Part shown: piece after piece, positions 1 through 64,000 of the stretch
How positions within the stretch are numbered: position 1 is the stretch's first letter
Layout of the letters: the number at the start of each line of letters is the position of its first letter
NCBI RefSeq assembly: GCF_015097055.1
Contig: NZ_AP023366.1
Location: 2,312,001 to 2,376,000 of the forward strand
Direction of reading: 5' to 3'
Source: Effusibacillus dendaii
Lineage (GTDB): Bacteria; Bacillota; Bacilli; Tumebacillales; Effusibacillaceae
Length of the DNA stretch: 64,000 bases
Notes under the pieces: model-generated
Databases searched by the model: none
The model's input: the letters and a program-made list of their open reading frames with translations, nothing else
Told to the model about the DNA's origin: nothing
Translations under genes and position numbers: made by a program

Positions 1-606
1 GGTCAACTGTTTGGCAGAGTCAACCGTTTGCCTTATGCTTGCGGCCAATTTTGCCTTACCGACAGATATTCCCTCCGCCTGTAATATTTGTTGTATGGTT
101 TCAACTGGCATGCGGAAAAAGGGGACAAATTGACAACGGGAAACAATCGTGGGGAGCATGCTTTCCTTTCGGTTCGACAGCAAAATGGCAGTTATCGGAG
201 TGCTCGGCTCCTCCAGAAATTTCAACAGCGCATTGGCCGCTTCTACCGTCATCAAGTCGGCTCTCGTTATGATATACACCTTGCGGTTTCCTTCCATCGC
301 TTTTAAAGCAAACGATTTCTGAATCTCGCGAACCTGTTGGATTTTAATCGATGGTCCATCCGGTTCAAGAACCACAAGGTCCGGATAGTTGCCGTTTTCG
401 ATTCTTCGGCAATTGCTGCATTGTCCGCAGGGGCGTTCCAAATTTTGCGCCATACAAAAAATTCCCTTTGCAAAATAAAGGGCGGCCGCTTTCATGCCCA
501 TCTCATCGGGACCTGTGAACAGATACGCATGAGCCAAACGACCGCTGGTCAAAATTTGCTTTAACAATTGGATCGAAAACGATTCCATCGGCGGCTGCCC
601 GCTCAT
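1..606 (-). CDS. holB: DNA polymerase III delta' subunit, C-terminus beyond the window
   Basis: The visible 202 codons read as the clamp-loader delta' subunit, which works with the DnaX and delta subunits to load the beta clamp on DNA. The N-terminal AAA+ fold shows LAHAYLFTGPDEMG in place of a full Walker A, a zinc knuckle CGQCSNC after an earlier cysteine, and the sensor-like segment NALLKFLEEPS followed by SRC. The gene runs off the left edge, so the C-terminal collar domain is not seen. An ATG at 612 abuts the AAGGTG ribosome site, whereas the ATG at 606 has a 6-nt spacing and is preferred. It follows yaaR, as in the B. subtilis tmk-yaaQ-yaaR-holB cluster. Confidence 0.93.
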   Translation of the reverse strand, partial: MSGQPPMESFSIQLLKQILTSGRLAHAYLFTGPDEMGMKAAALYFAKGIFCMAQNLERPCGQCSNCRRIENGNYPDLVVLEPDGPSIKIQQVREIQKSFALKAMEGNRKVYIITRADLMTVEAANALLKFLEEPSTPITAILLSNRKESMLPTIVSRCQFVPFFRMPVETIQQILQAEGISVGKAKLAASIRQTVDSAKQLT

Positions 607-616
607 TTCCATCACC

Positions 617-1063
617 TTATGAATACAGATTAACCAGCAATCCTCGAATATCGCCGATCTTTGCCAAAATTTCCAGTTCATCCTTTTCTTCGCTTAATAC
701 TTCTGCCGCCAACTGTGCCATCAAGTCATCGAGTTCCGAGATAATTTTGTACAATTTCACACGCCCCCGCCGGTCAAACCCTTGTTTTTCTTTGATTCCG
801 TAACCGGTTTTGACAACTTCTTCGAGAAAAATCCGGATCCGTTCTTTATATTGCATCATGGCTCGCCACGACCGCTGTTTGGCCAGTTCTTTCCCCAGTT
901 GATCGATGGATTGCAGCAATTTGTCCAATTCGGATTTTGCAAGTCTGCTTTTTGACAGGGAAAGCATATCCCGAAAGACCGCTTGGTTTGCATCATGAAC
1001 CGGTTTGTCCTCACGAAGCCCCAACTGTTCGATAAAACTGCCGGATCGTCTGTTGATTTTCAT
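617..1063 (-). CDS. yaaR: YaaR family protein (DUF327)
   Basis: This 148-residue, charged and mostly helical protein has the length and features of the YaaR/DUF327 family, including DRRGRVKLYKIISELDDLM and a C-terminal end in LLVNLY. The molecular function of the family is not established. It sits between tmk and holB, as in B. subtilis, 7 nt downstream of tmk and 10 nt before holB, so the three genes are probably co-transcribed. The ATG at 1063 has GAGGT at a good distance. No membrane segment or signal peptide is visible. Confidence 0.88.
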   Translation of the reverse strand: MKINRRSGSFIEQLGLREDKPVHDANQAVFRDMLSLSKSRLAKSELDKLLQSIDQLGKELAKQRSWRAMMQYKERIRIFLEEVVKTGYGIKEKQGFDRRGRVKLYKIISELDDLMAQLAAEVLSEEKDELEILAKIGDIRGLLVNLYS

Positions 1064-1070
1064 GTGTACC

Positions 1071-1694
1071 TCACTTGCCGATCAGTCGTTTCATTTCCTG
1101 CCGGATTCGTTCTGCCAGCTCGTCGATCGTCTGGCGGCTGTCCAAAACGATAAACCGCTCAGGTTCCCTTTCCGCCAGCGCCAAAAATGTGTCTCGAACG
1201 CGTTGATGGTATTCGATTCCCCGACCTTCGATCCGATCAGGGCCCCCCCTCTCACGGATGCGAGCCATTCCCAATTCCGCCGGAAGGTCAAGCAAAAACG
1301 TGCGATCCGGCCACAACCCGTCTGTCGCTTCTTCGCTCCAGCGACGAATCATGTCAGGCGATAGGCCAAGCCCTACTGCTTGGTAAGCGATACTTGCGTC
1401 CGTATAGCGATCACAGATGACCACTTGTCCATTTTGCAGGGCAGGCCGGATCACTTCCGCCACATGCTGCGCGCGGGATGCTGCATAAAGCAATGCTTCC
1501 GTTTTCGGCACCATTGCTTCATTTGCCGGGTCGAGCAGCATCTGGCGAATTTTATCCGCAAGCGGTGTACCGCCCGGTTCCCTGGTAACTCGGCAGGCAA
1601 TTCCTGATGCGGAAAGCCAATCGGCCAATTTTTTCACCTGGGTCGATTTGCCCGCACCATCAGGGCCTTCAAACGTAATAAACAATCCTGCCAT
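1071..1694 (-). CDS. tmk: Thymidylate kinase
   Basis: This enzyme phosphorylates dTMP to dTDP with ATP in the dTTP pathway. The protein of 207 residues starts MAGLFITFEGPDGAGKS, which contains the P-loop, followed by the DRYTDAS segment (DRY motif) and the TREPGGTPL substrate region. A GTG six bases earlier is in frame, but the ATG at 1694 has the better spacing from GGAGAC and matches the usual N-terminus of the family. It lies upstream of yaaR and holB. The yaaQ/darA gene that usually sits between tmk and yaaR in Bacillus is absent. Confidence 0.97.
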   Translation of the reverse strand: MAGLFITFEGPDGAGKSTQVKKLADWLSASGIACRVTREPGGTPLADKIRQMLLDPANEAMVPKTEALLYAASRAQHVAEVIRPALQNGQVVICDRYTDASIAYQAVGLGLSPDMIRRWSEEATDGLWPDRTFLLDLPAELGMARIRERGGPDRIEGRGIEYHQRVRDTFLALAEREPERFIVLDSRQTIDELAERIRQEMKRLIGK

Positions 1695-1712
1695 GCTCAC
1701 GTCTCCTGTTCT

Positions 1713-3152
1713 TCAGACCACAACCCGGACAAATTGCAGCGCAGGATCTTCCGCTCCTTGAAAACGCGCTCCGCTACGCCTCAGCAGGGTCAAATGTTCA
1801 ATCAGTTCGGTTGAATAGCGTTCGCCCGGCAAAATTAACGGAATCCCGGGCGGATAGGGAATCACCGCTTCCGCCGCAATCCACCCTGCTGCATTCTCCA
1901 ATTTGACAGTCGATCGTTCCCGCCCTGATAATTCTCTCGGCAGAAGCGCCTGTTCCAAACGAAACCCGCCATAAACGGTTGAATCCATCTTGTTTTCTAG
2001 TAACGCGTTACTCTTATGATTCTCCGTCAGGTACCGAAGTCCCTGCAAAAAACGTCCGATTTGTTTCCCCGTATCCGCATAGGAAAATACGGCGAGCAGG
2101 TGACGATCATCCCCCATCTCACAATAGATTCCCCGATGTTCCCGCAAAATCCGATCCGCTTCCCATCCGCTCAACCCCAGAGATTCCACCTGAATCCACC
2201 ATTTAAACGGATCGATTGCAAAAACCTGATCTCCACCATACATTTTGATCTCTTTCAGTTTGGTTATTTCTGCGCGTCCTTCGGCAAGATCATCTATCGC
2301 TCGCTGCAGCAGCTCCGTTCCCTGCATCTGCATCTGATGTCTGGCAGCATCTAGGGACAACAGCATCAAATACGAGGGACTTGATGTTTGTACCGCCTGC
2401 AGCATCATTTTCAGCCGTTCTCTATCATAACGATTTCCTTTGCCGTGCAGCATCGCCGTTCCCGTCAGGGAGCCAAGCATTTTGTGGGTGCTCTGCACCG
2501 CCAAATCGGCACCTGATTGGATCGCGGCAGGAGGCAATTTTGTATGGAATGAAAAATGCGCCCCGTGCGCTTCGTCCACCAACAGCAGTTTGCCGTGGCG
2601 GTGTACGACATCCGCTATGGCAGCAACATCCGAACAGACTCCCTGATACGTCGGATTGGTAATCAATACGGCGCGGGCTGCCGGATGTTCCTGCAATGCC
2701 CGTTCTACTTCCTTAACTGGGACAACAGTGGGAATCCCAAATTGTTCATCCACCTGCGGGTACAGGTAAACCGGCCGGGCACCGGCCAGCATAACTGCAT
2801 TATGAACGGATTTATGCGCATTGCGCGGCAATATGACCGTGTCCCCCGCTGCACAGACAGTCAAAATCATTGCCAGATTGCCGACAGTCGATCCGCCAAC
2901 CAGAAAATAAGTCATATCGCTGCCAAAGGCTTCTGCCGCCAACTGCTGGGCCTCTGCGATCGGACCTTCCGGCTGATGCAAATCATCCAATCCGGGCAAT
3001 TCGGTCAAATCGAGACGCAGTGCCTGTCCCATCCAAACAGCCAACTGCACCGCAAACCCTCTCCCCATTTTGTGTCCGGGAACATGCAGCGGCAGCGGAT
3101 TTGCAGTTACATGAGAAGTCAGCGCCTCCAAAATAGGAATCCGATCGTACAC
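1713..3152 (-). CDS. Orn/Lys/Arg decarboxylase family PLP enzyme (YaaO-like)
   Basis: This is a fold-type I PLP enzyme of 479 residues from the ornithine/lysine/arginine decarboxylase family. Visible hallmarks are HVPGHKMGRGF near the N-terminus, the cofactor site GGSTVGNLA, the aspartate motif DEAHGAHF and the Schiff-base lysine in QSTHKMLGSLTGTAML. The C-terminal domain ends with PYPPGIPLILPGE, typical of the family. The substrate cannot be told from the sequence. The longest reading starts at an ATG at 3182 that forms part of the Shine-Dalgarno sequence. The likely start is GTG at 3152 behind GGAGGT. In B. subtilis yaaO also lies before tmk. The leader is a 57-bp repeat shared with bofA. 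Confidence 0.9.
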   Translation of the reverse strand: MYDRIPILEALTSHVTANPLPLHVPGHKMGRGFAVQLAVWMGQALRLDLTELPGLDDLHQPEGPIAEAQQLAAEAFGSDMTYFLVGGSTVGNLAMILTVCAAGDTVILPRNAHKSVHNAVMLAGARPVYLYPQVDEQFGIPTVVPVKEVERALQEHPAARAVLITNPTYQGVCSDVAAIADVVHRHGKLLLVDEAHGAHFSFHTKLPPAAIQSGADLAVQSTHKMLGSLTGTAMLHGKGNRYDRERLKMMLQAVQTSSPSYLMLLSLDAARHQMQMQGTELLQRAIDDLAEGRAEITKLKEIKMYGGDQVFAIDPFKWWIQVESLGLSGWEADRILREHRGIYCEMGDDRHLLAVFSYADTGKQIGRFLQGLRYLTENHKSNALLENKMDSTVYGGFRLEQALLPRELSGRERSTVKLENAAGWIAAEAVIPYPPGIPLILPGERYSTELIEHLTLLRRSGARFQGAEDPALQFVRVVV

Positions 3153-3159
3153 GAAACAA

Positions 3160-3216
3160 ACCTCCATAGCGAGACCTGGCACGTATGTGCCAAGGCGAGA
3201 CTTGTACCCTTTGGGT
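3160..3216 (-). repeat. 57-bp leader repeat, copy 1
   Basis: Read on the minus strand, this segment runs from ACCCAAAGGG through the hairpin GGCACATACGTGCC to GCTATGGAGGT, and so ends in the Shine-Dalgarno sequence of the decarboxylase. It matches 5698..5754, before bofA, at 51 of 57 positions by eye. A partial second copy of CATAGCGAGACCTGGC lies just upstream at about 3220..3236. Two unrelated genes sharing a leader that includes the ribosome site suggests a mobile or regulatory element rather than common ancestry of the genes. Confidence 0.8.
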
Positions 3217-3378
3217 GCATAGCGAGACCTGGCCGATTTTTTCTAAATTATAACTTTTACTGAATGCTTGTTCAACAAACCATTTTCCATACTTTACTTG
3301 TTCGAACTTGGACAAAAGGATAAAATAAGTACCATCATTATCCGAGAAGCCTATGCTTGTACAAAGGAGAGAATTCAC

Positions 3379-4815
3379 ATGGCAATCCAGCATAACGTTG
3401 GGCTCAGTCTGATTTTTCGTCTCGAATTGTTGAATTCCAACACAACATTTGGAAAACTCGCTTCCATTATCGGGGAAGCAGGCGGCGATATTATTGCGGT
3501 CGACGTAATACGCGTAACCCGCGAGACGGTCATTCGGGATGTCACGATTAACGTTTCCAACCGCGATCATGGCAAACAGATTGTCTCCGCCTTGGAAACA
3601 GAGCCAGGCATCAAAGTGATTAATGTGTCAGACCGGACGTTTCTCATGCATCTCGGCGGGAAAGTGGAAGTGACTCCCAAAATAAAAGTAAAAAACCGGG
3701 ATGACCTCTCCCGCGTCTATACGCCTCATGTGGCCCGTGTTTGTGAAGCTCTCCATGAAGACCCTTCCAAAGCGTTTCAATTAACCATCAAACGCAACAC
3801 CGTAGCGGTTGTTTCAGACGGTACAGCCGTGCTTGGCCTTGGTGATATTGGGCCATACGCCGCCATACCTGTGATGGAAGGAAAAGCGATGCTGTTTAAA
3901 CAATTCGCAGGTGTGGACGCGTTTCCTGTCTGCCTGGATACAAAGGACCCGGATGAAATTGTAAAGATCGTCAAGTCGATTGCGCCTATTTTTGGCGGGA
4001 TCAACTTAGAGGACATTGCATCTCCGCGCTGTTTTGAAATCGAAGAGCGGTTAAAAGAAGAATTGGACATCCCCGTCTTTCACGACGACCAGCACGGAAC
4101 AGCCGTAGTCCTGTTGGCAGGGTTGATTAACGCCGCCAAAGTGGTCGGCAAAAAGTTAGAGAACTTAAAAGTAGTCGTCGTAGGGATTGGAGCCGCCGGC
4201 GTTGCCTGTTCCAAAATGATTCTGGCCGCCGGCGTCAAAAACCTGATTGGCGTCGACCGCCCCGGTATCCTAAATCGGAATGAGAAGTATGAAAACGAGA
4301 TGTGGAGCTGGTATGCCGCCCACACAAATCCCGATAACATAACAGGGACACTGGCAGATGCAATCCGTGGCGCTGATGTATTTGTCGGTCTATCCGGACC
4401 TGGAGTTTTGACGGTCGATCATATCCGATCCATGGCGCAAGATCCGATCGTATTTGCGATGGCAAACCCGGACCCGGAAATCGATCCGGAGCTGGCAGAA
4501 CCGCATGTTCGGGTCATGGCGACCGGTCGTTCCGACTTCCCAAACCAGATTAACAACGTACTTTGTTTCCCCGGAATTTTCAAAGGAGCATTGCAATGCC
4601 GGGCGCGCACCATAAATGAAGAGATGAAGCTGGCAGCCGCTCGGGCCATTGCTTCTGTTGTGACAGACGAGGAACTCTCTGAACACTATATCATCCCGTC
4701 TGTATTTAACAAAAGGGTAGCCGATGTAGTATCGGAGGCAGTAGTGGAAGCTGCTTACCATTCTGGGGTTGCCCGCCGTGAACGATGGGATGCAGGCTCC
4801 AGCAACATTTTTTAA
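3379..4815 (+). CDS. NAD(P)-dependent malic enzyme with N-terminal ACT domain
   Basis: The enzyme oxidatively decarboxylates malate to pyruvate. Of 478 residues, roughly the first 85 form an ACT-type regulatory domain (NTTFGKLASIIGEAGGDI). The malic enzyme N-domain follows, with RNTVAVVSDGTAVLGLGDIGP and INLEDI. The Rossmann domain contains VVGIGAAGVACSKM, and FAMANPDPEI lies further on. The start at 3379 is set by AAGGAGA 8 nt upstream; a longer in-frame extension lacks a ribosome site. The gene is on the plus strand, divergent from the decarboxylase. The ACT domain suggests allosteric control, but the ligand is unknown. Confidence 0.94.
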   Translation: MAIQHNVGLSLIFRLELLNSNTTFGKLASIIGEAGGDIIAVDVIRVTRETVIRDVTINVSNRDHGKQIVSALETEPGIKVINVSDRTFLMHLGGKVEVTPKIKVKNRDDLSRVYTPHVARVCEALHEDPSKAFQLTIKRNTVAVVSDGTAVLGLGDIGPYAAIPVMEGKAMLFKQFAGVDAFPVCLDTKDPDEIVKIVKSIAPIFGGINLEDIASPRCFEIEERLKEELDIPVFHDDQHGTAVVLLAGLINAAKVVGKKLENLKVVVVGIGAAGVACSKMILAAGVKNLIGVDRPGILNRNEKYENEMWSWYAAHTNPDNITGTLADAIRGADVFVGLSGPGVLTVDHIRSMAQDPIVFAMANPDPEIDPELAEPHVRVMATGRSDFPNQINNVLCFPGIFKGALQCRARTINEEMKLAAARAIASVVTDEELSEHYIIPSVFNKRVADVVSEAVVEAAYHSGVARRERWDAGSSNIF

Positions 4816-4838
4816 TCTGCAGAAATTTTCCTCGAACA

Positions 4839-4867
4839 GACAAAGCCGCCGAAATGGCGGCTTTGTC
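4839..4867 (+). terminator. Strong hairpin after the malic enzyme gene
   Basis: A 12-bp perfect stem, GACAAAGCCGCC / GGCGGCTTTGTC, with a 5-nt loop lies 24 nt after the malic enzyme stop codon. There is no clear T-run on the plus strand, so it may act as a stabilising 3' end rather than a classic intrinsic terminator. Confidence 0.6.
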
Positions 4868-4875
4868 ACATGATC

Positions 4876-4963
4876 GGAAAGTATAACTTGGAAGCATGCG
4901 ATAGTATAAGTGCATGGGGGACCGGCCCTCAAGGCACGACTAGGCACCTTAGGTGCCCTAGCG
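4876..4963. repeat. 88-bp interspersed repeat, copy 1
   Basis: This begins GGAAAGTATAAC and ends with the hairpin GGCACCTTAGGTGCC followed by CTAGCG. A clearly homologous copy lies at 40883..40968, after spo0J. It occupies the convergent gap between the malic enzyme gene and csfB. No coding capacity is convincing on either strand. Confidence 0.8.
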
Positions 4964-5132
4964 GTCGGCCATAAACGTCGCGTCCTGCGACACGGCCGAC
5001 ACTAGACCGTCCATGGTCGTCCGTCGACGAAAACGCAACGTCCATGTTGCATCGTCGACACTAGACCGTCCATGGTCGTCGTGACAAATGCTCAATGAGC
5101 GCGCCAGGGGCTTGGCGAAAGCCAAGTTTTCC
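4964..5132. repeat. Cluster of short palindromes with a 25-bp direct repeat
   Basis: The rest of this intergenic gap holds short hairpins: GTCGCGTCCTGCGAC, GACCGTCCATGGTC twice, and CGTCGACG. A 25-bp segment starting CGACACTAGACC is perfectly repeated at 4997..5021 and 5056..5080. At 5100..5130 lies a copy of the GGCTTGGC hairpin repeat (stem GCTTGGC/GCCAAG-T) seen again near 41021 and 49818. No gene is visible here. Confidence 0.75.
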
Positions 5133-5330
5133 TTATGAAATCTGGTCCAGCCAGATTTTTTTCATCCGTTCAATATAAAAATTGTACTTCGCGTCTTCCA
5201 CTTCCGTTTTTACAATGTCTCTTTCACAGGACACACAAACAAATTGATTCCAGATCCGAATTCCCTCTGCGGACGGTTTGGAGCACACAATACATGTCTG
5301 GGTAAATTGTTTTTCGTTCATCCCATTCAC
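5133..5330 (-). CDS. csfB: Anti-sigma-G factor Gin
   Basis: This 65-residue protein has two CxxC pairs, CIVC near residues 13-16 and CVSC near 32-35, spaced as in Gin/CsfB, the small zinc protein that inhibits sigma-G (and sigma-E) during sporulation. The C-terminal stretch YNFYIERMKKIW resembles the family. It lies next to bofA, yaaL and recR, the same neighbourhood as in B. subtilis. Its presence shows that the organism forms endospores. It is probably made under sporulation-specific control, though no sigma-F promoter was firmly identified. Confidence 0.85.
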   Translation of the reverse strand: MNGMNEKQFTQTCIVCSKPSAEGIRIWNQFVCVSCERDIVKTEVEDAKYNFYIERMKKIWLDQIS

Positions 5331-5420
5331 CGCTTTCCGACTCTTCCATATCTAGCATCAGTCTTAGGCAAATGTAACTGTTTTTATACGCCATTCTATG
5401 AAAAAATCGGAAAACAGGTG

Positions 5421-5690
5421 CTAGACCAAAATCCAGAGCTGGATCACGAGTAAAGCGGCCAAGCCGGGTACACCGAGTAACCCTACTAATAAAGCGGTAA
5501 CCGGGTTTACAGGTATATAAACTTGAATATACTGGCCCGCCAGATTGAGTAGGAAGAGTCCAATCACTCCAAACAACAACGCTTTGCCTATCCCTAACAA
5601 AACAGTTCCCGGCGCGCGGCCTCCTCTCAACAGAAGCCAAACGACAGCCGCTCCGCCAACCACCCATGCGACCGTTTGCGGCGTAGTCAT
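5421..5690 (-). CDS. bofA: Pro-sigma-K processing inhibitor BofA
   Basis: BofA holds the SpoIVFB protease inactive in the mother-cell membrane until the forespore signal arrives. The 89-residue protein has two hydrophobic segments (about residues 5-22 and 30-50) and the C-terminal NPVTALLVGLLGVPGLAALL block diagnostic of the family. The start at 5690 follows GGAGGTGATTGGT; a longer in-frame ATG at 5720 falls inside the ribosome-site leader and is unlikely. It lies between yaaL and csfB, as in Bacillus. The leader is the 57-bp repeat also found before the decarboxylase gene. Confidence 0.9.
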   Translation of the reverse strand: MTTPQTVAWVVGGAAVVWLLLRGGRAPGTVLLGIGKALLFGVIGLFLLNLAGQYIQVYIPVNPVTALLVGLLGVPGLAALLVIQLWILV

Positions 5691-5697
5691 ACCAATC

Positions 5698-5754
5698 ACC
5701 TCCATAGCAAGACCTAGCACGTATGTGCCTAAGCGTGACTTGTGCCCTTTGGGT
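5698..5754 (-). repeat. 57-bp leader repeat, copy 2
   Basis: This is the bofA copy of the leader at 3160..3216. On the minus strand it reads from ACCCAAAGGGCACAAGTC through GGCACATACGTGC to TATGGAGGT and ends in the bofA ribosome binding site. The central GCAC/GTGC hairpin is kept in both copies. Confidence 0.8.
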
Positions 5755-5759
5755 ATTAT

Positions 5760-6035
5760 TTACACCGCTTGCGGGTAAGGAATTTTAATGCGGATCCCTT
5801 TTTCCTTCGCCTTCCTCAAATAAAAACTGTATTTTTTCTCCGCCGCCTCCAATACGAAAATCGCATGGTCAATCAGTTCGGGGTCCACCAGGTAATTGAG
5901 TCGCTCCTGTGCAAGAACCCATTCTCTATGAGACAGATCCAATTCCGTAAAAAACTGCGCTTCTTCCGAAGAAATCTGCAGTTGTTCCACCACAGAACGA
6001 TCCAACCATCTATTCAAAATCTGATTCAGATTCAT
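5760..6035 (-). CDS. yaaL: YaaL family protein (DUF2508)
   Basis: This 91-residue protein contains an amphipathic helical pattern (LSHREWVLAQERLNYLVDPELIDHAIFVLEAAEKKY split over two helices) that fits the DUF2508/YaaL family. Its function is unknown. It sits between recR and bofA exactly as in B. subtilis, and the syntenic position is the main support for the name. The ATG at 6035 follows a GGGGGG-type ribosome site. No membrane segment is seen. Confidence 0.82.
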   Translation of the reverse strand: MNLNQILNRWLDRSVVEQLQISSEEAQFFTELDLSHREWVLAQERLNYLVDPELIDHAIFVLEAAEKKYSFYLRKAKEKGIRIKIPYPQAV

Positions 6036-6120
6036 GCTATTCCCCCCTAGCTAGCACTCTATGGATTTGAGATCACTAGAGTATAAGCAAGGACAGCCTA
6101 AAGTATTCCTTAAAACTCCG

Positions 6121-6150
6121 AAAAAAATGCCTGCCGTCACAACGGCAAGC
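6121..6150 (-). terminator. Intrinsic terminator after recR
   Basis: On the minus strand TTGCCG TTGTGA CGGCAGG is followed by a run of seven T. It lies about 27 nt after the recR stop and ends the dnaX-yaaK-recR transcript. Confidence 0.85.
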
Positions 6151-6176
6151 GATATGTAATCCTGGAAATTTATTGC

Positions 6177-6782
6177 TTAAAGTTCCCGTCGACCTTCAAG
6201 CGCTTTTGAAAGTGTCACTTCGTCCGCATATTCCAAATCGCCGCCAACGGGAAGCCCGTGTGCGATTCGTGTGATTTTGATACCTGCCGGTTTTAGCAGC
6301 CGGGAGATGTACATAGCGGTTGCTTCTCCCTCTACATTCGGGTTTGTTGCCAAAATCACTTCACTGACGTTTACATCTGTATCCTGCAGGCGTCGGAGCA
6401 GTTCTGGGATCCGAATCTGATCCGGTCCAATCCCTTCCATTGGAGAAATCGAACCCTGCAGTACATGATACCGGCCATTGAACTCTCTTGTTTTCTCCAT
6501 CGCCACGACATCCTTGGCGTCCTGCACCACGCACAAAATTTCGGGATTGCGGCTGGAATCACTGCAAATCCGGCAGGGGTCAATATCTGTAATGTTGCAG
6601 CAAACGGAACAATAATGAAGATGCCGTTTGGCATTCACCAGCGCTTTGGCAAATCCCATGACATCTTCTTCTTTCATGTTAAGTACGTGAAACGCAAGTC
6701 GTTGTGCCGTTTTCGGACCGATTCCCGGGAGCAGCATAAACCCATCAATCAAATCAGCAATCGGTTGCGGATAATACAACAT
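6177..6782 (-). CDS. recR: Recombination mediator RecR
   Basis: RecR acts with RecF and RecO to load RecA at single-stranded gaps. The 201-residue protein shows the helix-hairpin-helix [17 protein letters not shown], the zinc finger [16 protein letters not shown] and the Toprim segment [16 protein letters not shown] with [15 protein letters not shown]. The start at 6782 follows GGAGAC. It is 22 nt downstream of yaaK and the last gene of the dnaX operon. Its partner recF lies near the origin in this window. Confidence 0.97.
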
Positions 6783-6804
6783 GCAATGTCTCCTCGATTC
6801 CCGA

Positions 6805-7110
6805 TCAGAATGGCAGATTCAACCCTTTACCGAACTGCCCCAATTCCTTCTGGCTCAACTCGTCCGCCTTTTTCATCGCATCGTTGACAGCCGTCAAAAT
6901 CAGATCCTGCAGCATTTCCACATCTTCCGAATCCACCACTTCCGGTTTGATGGAAACCGACTGTACAAACTTATGACCCGTTACCACCACCGTAACGGCA
7001 CCGCCGCCCGCACTGCCTTCTACTGTCTTGCTGCCTAATTCTTCCTGGGCTTTCAGTAACTGTTCCTGCATTTTTTTTGCCTGTTTCATTAACTGATTCA
7101 TATTTTTCAT
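6805..7110 (-). CDS. yaaK: YbaB/EbfC family nucleoid-associated protein
   Basis: This 101-residue DNA-binding protein of the YbaB/EbfC family starts [22 protein letters not shown] and has the family core [18 protein letters not shown]. Members bind DNA as dimers and are conserved between dnaX and recR, exactly the arrangement here. The start follows AGGAGAGATTCGA. The exact regulatory role in Firmicutes is not settled. Confidence 0.94.
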
Positions 7111-7121
7111 TCGAATCTCTC

Positions 7122-8870
7122 CTAATCTTCAATTTCGACAAGATCTTGTCCAAACAACGTAATCGTTTCGCTTACCAATGGATCTTCTGCCGTACTGGCC
7201 AATTCTTCATGGCCTTGTTGTTTGAATGCTTTCCATTCCGACTGTAATACAGCAACCAGCGAGCAGGGTTCCCCTAAAAATTCACTCAACACCTCATCGA
7301 TCACCGATTTGTGAATCGGCTTCATCACCGTATCCCGATGAATCTGGTTTTTAAAAGCAACGATCACATTTCCGCTGTCAACGGCTGTCGGTTCTCCGTC
7401 CAACAGCCAAGCTTGTGCCGTAATCTTCCGCCGCTTCACTTCATCCAAGACTTGATTCCATCCGCTGGAAACCTTTTGAAACAGATCATAATTCGGATTT
7501 TGAATCAGTTTATGAAGCGACCGTGCTGCGGGAGACGGCGCTGGTTGAGAGGACTCCGGCTGGGAGACAGGCGATTTGGCTGTCTGTTTCTGCGTACCTG
7601 CCGGTTGGCTGGATCGTGTGCCTGCCGCCTGCCTGGGAGTTGCCGTCGATCTGTCCAGGCTGCTCTGTTGTGCCTTTTCCCCGCTTGTACCAAAAGTCTC
7701 CTGTGTCGACTGTTTACCGATGACACCCGCAGCCAGTTGCCGTTCCAAATTTTCGATGCGGCGGATTAATTCCTGTTTGTCATCCGATTCGTCTTTGCAA
7801 AGGCGAATCATCAACATCTCCAGCAACAGGGTGCCCTGATTGTGCCACTTCATCTCCTGGGCCGTATCTGTCATCCTTGTAATCATATCAATTAATTGTT
7901 TCGCTTCAAACCGTTCCGCTATTTCCGCAAACTGTTTATCGTACTGCGCGCGATCTTGGACCTCCTGCAGCCCCGGCACCGTTTTTAGCATCAAAAGATC
8001 CCTGAAATAAACGGTTAGTTCATGCAAAATTTGCCCGGCTTCTTTTCCTTCTTCCAAAAGGCTGCCCAACAGGGTAAGCGCCTGCTGCATATCTTTCTCT
8101 GCAATCGCACTGGCAATCGCAGACAAGACATCTGTCCGCACCCCGCCTAACAAGGAAGTAATCGTATCTGCAGTGACCTGATCTCCGCCAAACGAAATCA
8201 GTTGATCAAAAATCGACAGCGCATCGCGCATTCCGCCTTCTGCAGCCCGGGCAATCATCCATAACGCATCTTCCGCGACCGAAATCTGTTTGTCCGCTGC
8301 AATCTGCCGCAGCCGATCGACCGTCTGCCTGCCGGAAATACGGTGAAAGTCAAACCGCTGGCAGCGAGAAAGAATGGTAGCTGGCAGCTTGTGCGGTTCT
8401 GTGGTGGCCAATATAAACACCACATGCTGCGGCGGTTCCTCCAACGTTTTTAACAGCGCATTAAACGCTTCCGTCGTTAACATGTGAACTTCATCCACAA
8501 TATACACTTTATACCGGACTTCGGTCGGCGCATATTTTACTTGTTCCCTTAATTCGCGAATCTCATCGACACCTCGGTTGGACGCGGCATCAATTTCCAC
8601 CACATCCATGATCGAGCCGGCTGTAATGCCACGGCAAGCAGGGCATTCATTACAGGGCTCCTCGGCTGGCCCGTTTACACAATTGATCGCTTTCGCCAAA
8701 ATTTTGGCGGAACTGGTCTTGCCCGTTCCCCGCGGACCGGAAAACAAATAGGCGTGGGCAATACGTCCCTTACGCAGCGCATTTTGCAGCGTGCGAGTCA
8801 CATGCTCTTGCCCCACCATATCGGCAAATGATTGTGGTCGCCACTCCCGGTACAGGGCGATATACGACAT
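7122..8870 (-). CDS. dnaX: DNA polymerase III subunits gamma and tau
   Basis: This is the clamp-loader ATPase and polymerase organiser, 582 residues. The AAA+ module shows Walker [21 protein letters not shown], a four-cysteine zinc module ([16 protein letters not shown]), Walker [11 protein letters not shown] and the SRC arginine-finger region [14 protein letters not shown] Gln/Ser/Ala/Pro-rich linker (about residues 385-450) separates it from the C-terminal tau domain. No obvious slippery A-run for a gamma frameshift was noticed. It starts the dnaX-yaaK-recR operon with AGGAGGG before ATG at 8870. The SRP RNA lies just upstream on the same strand. Confidence 0.97.
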
Positions 8871-8944
8871 GAGAAGCCCTCCTAAAGCAATCCCGATTCA
8901 TGTATAGATTACCATATGTAACAGCCAAAAAAAATCGACCTAAC

Positions 8945-8971
8945 AGAAAAACCGCCCTTTTCAGGACGGTT
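8945..8971 (-). terminator. Terminator of the SRP RNA gene
   Basis: On the minus strand AACCGTCC TGAAAA GGGCGGTT is followed by TTTC. It lies directly behind the SRP RNA helix. Confidence 0.85.
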
Positions 8972-8974
8972 CGA

Positions 8975-9110
8975 CAAGAGCCATTGGCTCAGACCAGGCG
9001 CCTCTGCGGCACACGTGAAGTTTCCCTTAGTGCTGCTTCCGTCAGGACCTGACACGGTTCAGGAGTTCCCGTCGCACAGAACCCGGCCTGAGCCAAAGGT
9101 TCTTGTTTTG
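8975..9110 (-). ncRNA. ffs: Signal recognition particle RNA (small type)
   Basis: The minus strand carries the conserved domain IV core of SRP RNA, with CAGGTCCTGACGGAAGCAGC in the Ffh-binding loop region and a long flanking helix (GGCTCAGGCC with GGTCTGAGCC). With a terminator straight after the helix there is no room for a 3' Alu strand, so this looks like the small type rather than the 271-nt B. subtilis scRNA. Two short hairpins precede it (GTGGGG/CCTCAC and GTTG/CAAC around 9112..9143). The 5' end is approximate. Its position next to dnaX matches scr in B. subtilis. Confidence 0.9.
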
Positions 9111-9159
9111 GCGGTTGATACAACGTGAGGTTTCCCCCACCTTAATAAGTAGTCTAATG

Positions 9160-9250
9160 TGGCGGAGAGGGTGGGATTCGAACCCACGAGACGCTGTTAA
9201 CGCCTACTCGATTTCGAGTCGAGCTCCTTCGACCTCTCGGACACCTCTCC
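9160..9250 (-). tRNA. tRNA-Ser(CGA)
   Basis: This folds as a class II tRNA with a long variable arm. The acceptor stem GGAGAGG/CCTCTCC, the T-arm GTGGGTTCGAATCCCAC and the anticodon loop CTCGAAA (anticodon CGA, codon UCG) are all visible. CCA is encoded. It lies between tadA and the SRP RNA. Confidence 0.95.
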
Positions 9251-9262
9251 ACATTGCTATTG

Positions 9263-9709
9263 TTATCGACGAGTTTTGAAAAACTCCTTAAGTATCATAC
9301 CACATTCATCCGCCATTATGCCAGAGGAAAGATGTGGACGATGATTAAATTGATCCGTTTCAATCAGGTTAACAAGCGAACCTGCGGCACCAAATTTCGG
9401 TTCTTTGGCGCCAAATATGATTTCATCCATGCGCGCTAACAGAATCGCACCTGCACACATCGGACAGGGTTCTAGAGTAACGTATAGCTTGCAACCTGTC
9501 AAGCGCCATCCGCCTAAAATTCGACTCGCTTCCCGGATCGCAATAATTTCCGCATGCGCAGTCGGATCTTTCCAAATTTCCCGCATGTTGTGCGCACGGG
9601 CAATCACCTGTCCGTCACGAACAACCACCGCTCCAATCGGAACTTCTCCCAGGGAAGCTGCTTTAGCCGCTTCTTTTAGAGCTTCCTGCATAAAGACCAA
9701 ATGTTCCAT
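9263..9709 (-). CDS. tadA: tRNA adenosine-34 deaminase
   Basis: TadA converts A34 to inosine in tRNA-Arg(ACG). The 148-residue protein has the zinc and catalytic motif TAHAEIIAIREA (His-Ala-Glu) and PCPMCAGAILLARM. A 40-residue in-frame extension to 9829 has no ribosome site. The ATG at 9709, giving MEHLVFMQEAL, follows GGGTGGTT and matches the family start. In B. subtilis the gene (yaaJ) sits beside scr and dnaX, as here. Confidence 0.95.
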   Translation of the reverse strand: MEHLVFMQEALKEAAKAASLGEVPIGAVVVRDGQVIARAHNMREIWKDPTAHAEIIAIREASRILGGWRLTGCKLYVTLEPCPMCAGAILLARMDEIIFGAKEPKFGAAGSLVNLIETDQFNHRPHLSSGIMADECGMILKEFFKTRR

Positions 9710-9929
9710 GATAACCACCCACCATTCAATCGGCGGATTCTTATAATACCATAACGGGAATGACAATTCAACGAATTTGCCGTTGTTGGCAGTATTTTCT
9801 TGCATGTCAAACCCTATGTCCGCACACAATCATAGGGCAAAAGGCGTTTAGAAACAGGCAAATTCACCTGTAATGAGAGGATTTTCCGGGTGAATCCAGA
9901 AGATAAACAGGGAATAGGGGGTAGGACAA

Positions 9930-10121
9930 ATGGACCGGGCCATGCAAACAAAACAAATCGAGTGGATATACGATTGTGCCGAAAGATGCAAACTTTGCAG
10001 TGAAATGACATGCAAGCAGCCTGCGTATGTGGAAGTGATCTACTGCCCGCGGTTTACCGCCGATCCGAACAACCCTAGCAACCCCGCAAACAGGAAAAAG
10101 CGGGTTCCCGGAAAAAAGTGA
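9930..10121 (+). CDS. Small cysteine-rich protein of unknown function
   Basis: This 63-residue reading frame with an ATG at 9930 is preceded by GGGGGTAGGA. It has five cysteines (16, 20, 23, 28 and 39; pattern CxxxCxxCxxxxC then C), suggesting a small metal-binding fold, and a basic C-terminus (RKKRVPGKK). I do not recognise the family. It is on the plus strand alone among minus-strand genes, in the gap between tadA and the PadR unit. The cysteine pattern and ribosome site argue that it is real. Confidence 0.5.
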   Translation: MDRAMQTKQIEWIYDCAERCKLCSEMTCKQPAYVEVIYCPRFTADPNNPSNPANRKKRVPGKK

Positions 10122-10134
10122 ATCCGCCTGATTT

Positions 10135-10566
10135 TCATTGTGTAATACGTTGTTTCATTCTTCTGCTCCAGATCCATGTGGCAAGAGTTAACAAAAGTGA
10201 TGAGAAGAATATTGACTTTAAAGTGTCCCAGGCCTCAGCAGTGTGAAAAGGGTCTAACTCTCGAATATCCAGGCTCAGAACGCCAGTCAACGCAAAAGAC
10301 ACCACAGTTAAAGCAAGGAACAGCCACACGAGCAATTGAACATTTCTGAGACGATTCTTCAGCATGAAAACAACTTCCTTTCGCAACATATTTGCATCAC
10401 CGAAATCCTTGATTGCCATTTCCATGGATTGTTCTCTTAAATATCCCATCGAAACATATTCCTCAGTTGCATCCTCAAGATGGGCAAGGAATTCTTCCCT
10501 CATCTCCCTGAACCTTCTGGAATCAGGGAATATAGTTTGGACGTATTCTGCTAACCGATTACGCAT
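10135..10566 (-). CDS. PadR-associated membrane protein with N-terminal helical (HAAS/DUF1700-like) domain
   Basis: The first ~70 residues (LAEYVQTIFPDSRRFREMREEF, then MAIKDFGDANMLRKEV) resemble the helical domain found in proteins paired with PadR regulators. Two membrane segments follow, near residues 78-100 and 118-134, then a basic tail. It overlaps the PadR gene: the ATG at 10566 uses the ATGCGTAA overlap with the PadR stop and has GGGG upstream, which is better than an ATG at 10581. In such pairs the membrane protein is thought to modulate the regulator or the cell envelope response; here that is an inference. Confidence 0.75.
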   Translation of the reverse strand: MRNRLAEYVQTIFPDSRRFREMREEFLAHLEDATEEYVSMGYLREQSMEMAIKDFGDANMLRKEVVFMLKNRLRNVQLLVWLFLALTVVSFALTGVLSLDIRELDPFHTAEAWDTLKSIFFSSLLLTLATWIWSRRMKQRITQ

Positions 10567-10888
10567 AATCGATGACCCCATTTACCAATCTGGTAAATAC
10601 ATTCCATTCCTTTTTCTTTTGAGACAATCGTTCCTTCCCCTTTGCAGTGATACGATAGTAACGCCGTTTTCTACCCGTGGTATCGATCCACTCACTTGTA
10701 ATAAAGGCATCTTCCTCCAACTTATAAAGAGCGGGATAAAGTGTTCCCTCTTTAAAATCTAAAATCCCTTCCGTTCGATCTTTAATCAGCTTTGTAATCT
10801 GGTAACCGTACAGTTCTCCTTCCCTTTCTAACAAGGAAAGTATGAGTAATGCCGTACTTCCTCTAATAAAATCCCTGTCGATCTCCAT
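10559..10888 (-). CDS. PadR family transcriptional regulator
   Basis: This 109-residue winged-helix protein has the standard PadR signature: IRGSTALLILSLLEREGELYGYQI, FKEGTLYPALYKLEEDAFI and RKRRYYRITAKGKERL. It is the first gene of a two-gene unit with the overlapping membrane protein. The upstream region (10889-10960) carries AT-rich near-palindromic ACATAAATGTTTAG sequences that could be an operator. Its targets probably include its own operon. Confidence 0.93.
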   Translation of the reverse strand: MEIDRDFIRGSTALLILSLLEREGELYGYQITKLIKDRTEGILDFKEGTLYPALYKLEEDAFITSEWIDTTGRKRRYYRITAKGKERLSQKKKEWNVFTRLVNGVIDYA

Positions 10889-10991
10889 ATTTGCACCCCT
10901 ATTTAATCTAAGCTCACGTGCTTAGTTTACCTAAACATAAATGTTTAGTCAATCTAAATATTGATCTGCGATGATTTTCCTCCATGCCGCC

Positions 10992-11025
10992 AAAAAAAGC
11001 GGATCTCCGCATATCGGAAATCCGC
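10992..11025 (-). terminator. Terminator of tRNA-Arg
   Basis: On the minus strand GCGGATTTCCGATATGCGGA then GATCCGC forms a stem ending in seven T. It lies 17 nt after the tRNA. Confidence 0.85.
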
Positions 11026-11041
11026 ATTAACTCCATACATT

Positions 11042-11120
11042 TGGTGCACCCGGAGGGATTCGAACCCCCCCAAGACGTCGTTTAGGAAACGACCGCTCTA
11101 TCCACCTGAGCTACGGGTGC
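11042..11120 (-). tRNA. tRNA-Arg(CCT)
   Basis: The acceptor stem GCACCCG/CGGGTGC, the D-arm GCTCAGGTGGATAGAGC, the anticodon loop TTCCTAA (anticodon CCT, codon AGG) and the T-loop TTCGAAT are all visible. CCA is encoded. Confidence 0.95.
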
Positions 11121-11202
11121 ATGCTAACCCTATTATACAAACGAGTTCGAAAGAATCAAGCTGAAATCTTTGCCTTTCGTCTCGGCCAAAAGACCACGCC
11201 TC

Positions 11203-11571
11203 TTACTTTCCGTTCTCAAGATCCCTCCACAAATCAAGAAAACGGCTCCGTTTTTCAGGAGAAGACTTAATGAATTCTTTCCAAAAAAGTCGGCTTTTTT
11301 CATCATGCAGCAGCAATTCTGCCAATTCCCGAATTTCTTCCGCCCCGTTTACCCAATAATTTGTTTTATCTTCTTTCAATTGATTCGATCGTCCCAACAA
11401 ATCATCCACAGGCACCTGAAAAAAGTCAGCCAGCCGTACCAATGTATTCAAATCGGGTTCATTTCGGCCCGTTTCGTAGTGAGCATATCGGGCACGCGAA
11501 ATCCCCAATGCATCCGCCACTTCCTGCTGTGTTCTGTTTCCTCTCAGTATGGAAAGACGCTTTTCAATCAT
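11203..11571 (-). CDS. XRE family transcriptional regulator
   Basis: This 122-residue protein has an N-terminal Cro/CI-type helix-turn-helix: LRGNRTQQEVADALGISR, ARYAHYETGRNEPD and LVRLADFFQVPVDDLLG. The C-terminal half (about residues 68-122) is acidic-basic and helical, and may serve for dimerisation or sensing. It is divergent from a second small XRE gene at 11712. A palindrome, GTTACAAATTGTATC (11601..11615), lies between its likely -10 (TATAAT, 11594..11599) and -35, which points to autorepression. Confidence 0.9.
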   Translation of the reverse strand: MIEKRLSILRGNRTQQEVADALGISRARYAHYETGRNEPDLNTLVRLADFFQVPVDDLLGRSNQLKEDKTNYWVNGAEEIRELAELLLHDEKSRLFWKEFIKSSPEKRSRFLDLWRDLENGK

Positions 11572-11593
11572 CCTCCCACCTCCATCTCACTAT

Positions 11594-11674
11594 CATTATA
11601 GTTACAAATTGTATCTGTTGAAAACAAAAAATTATAAATAAACGATTGACGATACAAAATGTATCATGTATCCT
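11594..11674. promoter_or_regulatory. Divergent XRE promoters with two matching operators
   Basis: Two 15-bp palindromes occur 50 bp apart, centre to centre: GTTACAAATTGTATC at 11601..11615 and GATACAAAATGTATC at 11651..11665. The first lies just upstream of TATAAT for the minus-strand gene. The second lies between TTGACG (11646..11651) and TATCCT (11669..11674), a 17-bp-spaced promoter for the plus-strand gene. Each operator therefore covers one promoter. Confidence 0.7.
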
Positions 11675-11711
11675 TGTACGTATAAGACTCCTGGATCGGT
11701 GGGGTGGGAGT

Positions 11712-11945
11712 GTGAGAAGAGAGCGTTTAGCGGAAGAGCGCACATCTCGTCATCTTACACAAGAAAGAGTGGCATTGGATTTGGGGATCTCCACGATTTA
11801 CCTACGGAAGTTGGAGGGCGGACATTCCAATCCGGGGCGGAATACGATGCTAAAACTTGAACGGTATTATGGGGTACCGGCCAAAATTCTGTTTCCCGAT
11901 CTTTTCGAAAACATTCAGCCCTCTTCTTCCGCAAAAAAGAGGTGA
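11712..11945 (+). CDS. Small XRE family transcriptional regulator
   Basis: This 77-residue protein is almost entirely a helix-turn-helix domain (LAEERTSRHLTQERVALDLG, then ISTIYLRKLEGGHSNP and LERYYGVPAKILFPDLF). GTG at 11712 follows GGGGTGGGAG. A longer reading would start at a TTG that overlaps the promoter -35 and is unlikely. It is divergent from the other XRE gene and followed at 13 nt by an 81-residue unknown. It could antagonise its divergent neighbour at the shared operators. Confidence 0.82.
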   Translation: MRRERLAEERTSRHLTQERVALDLGISTIYLRKLEGGHSNPGRNTMLKLERYYGVPAKILFPDLFENIQPSSSAKKR

Positions 11946-11957
11946 CAGCAACTTCCA

Positions 11958-12203
11958 ATGATCGAACGAGACGTAATTGCCCATTTGATTCGTACCCAAA
12001 ACATGGCCGATCTTAATTTACCACACATTTTATCCTTATCCCCCAACCAACTAATCGAAAATTTAATTGGGTTGAAAGGCGGTTTTGTATATCGCGCCTA
12101 CATGCTGGAACGGCTTATGGAGTTAACCGATGGCCCGTGTGGGCTTGCCGTTCCGATTGATCTTTATCAGTCAGCCGTTGAACAAACCGTCGCCAAAGAA
12201 TAG
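11958..12203 (+). CDS. Hypothetical protein
   Basis: This 81-residue frame follows the small XRE gene and is probably co-transcribed with it. It is helical, with no membrane segment or recognisable motif (LPHILSLSPNQLIENLIGLKG is notable). The ribosome site is weak. The stop codon lies within the last bases of the group II intron sequence, which runs on the opposite strand. No function can be assigned. Confidence 0.5.
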   Translation: MIERDVIAHLIRTQNMADLNLPHILSLSPNQLIENLIGLKGGFVYRAYMLERLMELTDGPCGLAVPIDLYQSAVEQTVAKE

Positions 12204-12586
12204 AGTAGGACGGGGGCTTTCGCGCCCGGACCCCTCGTCAAACCGTACGTGCGGATTTCCCGCATACGGCTTTCCTCCGCCAGTTCCCCGTCTTCAGGAG
12301 TGAGTTATCATCATTCGTCGCCGAACTGCAAATTTCTCCCCTGAATTAGGAACTCGTGGTGAGTAAACTTGTTAGAAATACCATCCCCTTTGACGACACG
12401 GCAAGATTCACTTGATGTTACGGCCTGGTATCTTGCTCGCCCTGTCTCTGACAGGTACTTTTGTCGATGCGCTTCTACGCACAGATTTCTCCATACGTAG
12501 ACATCCAAGCTACAGGGCTCCTTGGTGATTACCCTGACCGGACTTTCACCGGCTAGATAGCGCGTGCTTAGCTGGGCACGCCGCAC
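12200..12586 (-). mobile_element. ORF-less group II intron, probably class C
   Basis: On the minus strand this 387-nt segment begins GTGCGGCG and contains the domain I segment GCCGGTGAAAGTCCGGTC. Near its 3' end it has a 34-nt domain V hairpin (AAGCCGTATGCGG, then CCGCACGTACGGTTT), followed by a domain VI hairpin and the 3' end CCTACTCTAT. No reverse transcriptase is encoded. The 5' boundary is immediately after the terminator of tRNA-Ser(GCT), the usual insertion site of class C introns. The length is close to the roughly 400-nt ORF-less Oceanobacillus ribozyme, so it may be a complete ribozyme rather than a fragment. The readable minus-strand frame inside it is not coding. Confidence 0.8.
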
Positions 12587-12588
12587 AT

Positions 12589-12614
12589 AAAAACCAGCCT
12601 GTCCGGCTGGTTTT
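12589..12614 (-). terminator. Terminator of tRNA-Ser(GCT), 5' exon of the intron
   Basis: The hairpin AACCAGCCGGACAGGCTGGTT is followed by T residues on the minus strand and also has TTTT on the plus strand. The group II intron begins three bases downstream of the minus-strand T-run. Confidence 0.85.
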
Positions 12615-12669
12615 CTTCTGTTTCATAGTTTTATCGGGGGTTCTCACCCTCTGGCTGATGGTATGTAAC

Positions 12670-12763
12670 TGGCGGAGTGAGAGGGATTCGAACCCTCGAT
12701 ACGGGTTATCCCCGTATACTCGCTTAGCAGGCGAGCGCCTTCGACCTACTCGGCCATCACTCC
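12670..12763 (-). tRNA. tRNA-Ser(GCT)
   Basis: This is a class II tRNA with a long variable arm (TACGGGGATAACCCGTA). The acceptor stem is GGAGTGA/TCACTCC, the anticodon loop is CTGCTAA (anticodon GCT, codons AGC/AGU), and CCA is encoded. It lies upstream of the intron. Confidence 0.95.
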
Positions 12764-12814
12764 ATGCACCTTTTTATAAGCACTTATCTATTGTACAGTG
12801 TTTTCCTTGTGAAA

Positions 12815-13078
12815 TCAAGATTTTCTATCTGTTAACTTTTTCATGCGCATACGTCGAACAATCGATTGCCATGTGACCAGCAACATAAATCCCCATCCCA
12901 AAATGTAAAAAAACTTAGATATAAACTGAGACACCGTATAAGGCGACAGGCTCACCATAAATCCGACCAGGAACATCGCTGCCGTAATAAAAAGGGATCG
13001 CCCGAATGCTGTACGGTGAAGAGCGAAAAACTGTACGATCATGCACACAATAAATAACAGCAGTCCAATCAGGAACAT
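12815..13078 (-). CDS. Small membrane protein of unknown function
   Basis: This 87-residue protein has three hydrophobic stretches (about residues 1-20, 28-48 and 53-70) and a basic C-terminal tail (RRMRMKKLTDRK), suggesting a multi-pass membrane protein with a cytoplasmic end. The ATG at 13078 follows GGGGAGAGATTGGA. The family is not recognised. It is a stand-alone gene between serS and tRNA-Ser. Confidence 0.7.
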   Translation of the reverse strand: MFLIGLLLFIVCMIVQFFALHRTAFGRSLFITAAMFLVGFMVSLSPYTVSQFISKFFYILGWGFMLLVTWQSIVRRMRMKKLTDRKS

Positions 13079-13368
13079 TCCAATCTCTCCCCTGCAAACG
13101 TATAAACGTATTATACAAAAAGCGCCCCCTTCACGCTATATCCCTAACACACCGGTTCCTATTCACGCTTTTTACATCTTCAACCTGATGTATCGTTGTC
13201 AAAACCGTTCGAATACCCGTAATTTGAATCAAATTCTTAAAAAGAGGGGGTTGCTATGTACGGTGTATTCGGTGTATATACGTGATGGGCGGTTGCAATG
13301 GTGCTGGCGCAAGCGATTAAATTGCAAATGCCCCTGTCTAATGAATGGGGACCGGGGCATTTGGACCT
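13079..13368. other. Intergenic region behind serS
   Basis: No gene was found here. Near serS a stem AAATGCCCC / GGGGCATTT (13326..13362) with a 19-nt loop may end serS transcription, although its T-run is poor (TTTGCAATTT on the minus strand). The rest shows no structure I can name. Confidence 0.5.
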
Positions 13369-14649
13369 TTATTGCTTTTTAATTGTCCGGATGCCTCCCA
13401 TGTAGGGAACCAACGCTTCCGGAATCTGGACGCTTCCGTCAGGTTGCTGATAATTTTCCAAAATGGCCGCCACCGTACGACCCACCGCAAGACCTGACCC
13501 GTTAATTGTATGAGTAAACTCCGGTTTAGCCTGCGCTTCCCGACGAAATCGGATATTCGCACGCCGTGCCTGAAAATCTTCGAAATTCGAACAACTGGAA
13601 ATTTCACGATATTGGTTGGCTGCTGGCAGCCAAACTTCCAGATCGATTTTTTTTGCCGCTCCAAATCCGAGATCCGCCGTACACATATCGAGTGCCCGGT
13701 AAGGTAAATTAAGCCGCTGTAAAATGGTTTCCGCGTTGTTAACCAACTTCATCCATTCTTCATAGGAGTCTTCCGGACGTGTGAATTTAACCATCTCAAC
13801 TTTATTGAACTGGTGCATCCGGATCAATCCCCTGGTATCTCGTCCGGCTGCGCCCGCTTCGGAACGAAAGCACGGTGTGAATGCGACGTAATATCGGGGC
13901 AGATCACTCATTTGTAAAATTTCATCACGGTGCAAATTGGTCACGGGGACTTCTGCCGTTGGAACTAAGAAATAGTCGGTGTCTGTCAGCTTAAACGCGT
14001 CTTCTTCAAATTTTGGCAGATTGCCTGTCCCTGTCATACTTGCACGATTGACGATAAACGGTGGAAGCACTTCCGTATACCCGTGTTCTCCCGTATGTAT
14101 GTCCAGCATAAAATTAATCAAGGCGCGTTCCAAACGAGCTCCCAGCCCTTTATAAAAAACAAACCGTGCGCCCGTTACTTTGCCGCCAGATTCAAAATCA
14201 AGAATGCCCAATTCTGTCCCAATTTCCCAGTGCGGTTTCGGTTCAAAATCAAATTGGCGAATTTCGCCCCATTTTTTGATTTCCACATTGTCGTCTTCCG
14301 ATTCGCCATAGGGCACACTTTCGTGCGGGATGTTAGGAATTGTGAGAAGGATATGCTCAATTTTATCTTCCAGTCCCCTCAATTCTTCATCCAACTGTTT
14401 AATCCGGTCACCCACTTCACGCATTTCAAGCACCAGGCTTTCCGCATCCTGGCCTGCCTTTTTCAGCTTGGCAACTTCCTGGGATACACTGTTACGCTTT
14501 GCCTTTAATGTTTCCGACTCAGTCAAAAGCTCGCGTCTGCGGGTATCCAACTGCAGAAAATCGTCTACGATATCAGGTGATTCTCCTCTTTTTCTTTGCG
14601 ATTCGCGAACTCGATCCGGCTCATTTCGCAGGACTCGTGCATCTAACAC
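13369..14649 (-). CDS. serS: Seryl-tRNA synthetase
   Basis: This class II synthetase charges tRNA-Ser, and two of its substrates are encoded in this window. Of 426 residues, the first ~110 form the tRNA-binding coiled coil ([20 protein letters not shown]). The catalytic core shows motif 2 [20 protein letters not shown] and motif 3 near the end, [19 protein letters not shown] longer in-frame ATG at 14697 lies upstream; the likely start is GTG at 14649, behind AAGGAGATGG, giving LDARVLR as in the family. No T-box leader was found. It follows pdxT on the same strand, as in B. subtilis. Confidence 0.97.
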
Positions 14650-14691
14650 TCGACACCATCTCCTTGACCGTCCTGTCTTATGTAAAAGCGA

Positions 14692-14749
14692 AATCATACA
14701 TTCAATAGCCTCACGGAAAAAACCGAACCTGACTACTGAATGTATGATT
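14692..14749 (-). promoter_or_regulatory. Long inverted repeat between pdxT and serS
   Basis: The 13-bp perfect arms AATCATACATTCA / TGAATGTATGATT enclose 32 nt that partly continue the pairing (CGG/CCG around six A). On the minus strand the loop carries six T. It could be a processing site or attenuator ahead of serS. No T-box sequence is present. Confidence 0.6.
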
Positions 14750-14753
14750 ACAT

Positions 14754-15332
14754 TTACTTGCGATTTCTCACCATATCCAGGAAATACTCATGCAGGCGAA
14801 CATCATCTGTCAATTCCGGATGAAAAGCGGCCACCAACAGATTGTCTTGTTTGGCTGACACAATTCGGTCCTGGTGCTTGGCCAAAACCTCTACACCGTT
14901 TCCAACGTCCACAATATGCGGCGCGCGGATAAAAACGGCCCGATACGGTTCTCCCTCAATACCTTTAATCGAAAGGTCTGTTTCAAAGCTTTCCCGCTGT
15001 CGGCCAAACGAATTGCGGTTCGCCAATATATCCATCACACCTAAATGAGCCGAATCCTGCCCTTCAATCCGATTCGCCATCAGAATCAAACCGGCGCATG
15101 TTCCAAACAGAGGCGTTCCCTGTTTCGCCATCTCGCGAATCGGCTCCATCAAACCGTATTGATTCATTAGTTTTCCGATTGTCGTACTTTCCCCGCCGGG
15201 CAACACCAATCCGTCAAGCCCTTCCAGTTCATCCGGGCGTTTGATCGTTACGACCTGATCGGCGCCCGCCTGCTGCAGACTTTTTACGTGTTCAAATACG
15301 GCGCCCTGTAAAGCCAAAACCCCTATTTTCAT
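14754..15332 (-). CDS. pdxT: Pyridoxal 5'-phosphate synthase glutaminase subunit
   Basis: PdxT releases ammonia from glutamine for the PdxS synthase. The 192-residue class I amidotransferase shows [13 protein letters not shown], the nucleophile cysteine in [10 protein letters not shown] and the His-Glu pair in [10 protein letters not shown]. It is 15 nt downstream of pdxS with GGAGGCC before the ATG. The two form the R5P-dependent vitamin B6 pathway unit. PLP supplied here is the cofactor of the decarboxylase and the desulfurase-like enzyme in the window. Confidence 0.97.
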
Positions 15333-15347
15333 GAAAGAACAGGCCTC

Positions 15348-16229
15348 CTACCAGCCGCGTTCTGCCATGCGTTGATCTGCTGTCAAAGTGGAAAGTTCAA
15401 TCCCTTTCATCGCCGTACCCAGATTTTTCGAAAGTTCGCCAATCAGCTTGTAATCGGTGTAATGTGTGGTTGCTTCCACGATCGCTTTGGCAAACTTGGC
15501 CGGGTTATCCGATTTGAAGATACCGGAACCCACGAACACACCGTCTGAACCCAGATGCATCATCAATGCCGCATCTGCCGGAGTGGCTACGCCGCCTGCC
15601 GCAAAATTGACAACCGGCAGTTTGCCCAATTTTTTCACTTCCAGCAGCAGTTCAACCGGCGCTCCGAGATTTTTCGCTTCAAACACCAATTCGTCTTCCG
15701 ACATATTTTGAACTTTGCGGATTTGCGCCTGCATGGTGCGCTGATGCTTAACCGCTTCGACAATGTTGCCTGTACCCGGTTCGCCCTTCGTGCGGATCAT
15801 CGAAGCGCCCTCCGCAATACGCCGCAGCGCTTCTCCCAGATCCCGCGCGCCACATACAAACGGTACCGTAAACTCTTTTTTGTTGATGTGGAACTTGTCG
15901 TCCGCCGGCGTCAAAACTTCCGACTCGTCAATATAGTCCACACCAAGCGCTTCCAAAACTTTGGCTTCCACATAATGACCGATACGAGCTTTCGCCATCA
16001 CCGGAATCGAAACAGCTTTCATTACTTCTTCCACAATCGTCGGGTCAGCCATACGGGCAACTCCCCCGGCTGCACGTATATCTGCAGGCACGCGTTCCAG
16101 TGCCATAACGGCCACTGCGCCCGCCTCTTCCGCTATTTTAGCTTGTTCCGCATTCACAACGTCCATGATGACGCCGCCTTTTTGCATTTCCGCCATGCCA
16201 CGTTTGACTCGGGAGGTACCTACTTCCAT
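15348..16229 (-). CDS. pdxS: Pyridoxal 5'-phosphate synthase lyase subunit
   Basis: PdxS condenses ribose 5-phosphate, glyceraldehyde 3-phosphate and ammonia to PLP. The 293-residue TIM barrel begins [18 protein letters not shown] and contains [18 protein letters not shown], the lysine-bearing [13 protein letters not shown], and [14 protein letters not shown] with the [12 protein letters not shown] phosphate site. A 13-residue in-frame extension to 16268 is rejected; ATG at 16229 follows GAGGAGTGGGGATAGA. It lies upstream of pdxT, with dacA further upstream, as in B. subtilis yaaD. Confidence 0.97.
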
Positions 16230-16314
16230 TCTATCCCCACTCCTCGCAAGCTTATAAATTTCATGCATACTATTTTAGCGTACCCTGTTATACAGAACAA
16301 CATTTTTGTTTGAA

Positions 16315-16356
16315 AGAAAAAACCAGGGGTGATCCAGACCGGATCATTCCTGGTTC
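16315..16356 (-). terminator. Terminator after the 50-residue peptide gene
   Basis: On the minus strand ACCAGG-AAT-GATCC pairs with GGATC-ACC-CCTGGT and is followed by TTTTTT. The hairpin overlaps the stop codon of the small gene. Confidence 0.8.
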
Positions 16357-16496
16357 TTCAATTGATTTTCCTGCTCTTCCTCTCTCTTCATACGCCGCAA
16401 GAAAGCCCGAAACATAAAGAATCCGCCTGGAAGCAGAATAAAGATCAAAAAACCGTTTAATGCCATCCACCATACGGGATTGATTCCATTACCCAT
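16344..16496 (-). CDS. 50-residue single-pass membrane peptide
   Basis: This short frame has ATG at 16496 behind AAAGGTGAGTACCA. It encodes MGNGINPVWWMALNGFL, then a hydrophobic stretch ending LLPGGFFMFRAFLRR, and a charged tail (MKREEEQENQ). The layout is one membrane helix with a basic-then-acidic cytoplasmic end. It sits between dacA and pdxS with its own terminator. I do not recognise the family. The ribosome site, the hydrophobic core and the terminator placement support a real gene. Confidence 0.65.
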   Translation of the reverse strand: MGNGINPVWWMALNGFLIFILLPGGFFMFRAFLRRMKREEEQENQLKNQE

Positions 16497-16531
16497 TGGT
16501 ACTCACCTTTTCTTCCGTGTAATCAATGTGA

Positions 16532-17713
16532 TCAGATCAACCCTTTGATACTGGTCCACAGGTTACGAAATAACAACCGAAACCAACTTCCCCGTTCCAC
16601 ATCCTGTGTGACCACCAGATCGACTGAATTTAACACTTGGCCATTTTGCACTTTTTGCATCTGCCCCACGACCTGCCCCTTTTTCAATGGAGCTTCCACA
16701 TTGTTCCAAACATATTTTGTTTCAATTCCCTGATCTTGTCCTTTTCTTATTGTCAAATAAAAATCTTTCGCAGGCGCTACTTCCACTTGCTCGTTAACTG
16801 CGGTTTTAATCAGCGCTTTATCGGGAAGCGGTTTATCTTTTCCCGCCACCAACTGGGACGTAAAGTTGTTATACCCGAAATCTAGCAATTTAATGGTATC
16901 CAGCTGCCTTTCCTGATCATCTTTTGCCCCTAAAATGATGCCCATCAGTTGATACCCGTTGCGGTCCACCGTACTCACCAAACAATTGCCCGCTTCATCA
17001 GTAAACCCTGTTTTTAACCCGTTCATACCTTCATACTTGCCAATCAGATGATTCGTGTTTTCAATTACATTTTTTCCGTTGCGAATCTCAAACTTTTGAA
17101 TGGAAGTGTACTTGTAAATTTGCGGGAATTCTGTGACCAGCTGTTTGGCGACAATGGCCAAATCAGATGCAGTCGTATAATGATTCGGGTCATGCAATCC
17201 GTCCGGATTGGCAAAATGGGTGTTTTTCATGCCCAACTGCTGTGCTTTGTCATTCATCATTTTAACGAACGCTTGTTGACTGCCCCCTATAAAAACGGCA
17301 GTGGCGACTGCCGCATCATTGCCGGAAGGAACCGAAATGAATTTGATCATATCATCCAATGTCCATTTTTCTTTTGGATCCAACCAAACGCTTGACCCTT
17401 CCACGTTATAAGCCTCTAAAGGAACCGGGACGATATCTGTAAGCTTTTTCTCACCCTTTTGCACGGCTTCCATGATTAAAAGCAGATCCATAATTTTGGT
17501 TGTGCTTGCCGGATACCGCTTTTCATTTTCATTTTTCGCATATAATACTTGACCGGACTTCAGATCAATTAACATTGCAGCCGGTGCCTGTACGAGGTTG
17601 GCTTCCGCCGCCTTTGCCGGCATCGCAAAGGAATACAAGGCAGTTGATGCAGCAATTGAAAAAACAGCCGCCGTCTGCAATACTCTTCTCACCCAAGTTT
17701 GTTTCTGCTTCAT
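16532..17713 (-). CDS. dacA: D-alanyl-D-alanine carboxypeptidase (PBP5-type)
   Basis: This penicillin-binding protein trims the terminal D-Ala from peptidoglycan stem peptides outside the membrane. The 393-residue protein has a signal peptide (about residues 1-35, ending AMPAKA), the nucleophile motif SxxK in YPASTTKIMDLL, SxN as SGNDAAVA and KTG in GLKTGFTDEAGNC. The C-terminal PBP5 domain ends in a helix (GSWFRLLFRNLWTSIKGLI) that would anchor it to the membrane. The ATG follows AAAGGAG. It lies downstream of guaB in the B. subtilis order. Confidence 0.96.
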   Translation of the reverse strand: MKQKQTWVRRVLQTAAVFSIAASTALYSFAMPAKAAEANLVQAPAAMLIDLKSGQVLYAKNENEKRYPASTTKIMDLLLIMEAVQKGEKKLTDIVPVPLEAYNVEGSSVWLDPKEKWTLDDMIKFISVPSGNDAAVATAVFIGGSQQAFVKMMNDKAQQLGMKNTHFANPDGLHDPNHYTTASDLAIVAKQLVTEFPQIYKYTSIQKFEIRNGKNVIENTNHLIGKYEGMNGLKTGFTDEAGNCLVSTVDRNGYQLMGIILGAKDDQERQLDTIKLLDFGYNNFTSQLVAGKDKPLPDKALIKTAVNEQVEVAPAKDFYLTIRKGQDQGIETKYVWNNVEAPLKKGQVVGQMQKVQNGQVLNSVDLVVTQDVERGSWFRLLFRNLWTSIKGLI

Positions 17714-17763
17714 GCTTGTCTCCTTTCTACCAGTTGAAACCAGTATAACATACGGAAGAACGG

Positions 17764-17791
17764 CAAAAAAGACGAGGAAGTCTCCTCGTCT
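17764..17791 (-). terminator. Terminator after guaB
   Basis: On the minus strand GACGAGGA / TCCTCGTC forms a short-loop hairpin followed by six T, 24 nt after the guaB stop. Confidence 0.88.
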
Positions 17792-17814
17792 TCGTTCATC
17801 TCTCGCCTGCTGGA

Positions 17815-19329
<1,515 letters not shown>

Positions 19330-19406
19330 TTACACAAATACGGACAAAATGGTCAATCCACTTTTTTAGAACAGACAATGTACCGCAGCGAAGGGGGTTC
19401 TCTCGT

Positions 19407-20438
19407 ATGGTGAAAGTCACCCGACTCCGCACAGAGGAGCCTTATCGTAAAATGTGGGACACGTTTGTGTATTTTGAGAATGAGCAGACAGCGAGCCGCT
19501 ATTTGCGTGAACGATATGAAAAAATCGGCCTGCCCGATCCGCAGCGATCCGCCTATTTGGCCACACCCAAACTGATTTTCGGGATCAAACAAGCCCGTCA
19601 ATACTACCGGGCGGCAGAATCATGCGACATTATGACAAAACCGCTTTTGCTGTATTACGGAATGATGAGTCTGGCGCGAGCGTTCATCGCATCCTGTGAT
19701 CCCGACTATCCGTCAAACACAAGCGTTTTGAAACACGGATTGTCAACTCGCAAACTGAAACGGGATTCTTATCAATTTATGGAAGATGAAATCCGCATTC
19801 AAAAAGACGGGCTGTTTATCGTCCTTCACCAACTGCTTGGCGGAAGTCCTTTTTCAGACAAGCAGAAAGTGTATATTAAAAATCTGCTAGCTGTCATACC
19901 GGAACTGGCTGACGGGTATCAACGCCTGTACGGGCTGCCGTCCGTTTGTGAACTTCACACGCGACAGACAGAAAATAAAACCTATTGGGATTTGCCAAGA
20001 TGGTTGCTGCAGGCCGCCAATCATACACGCGAAGAGTTTTTATCACTGCTCAACCGTATGTCCGGCAATTCGTACAACCTGCCGAAGGACATCTTTCAAT
20101 TGGCAGAAAGCGACCCTCCCGGTCGTCTTCACGTCTATCACTTGAGTCCGGTCACGTTTCACCCGTTGCTCATTTACGATTTCTATGGCCAGTCCTATAT
20201 CCGATATCCGTTGGCTGACGATACTGTGATTCCAGAGATCAGCCTGCATTTCATGGTGATGTTTGTGTTGGGAATGCTCTGCCGGTATGAAACGGAACGA
20301 TGGGGCGAAATGATTTTATCCTACTACTCGCAGGATGTGTATTTAATAAATGAATTTTTGAATATATCCATGCGAAAGTTTCCCAATCTGATATTAAACG
20401 AACTGTTTGGGGAGCAATATATATTTTACAACGCATAG
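19407..20438 (+). CDS. yaaC: YaaC-like protein
   Basis: This 343-residue soluble protein resembles YaaC, which lies beside guaB in B. subtilis; the genomic position matches. Landmarks are MWDTFVYFENEQTASRYL, LLLYYGMMSLARAF and LKHGLSTRKL. The function of the family is unknown. ATG at 19407 follows AGGGGG at a wide spacing. Its stop is 10 nt before the start of the prenyl synthase gene, so the three plus-strand genes here look like one operon. Confidence 0.85.
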   Translation: MVKVTRLRTEEPYRKMWDTFVYFENEQTASRYLRERYEKIGLPDPQRSAYLATPKLIFGIKQARQYYRAAESCDIMTKPLLLYYGMMSLARAFIASCDPDYPSNTSVLKHGLSTRKLKRDSYQFMEDEIRIQKDGLFIVLHQLLGGSPFSDKQKVYIKNLLAVIPELADGYQRLYGLPSVCELHTRQTENKTYWDLPRWLLQAANHTREEFLSLLNRMSGNSYNLPKDIFQLAESDPPGRLHVYHLSPVTFHPLLIYDFYGQSYIRYPLADDTVIPEISLHFMVMFVLGMLCRYETERWGEMILSYYSQDVYLINEFLNISMRKFPNLILNELFGEQYIFYNA

Positions 20439-20448
20439 GAGGGATAAG

Positions 20449-21375
20449 ATGATTCATCCAATCGTGTCTGAAGTGCATCATGAATTACAACGGATCGTCC
20501 GGACAGACAGTCCGTCCCTCCAAAGAATCGTTGATTATTTTTTGCAGCAAAGAGGAATGGGCATCCGTCCACTGCTCGTTTTTCTATGCGGCGAGATCGT
20601 CTCAGCCCCCAAACAAAATCTGCTGGATCTTGCGGCTGCGACTGAACTGCTGCACATGGCATCGTTAGTGCATGACGATATTGTTGATCAAACGGCAATC
20701 CGCCGGAATCAACCGTCCGTGCATCATCGTTTTGGAGAAGGGGCGGCTGTCCTGTTGGGCGATTATTTTTTTGGGAAGCTGTTAAAAGTAATTTCTTCCT
20801 ATCCGCCTGTTCTTGCCGAGTTCTCCGAAACGATTGAAAGTTTGGTCGCCGGAGAGTTTATGCAAATCGATCAACAAGGCAATTCCCTCCTGTCACAAGC
20901 TGATTATTTGCAAAGAATTTACGCCAAAACAGCTCGATTCATTTCCAGTTGCTGTAAAATTGGCTGTTTGCTGGTAGATGTTCCTCCGGCTGCTCAATCT
21001 CTCGCGGAGTACGGATATAACCTCGGCATGGCCTATCAAATCATTGATGATTTGCAAGATGTGATCGGCGATCCGAACTTGATCGGAAAACCGGTCTTAC
21101 AGGATCTGTCGCGAGGAATTTATACGCTTCCTTATCTGCATTCCCTGCATCAGACACCGAGTGAACCGGCAAACCGGTCAACTGTTTTGATTTCCCCGGA
21201 AGCGATTCTTTATACGAAAAAAACAGCAGCTTCTTACATCAGCAAATCGATTGATGCCCTGACCGCATTCAAACCATCGGAAACCAAAACACAACTGATT
21301 CACTTCGCCCTCCAACAGCAACAAAAACTTGACAATTTACAGGAGGAATCTTGTTATGCTCCTACGCTCCATTAA
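20449..21375 (+). CDS. Polyprenyl diphosphate synthase family protein
   Basis: This trans-isoprenyl chain elongation enzyme has 308 residues. The first aspartate-rich motif is in LVHDDIVDQTAIRRNQPSVH and the second in AYQIIDDLQDVIGD, so both DDxxD sites are intact. It would add isopentenyl units to an allylic starter, for example to make the menaquinone side chain; chain length cannot be judged. ATG at 20449 follows AGGAGG. It overlaps the UbiA gene by 20 nt, which suggests that the two proteins work in sequence. Confidence 0.88.
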   Translation: MIHPIVSEVHHELQRIVRTDSPSLQRIVDYFLQQRGMGIRPLLVFLCGEIVSAPKQNLLDLAAATELLHMASLVHDDIVDQTAIRRNQPSVHHRFGEGAAVLLGDYFFGKLLKVISSYPPVLAEFSETIESLVAGEFMQIDQQGNSLLSQADYLQRIYAKTARFISSCCKIGCLLVDVPPAAQSLAEYGYNLGMAYQIIDDLQDVIGDPNLIGKPVLQDLSRGIYTLPYLHSLHQTPSEPANRSTVLISPEAILYTKKTAASYISKSIDALTAFKPSETKTQLIHFALQQQQKLDNLQEESCYAPTLH

Positions 21376-22285
21376 AGGACTTTTTACTTTAATTCGCATC
21401 GTGCCGGTACTTTCATGGAGTTTTTGCGCCATTCTCCTTTCCGTCGGTTTTGCCATACATGATCGGCACGGCTTAGGATCCCTTCCCTGGATCGCGATTT
21501 GCCTCCTGCTGCTGGGTGCTTTGACTTTACAGGGGATTGTAGCGCATGCGCTTAACGACCGGACCGATTGGCGTTCCGGCACCGATCAGAAATCTCCCGG
21601 CATTTTATCAGGCGGCAGCAAAGTAATCAGGAAGGGGTTTTATAGCGAAACACAATTGCTGGTCGTTGGGATTTTGGGGATTTTACTGGCCATTGGGCTC
21701 GGGGTATATTTACAATCTTTGACTGCGCATTCGGTGTGGATTTTTATACTGGTCGGTATCTGGTCAGCCTGGTCCTACTCCAGTTACCCGTTTCGCCTGT
21801 CCTATTATCCGTTTCTCGGTGAATGGCTGGCTGCCTTTCCTGCCATGGCAGCCTGTACGCTGGGTACCTACTATATCCTGACCGGCTCCGTTTCAGTTCC
21901 TGTCATTTGGGCGGCCATCATTCACTCGCTGCTCTGTGTCGGATGGCTGATGCAGCATCATACCAGCGACATTGATGCAGACTGGGAAGCTGTCCCGCAA
22001 AAAATCACGACGGTCGCCTGGATTGCTTCCCGTGTTGGAAAATCGGCTGTGCCAAATCTGACCGCCTCTTATTTTCTGCTGGCCACATTTGTCAGCATAT
22101 TGGCCACTTTGGCTGTTCACAAAATTTTTATCCTGTCTGTGTTGTGCAGCTTGCTGGGGGCCAGTTCGGCACGCCAAACAAACCCGTTTAACATAGCCAA
22201 CATCACATTCAACCAGGTAAAAATGATCTTGCTGACGTTGATCCACGCACTGCTTTTGTTTGGGTTTGAAATTGTTACACGCTGA
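21356..22285 (+). CDS. UbiA-family prenyltransferase
   Basis: This integral membrane enzyme has 309 residues and about eight or nine hydrophobic segments. The first prenyl-diphosphate motif is NDRTDWRSGTDQKSPG (NDxxD) and the second is DIDADWEAVPQKITT. MenA-like enzymes attach a polyprenyl chain to a quinone precursor. The acceptor here is unknown. ATG at 21356 follows AGGAGGAA and overlaps the end of the synthase gene. The quinol oxidase at the right end of the window needs such a quinone, but no link is shown. Confidence 0.85.
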   Translation: MLLRSIKGLFTLIRIVPVLSWSFCAILLSVGFAIHDRHGLGSLPWIAICLLLLGALTLQGIVAHALNDRTDWRSGTDQKSPGILSGGSKVIRKGFYSETQLLVVGILGILLAIGLGVYLQSLTAHSVWIFILVGIWSAWSYSSYPFRLSYYPFLGEWLAAFPAMAACTLGTYYILTGSVSVPVIWAAIIHSLLCVGWLMQHHTSDIDADWEAVPQKITTVAWIASRVGKSAVPNLTASYFLLATFVSILATLAVHKIFILSVLCSLLGASSARQTNPFNIANITFNQVKMILLTLIHALLLFGFEIVTR

Positions 22286-22355
22286 AATGAAAAGGCTGCC
22301 CGATTTGCTTTTGTCCCTAAAGAATCAGCATTCGGTACAGCCTTCCAACTTATTC

Positions 22356-24797
22356 CTATTCGTCTTCTTCCTCATCAATGCTCGACAAAACCCGAGCAAC
22401 CGTGGATACTTCTTCGTCTTCCTTAACCGAAATCAGTTTTACACCCTGCGTATAGCGCCCCAACTCGGAAATTTCGTTAATCCGCAGGCGAATTACAACA
22501 CCGGAGTTCGTAATAATCATCAGGTCTTCTTCCGGTGATACAACCTTTAGTCCTACCACATGACCGTTTTTCTCCGTTACATTTAGCGTTTTGATTCCTT
22601 TACCGCCTCTTGATTGCAGTCGGTAATCGGTTTCGACCGTACGCTTGCCGTATCCCCGTGATGTAACGGCAAGAATATCCCACCCGGGGACGATGATGTC
22701 CATATCAATCACAACATCGTCTTTGCCAAGCGTGATTCCTTTCACTCCTGTTGCGGTTCGGCCCATCGCACGCACATCATTTTCATTGAAACGGATCGAC
22801 ATACCGTTTCTTGTACCCATGATGATTTGGCGGTTTCCGTCGGTCAGGCGTACACCGATCAGCTCATCATCCTCCCGAATGTTTAAAGCGATCAAGCCAC
22901 CTTTTCGGATGTTTGCGAATTCAGCCAGGGAAGTCTTTTTGACAACCCCATGGCGTGTCGCCATGAACAAATACTGACCTTCTGCAAACTCCTTGACCGG
23001 AATCACCGCTGAGACAATCTCTCCCTGTTCAATATTCAACAGGTTTATAATCGGCGTCCCTTTCGCGGCACGGCCAAATTCCGGCACCTCATACGCTTTC
23101 AAACGGTATACCTTTCCTTTATTCGTAAAGAATAAGATATAGTTGTGGGACGAGGTAGTAAACAGATGCTCAACAAAATCCTCTTCCTTCGTTCCCATCG
23201 CGGTCACCCCGCGGCCGCCGCGCCGTTGACTTTTATACGTGTTGGCAGGCAAACGCTTGACATATCCGGCGTGTGTGATGGTAACCACCACATCTTCCTG
23301 CGGGATAAGGTCTTCCATATCAATTTCGCCTTCAGCCGCTATGATTTGGGTACGTCTTTCATCGCCCAAACGTTCCTTTATTTCGGTAATTTCTTCCCGA
23401 ATGACGCCCATCAAGACCGATTCATCCGCCAAAATTTCTCTCAAGCGGGCGATCAACTTGAGAAGTTCATTGTATTCTTCTTCGATTTTATCCCGTTCCA
23501 AACCGGTCAAACGACGCAGCCTCATATCCAGGATCGCTTGCGCCTGTTCGTTGCTGAGACCGAATTTTTCCATCAAACCGTTACGGGCATCCTCGTCCGT
23601 CTTTGAGGCGCGGATCAAAGCGATCACTTCATCAATATGATCAAGCGCGATTCGCAATCCTTCCAAAATGTGAGCACGCGCTTCCGCTTTTTTCAGATCG
23701 AATTGCGTACGACGTCTGATGACCTCTTTTTGGTGTTCCAGATAATGAAAAATCATGTCCCGCAAATTGAGAACTTTCGGTTCCCCATTTACAAGAGCCA
23801 GTGCGTTGACGCCAAATGACGTTTGCAGCGGAGTCTGTTTAAATAAATTGTTTAGCACCACTTGCGGTTTCACGTCTCTGCGCAATTCAATCACGACGCG
23901 AATTCCATTACGGTTTGACTCATCGCGAAGATCCGTAATCCCGTCAATTTGCTTTTCGCGAACCAGTTCCGCGATTCGTTCGACAAGTCTCGCTTTGTTC
24001 ACCTGATAAGGAACTTCTTTCACAATAATCTGCGCTTTGCCGCTTTTTGTTTCTTCAATTTCGGTGACAGCCCGCATGATAACGGAACCCCTGCCCGTCT
24101 CAAACGCTTTGCGGATGCCATCGCGGCCAAGTATCAAGGCACCTGTCGGAAAATCCGGTCCCTTCACAACTGTCATCAAATCGCTGACCGTGACAGCCGG
24201 ATTCTCAATCATCATCAGTACCCCATCAATCACTTCCCGTAAATTGTGGGGCGGAATATTGGTGGCCATTCCAACCGCAATGCCGGACGATCCATTCACC
24301 AGCAAATTTGGATAACGGGAAGGCAAAACGAGCGGTTCTTTTTCGTTGCCGTCATAGTTGGGTCCGAAATCAACCGTTTCTTTGTTAATATCACGAAGTA
24401 GCTCCAGCGCTGTTTGCGACATCCGCGATTCGGTATAACGCATGGCAGCCGCCGAATCGCCGTCGATCGAACCGAAGTTGCCGTGTCCGTCGACCAACAG
24501 ATAGCGGGTAGAAAAGTCCTGCGCCATCCGAACTAACGAATCGTATACGGACGAATCGCCGTGCGGATGATATTTACCGAGCACGTCACCCACGATCCGT
24601 GCCGATTTTCTATACGGTTTATCCGGCGTATTGCCCGCCTCAAACATCGCAAATAAGATACGGCGATGCACCGGCTTCAGTCCGTCGCGCACATCCGGAA
24701 TTGCACGGCTGACAATGACGCTCATTGCGTAATCCAGAAATGAATTGCGCAGTTCTGTCCCTAGGTCAATCGGTAAGACTTTGCCTGTTTCCGGCAT
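22356..24797 (-). CDS. gyrA: DNA gyrase subunit A
   Basis: This is the breakage-reunion subunit of gyrase, which introduces negative supercoils. Of 813 residues, the N-terminal half carries the quinolone-resistance region [20 protein letters not shown] and the catalytic tyrosine in [11 protein letters not shown]. The C-terminal beta-pinwheel contains the GyrA box in [14 protein letters not shown]. The acidic tail ends DEEEDE. The start at 24797 follows GGAGGGAATGGA. It is downstream of gyrB with a 117-nt gap holding a large palindrome. Confidence 0.98.
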
Positions 24798-24849
24798 TCC
24801 ATTCCCTCCAAGGTCGCGTTAAACATATTCCTGTGCCTCGGTACAAATG

Positions 24850-24871
24850 CTTTTCCGGGGCCCCCGGAAAG
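24850..24871 (-). promoter_or_regulatory. GC-rich palindrome between gyrB and gyrA
   Basis: The sequence TTTTCCGGGGCCCCCGGAAA, with a stem of about nine pairs, sits in the gap between gyrB and gyrA without a T-run. It could be an attenuator, an mRNA processing site or a protein site. Confidence 0.5.
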
Positions 24872-24914
24872 TACCCGGTGTTTGCTCCAAAGCTTTTCGT
24901 CACTTTCTGGGGTT

Positions 24915-26816
<1,902 letters not shown>

Positions 26817-26876
26817 TCAAGTCCCTCCGATTCCTTTAATGCCTATAAATTTTACCATACGCCCCGATCTAAACGC

Positions 26877-26931
26877 AAAAAAAACAGGATTCCAACATCC
26901 TGACCCCTCAAAACAGGATTCCATATCCTGA
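26877..26931 (-). terminator. Two tandem terminators after remB
   Basis: On the minus strand two near-identical hairpins, CAGGATATGGAATCCTG and CAGGATGTTGGAATCCTG, lie 11 nt apart, followed by TTTT and eight T respectively. They separate the dnaN-recF-remB unit from gyrB. The duplication is recent-looking. Confidence 0.8.
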
Positions 26932-26940
26932 CCGCCTAGT

Positions 26941-27198
26941 TTATTTTTCGTCAAGTTCCGCCACAAACCCTGCTCTTTTTTTCAATGTTAGGGAAGAAAT
27001 GGGAGAAAAATACACATTTTTATCTGTCACGACGAATGATTTGCTTTCATTTTCATCGATCACAATTACAAAACCCTCTTCTTCGGCAACGTTTAAAAAT
27101 TCTTTTGTACTTTCTGCCAAATCTTTCGTTTTGGTTTCAAAAATGGCAATCACTTCCCGACTTGGCACCATTACGTCGCCACCCAAATGAATAAACAT
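26941..27198 (-). CDS. remB: Extracellular matrix regulator RemB (DUF370-like)
   Basis: This 85-residue protein beginning MFIHLGGDVMVPSREVIAIF matches the small RemB/YaaB protein located between recF and gyrB in Bacillus; it is related to the RemA DNA-binding family. The C-terminal half carries KSFVVTDKNVYFSPIS. The start at 27198 follows AAAGGGGGC; a longer start at 27225 is in frame but lacks a site. In B. subtilis these proteins influence biofilm matrix genes; here the role is inferred from family and position. Confidence 0.88.
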   Translation of the reverse strand: MFIHLGGDVMVPSREVIAIFETKTKDLAESTKEFLNVAEEEGFVIVIDENESKSFVVTDKNVYFSPISSLTLKKRAGFVAELDEK

Positions 27199-27211
27199 CC
27201 GGCTGCCCCCT

Positions 27212-28324
27212 TTACATTTTCTCAATCGTTCCTTGCGAAACCCTGTATACGACCGCTTTTTCCCGCATCATCTCATCTAACCCGTATGTCATTGTGGTGG
27301 TAATTAAAGTTTGTACTTTTTGCCCCATACTTTCCAAAAGATGCAGCTGCCTCATTTCATCCAATTCAGACAATACGTCATCTAACAGCAGTACCGGGTA
27401 TTCCCCCACCTCTTGCCGAATCAGTTCGATTTCTGCCAGCTTCATTGACAGGGCGGCCGTTCGCTGTTGCCCTTGTGAACCGTAAACCTGAACATTTTTG
27501 CTGTCAATTTGAACTTCGATATCATCCCGATGAGGGCCTGTCGAAGTAATGCCTCTCCGGAAATCTTCCTTTCGCCTGGCAACCAGTTGTTGTCGAAAAT
27601 ATTCCTTCACTGCTTCAAGCGAGCGTCCATTTTCCAGCAAAACGCACTGGTAGGACAATTCCAACGACTCTTTTTCGGAGGTGATCTGGCGATGGATCTC
27701 CGCCGCATGCATTTGTAATTTATGGACAAACTCGACCCGTTTTGTCACTATCCGGCTGCCGTATTCGACCAACTGATCATCCCATACGGAAAGCATTTCT
27801 GACAACCGGGAGTCAAGCGATTCTGCGTCTTTCAAAAGATTGTTTCGCTGCTGCAAAACCCGTTGATACTGAACCAGGTTATGTAAGTACTGTGGGTTAA
27901 TTTGCCCGAGTTCAACATCCAAAAATTTCCTGCGGGTTTGTGGAGCGCCCTTTACGAGTTGAAGATCTTCAGGTGCAAATAAAACCACATTCAAATGACC
28001 GATAAAATCGCTGATTCTCCGTTTTTCAATTTGATTGACACGAACCTTTTTACCGCGATTTAAGATTTTCAGGTTCAATTCATACGTTCTTTGCTGCCGT
28101 ACTACCTGACCCGTAACGGAAGCAAATTCTTCCCCCCAGCGGATCATTTCGGAATCACGACCCGCCCGGTGCGATTTGGCCAGCGAAAGCATCAGAATAC
28201 TTTCCAGAATATTTGTTTTCCCCTGTGCATTTTGACCAACCAGAATCGTAATATAGGGAGAAAGTGTCAAGGACAGATGAGCATAATTCCGGAAATTCAC
28301 AGCTTCAAGACTCTGCAAAATCAT
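27212..28324 (-). CDS. recF: DNA replication and repair protein RecF
   Basis: This SMC-like ATPase loads RecA at gaps together with RecO and RecR. The 370-residue protein has Walker A LVGQNAQGKTNILESILML, the signature YGSQGQQRTAALSMKLAE and Walker B PVLLLDDVLSELD. The start ATG at 28324 is one nucleotide beyond the yaaA stop, suggesting translational coupling. It lies in the dnaN-yaaA-recF-remB series. Confidence 0.97.
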   Translation of the reverse strand: MILQSLEAVNFRNYAHLSLTLSPYITILVGQNAQGKTNILESILMLSLAKSHRAGRDSEMIRWGEEFASVTGQVVRQQRTYELNLKILNRGKKVRVNQIEKRRISDFIGHLNVVLFAPEDLQLVKGAPQTRRKFLDVELGQINPQYLHNLVQYQRVLQQRNNLLKDAESLDSRLSEMLSVWDDQLVEYGSRIVTKRVEFVHKLQMHAAEIHRQITSEKESLELSYQCVLLENGRSLEAVKEYFRQQLVARRKEDFRRGITSTGPHRDDIEVQIDSKNVQVYGSQGQQRTAALSMKLAEIELIRQEVGEYPVLLLDDVLSELDEMRQLHLLESMGQKVQTLITTTMTYGLDEMMREKAVVYRVSQGTIEKM

Positions 28325-28325
28325 C

Positions 28326-28544
28326 TTAGTGACTGCGGGTCAGGACCAATCGTCCGTTTCCCTCCACCTCGACAATATCGCCTTCCCGAAGTTTTCGCCC
28401 GCGCCTGTTTTCCGGTTGCCCATTCACCAGAATTTTCGTTTCCTGCAGGAAAGCTTTCACTTCCCCACCGGAACCGATAATATCGGCATGTTTCAATAAT
28501 TGCCCTAATGTGATTTCATCCGAATAGATGCTCACTTGCCTCAA
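28326..28544 (-). CDS. yaaA: S4-domain RNA-binding protein YaaA
   Basis: This 72-residue protein is a single S4 domain: ITLGQLLKHADIIGSGGEVK, NGQPENRRGRKLREGDIVEV. It lies between dnaN and recF as in B. subtilis, and the family is associated with ribosome or RNA binding. TTG at 28544 behind AAGGAGG is the likely start. Confidence 0.93.
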   Translation of the reverse strand: MRQVSIYSDEITLGQLLKHADIIGSGGEVKAFLQETKILVNGQPENRRGRKLREGDIVEVEGNGRLVLTRSH

Positions 28545-28592
28545 TACAGATGGCCTCCTTCAAAAGAATCAGACAGCAATTCCACATACAAT

Positions 28593-29729
28593 TTAATAAA
28601 TCCGAATCGGTAAAATCAGATGGATATAATCCGGATTGTCTGGCAGCTTGATCAAGAACGGACTCATCGCTCCCGTAAATTCAATCAGGATTTTATCGCT
28701 TTCGATGACTCGCAATGCATCGATCAAATACTTGGCGTTGCAGGCAATCAACAGGTCCTCACCAGAAAAATCGTCCGCTGCAATGTTTTCCGTCACTTTT
28801 CCCACATCAGCCGAATTGGAGGAAATTTCAAACTGGTCCGCTTTTATATTCAAACGCACCACGTTGTTGTCGTTATCTCTCGCAATCAACGCTGCCCGTT
28901 CCACCGCATCAAGAAGAGACTTGGTCGCAACGTGCACGTGGGTCTTGAATGAGGCGGGAATGATCCGTGACGTGTCAGGATACTGCCCGTCTATCAACCG
29001 GGAATAAAATTTAGTCTGACCAAACCGGAATAAAATCTGGTTGTCTGCTATAACCACATCAACCAGACTGTCCTGATCAGGCAAAAGTCTGCTTAATTCG
29101 GATAAGCTTTTGCCGGGAATGATCACATTGTCGAATGCAAGATCGGCAGACGCTTCTACCCTTGCGTTTCTTTGCGCCAAACGATGGCTATCTGTTGCCA
29201 CAAAACGCAATTCTCCCTGCTGCATAGACGCGACAACGCCTGTCAGTACAGGTCTGATTTCTTCGGTAGACACAGCCGGCACCGTTTGCCGAATCATTTC
29301 TTTCAGCACAAGAGAAGATGTGCTGAATATTTGATCTCCCGATACTTGCGGCAAGCGGGGAAATTCTTCTGCATGCAATCCATGCAGATTAAACTCAGAA
29401 GAACCGGAACGGATAATTGTCAAATAATTTTGTTTCACTTCCAATTCCACTTGCGAATGTGGAAGTTTACGAACGATTTCGAACAAGTAGCGAGCTGTTA
29501 GAACGATAGAACCTTCTTCCATAATTTGTACATGTTCTTGATCTTCTATGTGGGTTGGGATGTGTGTTTCAATTCCCGTTTCCAGATCGGTGGCTGTCAT
29601 TTGCAGCCCTTCATGGGTTGCGGTTATTTTAATGCCGGATAAGACAGGAATTGTCGTTTTTGTAGAAACTGATCGTTGTACGTTTTGGATTGCAGAAAGA
29701 AGTATACCTCGTTCAATTAACAGCTTCAC
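28593..29729 (-). CDS. dnaN: DNA polymerase III beta sliding clamp
   Basis: This clamp tethers the replicative polymerase to DNA. The 378-residue protein has the three-fold repeat structure; segments such as LSGIKITATHEGLQMTATDL, LTGVVASMQQGELRFVATDS and DNPDYIHLILPIRI at the C-terminus are typical. GTG at 29729 follows GGAGGACATAAA. It is separated from dnaA by 189 nt containing the unwinding-site half of the origin. Confidence 0.98.
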   Translation of the reverse strand: MKLLIERGILLSAIQNVQRSVSTKTTIPVLSGIKITATHEGLQMTATDLETGIETHIPTHIEDQEHVQIMEEGSIVLTARYLFEIVRKLPHSQVELEVKQNYLTIIRSGSSEFNLHGLHAEEFPRLPQVSGDQIFSTSSLVLKEMIRQTVPAVSTEEIRPVLTGVVASMQQGELRFVATDSHRLAQRNARVEASADLAFDNVIIPGKSLSELSRLLPDQDSLVDVVIADNQILFRFGQTKFYSRLIDGQYPDTSRIIPASFKTHVHVATKSLLDAVERAALIARDNDNNVVRLNIKADQFEISSNSADVGKVTENIAADDFSGEDLLIACNAKYLIDALRVIESDKILIEFTGAMSPFLIKLPDNPDYIHLILPIRIY

Positions 29730-29788
29730 TTTATGTCCTCCTTAATCACACTTGTTTCCTCATGTGCTGTCATAAAACTTTTGCGCCG

Positions 29789-29870
29789 TTCATAATCATA
29801 TTAATTTCTAAGTAAATTATTCATAGTAGTAATAAGGTCTGTGGATTTGTGGATAAACTCTGTGGATTCT
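29789..29870. other. oriC, dnaA-dnaN part: DNA unwinding element, DnaA-trio and DnaA boxes
   Basis: Three DnaA-box sequences are spaced closely: TGTGGATTT (29840..29848), TGTGGATAA (29848..29856, perfect) and TGTGGATTC (29861..29869). Beside them TAGTAGTAATAA (29824..29835) fits the DnaA-trio pattern 3'-(G/A)AT-5' repeated four times, with GG between trio and boxes. The adjoining stretch 29789..29823 is very AT-rich. This order (boxes, GC step, trio, AT-rich tract) is that of the B. subtilis basal unwinding system. Confidence 0.8.
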
Positions 29871-29918
29871 TATTTTGTCTAATTTTGTCGATGTTGAAAG
29901 TATGTTGATAACTTCCCT

Positions 29919-31274
29919 TTATACTTTGATTTTCTCACGCAGCGATTCCACCGTTTGTCTTAGCGAATAGTTGTTTTCCAACTCCTTAGCGATTTTATCA
30001 TGTGCGTGAATCACGGTTGTGTGATCCCGGCCGCCAAATTCATCGCCGATTTTGGGAAGTGAAAAATCGGTCAATTCTCTTGCCAAATACATGGCAATCT
30101 GTCTGGGAAAGGCAACTGCCTTCGTTCTTTTTTTGGCTTTAAAATCATCAATACGAAGGTCAAAATGTTCTCCGACAACTCTTTGGATGTCGCTGATCGT
30201 AATCATTTTCGGCCGTGAATCGGAAATGATATCTTTCAACGCTTCTTGCGCCAGGTTTGCGTTCAAGTCCTGGTTAATCAGCGAGGAATAAGCCACAACA
30301 CGGATCAAGGCGCCTTCCAGTTCGCGGATGTTTGTATCGATCTTGTTGGCAATATACATAATTACATCATTCGGTATGCTTAAACCATCCGCTTTGGCTT
30401 TCTTTCGTAAGATCGCGACGCGCGTTTCCAGATCAGGGGGTTGAATATCTGTAATCAGTCCCCATTCGAATCGGGAACGGAGCCGATCCTCCAAGGTGGG
30501 GATATCTTTCGGCGGTCTGTCGCTTGATATGATGATTTGCTTGCTCTCTTCATGCAAGGTGTTAAACGTATGGAAAAATTCTTCCTGTGTCTGTTCTTTT
30601 CCCGCCAGGAACTGAATATCATCTATCAACAAAACATCGATGTTCCTGTATTTATTGCGAAAATCCTCCGTACGATTGTATTGAATCGCGTTAATAAACT
30701 CATTTGTAAACTTTTCAGAAGAAATGTAGAGAACTTTCATCGCCGGGTTATGTTCCGATACATAGTGGCCGATGGCATGCATCAAGTGGGTTTTTCCTAG
30801 ACCGACTCCCCCATAAATAAAAAAAGGATTATATGCCCTGGAGGGAGCTTCCGCCACTGCCAGTGCGGCTGCGTGGGCAAACCGGTTACCCGACCCGATG
30901 ACAAATGTTTCAAACTTGTATTTCGGATTAAGGGCCGAGGGAACAAATTCTTCCGACAGATCCGGTCGACGTACTGTTTCTTTTGCGAGAGGCTGTTCTT
31001 TGGAAATAAATTGTTCTGGCGCAATTTGCGGAATCACAAACTTAACCCGCATATTGGTCAAAGCAATTGAAGTTAGAGTTTCATTAATGATGTTCAAATA
31101 CCTTGATTCCAACCAATCTCTTGAAAAGTCGTTCGGGACCGAGGCAACCAACGTATTCCCTTCAATGGAAACCGGTTTAATCACTTTAAACCAAGTTTCA
31201 ATACTCGGCTGGGAAAGCGTGTGTTCCAAGAGGGAAAGCGTTTTTTGCCAAAGATCTTCCGCATGCCAATCCAT
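29919..31274 (-). CDS. dnaA: Chromosomal replication initiator DnaA
   Basis: DnaA binds the origin boxes and melts the unwinding element. The 451-residue protein has domain I ([23 protein letters not shown]), a Walker [17 protein letters not shown] near residue 157, Walker [15 protein letters not shown], a sensor region with [14 protein letters not shown], and the domain IV signature [22 protein letters not shown] at 31274 follows AGGAGGTAGGAA; a longer reading is unlikely. DnaA boxes on both sides would allow autoregulation. Confidence 0.98.
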
Positions 31275-31715
31275 AAAACAATTCCTACCTCCTAGCCAAG
31301 ACGATTGTCCCAGAGTTACTCGACAAGAAAAAAAAAGCCACAATTACAAATCAATGTTTGTGGATAAAACTGATAGGAAATTTGTTGAAATTACGCGGTA
31401 TAACTCAGAAACACGGCTCCAATGAGGATATGTGAATTCTTTCAATCCACCTAGAGGATAAGTATTCACAAGATTATCCACAAGGTGTGGACAAGTTTGT
31501 GTATAAAAGCAGGTTATCCACTGCAATTGTAAATTCATGATAACAAAATTTGTCGTAGAACTGCAATGATTTTTTAAAAGTTACCCACAGAACGGACATT
31601 GTTCCAAACAGAATGTCCGCAGGCCTGTGGATTGTGGATAGATGGTTGAAAAAATTGTCGAAATTTGTGGATATTCAGGGGAGGGCATCTGGAATTTACT
31701 CACATGTGTATAACC
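31275..31715. other. oriC, region upstream of dnaA: DnaA-box cluster
   Basis: This gap between dnaA and rpmH holds many DnaA boxes. Perfect or near-perfect ones include TGTGGATAA (31359..31367), TTATCCACA (31474..31482), TGTGGACAA (31486..31494), TGTGTATAA (31498..31506 and 31705..31713), TTATCCACT (31514..31522), TTACCCACA (31581..31589), TGTGGATTG (31626..31634), TGTGGATAG (31633..31641) and TGTGGATAT (31666..31674). Together with the dnaA-dnaN cluster this forms a bipartite origin. It should also be the GC-skew switch point, since the genes diverge here. Confidence 0.92.
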
Positions 31716-31745
31716 TTGACATTTGGCTTTGGACATGTCTATAAT
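31716..31745 (+). promoter_or_regulatory. Promoter of rpmH-rnpA
   Basis: TTGACA (31716..31721) and TATAAT (31740..31745) are separated by 18 bp, a consensus sigma-A promoter about 75 nt before rpmH. A DnaA box (31705..31713) abuts the -35. Confidence 0.85.
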
Positions 31746-31818
31746 TACCTAGTATGTGGATGACGGAAAATCATTTGTTTCGTGAGAGATATGGTTTTTT
31801 GCTATAGGGGGTGTCAAG

Positions 31819-31953
31819 ATGAGACCGACGTTTCAACCGAACGTTCGCAAGCGTAAGAAAGTTCACGGTTTCCGTAAACGTATGAGCACGAAAAACGGCC
31901 GTAAAGTATTGGCTGCTCGTCGCCGTAAAGGAAGAAAGGTATTGTCCGCATAA
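31819..31953 (+). CDS. rpmH: 50S ribosomal protein L34
   Basis: This 44-residue, highly basic protein starts [19 protein letters not shown] and ends [11 protein letters not shown], as expected for L34. ATG at 31819 follows AGGGGGTG. It begins the plus-strand side of the origin, as in nearly all bacteria. Confidence 0.98.
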
Positions 31954-31984
31954 GGCCACAAATTTCGTTTGTGGTCTTTTTTTA
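31954..31984 (+). terminator. Terminator or attenuator after rpmH
   Basis: GGCCACAAA TTTCG TTTGTGGTC is followed by seven T directly behind the rpmH stop. Readthrough would supply rnpA. Confidence 0.85.
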
Positions 31985-32027
31985 ACTGTTTAAAAGCTCG
32001 GTTTTTTTGTCATACTGAGAGGTAATT

Positions 32028-32366
32028 ATGAATAAAATCCATAGACTGAAAGATAATCGCGATTTTAGCCGCGTTTTTCAACAAGGCAAGTCAGTTGCGA
32101 ACCGGTACCTGGTTTTATATCATGCTCCTAACCAATTGGAACATTACCGGGTGGGTATTTCGGTGTCAAAAAAGATAGGTATTGCCGTGGTTCGAAATAA
32201 GGTCAAACGATATGTCAGGGAGGCTTTTCGAACGTCAGGCATCGATTCCTTTTTGTCAGTCGATTTTGTGATTATTGCCAGACAGCCTGCAGTCGATTTG
32301 GATTTCACCGATTTTTGTTGCCACCTCGCACACTTATTGCACAAAGCGGGATACATAAGAAAATGA
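32028..32366 (+). CDS. rnpA: Ribonuclease P protein component
   Basis: RnpA assists the RNase P ribozyme in tRNA 5' maturation. The 112-residue basic protein shows [20 protein letters not shown] and the RNR-type signature [18 protein letters not shown]. Its TGA stop overlaps the yidD start by ATGA. It follows rpmH. Confidence 0.97.
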
Positions 32367-32596
32367 AACGCTTGCCTATTTTGTTGATTCAATTTTATCG
32401 CAAATGGATTTCTCCTTTAAAACCTCCTTCTTGCCGTTTTTACCCAACTTGTTCCGAATATGCCGTTGAGGCGATCGAGAAGCACGGTTTGTTGCGAGGG
32501 GGATGGTTGACGTTGATCCGGATAGGAAAGTGTGCTCCATGGCATCCTGGTGGAATCGATTTGGTGCCGGAACGCAAACGCAGGGGTTCGAACTAG
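32363..32596 (+). CDS. yidD: Membrane protein insertion efficiency factor YidD
   Basis: This 77-residue protein has the family core [20 protein letters not shown] then [12 protein letters not shown] and [13 protein letters not shown]. The start is the ATG in the ATGA overlap with rnpA. It is placed between rnpA and yidC as in most bacteria and is thought to aid insertion of membrane proteins by YidC. Confidence 0.95.
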
Positions 32597-32608
32597 GAGG
32601 GGACTTTT

Positions 32609-33346
32609 TTGAAAAAACTTCGCAATTTTTCGCTTTTAATGTTAGTGGCTTTAGTTACGGCGGGGTGTGGCGCCAGGCCCATGGGTGAATTAAATCGTTC
32701 AAATATATGGGGGAAGTTTGTCGGTTTGATTTCAGACGCCCTCGATTATTTCGGTCACCTGCTAGGCGATTATGGCCTTTCGATTTTGGTCGTTACATTG
32801 ATTGTACGAATTATTATTTTTCCATTGGTGTACAAGCAGTTGAAACACTCAAAGGTTATGCAGGAAATGCAGCCTGAAATGACGAAAATTCGTGAAAAGT
32901 ATAAAGATGATCCGCAGCGAATGAATCAAGAAATGATGAAGTTGTTCCAGTCGAAAGGAACAAATCCGCTATCGGGTTGTCTGCCGATTTTGGTGCAAAT
33001 GCCTATTTTGATTGGTCTTTATCAGGCAATCATGTATAACCATGATATTCAGAATGCGAGGTTTCTCGGTTTAGTTCCATTGGGACAGCCGGATCATACT
33101 TTTATTTTACCTGTGCTGGCTGCGCTTACCACATTCATTCAGACCCGAATGACAATGATGGATATAAATAACCCGCAGCAAAAGATGATGATGTATATTA
33201 TGCCGGCCATGATTTTCTTCTTCAGTTTTTCTTTTCCGGCTGCTCTCGCGCTTTATTGGGCGTTCGGCAACATTTTGACCATTATTCAGTACTATTTCTT
33301 GAAACGACCGCAAGCGGCAGCCAAACAGGGGGGCGCCAATAAATGA
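32609..33346 (+). CDS. spoIIIJ: Membrane protein insertase YidC/SpoIIIJ (lipoprotein)
   Basis: This insertase folds proteins into the membrane and, in spore formers, is needed for sigma-G activation. The 245-residue protein has a lipoprotein signal with lipobox VTAGC at about residues 16-20, the conserved loop ending MPILIGLYQAIMYN, and about five membrane segments. TTG at 32609 follows AGGAGGGG. The stop overlaps the jag start (ATGA). Confidence 0.96.
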   Translation: MKKLRNFSLLMLVALVTAGCGARPMGELNRSNIWGKFVGLISDALDYFGHLLGDYGLSILVVTLIVRIIIFPLVYKQLKHSKVMQEMQPEMTKIREKYKDDPQRMNQEMMKLFQSKGTNPLSGCLPILVQMPILIGLYQAIMYNHDIQNARFLGLVPLGQPDHTFILPVLAALTTFIQTRMTMMDINNPQQKMMMYIMPAMIFFFSFSFPAALALYWAFGNILTIIQYYFLKRPQAAAKQGGANK

Positions 33347-34044
33347 AACGAGTTGTGACCACCGGTAAGACAGTGGAAGAAGCGATTCAGGTCGCTCTTG
33401 ACAAGTTGGGGGTTTCTGAAGATCAGATTGATGTTCGTGTTCTGACGAAACCCTCGCGTGGTCTGTTTGGCTTGATCGGATCCCGTGAAGCGGAGATTGA
33501 GGCAGTTGTTAAAGAAGCTGAGCAGGCAATCGAAACGGCCGACTTAAAACCGGAAGTGTTTGACCCGTTGCCGGATGATCAAATCGTTGATGTATCTGTG
33601 GCGGTTGAAAGAGCCGAACAATTTTTGAATGATCTGGTCCGTTCCATGAATTTGAATGCGCAAATTACGGTTCGTCAGGATAAAGACGGGTTTTACCTTT
33701 TTGAAATTGAAGGAGGACAACTCGGCATCCTGATTGGGAAACGCGGTCAGACATTGGATGCTGTGCAGTATCTGGTCAATTTGGTGGCAAATAAACATTC
33801 GAAATCTTTTTTGCGAATTATATTGGATGCAGAAGGATACAGACAACGACGTAAGGAAACACTTGAACGTTTGGCGGACCGCCTGGCAAAGCAGGTGATT
33901 CGGGAGCGGAAAGAAATTGAATTGGAACCGATGCCTGCGCATGAACGAAAAGTCATTCATACCTATCTGCAGGGATATAAACAGGTTGGCACTCGCAGCG
34001 TCGGTGAGGAACCGAATCGCAAAGTGACAATTTTTCCAAAGTAG
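33343..34044 (+). CDS. jag: RNA-binding protein Jag/KhpB
   Basis: The 233-residue protein contains an N-terminal Jag_N domain (VVTTGKTVEEAIQVALDKLG), a KH domain (ILIGKRGQTLDAVQYLVNL) and a C-terminal R3H domain (LEPMPAHERKVIHTYLQG). It binds RNA and is always next to yidC in Firmicutes. The ATG overlaps the yidC stop codon. A terminator follows its stop. Confidence 0.95.
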   Translation: MKRVVTTGKTVEEAIQVALDKLGVSEDQIDVRVLTKPSRGLFGLIGSREAEIEAVVKEAEQAIETADLKPEVFDPLPDDQIVDVSVAVERAEQFLNDLVRSMNLNAQITVRQDKDGFYLFEIEGGQLGILIGKRGQTLDAVQYLVNLVANKHSKSFLRIILDAEGYRQRRKETLERLADRLAKQVIRERKEIELEPMPAHERKVIHTYLQGYKQVGTRSVGEEPNRKVTIFPK

Positions 34045-34049
34045 TCCGC

Positions 34050-34076
34050 AACCGTCTAAGATGACGGTTTTTTTTC
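34050..34076 (+). terminator. Terminator after jag
   Basis: AACCGTC TAAGAT GACGGTT is followed by further T residues, closing the rpmH-jag unit. Confidence 0.87.
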
Positions 34077-34148
34077 TGAATGGGAAATGATTATGATAAA
34101 ATAAAAGCTGTCTTTTTGAAAGTCAGTTGATTCTCTTGGGGGATTCCT

Positions 34149-35528
34149 ATGCTAGAGTTTGATACGATAGCAGCAATTGCAACAGCGTTGGGGGAAGGCA
34201 GCATTGGTGTTATTCGAATTAGCGGTCCTGACGCGATCAAAGTAGCCGATACCGTTTTTCACTCCAGACAAAAACTGGCGGATGCTGCCTCTCATACGCT
34301 TCATTATGGTTATATTACCGTCCCCGAAACGGGTGAAAAGGTGGACGAAGTATTGGTTTCCCTGATGAGATCACCAAGGAGTTTTACAAGAGAAGATGTG
34401 GTTGAAATCAGTTGTCACGGCGGTATCATTGTAATTCAACGGGTTCTCCAGCTTGTACTCGGGGCCGGTGCTCGATTGGCTGAACCTGGCGAGTTTACAA
34501 AGCGGGCTTTTCTAAACGGACGGATTGATTTGTCACAAGCGGAAGCCATCATTGATCTGATCCGTTCAAAAACGGATTCTTCCATGAAAATTGCCTTTCG
34601 CCAGGTGGAGGGGTTTTTACGCAAAAAGATTGCCTCTTTGCGGCAAACCATGATTGAATTGATGGCACATATAGAAGTCACAATCGATTATCCTGAACAT
34701 GATGTAGAAGATGTTGCGATTCGGCAAATTATCCGACAGGGCAACGAGATGCGAAACGAGATCCGGTCTCTTTTGCAGGGGTCACGAACCGGGCGGATTT
34801 ACCGGGAAGGAATTCGCACTGTGATTATTGGAAAACCGAACGTGGGGAAATCGTCACTTTTAAATTTGCTGTCCCGTACAGATCGGGCGATTGTTACGGA
34901 TATCCCGGGAACCACGCGTGATATTTTGGAAGAACAGATCAGCATCCGGGGCATCCCGATCCAGATCATCGATACGGCCGGTATTCGGGAGACAGAAGAT
35001 GTGGTGGAACGAATCGGCGTGGAACGAAGCCGAGGCGCTTTAGAAGAGGCGGATCTCATTCTTTTCATGTTGGACGCCAGCCGTCCGCTTGATGACACAG
35101 ACCGCGAATTGCTGACCTATACGGCGAATAAACCAACCGTTATTATATTGAACAAATTGGATTTGCCTCGACGAATGAATCTTGATGAAATCCGGCACAT
35201 CGCTTCTTCCGGAATATTTGTTGAGATGTCTGTCAAAGAAACGAGTGGTTTGGAAAAGCTTGAACAGCAAGTGGAAAGTTTGTTTTTGAGCGGTTCGATT
35301 GAGGGAAAAGAGGCTGCTTATGTATCGAATGTCCGTCATATTTCGCTGTTGGAAAAAGCGGACCGTCAGCTTAAGGATGCAATTGAATCGGCGGAGGCCG
35401 GGATGACACTCGATCTTGTAGCGGTTGATATTCGGGAAGCGTGGGAAACTTTAGGCGAGATTATTGGGGAAACGGCGGGGGAAGATCTGTTGGACCAGAT
35501 TTTTTCCCAATTCTGTTTGGGTAAGTAA
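34149..35528 (+). CDS. mnmE: tRNA modification GTPase MnmE
   Basis: With MnmG it installs the carboxymethylaminomethyl group at wobble U34. The 459-residue protein has an N-terminal folate-binding domain (GEGSIGVIRISGPDA), a G domain with IGKPNVGKSSLLNLL, DIPGTTRDI, DTAGIRET and NKLD, and the C-terminal CLGK, a variant of the CIGK motif. It starts at 34149 behind a GGGG-rich site and is followed by mnmG and rsmG. Confidence 0.97.
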   Translation: MLEFDTIAAIATALGEGSIGVIRISGPDAIKVADTVFHSRQKLADAASHTLHYGYITVPETGEKVDEVLVSLMRSPRSFTREDVVEISCHGGIIVIQRVLQLVLGAGARLAEPGEFTKRAFLNGRIDLSQAEAIIDLIRSKTDSSMKIAFRQVEGFLRKKIASLRQTMIELMAHIEVTIDYPEHDVEDVAIRQIIRQGNEMRNEIRSLLQGSRTGRIYREGIRTVIIGKPNVGKSSLLNLLSRTDRAIVTDIPGTTRDILEEQISIRGIPIQIIDTAGIRETEDVVERIGVERSRGALEEADLILFMLDASRPLDDTDRELLTYTANKPTVIILNKLDLPRRMNLDEIRHIASSGIFVEMSVKETSGLEKLEQQVESLFLSGSIEGKEAAYVSNVRHISLLEKADRQLKDAIESAEAGMTLDLVAVDIREAWETLGEIIGETAGEDLLDQIFSQFCLGK

Positions 35529-35549
35529 TCAGGAACGGGGGTGTCTGTG

Positions 35550-37439
35550 ATGAGGTATTTTGCTGGAGAGTATCAGGTAATTGTAATTGGTGCCGGTCAT
35601 GCCGGATGTGAGGCCGCATTGGCAGCCGCGCGGATAGGATGTAAAACGCTTTTGCTAAATATCAGTCTGGATACGGTGGCTTATATGCCCTGCAATCCGT
35701 CGGTTGGCGGTCCGGCAAAAGGGAATGTGGTTCGTGAAATTGATGCCCTTGGCGGGGAAATGGCAGCGAATATTGACAAAACGTATATTCAGATGCGGCT
35801 TTTGAACACAGGGAAAGGGCCTGCTGTACACGCATTGCGTGCGCAAGCGGACAAAGCGCTGTATAGTTTGACCATGAAAGAAACAATTGAACATACTCCC
35901 AATCTGACATTGCGCCAGGCGATGGTGGAAGAGTTGTTGGTTGAAAACGGACGTATCAAGGGCGTTGTAACCCGTACAGGCGCGGAGTATCATGCGCAGG
36001 CTGTTGTGTTGACGACTGGGACTTATTTAAGAGGCCGCGTCATTATTGGCGATGTTTCTTATCAAAGTGGTCCGAACGGTCAAATGCCCTCCTTGAAATT
36101 AACCGATTCTTTACTGGATTTGGGTTTTGAATTAACCCGCTTTAAGACGGGAACCCCGCCGCGCATTAACAAAAACTCGATCAACTTTGATAAATGTGTC
36201 GTACAGCCGGGTGATCCGGAACCGCTGCATTTTTCTTTTTCGGATGATGTGGCGCCGCGTGAACAGGTCCCGTGTTGGTTGACCTATACAAATGAATCCA
36301 CTCATTCGATCATTATGGAAAATCTTCACCGGGCACCGATGTATTCCGGCGATATTAAAGGAACGGGCCCCCGCTATTGTCCTTCTATCGAAGATAAGGT
36401 GGTTCGGTTTGCGGATCGACCTGCCCATCAGATTTTCTTGGAACCGGAAGGAAAGAAAACGGCAGAATGGTACGTTCAGGGGTTCTCTACCTCCTTGCCG
36501 GAAGATGTACAGTTTCAGATGCTTCGAACGATTCCCGGGCTGGAGAATGTGGAAATGATGCGGCCCGGTTATGCGATCGAGTATGATGCGATTTTGCCAA
36601 CGCAATTGAAGCTTACGCTTGAATCAAAAGCGATCAGTGGGTTGTATACAGCCGGACAAATTAACGGTACGTCCGGATATGAAGAAGCGGCAGGACAGGG
36701 GATTATGGCGGGAATTAATGCGGCTTTGGGCGCCCTTGATCGTGAGCCTGTGATTTTGGGACGGGCGGACGCATACATTGGCGTCATGATCGATGATTTG
36801 GTTACGAAAGGAACAAACGAACCTTATCGGCTGTTAACCTCCAGGGCTGAATACCGTTTGATTCTGCGCAACGACAATGCTGATTTGCGTTTGATGGAGA
36901 TCGGTCACCGCATAGGGTTGGTGTCCGATCGACGGTTTGAACGATTCCTGAGAAAGAAAGAGGGAATCCAAAACGAGATAAGCCGTTTGAAATCGATCCG
37001 GTTTAAAGCGGATGAGATCAACCTGTTTTTGATTCAAAAAGAGACCCATCCGCTCGATAAAGATCAAGCTGTCACATTGGACCAGCTGTTAAAGCGGCCG
37101 GAGATCGATTACAAATCGATCCAGGAAATTGCGCCAGCTCCGCAAACCGTGCATCCGGAAGTAGCGGAGCAGGTTGAAATCCAGATTAAATACGCAGGGT
37201 ATATTGAGAAGCAAACACAGCAGATTGAACGGCAAAAGAAGCTGGAAGCGCGGCTGATTCCGGATCATATCGACTATCATGAGGTGCAGGGTTTGTCTTC
37301 TGAGGCAAAAGAAAAGTTGGCTAAAATACGACCTCGTTCAATTGGTCAAGCATCACGTATTTCGGGTGTAAATCCGGCGGATATTTCGATTTTGCTGGTC
37401 TGGCTGGAAAGTAAGATTAAAAGGAGCGCCGGCGCATGA
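35550..37439 (+). CDS. mnmG: tRNA uridine-5-carboxymethylaminomethyl modification enzyme MnmG
   Basis: This FAD-dependent partner of MnmE has 629 residues. It shows the dinucleotide site [42 protein letters not shown] and [24 protein letters not shown] at 35541 is also in frame, but ATG at 35550 sits well behind CGGGGGTG and gives the usual N-terminus. Its stop overlaps the rsmG start by ATGA. Confidence 0.97.
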
Positions 37440-38164
37440 GCCAACTGTTATTTGACCAATTTGCGAAAGAAATTCAATCTGAGATCGGTATAGAAGTGGG
37501 TAAGGGGGACCTTGCCCGCTTTGCACGTTATTACGAACTGTTGGTGGAATGGAATGAACGAATCAATCTGACCGCCATTACAGAGCAATCTGCTGTGTAT
37601 TGGAAACACTTTTATGATTCGGTGACTTTGTTGACAGTACCGGAATTTGACCGTTCTGCCGATCTGCTGGATGTGGGGGCGGGGGCAGGCTTTCCGTCGG
37701 TGCCTCTACAGATTTTATGCCCGGATTTAAAAGTCACAGTGCTGGATTCGCTGCAGAAGCGGATTTCTTTTTTGCAGGAGTTGTTCAAAGAGCTGCATCT
37801 CCCGAATTTTTCCGCCGTCCACGGCCGGGCGGAGGATTATGGAAGGGATCCAAAATGGCGTGAATCGTTCCACCAGGTTACGGCTCGTGCGCTTGCCCGG
37901 TTACCGGTGTTGTTGGAGTTTTGTTTGCCGTTCGTCAAGACGGGGGGATATTTCTTTGCGATGAAAGGCCCGGACGGGGAAGCGGAATTGCAGGAATCAG
38001 CAAAAGCGTTGGAGACGTTGGGGGGGAAACTGCACAGTATTCGCACATTCGACATCTCTCAAATCGAGGGTAAACGCACTATCATTGCGATTAAAAAGAT
38101 CCGTCCAACACCGAAAGCATATCCCCGCAAAGCGGGAACACCCGCGAAAAAACCAATTGTATAA
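37436..38164 (+). CDS. rsmG: 16S rRNA (guanine-527-N7)-methyltransferase
   Basis: This SAM-dependent enzyme methylates G527 of 16S rRNA. The 242-residue protein shows [20 protein letters not shown], the SAM loop [15 protein letters not shown] and [19 protein letters not shown]. The basic C-terminal tail ([13 protein letters not shown]) is typical. The start overlaps the mnmG stop. Confidence 0.97.
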
Positions 38165-38214
38165 GAAGGAACTTTAGATTGGTACCGCGAATAATTACCT
38201 GCAAACATAGAAAG

Positions 38215-38228
38215 TTTTCTCGGGAAAT
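38215..38228 (+). promoter_or_regulatory. Probable Noc-binding site upstream of noc
   Basis: TTTTCTCGGGAAAT matches 12 of 14 positions of the Noc consensus ATTTCCCGGGAAAT. It lies 20 nt before the noc start and could serve in autoregulation. Confidence 0.55.
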
Positions 38229-38247
38229 ATCCTGTGGGGGAATGGCG

Positions 38248-39075
38248 ATGAAAGATCAATTATCGAGGATTTTTGGCATTGCGGATAAGGAGCTGAGCGG
38301 AGCAGGGTCGGAAGAAGTGAAGCAGCTGCCGATCGATTCTATTCAACCGAATCGCTATCAGCCACGGTCCGTTTTTGATGATGAAAGAATTGACGAATTA
38401 AGTCAGACGATCCGGACACATGGTTTGATTCAACCCATTGTCGTTCGCCGCAACGGTTCGGGATATGAACTGATTGCAGGCGAGCGTCGTTGGCGTGCTG
38501 CCAAAAAATTGGGTCTTAACCAGATACCGGCGATTGTTAGAGAGCTAAGTGATGTTCAGGCAGCCTCTGTGGCGTTGATTGAAAATCTGCAACGTGAGGG
38601 CTTGTCGGCTATTGAAGAAGCTTACGCCTATCAAAAGCTGCAGGAGCTGCACGGGCTTACGCAGGAAAGCCTGGCACAACGTCTTGGCAAAGCACAGTCA
38701 ACTGTTGCTAACAAACTTCGTTTGCTGAATTTGCCGGAAGAAGTACATCAAGCGCTTCTCACCAGGCAAATTACAGAACGTCACGCAAGAGCGATGTTGT
38801 CGCTTCCCACTGCTGAATTACAGCTAAAAGTACTGGCCGAAGTGATTGATAAACAGTGGAACGTGAAGCAGACAGAACTTCGGATTGAAAAGCTGCTTGA
38901 AATGGAAAATCCGAAAAAGAAAGCGCGCAAAGTTTCTTTTTCAAAAGATGTCCGATTGGCCCTGAATACGATTCGGCAATCGATGGATATGATTCGAAAA
39001 ACAGGAATTTCATTGGAAACGGAAGAACATGATCATGCTGATTACTATCAAATTGTGATCCGCGTGCCAAAATAA
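38248..39075 (+). CDS. noc: Nucleoid occlusion protein Noc
   Basis: This CTP-dependent ParB-family protein keeps the division septum off the nucleoid. The 275-residue protein shows an amphipathic N-terminus ([11 protein letters not shown]) for membrane contact, then [49 protein letters not shown] and the helix-turn-helix [20 protein letters not shown]. Of two close ATGs, 38248 has the better spacing from GTGGGGG. Its place between rsmG and soj separates it from the paralogue Spo0J. Confidence 0.93.
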
Positions 39076-39239
39076 GTTTTCTGATTAAATTTTACGGCTG
39101 TTGTTCCATCTGTTTTTAGGGATTGATTGCCGGGTAGGTTTAAAAATTCGAATGTCGTTTACCTGCGGCGGTTTCTTTTTTGTATTCTATCTTGTAAAAT
39201 AAAATTTACGAGAATCATAGTCTAACGAGGTGAAGCTTC

Positions 39240-39995
39240 TTGGCGAGAATAATCGCAGTAGCAAATCAAAAAGGCGGAGTTGGGAAAACAACGACTGCCG
39301 TAAACCTCGGTGCATGCCTAGCCGCTTTGGGTAAACGCGCTCTTTTGATTGACATCGACCCGCAAGGAAATACGACAAGTGGGGTTGGGGTCAACAAAGC
39401 AGATGTAGAAAATTGCATCTACGATGTATTAATAAATGATGTAAGTGCGCAAGAAGCGATCCGCTCCACCGAAATAGAAAGTCTTCATATCATACCTGCA
39501 ACGATTCAACTTGCAGGGGCTGAGATTGAACTGGTTCCGACCATCTCCCGTGAAGTGCGTCTTCGGAAAGCACTGCAGCCACTGAAAAGCAAATACGATT
39601 ACATTATCATTGATTGCCCCCCATCTCTCGGTCTTTTGACAATAAATGCGTTGACCGCAGCAGATTCTGTTTTGATACCCATACAATGTGAATATTATGC
39701 TCTGGAAGGCTTAAGTCAATTACTTAATACGATTCGTCTTGTGCAGAAACATCTCAACACCAAATTGGAAATTGAAGGTGTTGTCTTAACTATGTTGGAC
39801 GCAAGAACCAATCTGGGCATTCAGGTTATTGAAGATGTTAAGAAATATTTTCGTGAAAAGGTGTACCAGACGATTATTCCCCGCAATGTTCGGCTTAGTG
39901 AAGCGCCCAGTCATGGACAACCGATTATTTCTTATGATCCTCGTTCACGCGGCGCAGAAGTTTACATGGACTTGGCAAAGGAAGTGGCGGGTTGA
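39240..39995 (+). CDS. soj: Chromosome partitioning ATPase Soj (ParA)
   Basis: This ParA-type ATPase works with Spo0J on origin segregation and regulates DnaA. The 251-residue protein has the deviant Walker A KGGVGKTTTAVNLGACLA, DIDPQGNTTSGVG and IIIDCPPSLGLLTINAL. TTG at 39240 follows GAGGTGA. Its stop overlaps the spo0J ATG by one base. Confidence 0.97.
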   Translation: MARIIAVANQKGGVGKTTTAVNLGACLAALGKRALLIDIDPQGNTTSGVGVNKADVENCIYDVLINDVSAQEAIRSTEIESLHIIPATIQLAGAEIELVPTISREVRLRKALQPLKSKYDYIIIDCPPSLGLLTINALTAADSVLIPIQCEYYALEGLSQLLNTIRLVQKHLNTKLEIEGVVLTMLDARTNLGIQVIEDVKKYFREKVYQTIIPRNVRLSEAPSHGQPIISYDPRSRGAEVYMDLAKEVAG

Positions 39996-40831
39996 TGTCT
40001 AAACGTCTAGGCAAAGGACTGGAAGCGTTGCTGCCGCAGATTGGCGCAGATGATACGATTGTGCAGGCGAGTATTGATGATTTAAGGCCTAACCCGTATC
40101 AACCGCGCAAAGAGTTTAACCAGGAAAAATTGAATGAGTTAACGGAATCGATCAAACAACACGGCATTATACAACCTATCATTGTTCGGAAGAGCTTTCG
40201 CGGATATGAGATTGTGGCTGGGGAACGCAGATGGCGCGCTGCGAATCTGGCGGGGCTGACAGAAGTCCCTGTTGTTGTAAAAGAGTTTGATGACAGGCAA
40301 ATGACTGAAATTGCTCTCATTGAAAATCTGCAGCGTGAAGATTTAAATCCGATGGAAGTAGCCGAAGCGTATCATAATATTATGGAGAAATTTGAGCTGA
40401 CTCAGGAAGAGTTGGCTAAAAAGGTTGGACAAAGCCGATCGCATGTGGCTAATTTCCTCCGCTTGCTTAATCTCCCACCGGTAATTCGTGATCATGTTTC
40501 ACGTGGAACAATCTCGATGGGCCATGCAAGAGCCGTGCTTGGATTGGAAAGCAACGAGCAGAAGATTGCTCTCGCTAAAAAAATTGTCGATCAAGATTTA
40601 AGTGTTCGTGTTGTAGAGCAGATGGTGAATCAACTAACGCAGAATGTTTCACGTGAAACAAAAAAGAAGAAACCGGAAGAAAATAAAGTGATTAAACAGT
40701 ATGAAGAAAAGTTTCGAAGCAGTCTAGGAACATCAGTCAAAATTCATCCTGGCAAAAAACGGGGAAAAATTGAAATCGATTATTTCTCGCTGGAAGATTT
40801 GGAACGCATCCTAAACTTGATAGGTGAATAG
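39995..40831 (+). CDS. spo0J: Chromosome partitioning protein Spo0J (ParB)
   Basis: This CTPase loads on parS and spreads to condense the origin region. The 278-residue protein starts MSKRLGKGLEALLPQ and shows [50 protein letters not shown] and the helix-turn-helix TQEELAKKVGQSRSHVANFL. Two parS sites lie inside its own coding sequence, as in B. subtilis. TTG at 39992 is in frame, but ATG at 39995 is preferred. Confidence 0.97.
   Translation: MSKRLGKGLEALLPQIGADDTIVQASIDDLRPNPYQPRKEFNQEKLNELTESIKQHGIIQPIIVRKSFRGYEIVAGERRWRAANLAGLTEVPVVVKEFDDRQMTEIALIENLQREDLNPMEVAEAYHNIMEKFELTQEELAKKVGQSRSHVANFLRLLNLPPVIRDHVSRGTISMGHARAVLGLESNEQKIALAKKIVDQDLSVRVVEQMVNQLTQNVSRETKKKKPEENKVIKQYEEKFRSSLGTSVKIHPGKKRGKIEIDYFSLEDLERILNLIGE
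40495..40510 (+). promoter_or_regulatory. parS site (one mismatch)
   Basis: TGTTTCACGTGGAACA differs at one base from the parS consensus TGTTTCACGTGAAACA. Confidence 0.85.
40645..40660 (+). promoter_or_regulatory. parS site (perfect)
   Basis: TGTTTCACGTGAAACA is the full 16-bp parS consensus, within spo0J and 150 bp from the second site. Confidence 0.95.
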
Positions 40832-40844
40832 AAGGTATAAAAAG

Positions 40845-40874
40845 CGGAGAGGGAAAACCTCTCCGTTCTATCTT
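40845..40874 (+). terminator. Terminator after spo0J
   Basis: CGGAGAGG GAAAA CCTCTCCG is followed by TTCTATCTT, 13 nt after the spo0J stop. The T-run is imperfect. Confidence 0.7.
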
Positions 40875-40882
40875 GCACAATT

Positions 40883-40968
40883 GGAAAGTATAACGTAGAA
40901 GTGTACAATTGTATAAGTGCATGGGTCCCAACCGCAAGGCACGACTAGGCACCTTCGGTGCCCTAGCG
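40883..40968. repeat. 86-bp interspersed repeat, copy 2
   Basis: This is homologous to 4876..4963. It starts GGAAAGTATAAC, shares GTATAAGTGCATGGG and ends in the identical AAGGCACGACTAGGCACCTT then CGGTGCCCTAGCG. Both copies follow a gene-end hairpin. Confidence 0.8.
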
Positions 40969-41020
40969 TAACATAATACTGGTGAGTGAAAGTACTTGTC
41001 ACTTCGGTGGGTGTAACTTT

Positions 41021-41172
41021 GGCCAGAGGCTTGGCGAAAGCGGATTTTTCAACAGCTTAGAAAGTATAAAATGTGATATTACATCACCATTTTTATACTT
41101 TCGGCTGTCGAAAAAGGGTTCCTTTAATAGGCGCCGCTTCATCGTTGAATATGCTTCGGTAGAAGCCTTTTT
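41021..41172. repeat. Composite repeat with 71-bp imperfect palindrome
   Basis: The segment opens with CCAGAGGCTTGGCGAA (41023..41038; also at 5104 and 49821) and closes with CTTCGGTAGAAGCCTTTTT (41154..41172; also at 49858 as TTCGGTAGAAGCCC). Between them the arms 41045..41077 and 41083..41115 form a long near-palindrome (TTTTTCAACAGC..GAAAGTATAAAA against TTTTTCGACAGC..GAAAGTATAAAA). No coding function is apparent. The 398-nt gap between spo0J and the next gene is filled by these repeats. Confidence 0.7.
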
Positions 41173-41229
41173 CATTACCTGTTAGGAAATTTATATATTT
41201 TGAATCAGTGGATCAGTGGGGGATAAAAA

Positions 41230-42369
41230 ATGATCTATTTAGACAACGCGGCATCATCATGGCCAAAACCGCCACAGGTAGTAAAATCAATGGAAGAAGT
41301 GCTGCTGAATTATGCAGCCAATCCCGGGCGCAGCGGACATCAACTGGCAGCGAAAGCAGCAGAAAAAATTTTCGAAACGAGAGCGCGAATTGCAAAGTTG
41401 TTTCATGTTAAGAATCCGAACGATATTGTGTTTACACAAAATGCGACCGAATCAACAAACCTTGCACTGAAGGGGTTTCTTAAACCGGGAGACCATGTTC
41501 TTACGACAAGCTTGGAACACAATTCGATTCGACGACCGCTTGAATTTCTCAAGGCAAAAGGCGTTGAAGTTACATATCTAAACATCCATACAGGGAAAGA
41601 CTTGCATGCTGATCTTTTGGAACAATCGTTTCGTGAGAATACCAAATTGGTTGCTGTGACACACGCCTCTAATGTGACAGGTACGATTCTGCCAATCGAG
41701 ATGATTGGTGAAATAACCAGCAGGCATGGAATCAGACTGCTGGTAGACGCTTCGCAAACGGCAGGATTTTGTTCGATTGATGTGGATTCGATGAAGATTG
41801 ACCTGCTTGCCTTTACCGGTCATAAAAGTTTATACGGGCCACAGGGAACAGGAGGACTTTATGTTCATCCTGAATTGGATCTCGTTCCTTTATTGCATGG
41901 TGGAACAGGCGGCTATTCAGAGTTAATTGATCAACCCCCAATTCGGCCGGAACGTTTTGAGAGCGGCACCCGTAACACGGTGGGAATTGCCGGATTGGGC
42001 GCAGGTGTCAATTTTATTGAGCAGACAGGGTTGCAACAAATTCAACAACATGAACAACAGTTGGCCAATTATTTGGTGGATGAATTGGCTGCGATTCCCT
42101 CGATCGCAGTGTATGGATGGGAGAAAAACGAATTTCAATGTCCGATCGTTTCGTTTGCTGTGGAAGGATTTGATGCGAACGAGATCGGGTTTATTCTTGA
42201 TGCACATTATCAGATTGCAGTCCGGGCCGGGTTGCACTGTTCACCATTAGCCCATGACAGTCTGGGAACGAGTGAGCAGGGGGGGTTGGTGCGTGTAAGT
42301 TTTGGATATTTCAATTCGGAGGAGGATGTAAAAGAGTTGGTCCATGCATTAAAAGATATCATCAACTGA
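41230..42369 (+). CDS. Cysteine desulfurase family protein
   Basis: This class V aminotransferase-fold PLP enzyme has 379 residues. Features are MIYLDNAASSWPKPPQVVKS, the PLP region THASNVTGTILP, the Schiff-base lysine in FTGHKSLYGPQGTGGLYV, GTRNTVGIAGLGAG and a cysteine in AGLHCSPLAHDS. It resembles the stand-alone NifS/SufS-like subfamily; no Fe-S scaffold gene is adjacent, so the sulfur acceptor (or selenium handling) is unknown. The start follows GTGGGGGATAAAAA. Confidence 0.88.
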   Translation: MIYLDNAASSWPKPPQVVKSMEEVLLNYAANPGRSGHQLAAKAAEKIFETRARIAKLFHVKNPNDIVFTQNATESTNLALKGFLKPGDHVLTTSLEHNSIRRPLEFLKAKGVEVTYLNIHTGKDLHADLLEQSFRENTKLVAVTHASNVTGTILPIEMIGEITSRHGIRLLVDASQTAGFCSIDVDSMKIDLLAFTGHKSLYGPQGTGGLYVHPELDLVPLLHGGTGGYSELIDQPPIRPERFESGTRNTVGIAGLGAGVNFIEQTGLQQIQQHEQQLANYLVDELAAIPSIAVYGWEKNEFQCPIVSFAVEGFDANEIGFILDAHYQIAVRAGLHCSPLAHDSLGTSEQGGLVRVSFGYFNSEEDVKELVHALKDIIN

Positions 42370-42382
42370 AAGGAAGTAAAGA

Positions 42383-43072
42383 ATGGCGCTTTTGGGAACC
42401 TTAGTCAATGTTGCCGCTATTATCGTGGGATCATTTTTAGGAATGGTTTTTCGACGGATTCCGGAGCGGATGAAACAGACCATCTTGCAGGGGATGGGAC
42501 TGGCTGTTTTTGTAATAGGAGCAAAGATGGCGTTTGAGGCAGGTAATGATCTGTTTTGGGTGATAATATCCTTGGTGGTCGGTGCTTTGCTGGGCGAGTG
42601 GATTGATATTGAAGGAAAGTTGGAGCAGATCGGTAAGTTTGCCGAGCGCAAAATGACTCGTCTTGGCGGAGGAAAAGTAGCAGAATCATTTGTCTTTGCT
42701 TCACTTCTTTATTGCGTGGGTGCAATGGCTGTTGTAGGTGCGTTGGAAAGCGGTTTAAACCAAAATCATTCGATCTTGTATACAAAATCCGTACTGGATG
42801 GGCTGTCTTCAATCATATTTACATCTACGATGGGTGTGGGGGTACTGCTTGCAGCGATTCCAGTTTTCGTTTATCAAGGGATTATTGCGATATCGGCGGA
42901 ATGGGTAAAAACCGTTTTATCGGATCCAGTCGTTACGATGATGTCAGCAACTGGTGGAGTACTGATTATGGGCATAGCGATTCAGATACTGGATATCAAA
43001 AAAATTAACGTAGGAAATCTGCTGCCTGCTATTTTTGTTGCAGGAGCAATCAAATGGTTCATGTATAGATAG
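42383..43072 (+). CDS. DUF554 membrane protein
   Basis: This 229-residue protein has about six or seven membrane segments and the DUF554 features LGTLVNVAAIIVGSFLGM, GLAVFVIGAKMAF and VGALESGLNQNHSILYTKS. Members are presumed transporters without known substrates. It lies 13 nt after the desulfurase-like gene and is probably co-transcribed. Confidence 0.9.
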   Translation: MALLGTLVNVAAIIVGSFLGMVFRRIPERMKQTILQGMGLAVFVIGAKMAFEAGNDLFWVIISLVVGALLGEWIDIEGKLEQIGKFAERKMTRLGGGKVAESFVFASLLYCVGAMAVVGALESGLNQNHSILYTKSVLDGLSSIIFTSTMGVGVLLAAIPVFVYQGIIAISAEWVKTVLSDPVVTMMSATGGVLIMGIAIQILDIKKINVGNLLPAIFVAGAIKWFMYR

Positions 43073-43156
43073 GTCCGGGGACCATAGAAGCAGCACAGCA
43101 TAATATGATAAAATATCGTTGTTCGCGATGTTATACTGGGAAGGAGTCATTCCGAA

Positions 43157-43669
43157 ATGTTGGATTACCGGCAATTGATTTTGGATAATCTTGAAACAAT
43201 TGTACTCGTATTAGTTGGTCTCTTGGTGCTAGCACTTTTTTTCTTTATTATAAACACGGTTCGACTCAACCAACTTCACAAAAGATATCGCCAGTTGATG
43301 CGGGGTGTTGATAAATCCAACCTAGAGGAATTGATTTTTAAACAAATGGAGAAGTTGAAGGAATTGCAAACGAAAGTTGAGACAGTTCAAGGGGAACATT
43401 CACAAGTGCAGAAAGATATTGAAAAAAGTTTAGGGCCGGTGGGAATCGTACGATATAACGCATTTAACGATGTGGGAAGCGATTTGAGTTTTTCAATCGC
43501 ACTGTTAAATCGAGAAAAAAACGGTTTTGTGCTAACAAGTTTGTTTGGCAGAGAAGATTCCAGGATTTTCGCTAAGCCGATTGAGAATGGGGATTCTTCC
43601 TATAAAATGACAGACGAAGAAAAAGAAGCGGTACAACGGGCCGTTCAAAACCTGGAGAGAAACAAATAA
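43157..43669 (+). CDS. DUF4446 family protein
   Basis: This 170-residue protein has one N-terminal membrane helix (about residues 14-35), a coiled-coil stretch (LEELIFKQMEKLKELQTKVE) and the C-terminal domain VGIVRYNAFNDVGSDLSFS with LTSLFGREDSRIFAKPI. This matches the DUF4446 family, often located near spo0J. The function is unknown. The start follows GGAAGGAG. A strong terminator follows. Confidence 0.88.
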   Translation: MLDYRQLILDNLETIVLVLVGLLVLALFFFIINTVRLNQLHKRYRQLMRGVDKSNLEELIFKQMEKLKELQTKVETVQGEHSQVQKDIEKSLGPVGIVRYNAFNDVGSDLSFSIALLNREKNGFVLTSLFGREDSRIFAKPIENGDSSYKMTDEEKEAVQRAVQNLERNK

Positions 43670-43693
43670 AAAGCGCCAAGCGGCGCTTTTTTT
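43668..43693 (+). terminator. Terminator after the DUF4446 gene
   Basis: AAAAAGCGCC AAG CGGCGCTTTTTTT directly overlaps the stop codon. Confidence 0.92.
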
Positions 43694-43983
43694 GAAACTG
43701 TAAGAATGTATAAAATTTCCTGAGGGGAAGTCTCTTGTGATTCAAGGGATTTCCCTTTCTTTGTTGAAGTAAAGAGTATGGATATTCAAGTGGAGACGAA
43801 CGAGTTGAAACGAATATTCTTTGACGAACATCGACATGGGGAACGGTTTGCTGCCACACATGGGAAACGAATTCGTCCACAAGTAATCACGGAAGTGGAA
43901 AAGTTTCGTATTTGCGGAACCATGCATGGAGGGCTTGAACTGTAAACATTGATTCTGCCTAAAACTGACTGTATACTATCAAT

Positions 43984-44613
43984 ATGTACAGATTAGTAAC
44001 GATAGGCGAAGCTTCAAAGGTGTTGGGAGTATCGATTACAACACTCCGGCGATGGGAAAAAGAAGGCCGTTTGCAACCGGATGAAATTACCCCCGGCGGC
44101 CATCGGCGATACGATCTTGTGAAACTGCGGCCTGAATTGTTCCGGCTTCAGCGCAGCGACAGAACAACCGTGGCCTATGCCAGAGTATCAAGCCACGATC
44201 AGAAAGAGGATTTGGAGCGACAGAAACAAGTCCTTGAAATGTACTGCGCTTCGCAAGGGTGGACGTTTGAAGTGGTTTCTGACCTTGGATCGGGAATGAA
44301 CTACCACAAAAAAGGTTTGAAACGCCTCTTACACGCCATCTTGCAGGACGAAGTAGGCAGACTGGTCATCACACACAAAGATCGCCTCCTTCGTTTTGGT
44401 GCGGAGCTGGTCTTCGCCATTTGTGAGGCGAAAGAGGTGGAAGTGGTGATTCTCAACCAGGGCGAAGACACTACGTTTGAAGAAGATCTTGCCAAGGATG
44501 TTTTGGAGATTATCACGGTGTTTTCTGCACGGCTCTACGGTTCGCGTTCACGCAAGAACCAGAAGCTCATAGAAGGGATGAAGCGGGTGGTTGAGGATGC
44601 TGAGAAGCCATAA
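43984..44613 (+). CDS. tnpA: IS607-family serine recombinase TnpA
   Basis: The 209-residue transposase has an N-terminal MerR-type DNA-binding helix (IGEASKVLGVSITTLRRWEKEGRL) and a serine recombinase domain with the nucleophile in AYARVSSHDQKEDLERQ, followed by ITHKDRLLRFG and the C-terminal helix. It mobilises the element without target duplication. Its stop overlaps the tnpB start. Confidence 0.95.
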   Translation: MYRLVTIGEASKVLGVSITTLRRWEKEGRLQPDEITPGGHRRYDLVKLRPELFRLQRSDRTTVAYARVSSHDQKEDLERQKQVLEMYCASQGWTFEVVSDLGSGMNYHKKGLKRLLHAILQDEVGRLVITHKDRLLRFGAELVFAICEAKEVEVVILNQGEDTTFEEDLAKDVLEIITVFSARLYGSRSRKNQKLIEGMKRVVEDAEKP

Positions 44614-45763
44614 GATTGCGCTTCAACCGAATAACAAGCAGTCCACCTACTTCGCAAAAGCGTGTGGTGTGGCTCGCTTTGCCTTCAATTGGGGCTTGGC
44701 AGAATGGAAGCGACAGTATGAAGCAGGTGAAAAGCCGACAGAAGCGTCACTTCGCCGTCAACTGAACTTGATTAAAAGAGATCAGTTTCCGTGGATGCTC
44801 GAAGTGACGAAAAACGCCCCGCAAATGGCAATCATCCATTTGGGGCAGGCGTTCAAGAACTTTTTTTCTGGTCGCGCGAAGTATCCCACATTCAAAAAGA
44901 AAGGCGTCCATGACAGTTTTACGTTGACCAACGATCAGTTTGCGGTCAGTGGCAAGCGAATCCGCATCCCGAATCTTGGTTGGGTACGGATGCGGGAAGC
45001 GTTGAGGTTTTCCGGCAAAATCATGTCCGCCACCATTTCGCGTAAGGCGGGCAAGTGGTTTGTCAGTATTACGGTAGACACCGAAGACGTACCGCCGATG
45101 AGCGAAAGCCAAGCCATCGTCGGTGTGGATTTGGGAATCAATCGTCTTGCCACCTTGTCGGACGGGACGATGGTGACAGGCGCGAAGCCGCATAAGACTC
45201 TTTTGAAACGGTTGCGCCGTCTGTCCCGCTCTCTATCGCGTAAGCAAAAAGGTTCAAAGAACAGAGCGAAGGCGAAACAGAAATTAGCGAAGCTCCACGT
45301 GCGGATCGCCAACATTCGCCATGATGAGTTGCACAAGCTGACGACCAACCTGGCGAGCCAATATGGCGTGATCGTGATCGAGGACCTAAACGTCAAAGGT
45401 ATGATGACGAATCATCGCTTGGCGCGAGCGGTTGGCGACATGGGTTTTCATGAATTTCGCAGGCAGTTGGAGTATAAGACGGCGATGCGAGGCGGACGGG
45501 TGATTGTCGCAGACAGGTGGTTTGCATCGAGCAAGGCATGCTCAGATTGTGGCACAAAGGAAGAGGACATGCCACTGTCGATACGCGAGTGGACATGCCC
45601 TGAGTGCGGAACCCATCATGATCGAGACTTGAATGCTGCAAGGAATCTGATGAAATTGGCCGTGAGTTCCACGGCGACAGCCTGTGGAGAGAGCGTAAGA
45701 CCTGCTAACACAGGGGCAGCCTCAACGAAGCAGGAATTCAACGTCAAAGCTACCTATGTGTAG
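44597..45763 (+). CDS. tnpB: RNA-guided nuclease TnpB (IS607 type)
   Basis: This 388-residue relative of Cas12 uses a right-end RNA to cut the empty donor site. The RuvC acidic residues are all present: VGVDLGINRLATLSDG, VIVIEDLNVKGM and HDRDLNAARN. The zinc ribbon CSDCG...CPECG lies between the last two. The N-terminal segment begins HKIALQPNNKQ. ATG at 44597 overlaps tnpA and is preferred over TTG at 44591. The guide RNA should span the end of the gene and the right end of the element. Confidence 0.95.
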   Translation: MLRSHKIALQPNNKQSTYFAKACGVARFAFNWGLAEWKRQYEAGEKPTEASLRRQLNLIKRDQFPWMLEVTKNAPQMAIIHLGQAFKNFFSGRAKYPTFKKKGVHDSFTLTNDQFAVSGKRIRIPNLGWVRMREALRFSGKIMSATISRKAGKWFVSITVDTEDVPPMSESQAIVGVDLGINRLATLSDGTMVTGAKPHKTLLKRLRRLSRSLSRKQKGSKNRAKAKQKLAKLHVRIANIRHDELHKLTTNLASQYGVIVIEDLNVKGMMTNHRLARAVGDMGFHEFRRQLEYKTAMRGGRVIVADRWFASSKACSDCGTKEEDMPLSIREWTCPECGTHHDRDLNAARNLMKLAVSSTATACGESVRPANTGAASTKQEFNVKATYV

Positions 45764-46442
45764 ATTTGAGTAAGTTTGGAGGAACGGTTCAAGCTGTTTG
45801 CCTGTGAAGGGTGCGGACATATGAAATTTGTGCCGTACCGGTGTAAGGGCGCTTTTGTACGACGTACTCCAACGGGGAAACGGAAGAGTGGAGCAAGGTG
45901 ATGGAGCAGGAGTTGCCTACGGTTCCCCAGCGCCATGTTGTATTCACCATGGATGAGCGACTGTGGTCCTTGTTTTGTCTCAAAAGAGAGATGCTAAAAG
46001 CATTCATGGATGAAGCAGCCAAACTTCTGCAAGATTGGTTTTTGGATCGTTACAAGGTGACCATTGGAATTGTGATGGGACTGCATACCTTTGAACCCAA
46101 GAGAGAGAAAGAAATACCGAAAGTTACTGAATGAGGCCTATCGAGAAAATCCGGATGGGTTTTATGTGCATGCGCCCAAGGCGTTCGAAAAAATGTGGAT
46201 GGAACGGATCGAGGCGTGGTGGGAACGGACGAAAACGTGATTGCAGAAGCTAGCGAGGGAGAAGCGGGTAACGGTTCGGTGGAGAGAGAAAATGTTCTTG
46301 AGTTGGGGGGCCGATCCGTTGGCATGCCCAAAATCTAAACAAGAGTATTTAGAGTATAAGGGAGAAGTGTGTATTCAAGACGGAAGGTTAAAGGTGAAGT
46401 ATGCCGTTTGTGAGACGGCGAGAAAGAGATTGGAGGAAATGA

Positions 46443-46727
46443 TTGAGGATGTGTCCGGTTTCCAAACACGGCAAGAAAGGAAAAAAGAAAAAGAAAGCAA
46501 ACACCAGGGAAAGAAAGAACAAGGTGGTCAACTACATCTGCTTGGATTGCGATACGCATGAAGAGATCCCTTTGTCGGTCGTACGAGACTTTGATGCGAT
46601 GGATTTAGGAGACGAATCGGTGGCGCCGCGCTTCTCCTGTGAACAGTGCGGAGGGGAAATGTACCCCGAATATTACAAAGGCATTCACGGGATTGAGTAC
46701 AGAATTACGGATGTACGCCCGATCTAA
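46443..46727 (+). CDS. Small zinc-ribbon protein next to the IS91 remnant
   Basis: This 94-residue protein has a very basic N-terminus (KHGKKGKKKKKANTRERKNK), CLDC and CEQCGGEMYPEYYKG, making a CxxC...CxxC zinc ribbon. TTG at 46443 has GGAGG at good spacing; ATG at 46449 is the alternative. It overlaps the end of the transposase remnant and may be an IS91-associated passenger. The function is unknown. Confidence 0.6.
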   Translation: MRMCPVSKHGKKGKKKKKANTRERKNKVVNYICLDCDTHEEIPLSVVRDFDAMDLGDESVAPRFSCEQCGGEMYPEYYKGIHGIEYRITDVRPI

Positions 46728-46732
46728 AGAGC

Positions 46733-46766
46733 GCATCCCCTCGGTTTTTCAAGGGGATGCTTTTCT
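46733..46766 (+). terminator. Terminator after the zinc-ribbon gene
   Basis: GCATCCCCT / AGGGGATGC with a T-rich loop is followed by TTTTC. It may work in both directions between convergent genes. Confidence 0.75.
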
Positions 46767-46807
46767 TGATTGATCGGAATTTGTATGTTTCGTGGTATCC
46801 ACAAAAC

Positions 46808-47053
46808 TTATTGCAGTTGTTGAATGCGTTCGTAAACTTGCTGCGGAGACAGGCCGGAAGCATTGATCACCGGACAGTTTTGAGCTACGTTTTGGATCCC
46901 CATCAAATTTTGATCAGTGCCTGAAATTACAATGGCCGAATACTGGTTATTTGCACCCAAATGATCCGCATCCAGGGTATCCACTTGACATCCTTGGTTT
47001 TTCAGATATTCATGAACAGGTGATAAATTTGCTTCGACTGCAATCCGATTCAT
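46808..47053 (-). CDS. UPF0180 family protein (YkuS-like)
   Basis: The 81-residue protein starts MNRIAVEANLSPVHEYLKNQG and has YSAIVISGTDQNLMGIQ, as in the small UPF0180/YkuS family of spore formers. The function is unknown. ATG at 47053 follows AGGAGGAATTGTG. It is a stand-alone gene. Confidence 0.85.
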   Translation of the reverse strand: MNRIAVEANLSPVHEYLKNQGCQVDTLDADHLGANNQYSAIVISGTDQNLMGIQNVAQNCPVINASGLSPQQVYERIQQLQ

Positions 47054-47109
47054 CACAATTCCTCCTTGTATAGTAAGAGCAGCTGCCCATTTTGTTTACA
47101 TAACCATGA

Positions 47110-48420
47110 CGTAGTTGCTGGATGTAGCCCAAGCGAAGCGCGGGAGCATTTTCCTAGCGATCGCTTTAGCAATTGAATGCCAGTTAGAGATGTTTAGGAC
47201 CTTGGGCTGTCTTTGGGAAAATAGCCGCAGGTGTCTACCAAGGGAATGTTCCGTTACCTCCCGCAGAGGGAGGCATGTGCACCGATGGCCCCCGGTGTAT
47301 TCCAATAGCTCGCAAGGCTGTCGTTCATGGGTTTCCCAGGGACATCCCAAGGTCGTAGGCATCTTCATTCCAACCGAAGGAGGTGATTGCCATGCCCTCT
47401 CCCCTGTTTGTCGGAATTGATGTAGGCAGCGAAGCCATTCGGTTTGCTGTTTGACCCGGGACGATGAGAAACGAGCTGTTAGCCCTTTCACCGTCACCAA
47501 CAATCGCCCTGGAATCCTGGAGTTTCAGGATCGCATCACCAAGCTGGTGCAGAAACACCACGCGGAAGAAGTTCTCTTTGGCCTTGAGCACACGGGCTGT
47601 TATTTGACCCATGCCGCCATGTACATCCAACGTCACTTTGATTTCGGCGTCCGCCGTAAGAATGTGTACCTCTTCAATCCCAGTCTTATCGTCGACTTCC
47701 TTGTGAAGCACGGCAAGAACCGGTTCGACGATCCTGAGGCGGTCGCCCGTTCCTTCCAAAAGGCTGCCCGCTCTTCGTATCGATTGGCGCAAGTGATGGC
47801 GGACTCTGTCAATCTCGCTATGGCTTTCAGCATCCGCGTGATTCGCACAGTACAGGAGCAGCTGAAGGCGCTTCGCAAAGGGATTGAAGATTACTTGGCG
47901 ACGATTCCGCAAACGCTGGATTCCATCCCCGGCATCGGTCCCATCTTTGCTTCCGGAATAGTGGCCGAACTGGATGTACGCCAGTTCAAAAGCCATAAGG
48001 AAGCAGCGAAATACGCAGGGCTGGCTTGGACCGTTCACCAGTCCGGGAAATTTACAGCAAACCGAACCCGGCTGATTCTTTCCGGCAACCGCTATCTCAA
48101 GTACTACATGATCGAGGCGGCAAACAGCGTTCGGGTGCACGACCCTGTTTTTGCCGAGTACTACGCCAAGAAGAAAGCGGAGCCAAAAGAGTTTGCCGAG
48201 GGACGAGTCCTTGCGCTCACAGCCCGTAAACTGATGAGATTGGTCTTTTATCTGCTGAAGACCAATCGACTTTACGTGCCCGAAGGAGGGATCCGACAAC
48301 ACGCGTAGACATACCAAAGATCTGCAAGGACACCCGTTCCTTGAATAAAATGGCAATAACAGGAATTCAAGGTGGGGTGGGCTTAGTTTGGTGTTGCCTT
48401 CTTTAGCTGCACCTCCCCCA
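47110..48420 (+). mobile_element. IS110-family insertion sequence with long 5' non-coding leader
   Basis: A decayed DEDD-type transposase (47392..48308) is preceded by about 280 nt without a gene (47110..47391) that contains several hairpins, for example ACCTCCC/GGGAGG at 47257..47272. In IS110 elements this left non-coding stretch encodes the bridge RNA that pairs with target and donor DNA. Ends are not defined, because this family lacks clear inverted repeats. Confidence 0.72.
47392..48308 (+). pseudogene. IS110-family transposase with frameshift
   Basis: ATG at 47392 behind AGGAGGTGATTGCC opens MPSPLFVGIDVGSEA, with the first catalytic Asp, but the frame ends at 47454. The rest continues one frame over from TRDDEKRAVSPFTVTNNRPG. 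One lost base near 47434 (GCCATTCGG where GCCAATTCGG would restore the frame) explains this. The C-terminal half is intact, with IPGIGPIFASGIVAELD and the serine region LILSGNRYLKYYMIEAANSV. The protein is likely inactive unless frameshifting occurs. Confidence 0.85.
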
Positions 48421-48508
48421 AAAAAATGGGTACGACAAATATTAGGTTAAGTTAGGGGATTGACATCGTACCGCTGCTCTCCAGTCCGGCAATGGCAGCC
48501 GGTTGGTA

Positions 48509-49114
48509 TTAACGAAGGTAGTTTGTTTCAAATCGAACCGGCTTATACCGTGTATCTTTCCTATTGGCAGCAGGCAAGAAAACAGGCAGAGTTTCCGCCA
48601 ACGTTTGCGCAATGCATTCTGCCATTTTCATGACTAAGGAAAGCCTTGTGTTCTGTAGAACGAAGTATTCCATAAAGCCGCCGACATTGACAATACCGGT
48701 AATATGTAGATCGCCAATCTCAGGCAGATTTTTGTTGACACCGGCACCTGGGCGCAAAGGACCCGATGCGACAGAAATCATGCCAACCGAGTTAAGCTGA
48801 CCAAGGCAAGCGTCAATCGCAATGATGCAAGGGTTGTGATAAAGCTGTTGAATGGACTGGAGGGTGTCAGCGAGATTAACGGCGTGTACGGGATTCTCTA
48901 ACGTTCCGTATACGGGGCAATCACCGTCAGGTAAAAGAGTTTGCAGCCGACTCCCGGCTAATGGTCCCAAGGAATCGCCTGTAGACCGATCAGTTCCGAT
49001 ACAAACCACTAATAAAGGACGATTTGAAACGGTTTCAGAAAGTAGATTGATAATCTGGTTACGGATCTGATCTGACGCATCAGGTATTGCATGATTTATT
49101 TTAAAAGCTGGCAT
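48509..49114 (-). CDS. yyaC: Spore protein YyaC (GPR-like protease fold)
   Basis: The 201-residue protein has the core CIGTDRSTGDSLGPLAGSRL, AIDACLGQLNSVGMISV and GVNKNLPEIGDLHITGIVNV, as in YyaC, a sporulation protein with a hydrogenase-maturation/GPR-like fold. ATG at 49114 follows GGGGGAAGATTGG; an in-frame start at 49129 is less likely. In B. subtilis it follows spo0J on the other side of a short gap; here the IS cluster separates them. Confidence 0.9.
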   Translation of the reverse strand: MPAFKINHAIPDASDQIRNQIINLLSETVSNRPLLVVCIGTDRSTGDSLGPLAGSRLQTLLPDGDCPVYGTLENPVHAVNLADTLQSIQQLYHNPCIIAIDACLGQLNSVGMISVASGPLRPGAGVNKNLPEIGDLHITGIVNVGGFMEYFVLQNTRLSLVMKMAECIAQTLAETLPVFLPAANRKDTRYKPVRFETNYLR

Positions 49115-49256
49115 CCAATCTTCCCCCAATAAGATTTTCTATCAGTCAGTTTGTGGAAAAAACAAGAGTTCTATACTTGCCGGAACGAAATAACTATAAA
49201 GTGGATACAGCAATATATGATTCGGTCATACATTATATGCGGGAGAAGGAATTGAG

Positions 49257-49796
49257 ATGATGGACTTGCTGATCATCTGTTTACTGTCGTGGTCAACCGT
49301 AAACGGATGGCAAAGAGGCGCATATCGTTCCATGGTAGGCTGTATGGGTATCGGGAGTGCCATTGCAGTCGTATTGTTCACCGTCCCGTTCATCAAAGAT
49401 AGGCTGGTAGACGGTTCATGGGCATGGGATTTAAGAAAATGGATGCAGGACCACATGCAGGCGGTGCCAACAAGCATAGGTTTAAGTGCGGGGGGAGAGG
49501 GGCCGGCCGACAAACTCTATCACCTGATTGTTGTGGGTGTGGCAGCGTGCAGTGTATGGATTGGAATTCGGATGATTTTGAAGGTGTATGAGACGTTATG
49601 GGAGGAAACAAACGTAAGGGTGGGTTCCCGTATCGCAGGTTCTCTGATCGGATTCTGTATTGGGAGTGCGGGAGCCGCATATCTGGTGGATTGTTTAGGA
49701 CTTTTATCTTGGGTTAAGGGTTGGGAAGCGCTTGACCAGTTAATTGGGCAATCGGTGATAGTTACAAATGTAATACAATTTGTCATGCGTTTTTAA
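49257..49796 (+). CDS. CvpA-like membrane protein
   Basis: The 179-residue protein has four predicted membrane segments (about residues 1-20, 24-46, 87-107 and 125-150) and the pattern DLLIICLLSWSTVNGWQRGA, typical of the CvpA family start. SRIAGSLIGFCIGSAGAAYL is the later conserved part. Its role is unknown. ATG-ATG at 49257 follows AGAAGGAATTGAG. It is divergent from yyaC. Confidence 0.7.
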   Translation: MMDLLIICLLSWSTVNGWQRGAYRSMVGCMGIGSAIAVVLFTVPFIKDRLVDGSWAWDLRKWMQDHMQAVPTSIGLSAGGEGPADKLYHLIVVGVAACSVWIGIRMILKVYETLWEETNVRVGSRIAGSLIGFCIGSAGAAYLVDCLGLLSWVKGWEALDQLIGQSVIVTNVIQFVMRF

Positions 49797-49817
49797 CACA
49801 TCTTCTGTCCCTCGTCC

Positions 49818-49877
49818 GCGCCAGAGGCTTGGCGAAGCCAAGTTTTGTTTAAACACGTTTCGGTAGAAGCCCTTTTT
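49818..49877. repeat. Compact copy of the GGCTTGGC / TTCGGTAGAAGCC composite repeat
   Basis: GCGCCAGAGGCTTGGCGAA then GCCAAGTTTT forms a hairpin with T-run on the plus strand just after the CvpA-like gene. It is followed by TTTCGGTAGAAGCCCTTTTT. The two parts recur in the same order at 41021..41172, where a long palindrome lies between them. Confidence 0.7.
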
Positions 49878-49952
49878 ATAGGTGGGGAAGAATCGCTCGA
49901 ATGTGATAAGATGGGAAAAAGGTATTCTAGGGAAAGGAGAAATCAATACGGT

Positions 49953-50855
49953 ATGTGGATCAGGGACGTATACGCGAAATGGACAAGTTATCTGAATGCG
50001 CATGATAATATTTGGATTGAAGTCGGAGTTACGATCTTTAAAATCGTCTTGATCCTGATTCTGGCCCGTGTATCGGTTGCGATTTTAAAATTTGGGGTCG
50101 AGAAAATATTCCGCAAACGGGACCATCTAAAAATCTCACAAAGACGGTCGGAAACAGCCAAAAGTTTAATGAAAAACACCGCTACCTATGTCATTTATTT
50201 TGTAGCGTTACTGACGGTACTGCAACAAATCGGAGTTAATTTGGGGCCTGTTTTGGCGGGCGCGGGGGTAGTTGGATTGGCCGTCGGTTTTGGGGCCCAG
50301 TCCTTGGTGAAAGATGTAATATCCGGATTTTTTTTAGTGTTTGAAGATTGGTACAGTGTCGGAGATATGATCGAAGTGTCAGGAAAGTATATGGGAACGG
50401 TAGTGGAAATTGGACTTCGAATTACAAAAATTAAAGGCATGAACGGCGAAGTTTTTATTATTCCAAACGGCAATATTACGGAAGTTACAAATTACTCTGT
50501 AGGAAACAGCATAGCGATTGTAGATGTAGGAGTCGCTTATGAAGAAGAAATATCGGAAGTGACCGGGGCATTAACAGAAATTTTGAAAGAGGCGGAACAG
50601 GAAATCGCAGACATTGTGAAAACACCTGAGATTTTGGGCGTACAGAACCTAAGTCCAAATGAAGTGATTTTTCGCATTTCTGCAGAATGCAGACCGACAA
50701 AACATTGGTCGGTCGGCAGACAGTTACGGGCACGAATCAAAACGGGGCTTGACCGTAAAGGAATTGAAATTGCTTATCCGCGATTGGTTACCTTGCCCAG
50801 TCGTGACCGGCAGGAAAAAAAGATAAACAGGGAACAGGGACAAAGCATGCAGTAA
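49953..50855 (+). CDS. MscS-family mechanosensitive channel
   Basis: The protein of about 300 residues has membrane segments near 25-45 and 75-95 and the pore helix region GAGVVGLAVGFGAQSLVKDV, which is rich in Gly/Ala as in TM3 of MscS. The cytoplasmic beta domain follows (GDMIEVSGKYMGTVVEIGLR and IPNGNITEVTNYS). It releases solutes on hypo-osmotic shock. The start is uncertain: ATG at 49953 has AAAGGAG 13 nt away, and ATG at 49911 is also possible. The repeat at 49818..49877 lies in the leader. Confidence 0.88.
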   Translation: MWIRDVYAKWTSYLNAHDNIWIEVGVTIFKIVLILILARVSVAILKFGVEKIFRKRDHLKISQRRSETAKSLMKNTATYVIYFVALLTVLQQIGVNLGPVLAGAGVVGLAVGFGAQSLVKDVISGFFLVFEDWYSVGDMIEVSGKYMGTVVEIGLRITKIKGMNGEVFIIPNGNITEVTNYSVGNSIAIVDVGVAYEEEISEVTGALTEILKEAEQEIADIVKTPEILGVQNLSPNEVIFRISAECRPTKHWSVGRQLRARIKTGLDRKGIEIAYPRLVTLPSRDRQEKKINREQGQSMQ

Positions 50856-50887
50856 AACCAAGGATCCTCAGTTTCAGGAGGCGGCAG

Positions 50888-51103
50888 ATGGAACGGAAAC
50901 AGTTTTCATTGGGTGATGTGGTGATGATGAAAAAATCTCATCCTTGCGGAGCAAACGAATGGCAAATTATCCGCATGGGGGCAGATATCCGCATGAAATG
51001 CGTAAAATGTGACCGCAGCGTGATGATTCCGCGAAGTCAATTTGAGCGGCAGATGCGAAAGGTAATTCGGCAAGCAGATCCAGGGAAGATGGATATTTTA
51101 TAA
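50888..51103 (+). CDS. DUF951 family protein (YyzM-like)
   Basis: The 71-residue protein shows FSLGDVVMMKKSHPCGANEW, IIRMGADIRMKCVKCDRSVM and IPRSQFERQMRKV, the full DUF951 pattern with three cysteines. It is found near ychF in many Firmicutes, as here. The function is unknown. It starts behind CAGGAGG. Confidence 0.93.
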   Translation: MERKQFSLGDVVMMKKSHPCGANEWQIIRMGADIRMKCVKCDRSVMIPRSQFERQMRKVIRQADPGKMDIL

Positions 51104-51161
51104 ATACCGGTCTGGTTGTGCATGATATATAAGGCAAATCCCGGTAAATCAGGAGGATTCC

Positions 51162-51398
51162 ATGATCGGTGAAAAAATTGTTGCCATCCAAAAAGATGAT
51201 GCGGGAAACATCTCAAAAATAAAAACGCATACCGGCCGTATATTGGGAATTGAAGAAGCGAAACGGTTTGCAGCGAAAGGGGGGTTTGACTCTCTTACGA
51301 GTATTGATGAAGAAGGCAATTGGTATATTGAGCGATCTGCCGGTGACGGAAAGCCGGAAATAGGTGGCAATCTGACAATTTTACCAGAGTTTGAATAA
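51162..51398 (+). CDS. DUF3892-type protein
   Basis: The 78-residue protein shows KIVAIQKDDAGNISKIKT, SLTSIDEEGNWYIERSAGDG and a strand-rich pattern, as in DUF3892. The function is unknown. ATG at 51162 follows AGGAGG. Confidence 0.75.
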   Translation: MIGEKIVAIQKDDAGNISKIKTHTGRILGIEEAKRFAAKGGFDSLTSIDEEGNWYIERSAGDGKPEIGGNLTILPEFE

Positions 51399-51416
51399 AT
51401 CCTCTTGACAAATCAT

Positions 51417-51577
51417 TTGACAGTTACTTCAAAGTTGGTATAATGGAGTCAGTCAGTAAGACGCATTTGCATCAAATTTTTGCTTTTGAAAGGGTCAGGT
51501 TTATCTGCATCAAAATCGGGATTTGAGCAAATGAAAATTTTTAAACCCGATTGTGGTTGTGTGGGAGGATTTTTGCA
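51417..51577 (+). promoter_or_regulatory. Promoter and long 5' leader of the cold-shock gene
   Basis: TTGACA (51417..51422) and TATAAT (51439..51444) are separated by 16 bp. The predicted leader of about 127 nt contains a pairing AATCGGG / CCCGATT (51514..51553) and repeated GCATCAAA. Long leaders in cold-shock genes act as RNA thermosensors; here that is an inference. Confidence 0.7.
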
Positions 51578-51778
51578 ATGCAACAAGGAACAGTGAAATG
51601 GTTTAGTGCAGAAAAAGGGTATGGATTCATCGCTACAGAAGAAGGCAACGATGTATTTGTTCACTTTAGTGCGATTAACGAGGATGGATTCAAAAGCTTA
51701 GAAGAGGGTCAACGTGTCAGCTTTGAAATTGTGGAAGGAAATCGTGGTCCGCAAGCGGCTAACGTAACCAAACTATAA
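51578..51778 (+). CDS. Cold-shock protein (CspA family)
   Basis: The 66-residue single cold-shock domain shows RNP1-like KGYGFIA and RNP2-like VFVHFSAI, starts [14 protein letters not shown] and ends [10 protein letters not shown]. It binds single-stranded RNA or DNA as a chaperone. The start follows GGGAGGATTTTTGCA. Confidence 0.97.
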
Positions 51779-51793
51779 AACATTGGAAAACTC

Positions 51794-51831
51794 ACCCATT
51801 TGGGAGTCAACCAAATGGGTTATTTTTTTTC
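51794..51831 (+). terminator. Terminator after the cold-shock gene
   Basis: ACCCATTTGG / CCAAATGGGT with a 7-nt loop is followed by TATTTTTTTT. Confidence 0.92.
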
Positions 51832-51897
51832 TTTGTGGTCAAAGATAACCGTTGTAGATAAGGCATTCTGAAAACAAGAGAAGATGAGGTGACATAC

Positions 51898-53352
51898 TTG
51901 AGGTTTGAAGATCTACATATTAGTGAACCGGTTTTGAGAGCATTGTCGGAAGCAGGATTTGAATCTGCAACTGCAATTCAAGCAGAAGCGATTCCGATTG
52001 CATTTGCAGGCCGGGATATGATTGGTCAAGCCCAAACAGGGTCAGGAAAAACGGTCGCTTTTTCCATTCCGATGGTGGAGAAAGTAGATACCGAGCATGA
52101 TACAGTACAAGGTCTTATCATAACTCCTACTCGTGAGTTATGCATTCAAGTAGCGGAAGAAATTCGCAAAGTGGGAAGTTATAAAGGTGTTCGGACGCTC
52201 CCCGTTTACGGCGGACAAGATATTGAAAGACAAATCAAAGCTTTAAAAAATCGGCCGCATGTGATCATTGCAACCCCGGGGCGATTAATTGATCATCTAA
52301 ATCGGCGAACTGTCCGTTTGAGGGACGTTTCGATGGTCGTTTTGGATGAGGCGGATGAAATGTTGGACATGGGATTTATCGAGGATATCGAAAAGATTCT
52401 TGAGCAATGTCCCGTTGATCGACAGACGCTGCTGTTTTCCGCCACTATGAAAGGCGCGGTTAAAGAACTGGCTAAAAAATTCATGAAAGATATCAAGACG
52501 GTGTCTGTGAAAGCCCAGGAAGTGACGGTACCCAGCATTGAACAAGTTTATTATGAGGTACCGGAAAGCAAAAAATTGGATGCTTTGACACGCCTGTTGG
52601 ACATACAAAATCCGGAACTGGCCATTGTGTTTGGGCGTACCAAAAGACGAGTGGACGAACTGATGAATGCGCTGATTACGCGCGGTTATCAAGCGGACGG
52701 CCTGCACGGCGATCTCAGTCAACGCCAGCGTGATACGGTAATGAGAAAGTTCCGTGACGGAGCTGTCGAAATCTTGGTGGCGACTGACGTGGCGGCACGA
52801 GGTTTGGATGTATCAGGCGTTACACATGTTTATAATTTTGATATTCCGCAAGATGTGGACAGTTATGTGCACCGGATCGGACGAACAGGCCGGGCAGGCA
52901 AAAGCGGTATCGCAAGCACATTTGTTACGCCGCGTGAAATCGATCATCTGCATTTAATCGAAAAAGTCACCAAACGAAAAATTGAAAAGCGGCCGTTGCC
53001 TACCATTGCAGAGGCACGTATAGGAAAACAGCGGCTCGCTATGGAACAACTGCAGAATACGATCTCGTCCGAGGATCTTGGCGGATATAAAAGTTTGGCG
53101 GAAGAAATGTTGGAACAGCATGATTCTATACAAATCGTATCTGCGGCTCTGAAGATTTTAACAAAAGAAACAAACGAAGCACCTGTCAAATTGACAGCCG
53201 AAAGGCCGGTACTCAGAAAACGAGCGAAAGAAACCGGCGGGGGCAGACAGCAGCGCAGAGGAAGCGGTACTCATAAGAAGCCATATGGGGCAACAGCCCG
53301 AACAGGCAGCAAACAGAAAAGCGGCAAGAAGAACACCGTTTATGCAAGATAA
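51898..53352 (+). CDS. DEAD-box RNA helicase
   Basis: This 484-residue ATP-dependent helicase is probably involved in ribosome assembly or mRNA decay. All motifs are visible: [14 protein letters not shown] (Q motif), [32 protein letters not shown] and [11 protein letters not shown]. The C-terminal tail is basic ([19 protein letters not shown]). TTG at 51898 behind GAGGTGA is preferred over GTG at 51889. It sits next to the cold-shock gene, fitting a cold-response pair. Confidence 0.95.
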
Positions 53353-53365
53353 AGAGGGAAAGGTA

Positions 53366-53391
53366 GAGGCCCGGGCGGGCCTCTTTTGCTT
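53366..53391 (+). terminator. Terminator after the helicase gene
   Basis: GAGGCCC GGGC GGGCCTC is followed by TTTTGCTT. The gene on the other strand ends at 53412, so it separates convergent genes. Confidence 0.85.
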
Positions 53392-53411
53392 CCCGTGCCA
53401 AAGGCTGCCCG

Positions 53412-53912
53412 CTATTCGATAAATGTATCGGCCAACAATTGATGTACCTGCAGGTAGGTTTCCTCGTCAGTAGGGCGATCTCTCTGGTTTTTGCCAACGT
53501 AGGCATATACAATTTTACCGTCCGCTGAGATCAAAAACATACTGGGATGGGCAATCCGAAACGCATCAATATGAATGGGGTTATACACATCAAACGATAT
53601 GATTACCGATCGGTCAGCTTCAACCAGGAACGGGAACGGCAACGGATGTTGGGATAGCCATTGGCGCGCCGATTCGATTTTTTGTCCGGCAATGACGAGA
53701 ATGGAAACACCGAGTTCTTGATACTTTGCGGCATGGTCACGCAACTGCGCGAGTTGTTTGCGGCAATTCGGTCACCAGGTCCCCCGCAGGAAATAAAGCA
53801 GAACCGGTCGACCGCGAAACCGTTCTAACCGATATGTTTCTCCGTCCACTCCGGGCAATGTGAAAAGGGGCGCTATTGAGCCGGGACGCAGCCCTTTATC
53901 TGCTTTTGGCAT
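53412..53912 (-). CDS. Candidate selenoprotein: peroxiredoxin-like (AhpC/TSA) with in-frame TGA at the catalytic site
   Basis: Reading from ATG at 53912 (ribosome site AAGAGGTGACAGA) the frame is open to TAG at 53412 apart from a single TGA at 53772..53774, codon 47. It would encode about 166 residues with a thioredoxin-fold peroxiredoxin pattern: [41 protein letters not shown], then [19 protein letters not shown]. In relatives the TGA position is the peroxidatic cysteine of WCPxC, so decoding as selenocysteine gives UxxC. A hairpin CAACT CGCGC AGTTG (53742..53756) starts 15 nt after the TGA and fits a bacterial SECIS. A simple nonsense mutation is the alternative. Confidence 0.65.
53742..53756 (-). 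promoter_or_regulatory. SECIS-like hairpin downstream of the in-frame TGA
   Basis: On the minus strand CAACT / AGTTG form a 5-bp stem with loop CGCGC. The loop begins about 20 nt after the TGA and has G at its second position, which meets the published bacterial SECIS spacing and loop rules as I recall them. No folding program was run. Confidence 0.45.
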
Positions 53913-54034
53913 TCTGTCACCTCTTTTTAAAGTTTGACATTTTGGCAATATTGAATATATTTAAACTGACAGAGGACCCTGTCTGCCCCGAACGCTCAAG
54001 TTCCACTTGGGCCATTGCGGAGGGGCAATCGGGT

Positions 54035-54642
54035 CTAATTCATTTTCTTTTTTGTGTACTCCGGTGCTATTTTATGTTGGCTTGGTACAAATAACCAATG
54101 TCTATATGGGTGTAACCAACGATCATGAATGTTCTTTGTACCTGCAGAGATTCCAATATTAAAATTTGGGTATATTTCTCGAATACGTTTATTGATATGC
54201 TTATATAACTTTTCCTTTGCAATGGTTCGTTTTCCATACGGCAAACCAAATGCGTACTTAAAAAATTGATAATACAATCGTAAAAACGTGCTATCACGCT
54301 GGTCTTTCGTTAAATTAATTACTCGTCGATAGTTGTGTGTAAACATAACGCGCATTTTTACAATATCCGACTGGATAAGATAAAGAATAGATCTATCAGC
54401 GCAATGTATTTGTCAAGATAGTTGGTTGTTACGCATTGCCACTTTACTTCGTTAAACAAATTTAACTCGTTTTTCTTTAACGTAATCTGATCAACAACAT
54501 ATTTAAAATCAGTTGAACAAACGAGTGCTCTCCCATAAAAGTTTCCGTAATAACGGCCTTCCTTAGCTGATTCATCCATGTATATAATGTATTCCAGAAC
54601 AATTACCTCTCTTAATAAAAACCCAAATTTTAGCAGTCCCAA
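54035..54642 (-). pseudogene. DUF3800-like protein with a frameshift
   Basis: Two consecutive frames together resemble a DUF3800 protein: EYIIYMDESAKEGRYYGNFY then KYIALIDLFF in the first, and KMRVMFTHNYRRVINLTKDQ with IGISAGTKNIHDRW in the second. One missing base near 54377 (TTTATCTTATC where TTTGATCTTATC would keep the frame) joins them as DLFFDLIQSD. DUF3800 proteins are often linked to mobile elements or defence. The start is unclear; a ribosome site GAGAGG lies before a CTG/ATG region near 54600. Confidence 0.75.
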
Positions 54643-54863
54643 ACATTTAACAAAGCCAATAAGTTTGTAAGAAATTAGAAAGTTGCGAATACATGGTTTT
54701 CCCTATACTATACATGATCGACAGGTTATTCCAAAAGAGTAAAGACATTTGTTTTGCCTGAGACGTAAATCCCGGGTAAGACGAAATAAGTGATTGTTCG
54801 TTGCTCCACATTTTCTTTTTGTTATAATGGAGAAAGTGTGACTAGTTACGGAGGTATGGAAAT
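54643..54863. other. Intergenic region upstream of ychF
   Basis: There is no gene here. TTGTTC..TATAAT-like sequence (TTGTTATAATGG, about 54817..54828) gives a -10 candidate for ychF. Nothing else was noted. Confidence 0.4.
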
Positions 54864-55964
54864 ATGGCTCTGACATGTGGAATCGTCGGTTTGCCGAACG
54901 TGGGCAAATCGACGTTGTTTAATGCGATTACAAAAGCGGGTGCGGAAGCGGCAAACTATCCGTTCTGTACGATCGATCCGAATGTCGGGGTCGTGGAAGT
55001 GCCGGACGAGCGTTTGCAGAAACTGGCTGACATCGTCAACCCGCAACGGATTTTGCCGACCGCGTTTGAGTTTGTCGATATTGCGGGACTTGTAAAAGGG
55101 GCCAGCCGCGGCGAGGGGCTCGGCAACAAATTTTTGTCCCACATCCGGGAAGTGAACGCCATCGCTCATGTAGTGCGCTGTTTTGAGGATTCAAACATTA
55201 CGCACGTAGCAGGGAAAGTCGACCCTTTGTCCGACATAGAGACGATCAATTTGGAACTGATTTTTGCCGATCTGGAGTCGGTGGAGCGACGGATGGAGAG
55301 AGCCCGCAAGGGGTTGAAAGGCGGCGACAAGAAGGCGCAGCAAGAAGTGGATGTGTTGGAACGGCTGAAGTCCGCTTTTGAAAACGGGAAACCGGCCCGC
55401 TCTGTCGAGATGGATGAGGAAGAACGGCTATTGATACGTGATTTGCATTTGCTGACCATTAAACCAGTATTATATGTGGCGAACGTATCGGAAGAGGAAG
55501 TGGCAAACGCCGACGACAATCCGTATGTGCAGAAAGTGCGGGACTTTGCAGCAGGTGAAAATGCGGAAGTGGTGGTGATCTCGGCGAAAGTGGAATCGGA
55601 AATTGCCGAACTGGAAGGGGAGGACCGCGACCTGTTTTTACAGGAACTGGGTCTGCAGGAATCAGGGCTTGACCGTTTGATCAAAGGGGCGTACAAACTG
55701 CTTGGGCTGATCACCTATTTTACAGCAGGTGAAAAAGAAGTGCGGGCGTGGACGATCCGAAAAGGAACCAAAGCGCCGGGGGCAGCGGGTGTCATTCATT
55801 CGGATTTTGAAAAAGGGTTTATCCGCGCCGAAGTGGTCAGATATGAAGATTTGGTGGGAGCAGGTTCAATGAACGCGGCCCGCGAAAAGGGGTTGCTGCG
55901 GCTGGAAGGCAAGGAGTATGTGGTCGCAGATGGAGACGTCATGCATTTCCGGTTTAACGTATAG
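54864..55964 (+). CDS. ychF: Redox-regulated ATPase YchF (Obg-like)
   Basis: This ribosome-associated P-loop ATPase has 366 residues. It shows [40 protein letters not shown], a helical insert (residues ~125-200), the NVSEEE segment replacing NKxD, and a C-terminal TGS domain ([20 protein letters not shown]). ATG at 54864 follows GGAGGTATGGAAAT. It is near ssb as in B. subtilis, but rpsF is missing. Confidence 0.97.
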
Positions 55965-56214
55965 CGAATTGCGGAACAGATCGGGGAACCAATCGGTCAG
56001 GCGAGTGCCGATTTTGTGAAAGAACATGCCGGTTTTGCAATCGGTGGAGTTCCTCCCGTGGGACATGCCAGTCCGATGCGTATGCTGATTGATAAGGACT
56101 TCTTTATAATATGAGGAGATTTGGGCAGCTGCTGGCCAGCTGAAAGCGGTGTTTAAGTTGACGCCGGAGCAGTTGGCGGCCATGACGAACGGGCAGGTAA
56201 CAGAAGTGAAATAA
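55965..56214 (+). pseudogene. YbaK/EbsC-type aminoacyl-tRNA deacylase remnant
   Basis: Straight after the ychF stop the reading EQIGEPIGQASADFVKEHAG, FAIGGVPPVGHA matches the core of YbaK-type deacylases. The frame breaks near 56108 and resumes with EEIWAAAGQLKAVFKLTPEQ, then LAAMTNGQVTEVK, to a stop at 56214. The N-terminal third is absent. The remnant is a 5'-truncated and frameshifted gene placed between ychF and ssb. Confidence 0.85.
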
Positions 56215-56292
56215 ACAAGAGAAAAGCGTTCTCTTGTGACGGAAATCGTAAAATGATAGACTGATAGAAAAGAGTTTATTGGAGGAACACTC

Positions 56293-56787
56293 ATGCTGAA
56301 TCGGATTATCCTGATCGGTCGTTTGACGGCTGACCCTGAACTGCGATATACATCGTCGGGCACAGCGGTGGCATCATTTACGTTGGCGATTGACCGTCCG
56401 CGAGTAAACCAAATGGGGGAGCGCGAAACCGATTTTATTAATATTGTGGTGTGGCAGAAACTGGGCGAGCTGTGTGCCCAGTATCTGAGAAAAGGCCGCT
56501 TGGCAGCGGTGGAAGGCCGCCTGCAAATCCGCAGTTACGAGAATAAAGAAGGACAACGGGTTCGCGTGGCGGAAGTAGTGGCGGACAATGTACGGTTTCT
56601 TGACCGCGGCGATAATTCCGGCAGTTTTGAAGGCTCCGGCTTCGGCGCTGCTGGCGGAGGCACAGGCAACAGCGGATTTGGAGGCTCTTCCGGTGGACGG
56701 GGACGCAGCAACAATCCGGGGAATGACGATCCGTTTATCGATGACGGCCGACCGATCGATATCTCGGACGACGATTTGCCGTTCTGA
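56293..56787 (+). CDS. ssb: Single-stranded DNA-binding protein
   Basis: The 164-residue protein has an OB-fold (LNRIILIGRLTADPELRYTS, FINIVVWQKLGELCAQYLRK), a glycine-rich linker (about residues 113-142) and the acidic tip DDDLPF that recruits partners. ATG at 56293 follows TTGGAGGAACACTC. The usual flanking rpsF and rpsR are not here, so this may be a second ssb or a relocated one. Confidence 0.96.
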   Translation: MLNRIILIGRLTADPELRYTSSGTAVASFTLAIDRPRVNQMGERETDFINIVVWQKLGELCAQYLRKGRLAAVEGRLQIRSYENKEGQRVRVAEVVADNVRFLDRGDNSGSFEGSGFGAAGGGTGNSGFGGSSGGRGRSNNPGNDDPFIDDGRPIDISDDDLPF

Positions 56788-56874
56788 CCAACGCAGCTTA
56801 CACTACAAGCAAAGCGAATCCGACAATATAATGCTGGAAAATCCTTTGAAATTCAAACTGGATCTCGTTAAGAT

Positions 56875-58131
56875 TCAGTTTATTTCAAGGGGTTTTTTAT
56901 TTTGGGCCTTTGAAACATCCTGTTGAAAACTTTGCAGGGGGGCAATTTGTGCGTTGCGGCCAGCACCCAGTCCTACAATCAGTTGAAATACGCTGGCTAA
57001 CATAAGCAGTAAAATCGATATGGTCCAAGCATGTGTAAGGTCATGCAGAAAACCGAACAGAACGGGACCCACTGCAGCAAGCAAATAGCCAATCGACTGT
57101 GCCATACCTGATAGTTCTGCTGCTTGATCGGCGTTTGATGCCCGCAAGGAAATGAAGGTAAGCGCCAGACTGATGCTGGCTCCCTGCCCGATCCCGATCA
57201 ATATGATCCATAGTGAGATCCATCGAGTACCGCCCATAAGAAGTCCTGCGTAACCGACGAGATAGAGAAGCGCAATAATGGTAACGAGACCGCGTTGATT
57301 TGAGAGACGTCCCGCCAGCACAGGGATAATGAATGTGACTGGCAGGCTGACAAACTGCATTAATGAGAGCATCCATCCTGCTGTACTGATGCTTATTCCT
57401 CTGTCATGGAGCATCTCGGGAATCCAAGCTACAGCCGCATAAAATCCCAGCGACTGCAGTCCCATAAACAGGGTCACTTGCCAAGCAAGCCTCGAACCCC
57501 ACAATTCGCGACCTTTCGCGCCGGAATAGGGGGAAGGCTGGTGGCGGAAACGTAACTGTGGAAACCAAACAATGACAGCGACTGCAGAAAAAATTGCCCA
57601 ACACATAAGCGTTCTGCGCCAGCCGAGACTGAATCCTTGTGCGATCGGCACACTCACGCCTGACGCAATGGCCCCCCAAATATTCATCGACATGGAGTAT
57701 ACACCTGTCATGAGCCCAACACAATTAGGGAATTCACGCTTGACTAGGCTTGGCAGCAGAACGTTGCCGACCGCAATGGCAAGACCCAGCACACCCGTCC
57801 CGATGAACAGCGCAACTACCGAAGGTAAAGAGCGCAGTATAATGCCAGCTGTGAGCACGATCAGACTTGCCAGCAACGTGTATTCCATCCCAAACAGGCG
57901 GGCTATCTTCGGTGCAAGAAGCGAAAGGACAGCGAAAGCGATCAGTGGAAGAGTAGTGAGCAGTCCCGCTAATGCGTTAGATAAGCCTGTATCGGAAACG
58001 ATTGCCCCAATCAAAGGACCCACTGTCGTAAGCGAGGCACGTAGATTGGACGCTACCAAAACAATTCCAACGATAAGCAGCACCATCTCAATCCGGGAGT
58101 GACCGTGTGTTTTCATCATACGATCTTTCAT
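56875..58131 (-). CDS. MFS transporter, CynX/NimT-type
   Basis: The 418-residue protein has about 12 membrane segments. It starts with VLLIVGIVLVASNLRASLTT and GPLIGAIVSDTGLSNALAG, as in the CynX/YycB branch of the MFS. It is an exporter or importer of small organic anions or drugs; the substrate is unknown. ATG at 58131 sits 6 nt behind AGAAGG; several ATGs are clustered there. It is divergent from a MarR regulator. Confidence 0.88.
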   Translation of the reverse strand: MKDRMMKTHGHSRIEMVLLIVGIVLVASNLRASLTTVGPLIGAIVSDTGLSNALAGLLTTLPLIAFAVLSLLAPKIARLFGMEYTLLASLIVLTAGIILRSLPSVVALFIGTGVLGLAIAVGNVLLPSLVKREFPNCVGLMTGVYSMSMNIWGAIASGVSVPIAQGFSLGWRRTLMCWAIFSAVAVIVWFPQLRFRHQPSPYSGAKGRELWGSRLAWQVTLFMGLQSLGFYAAVAWIPEMLHDRGISISTAGWMLSLMQFVSLPVTFIIPVLAGRLSNQRGLVTIIALLYLVGYAGLLMGGTRWISLWIILIGIGQGASISLALTFISLRASNADQAAELSGMAQSIGYLLAAVGPVLFGFLHDLTHAWTISILLLMLASVFQLIVGLGAGRNAQIAPLQSFQQDVSKAQNKKPLEIN

Positions 58132-58280
58132 CATCATCCTTCTTTCTCGTTTTGCTGTTGCAAAGTGGACATCGTTCCCTTTATGTACGTACTTAAAATG
58201 ATTATACATAATAAACCCGGCATATTTGTCGTACTGAAATTTTTTCGTGCATGATTGTATCAGGAGCTATTCGAGAATTG

Positions 58281-58304
58281 ATAATTAATGTATTATACAA
58301 TTAT
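58281..58304. promoter_or_regulatory. Possible MarR operator
   Basis: ATAATT and AATTAT, 12 bp apart, form an imperfect AT-rich palindrome in the 199-nt gap between the transporter and MarR starts. Confidence 0.4.
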
Positions 58305-58330
58305 TGCATGATACATATAAGGTGATGAAA

Positions 58331-58777
58331 ATGAACCGACATGAACTATTAGAATTTCGTTTATTTGTTCAAAAATGTATCCGTTTGTTTGGATCGCTGG
58401 ATCAAACGGTCACTCCTTGCGGGTTTCACTTGTCCCCTTCACAAGTATTCGCATTACAGGAATTAGAACACAAAACATTGACTGTCGTTGAACTTGCGAA
58501 CTCGTTAAAACTGGACCGCAGTTCTGTAAGTCGTCTGGTGGATCAGCTTGTTAAAGCTGAATTTGTTCATCGAGAACCCAATCGTAACAATCGGCGGGAA
58601 GTGATACTCAGCTTGACAGAAAAAGGGACAAACACATTGCAGAGGGTACGAGACCAATCAGTAGAGTTTTATAAAAGATTGCTTTCAAAAGCTTCGGAGG
58701 ATGGGCAGAAACAAATATTTGAAGGATTCAAACTGTTTACCACGATATTGGAGAGCGAAAAGGGGGATGTGAAATGA
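58331..58777 (+). CDS. MarR family transcriptional regulator
   Basis: The 148-residue winged-helix protein shows LSPSQVFALQELEHKTLTVV, ELANSLKLDRSSVSRLVDQL and RREVILSLTEKGTNTLQRV. The start ATG at 58331 follows AAGGTGATGAAA. It is divergent from the MFS transporter and probably represses it. Confidence 0.92.
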   Translation: MNRHELLEFRLFVQKCIRLFGSLDQTVTPCGFHLSPSQVFALQELEHKTLTVVELANSLKLDRSSVSRLVDQLVKAEFVHREPNRNNRREVILSLTEKGTNTLQRVRDQSVEFYKRLLSKASEDGQKQIFEGFKLFTTILESEKGDVK

Positions 58778-59048
58778 AGAGTGGTCAAGCGGCAACCTCC
58801 GTTTTTTCGATAATAATATCATTCCTGGCATGACAACATCACATGATTCATATGTTGCTCTTGATGTTGATTGGTGGATCTGCCGATATCATGGCGACCA
58901 TGTCTGCGTTTTTATGGGTTCGCCGAACGATGATACTGGTATCGCTGGGTTTCGTAATAAAAACGGTATCCGAATTTGGTTGGTAAACCCTGAACGCTTT
59001 TATGGAATCCGTTCCACAAAGGGGCGTTCAGGGTCTTGGGGAGTGTTC
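58778..59048. other. Region between MarR and DUF2062 genes
   Basis: A 44- to 47-codon hydrophobic frame (from ATG 58843 or 58852; LLLMLIGGSADIMATMSAFL) has no visible ribosome site and is not called as a gene. It may be a remnant of a membrane protein. At about 58989..59037 a stem CCCTGAACGC / GCGTTCAGGG with a long loop lies between convergent genes and may terminate both. Confidence 0.4.
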
Positions 59049-59543
59049 TTAAAGTTCTTCCACAGACGCTTTGGCCGCACGCTTTTCTTCACTTTTCTTT
59101 AGGCGATGCTTGCGGTTTACTTCGTACAAATAGCGGACCGGGAAATAGGAAAGGATCCCTAAAATAACCGCAAACAGGGTCATTCCCATCAGTGTTTTTA
59201 AATATCCGTATATATAGGGCGGGATGCCGTGTAACCGATGCGGCAACAGCCAACTCCCCAGCATGTGGCCAAATGGCAGCAGAACGGCAGGAAGCAGTGA
59301 GACTTTGCCGATAATATTGCCGATAATGGCGGCGGGGAGAGAACCGCCGGACAGCCGGACAGCCGGATAAAAAAGAATATAGCCAAGGTATGCAGTCACC
59401 GGAAGCATCATTTCAAGACCGAAACCAACGGCAAATCCCATTGCTACATACCTGGCGCCGCCTGGTGATCGAAGCAGTTTCAGATATTGGGTCCGCATCG
59501 AACGTTTAAGCTTAACATATCGGGAATGTTGGGGATTGGGCAT
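59049..59543 (-). CDS. DUF2062 membrane protein
   Basis: The 164-residue protein has about three membrane segments and the DUF2062 pattern GGARYVAMGFAVGFGLEMML with AAIIGNIIGKVSLLPAVLLP. Ends are basic. The function is unknown. It lies 39 nt after the M20 peptidase gene on the same strand. Confidence 0.85.
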   Translation of the reverse strand: MPNPQHSRYVKLKRSMRTQYLKLLRSPGGARYVAMGFAVGFGLEMMLPVTAYLGYILFYPAVRLSGGSLPAAIIGNIIGKVSLLPAVLLPFGHMLGSWLLPHRLHGIPPYIYGYLKTLMGMTLFAVILGILSYFPVRYLYEVNRKHRLKKSEEKRAAKASVEEL

Positions 59544-59582
59544 GAACAGTCTCCTTTTTGCAGAGGTCCAGATTTTGGCGGA

Positions 59583-60959
59583 TCAAACCGGTGTATTGGC
59601 CAATTCAAACCAATAATGGCATAGCGTCAGTAATCCCAGATCAAAATTCTCCAAGTGAAAATGTTCATTGGGAGCATGGAAGTTTTCATTCGGTAAACCG
59701 AACCCCATCAAAACGACAGGCAGATGAAGCAACCGATTGAATGTGGCTACAATCGGAATCGATCCTCCCATCCGCGTAAAAGCGGCAGCAACCCCGTATG
59801 CTTTTTCGTAGGCTCGACTGGCTGCTTGAATCGCCGGATGATCGATTGGCGTCATAAAAGGATAGCCTTTGTCGAAGGGAGTCACTTGCACAGTTACACC
59901 GGGAGGCGTATGTTTTTGTATATGTTTCCGAAGCAATTCCACAATTTGGTCCGGTTCCTGATCAGGAACCAATCGGCAAGTAATTTTGGCATGCGCTTCT
60001 GAAGGAAGCACCGTTTTAATGCCCTCGCCTTGAAAACCGCCGTAAATCCCGTTTACTTCCAATGTCGGTCGAACCCAGGTTCGCTCCAGCATGGAAAATC
60101 CTTTTTCGCCGAAAAGAGCCGGCACCTCAAGCTCCTGCCGAACCTTCTCTTCGTCCATCTGCAAAAATTGATAGGCAGCTCGTTCTTCCTCTGTAATAGG
60201 AATCACCTGGTCATAAAAACCGTCTATCAAAATATGCCCCTCTTCATCACGCATGGAATCGAGCAGTCGCACTAACGCATGGATTGGATTTTGCACGGCG
60301 CCGCCGAACAGGCCGGAATGCTGGTCACTCTTGGGGCCTTTTACATCAATCTGCAAGCCGCACAAGCCTCGTAAACCTGTACAAATAGCGGGTCGACCTT
60401 TATCCAGCATTGGCGTGTCCGAGATGACCAGAACATCGGCTGCCAGCAGATTTTGATTCACTTCCACAAAACGGTCCAGATTGGGGCTGCCAACCTCTTC
60501 TTCGCCTTCGATGCAGAATTTTATGTTCAAAGGAAGCGTTCCCGTTGTGTGAAGGATTGCTTCCAACGCTTTGATATGCATAAATGTTTGACCTTTATCA
60601 TCACTTGCGCCGCGGGCGAAAATTTTGTTATCCCGTATGTCAGGCTCAAACGGCGGCGTGTCCCATAACCCAATCGGATCAACCGGCTGCACGTCATAGT
60701 GACCGTAAATCAGCACGGTGGGCTTGTTCGGCGCATGCAGCCAGTCGGCGTAAACGACAGGGTTGCCGTTCGTGGGCATTACCTGAACATGATCAAATCC
60801 GGCAGACTGCAAGTTTTTTGCGAGCCAATCGGCTGCTTCTTTAATATGTGGTTTATGTTCGGACAGAGCGCTAATACTTGGAATGGAAAGAAATTCTTTC
60901 AGTTCATCAAGATGTGCAGTACGCTTATCTTTCAACCATTGTTGCACATGTTGTTCCAT
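59583..60959 (-). CDS. M20 family dipeptidase
   Basis: The 458-residue zinc peptidase shows LIYGHYDVQPVD and GASDDKGQTFMHIKALEAIL, and the catalytic and metal segment CIEGEEEVGSPNLD. A dimerisation domain lies near residues 200-330, and GGSIPIVATFNRLL near the C-terminus. It cleaves dipeptides or similar amides in the cytoplasm. The start follows GGGGTGATTATAA. Confidence 0.94.
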   Translation of the reverse strand: MEQHVQQWLKDKRTAHLDELKEFLSIPSISALSEHKPHIKEAADWLAKNLQSAGFDHVQVMPTNGNPVVYADWLHAPNKPTVLIYGHYDVQPVDPIGLWDTPPFEPDIRDNKIFARGASDDKGQTFMHIKALEAILHTTGTLPLNIKFCIEGEEEVGSPNLDRFVEVNQNLLAADVLVISDTPMLDKGRPAICTGLRGLCGLQIDVKGPKSDQHSGLFGGAVQNPIHALVRLLDSMRDEEGHILIDGFYDQVIPITEEERAAYQFLQMDEEKVRQELEVPALFGEKGFSMLERTWVRPTLEVNGIYGGFQGEGIKTVLPSEAHAKITCRLVPDQEPDQIVELLRKHIQKHTPPGVTVQVTPFDKGYPFMTPIDHPAIQAASRAYEKAYGVAAAFTRMGGSIPIVATFNRLLHLPVVLMGFGLPNENFHAPNEHFHLENFDLGLLTLCHYWFELANTPV

Positions 60960-61039
60960 TTATAATCACCCCTGACCCCATGTCTTCCTTGATTGTACCA
61001 CAACAGAAACGGGGCACACTACGTTCAGGAGGTGATAAC

Positions 61040-61225
61040 ATGTCAGACCGTGGAACAAACAATGCTCCGAATACGAGAAATCCGGATCGGCCACCTTCAA
61101 AACCCGGACGTTTGGACCAATTTGCGGATGATTTGAATGAAACGCCCAACCCCCAATTGAAAGGGGACGTGACGTCACACGACGAAGCGGGGGATTTGCG
61201 GAGAGATCGATTCGGCGGACCCTGA
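61040..61225 (+). CDS. Small hydrophilic protein of unknown function
   Basis: The 61-residue protein is rich in Asn, Pro, Asp and Arg (NNAPNTRNPDRPPSKPGR) and probably disordered. A strong AGGAGGTGATAAC precedes the ATG, and a terminator follows at 61249, so it is very likely expressed. The composition recalls small spore or stress proteins, but no family is recognised. Confidence 0.65.
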   Translation: MSDRGTNNAPNTRNPDRPPSKPGRLDQFADDLNETPNPQLKGDVTSHDEAGDLRRDRFGGP

Positions 61226-61248
61226 CGGCGTGGATCGGTTATTTATGG

Positions 61249-61278
61249 ATCGACCGTGAAAGCGGTCGATTTTTTATA
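61249..61278 (+). terminator. Terminator after the 61-residue gene
   Basis: ATCGACCG TGAAAG CGGTCGAT is followed by six T. Confidence 0.9.
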
Positions 61279-61457
61279 CTGCTATCACCGATGATCTCTT
61301 TTAATAAAAGTAAATCTACTATCAGGTCTTCATTTAATTGAAATAGGATAAGCTATGACATTTGGCTTCCAGTTCTAGTACATCCCAATGACACATACTA
61401 TCAAAAGCTAATGCAAACGTAAAACCGAAGTGATTTATAAAAGGAGGTTATCATACG

Positions 61458-62265
61458 TGAACTTGTCTGAGTATGCAAATTAAGACGGGGTCGGATTGGC
61501 TGATTTGGTCAGGCGAAAGGAAGCTACCCCAAGGGAACTGGTAGATGCTGCATTAGCGGGGATCGAAGTAGTAAACCCAGAACTAAACTCTGTCGTTAAC
61601 ATTCTGGATGAACAGGCAGACAGAGAGATTACGAATGACTGCATTAATGTTTTGCATGATACGATAAAACTTTGTGAAGAGCTTGGACATGAAGTTGTTG
61701 AAGCTTCCCCACAGATTGATGTTGAAGCGCATTCTTTTGCTACACTTCGAGTTTGGTCCGCAAACCTAGCCAATATGATGAACGGAGTATCCAAAGCCTT
61801 AAATCGTGTTCCTTCGGAGGAAAATCTTGAAGCAGCAAGCTTTGCCTGTTATCAGTACGGTCAAGCAATGACTGCACCCGAGTTACTGGAAGCAATCGAC
61901 ATCATGGCAATGGTTACAAGGTCGGTCGGCCAGTTTTTCACAAAATATGATATTTTTATCACCTACAACAGCCCAACCGCCTCTCCCTCTCGGCGAATTA
62001 AATCAAAATGCTACAGAAATTAATGCAAAACAATGGACCGAACAAATATTCACCTATGCTCCGTTTACCAACCTTTTCAACACCACCGGCCAGCCCGCCA
62101 TCTCCCTACCTTTGGGATGGAGCAGCGACGGCTTGCCAATTGGAATGCAGTTCGCTGGACGCTTCGCCGACGAGGCGACGCTTCTCAGATTGGCCGGTCA
62201 ACTTGAAAACGCCAGCCGGTGGTCTTTCCTTTTCTGTAATGAGAGAATTCGTTATGCGTTGAAGT
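61458..62265 (+). pseudogene. Amidase signature enzyme, internally deleted
   Basis: GTG at 61458 behind AAAGGAGG begins NLSEYAN, then TAA, then GVGLADLVRRKEATPRELVD, which is the start of an amidase. After NILDEQADREI the reading jumps to LCEELGHEVVEASPQID, so the central region with the Ser-Ser-Lys triad is lost. A frameshift near 61960 moves the rest to another frame (TTAQPPLPLGELNQ, FNTTGQPAISLPLGWSSDGL). The gene is dead. Confidence 0.87.
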
Positions 62266-62304
62266 CGAGCCGATTGATTCCAATCCGTGCTAAGCTTATG
62301 ATGT

Positions 62305-62337
62305 GACACTCCTTATAAGCTAAGGGGTGTTTTTTTG
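62305..62337 (+). terminator. Terminator after the amidase pseudogene
   Basis: ACACTCCTT / AAGGGGTGT is followed by seven T. Confidence 0.85.
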
Positions 62338-62555
62338 TTACAATTTTCCGGATAGGAGGTGGTACCGATTAGAGACTTTACTTACTACAAATGCCCAGCC
62401 CCCCTCCTACTCGATTTTCATTTGGATAAAAATTCGTCAACCCATATTTACCCCTGAAAACAAAATTTTTGTGAACTATTTATGGATTTTTTGTGACGTT
62501 TTTGAAAAGTTCTGTTAAAATGATGGTAAGTAACAGAAGAAATGGGGCGACAATA

Positions 62556-62801
62556 ATGGGCAAGTTTCTGACAACTATGTACTTAGTTATTGCATTTTAT
62601 TGTATCGTAAGCGCTTTTCTTGCCGCTCAGGTGCACGAATATCAACACACCATGTTATCCTTCTTTCTGGCAGTGTTTAATCTGGCGATATTTGCAATTT
62701 TTCGTAAAGATTCAAAACGCCCTAAATTAAAATTGATACTGGGTAGTAAACAGAAAGAAGTATTGAGCATTAAACAAAAACAGGCGATAACCCGAGGGTA
62801 A
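62556..62801 (+). CDS. Small membrane protein of unknown function
   Basis: The 81-residue protein has two hydrophobic segments (about residues 7-26 and 34-50) and a basic C-terminal half (RKDSKRPKLKLILGSKQK). ATG at 62556 follows GGGGCGAC; an in-frame extension upstream lacks a site. A TTGTGA..TTAAAAT promoter-like pair lies at about 62490..62520. The family is not recognised. Confidence 0.6.
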   Translation: MGKFLTTMYLVIAFYCIVSAFLAAQVHEYQHTMLSFFLAVFNLAIFAIFRKDSKRPKLKLILGSKQKEVLSIKQKQAITRG

Positions 62802-62815
62802 GCCGCCTGTTTTTG
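62775..62815. terminator. Bidirectional terminator
   Basis: CAAAAACAGGCG / CGCCTGTTTTTG pairs over 12 bp between the small membrane gene (plus) and qoxD (minus), with T-runs in both directions. Confidence 0.85.
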
Positions 62816-62855
62816 TTGGAACGATTTAATAGTTGTTATGCTGTGCATCCACGTA

Positions 62856-63140
62856 TTAAATGTAACCCCAGATCATGCTTAGTAATGTACCGAAAACGGT
62901 AACTAAAGCTATTAACAATCCATAGTATACGTTTGTATAGATTGCCCCTTTATCCTCAGTTTCACCAGCGTGCATAAACACAACCAGCTGAAGGCCTGCT
63001 TGTACGAATGCCGTTACAAGAAGAACCGTCATGCCTACTGGAAATGACATGTCCAGAAAGTAAACCAAAAGAGCAACTGCAGTCAGGATCAGTGAGAATA
63101 CAAAACCCATTACTTGTTTGAGTGGAAATAACTCTTTCAT
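62856..63140 (-). CDS. qoxD: Cytochrome quinol oxidase subunit IV
   Basis: The 94-residue protein has three membrane segments and the pattern KQVMGFVFSLILTAVALLVY with AFVQAGLQLVVFMHAGE, as in subunit IV of aa3/bo3-type quinol oxidases. It stabilises the oxidase complex. ATG at 63140 follows GAAAGGAATGATGTAAAC. It is the last gene of the qox operon. Confidence 0.9.
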   Translation of the reverse strand: MKELFPLKQVMGFVFSLILTAVALLVYFLDMSFPVGMTVLLVTAFVQAGLQLVVFMHAGETEDKGAIYTNVYYGLLIALVTVFGTLLSMIWGYI

Positions 63141-63142
63141 GT

Positions 63143-63739
63143 TTACATCATTCCTTTCAGGTAGATGAAGCTGAAGATGAAGATCCATACTACGTCCAGG
63201 AAATGCCAGTAAAGAGAGAAGATGAACGATTTATTGGCTGTTTCAGGAGTCAATCCGCGCTTAGCAACCTGCAGCATGATGGATAATCCCCAGAAAAAAC
63301 CTAAGGTAACGTGCGCCCCATGTGTTCCTAATGTTGTTAACAGGATCGATGTAAATGCACTGGTTTGGATCCCTGCTCCAATGTGAACATAATGAACGAA
63401 TTCAGAAATTTCAACCGCTAAGAATCCAGCACCAAGAAGCAGTGTGACAGCAAAAAATGACAACATCGCTTTCTTATTGCCGAGACGCATCGCGTGAACT
63501 GCAAGACCGATGGTAAAACTACTTGTTAAAAGCACGACAGTTTCAATCAGTACGGGAGTGATTTCGAAAATCTCTGCTCCAGAAGGGCCGTTGCCCGTAC
63601 GATCAACTAATGTGAAATAGGACGCGAAAAGCGTTGCAAAAAGCATGATTTCGGCACCCAGGAAAATCCAAAAACCTAACACTTTTAGGCGATTTTCTTC
63701 CGTACTGTATTCAAGTGGCAGCGAGTGATCAATTTTCAT
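63143..63739 (-). CDS. qoxC: Cytochrome quinol oxidase subunit III
   Basis: The 198-residue protein has five membrane segments and the heme-copper subunit III pattern KVLGFWIFLGAEIMLFATLF, FTSILLTTLGTHGAHVTLGF and SLYWHFLDVVWIFIFSFIYL. The start overlaps the qoxB stop (TAATG). It belongs to the terminal oxidase that reduces oxygen with menaquinol. Confidence 0.95.
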   Translation of the reverse strand: MKIDHSLPLEYSTEENRLKVLGFWIFLGAEIMLFATLFASYFTLVDRTGNGPSGAEIFEITPVLIETVVLLTSSFTIGLAVHAMRLGNKKAMLSFFAVTLLLGAGFLAVEISEFVHYVHIGAGIQTSAFTSILLTTLGTHGAHVTLGFFWGLSIMLQVAKRGLTPETANKSFIFSLYWHFLDVVWIFIFSFIYLKGMM

Positions 63740-64000
63740 TAGTTAGCACCTCGCAATTTTGTTTCTGTCCCTTCAATTTCTTCAATTTGTTCAACGGAAA
63801 TGTAATGGCCGTGATCTTTCTCGAATGAACGGTGAGCCATACAAGCAAAAATACCGATTGTCGAAAGGATTACCAGAGGCCATATAGCGAATACAAACGC
63901 AAAGCCCCAGATGAAGAAGATAACACCCATGATAAACGGGACGCCACTGCTATTTGGCATATGGATCTTTTCATACTTGCCTTTGAATAATACATGACCT
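63739..64000 (-). CDS. qoxB: Cytochrome quinol oxidase subunit I, C-terminal end only
   Basis: The frame enters from the right edge. The last 86 residues show KYEKIHMPNSSGVPFIMGV, two hydrophobic segments (GVIFFIWGFAFVFAIWPLVI and LSTIGIFACMA) and the tail HYISVEQIEEIEGTE. This is the C-terminal part of subunit I; the heme and copper ligands lie outside the window. The internal ATG at 63960 is not the start. Confidence 0.88.
   Translation of the reverse strand, partial: GHVLFKGKYEKIHMPNSSGVPFIMGVIFFIWGFAFVFAIWPLVILSTIGIFACMAHRSFEKDHGHYISVEQIEEIEGTETKLRGAN

Follow-up and report, generated by a model that had tools for sequence, protein, structure and literature searches.

A probable UxxC selenoprotein of peroxiredoxin-like/ResA-like type in Effusibacillus dendaii, and its relatives fused to chemoreceptor signalling domains

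The window analyzed here, a stretch of 64,000 nucleotides from the genome of Effusibacillus dendaii, carries on its minus strand a frame of 166 codons that opens with ATG at 53912 and closes with TAG at 53412. Its sole internal TGA is codon 47, in the context GTW-U-PNC, and no other lesion is found along its length; read on the plus strand, the same interval is closed by several stops. A first-pass annotation of this DNA, which left the strand unstated, had described 166 codons with one TGA at codon 47 (GTW-TGA-PNC) behind a good ribosome site, and all of this is borne out. The features of the locus are as follows.

53412..53912, minus strand: very probable selenoprotein gene for a 166-aa, probably cytosolic redoxin of AhpC/TSA fold, with UGA47 as the predicted selenocysteine codon and a TAG stop
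53772..53774, minus strand: TGA codon 47, predicted selenocysteine that opens U47-P-N-C50 (from the frame, the TGA/Cys counts and alignment to PrxQ and ResA)
53917..53923, minus strand: ribosome binding site GAGGTGA, 4 bases before the ATG (from the sequence)
53742..53756, minus strand: stem CAACT-CGCGC-AGTTG named in the first-pass annotation, loop 20 nt past the UGA, at the site where the nine other TGA genes have their stem, and weak here
53737..53752, minus strand: energetically best hairpin of SECIS-like form, UCGCGC-AGUU-GCGUGA, with the loop 25 nt past the UGA (from folding)
54035-54642, minus strand: pair of short ORFs next to each other, upstream of the gene and lacking a Pfam match, perhaps one broken gene

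A mechanical ORF list shows the gene only as a TTG-started fragment of 110 aa (53744..53412), and ordinary annotation would therefore probably miss it or trim it to that fragment. On one side a DEAD-box helicase gene points towards it, and on the other a gene for a YchF-type GTPase lies past the two short ORFs; from this layout the gene looks like a single-gene unit. About 5 kb away, an ORF at 47451-48308 (plus strand) carries a Transposase_20 (IS116/IS110/IS902) domain.

Decoding UGA as selenocysteine depends on dedicated machinery, and the first-pass annotation had held that its proposal would fall if the genome lacked selB and tRNA-Sec. We examined the E. dendaii genome as one contig of 3,454,394 bases and found both, together with selA and selD. 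The tRNA-Sec scores 66.4 bits and is the sole one of 18 matches above the cut-off; ARAGORN likewise reports a tRNA-SeC, with anticodon tca. SelB scores 400.9 bits (cut-off 242), SelA 609.9 bits (cut-off 268, locus L054) and SelD 421.6 bits (cut-off 125), with selD beside selA. Because the selD gene has an in-frame TGA of its own, SelD of this genome is probably itself a selenoprotein, and a second AhpC/TSA-type redoxin gene of the same genome is likely to encode another. The selB gene adjoins an ORF that we recognized by eye as thioredoxin-reductase-like. The two further TGA-containing genes are located as follows.

G000:C1:1295746-1296675, minus strand: SelD with in-frame TGA (L055; from a profile match)
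L045 563-1219, G000:C1 near 1306600, minus strand: second AhpC/TSA-type redoxin gene, TGA in GSW-U-PYC

The predicted protein scores 98 bits in the AhpC-TSA family PF00578 (cut-off 26), and Redoxin is matched as well. Its AlphaFold2 model has a mean pLDDT of 87 and finds Bcp4 as the top fold match in the PDB, followed by ResA chains, with AhpE lower; a helix at residues 48-66 begins right after Sec47 in the model. Neither a signal peptide nor a TM-like stretch is apparent in the protein. None of the NCBIfam models attains its cut-off, the best being the SelL-related NF040769, which reaches 65.1 bits against the required 120. SelL carries a two-Sec motif, unlike the UxxC of the window protein.

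The first-pass annotation had called the gene peroxiredoxin-like, with TGA at the catalytic cysteine. The family assignment stands, whereas the position needs correction. In a profile alignment of the subfamily (alignment A3, described below), U47 lies opposite the Thr of the TxxC motif of PrxQ, and it is C50 that lies opposite the peroxidatic Cys. Against ResA, the motif falls on the CxxC (GTWCPHCKK in the ResA variant 3c71, GTWUPNCRK here), and the subfamily has an invariant Pro where both PrxQ chains shown carry an Arg. We take that Arg to be the catalytic Arg of peroxiredoxins, and the invariant Pro presumably corresponds to the cis-Pro of thioredoxin. The selenocysteine would thus replace the first Cys of a CxxC of thioredoxin/ResA type and not the peroxidatic one, and 'peroxiredoxin-like / ResA-like' is therefore the better name.

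Two established assignments can be weighed against this alignment. A true selenoperoxiredoxin of TxxU type, that is, a peroxidase with Sec as its peroxidatic residue, would agree with the match to PF00578, the shared AhpC/TSA fold and the PrxQ/Bcp chains among the best matches, and a peroxide could still be the substrate of the selenol. This alternative is unlikely, given that the pattern PxxxTxxU would put the selenocysteine where C50 is found, that Sec stands for the Thr of TxxC, that Pro replaces the PrxQ Arg and that the motif aligns with ResA chains; the alignment to PrxQ and ResA led us to reject a peroxidatic role for Sec47. The likeness to ResA lies in the place of the CxxC and in the fold match. 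The window protein differs from ResA in having Sec for the first Cys and no hydrophobic N-terminus that could serve as an anchor, and it scores 64.3 bits against the NCBIfam cut-off of 170.

A better fit is the class of Prx-like thiol:disulfide oxidoreductase selenoproteins (PF00578; UxxC or UxxU) tabulated in the accessible parts of PMC13188914 and PMC9312934. The window gene has the marks of its UxxC type: PF00578, a TGA at the start of UxxC with Cys homologues, and selenocysteine machinery in the genome. Compared with those proteins, as far as the accessible parts of the two papers describe them, it shares the Pfam family, the UxxC motif and the presence of Cys forms among relatives; it differs in falling below all NCBIfam cut-offs, in having no signal peptide and in having many relatives fused to a chemoreceptor (MCP) domain. 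The window protein is very probably a member of an already listed kind, within a subfamily outside the reach of the NCBIfam models.

To place the gene among its relatives, we searched 398 genomes drawn from its class and found 11 members, the window gene included, at E <= 1e-34, with the next matches from 5e-20; the distant AhpC/ResA-like matches under this gap (5e-20 and weaker) were not counted as members. An alignment of the 11 (A2), scanned against genome contigs, gave 30 loci. Dropped before counting were six duplicates with identical 144-aa stretches (L079, L082, L083, L088, L090, L103), the remnants L106 and L108, both from SelA-positive genomes, and a weak unrelated match (L107). L063 was kept in the Cys count despite a frameshift near its C-terminus, and L099, from a metagenome assembly, was counted as TGA, with a frame that ends at 177 aa and a partial SelA match that has two internal stops. 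Alignment A3 and the tree hold 27 of the 32 rows; L063, L087, L092, L095 and L096 are counted but absent there.

Whether the TGA alternates only with cysteine codons was a check proposed in the first-pass annotation, and it does. Counting the window gene, there are 32 distinct members; 10 of them have TGA at the catalytic position, the remaining 22 have a Cys codon (TGC or TGT), and no other codon occurs. The TGA forms are the window gene, Tumebacillus avium (L017), L061 (G244), L065 (G254), Bacillus sp. ISL-37 (L066/L088), Bacillus sp. ISL-55 (L105), Bacillus sp. cl95 (L091), Cytobacillus oceanisediminis (L081), Mesobacillus selenatarsenatis (L097) and a metagenome-assembled Bacillus (L099). 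Members with Cys come from, among others, Brevibacillus, Paenibacillus, T. permanentifrigoris, three Chloroflexi and one Edaphobacter assembly. If U is written as C, neither position 47 nor position 50 varies over the 27 rows of A3.

The subfamily is rare, since 398 genomes drawn from the phylum yielded just two members at E <= 1e-30, the window gene and one in G103. The window gene is without a close relative (best identity 44-46%), and its three congeners have SelA and no orthologue of it at E <= 1e-18. The tree requires the codon to have switched between TGA and Cys no fewer than three times, and on it the window gene groups with the TGA form L061 with support of 97/94, both on long branches.

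SelA exceeds its cut-off in every one of the 10 genomes with TGA and in 4 of the 22 with Cys (Fisher P 1.6e-5, no correction being made for relatedness), where some absences come from draft genomes and completeness is not stated for 24 of the SelA-tested genomes. The four SelA-positive Cys genomes are those of T. permanentifrigoris and the three Chloroflexi; the Brevibacillus and Paenibacillus genomes examined have the Cys form, none of them with SelA above the cut-off. As judged from the sequences, the evidence for selenocysteine that goes beyond chance is comparative, namely a codon that is only ever TGA or Cys and a TGA that goes with SelA. These two patterns also bear on the idea that no selenoprotein is made, the UGA either being read through by a near-cognate tRNA or terminating translation to leave a short or regulated product. 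The TTG-started C-terminal ORF of 110 aa is what such an account could point to, and it is hardly credible against a TGA that is replaced in other members by Cys, never by Trp or Arg, and that follows SelA.

We next consider the hairpin that would direct selenocysteine insertion. The 5-bp stem with a 5-nt loop that the first-pass annotation had placed 15 nt past the TGA is present as described, but CAACT-CGCGC-AGTTG is probably not the stem formed in the window mRNA: its energy is -2.8 kcal/mol and its pairing probability 0.0, and an overlapping 6-bp hairpin of -8.2 kcal/mol is favoured. In its accessible part, PMC13188914 describes a bacterial SECIS model with a stem of 4-16 bp, a loop of 3-9 nt that has G within its first two positions, and a distance of 16-37 nt. 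The hairpin UCGCGC-AGUU-GCGUGA fits that model, with a G among the first two loop bases and its loop at 25 nt, but 8% of synonymous draws do as well. With synonymous-codon nulls of P = 0.147 for the CAACT-CGCGC-AGTTG stem and P = 0.08 for the best hairpin of bacterial SECIS type, the hairpin of this one gene is not beyond chance.

More can be said of the TGA genes together, which have in common a stem 15 nt past the TGA that spans codons Q-L-x-x-L. Its core is fully Watson-Crick paired (5/5) in 10/10 TGA genes and 0/22 Cys genes. The absence from the Cys genes is weak evidence, because the amino acids alone forbid the full stem in 20 of the 22 (null P 0.000); of the two others, L062 attains 5/5 if G-U pairs are allowed. 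Over nine distinct rows, both partners have changed in three of the seven pairs, and shifting the partner by 1-3 columns lowers the paired cells from 94% to 10-40%; one of five measures, that of further pair types, did not beat shuffles (322 of 500). With amino acids fixed, the null P for the stem, at a site picked after viewing the data, is 0.004 for L103 (= T. avium), 0.008 for L061 and 0.01-0.065 for seven rows of the Bacillaceae clade. Six 50-nt folds have energy z-scores between -1.5 and +0.5, which is unremarkable, and a search of the whole genome with Rfam SECIS_1 gave no match, but none of its controls matched either. As an argument, the hairpin is consistent but weak in the window and fair in the subfamily.

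A further alternative is a pseudogene, in which a Cys codon has mutated to TGA and decay is beginning. The first-pass annotation had named decay in relatives as a sign against its proposal, and some is found: L106 of Virgibacillus oceani is a frameshifted remnant of this redoxin gene, L108 of Mesobacillus subterraneus a C-terminal one, and the Cys relative L063 has its late frameshift. The two short ORFs upstream may likewise be a broken gene. Of the columns of A3, 20 do not vary among the 26 rows besides the window gene, which itself keeps 18 of them (5/5 before the TGA, 12/14 after it, and the catalytic column); the two that are altered in it are both Asp columns. Against decay stand the absence of any second lesion in the 166 codons, the grouping with L061 on the tree, the selenocysteine machinery of the genome and the confinement of TGA to SelA-positive genomes. 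Furthermore, in five TGA genes from the Bacillaceae clade the codons before and after the TGA alike are under purifying selection, with a pooled dN/dS, over ten non-independent pairs, of 0.077 before and 0.057 after it. A pseudogene is accordingly improbable.

The UxxC selenoprotein proposed in the first-pass annotation is thus supported by the machinery genes, by the alternation of TGA with Cys and by the stem in all ten TGA genes, though the last is weak in the window, and the gene very probably encodes a genuine selenoprotein. From what was computed, that is, the frame, the machinery genes, the Cys/TGA alternation, the co-occurrence with SelA and the predicted fold, we infer selenocysteine insertion and a redox cycle with its substrate and reductant. 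With a probability of roughly 93%, the gene encodes a single-domain, probably cytosolic Prx-like thiol:disulfide oxidoreductase in which UGA47 is decoded via SelB and a hairpin and Sec47 and Cys50 form the redox-cycling pair. SelB and Sec-tRNA would decode UGA47 with the help of the hairpin just downstream, placing the Sec47-x-x-Cys50 pair at the start of the long helix, where ResA and thioredoxin have their CxxC. Most likely Sec47 would then attack an oxidized substrate, either a disulfide or a peroxide; Cys50 would resolve the intermediate as a selenenylsulfide, which a thioredoxin-type system would re-reduce.

Finally, we looked at the domain architecture of the relatives. Proteins of 441-448 aa in which a chemoreceptor signalling domain comes after the redoxin are encoded by 7 of the 10 TGA genes and by 14 of the 22 with Cys. 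Pfam MCPsignal (PF00015, cut-off 34.6 bits) was run on two of the 21 fusions and scored 99.0 bits in P0002 (TGA) and 98.5 bits in P0003 (Cys); the remaining fusions were recognized by the hairpin-tip motif or by alignment. The window protein is not a fusion, as it ends at 166 aa and Pfam finds no MCP domain in it. The TGA fusions, which occur in Tumebacillus, Bacillus, Cytobacillus and Mesobacillus, are predicted to be candidate soluble selenocysteine chemoreceptors.

L017 607-1953, minus strand; L065 1498-2832; L066 622-1956, minus strand: TGA fusions, candidate selenocysteine chemoreceptors
L081, L091, L097 and L105, each from 2998: TGA fusions, candidate selenocysteine chemoreceptors

No strongly hydrophobic segment was seen in the 14 of the 21 fusions checked, where the highest 19-residue mean was 1.37. 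The model of the T. avium fusion shows the redoxin and two long helices (167-303 and 309-447) with a mean pLDDT of 75, and its pTM of 0.37 leaves the relative placing of these parts uncertain. With L099 left out, one state change on the tree accounts for fused and stand-alone forms. CheW was found in 17 of 17 genomes tested, with or without a fusion, and the search is for this reason not discriminating.

We consider it likely that the window gene is the stand-alone version of a selenocysteine redoxin whose Bacillaceae and Tumebacillus relatives act as soluble receptors of MCP type that have Sec in their sensor domain, replaced by Cys in the Brevibacillus and Paenibacillus genomes examined. In such a receptor the UxxC redoxin would be oxidized by a partner or an oxidant, and this would switch the cytosolic MCP hairpin and through it CheA/CheW. 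There is a precedent for cysteine-based sensing of this kind: as described in the accessible part of PMC6715182, TlpD of Helicobacter pylori is a cytosolic chemoreceptor that senses an oxidant via a Cys in a zinc site. This makes the chemoreceptor idea plausible, not proven. The likeness concerns the fused relatives only, as soluble MCPs that would sense oxidants via a reactive residue; judging by the same part of that paper, TlpD differs in using a zinc-site Cys where the fusions have a redoxin with Sec or Cys, and the window protein has no MCP domain at all.

Among the literature matches listed, most subscription journals being outside the scope of the search, no selenoprotein with a methyl-accepting or chemoreceptor domain appeared, and the word 'chemotaxis' is absent from the main text, as accessible, of PMC13188914, PMC9312934, PMC5029168 (ISME J 2016 survey) and PMC12013277 (deep-Sep). 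The fused relatives are for us a more interesting result than the window gene, which reveals a Sec/Cys redoxin subfamily where the same catalytic unit stands alone or fronts a soluble chemoreceptor-like protein. The subfamily makes the use of selenocysteine in signalling, beyond catalysis, testable in Bacillota, with natural Cys versions for comparison. A further redoxin-like frame, in genome G032 of the same class (L053 604-1224, plus strand), has a TGA in the context HLG-U-PIC and is possibly another UxxC selenoprotein.
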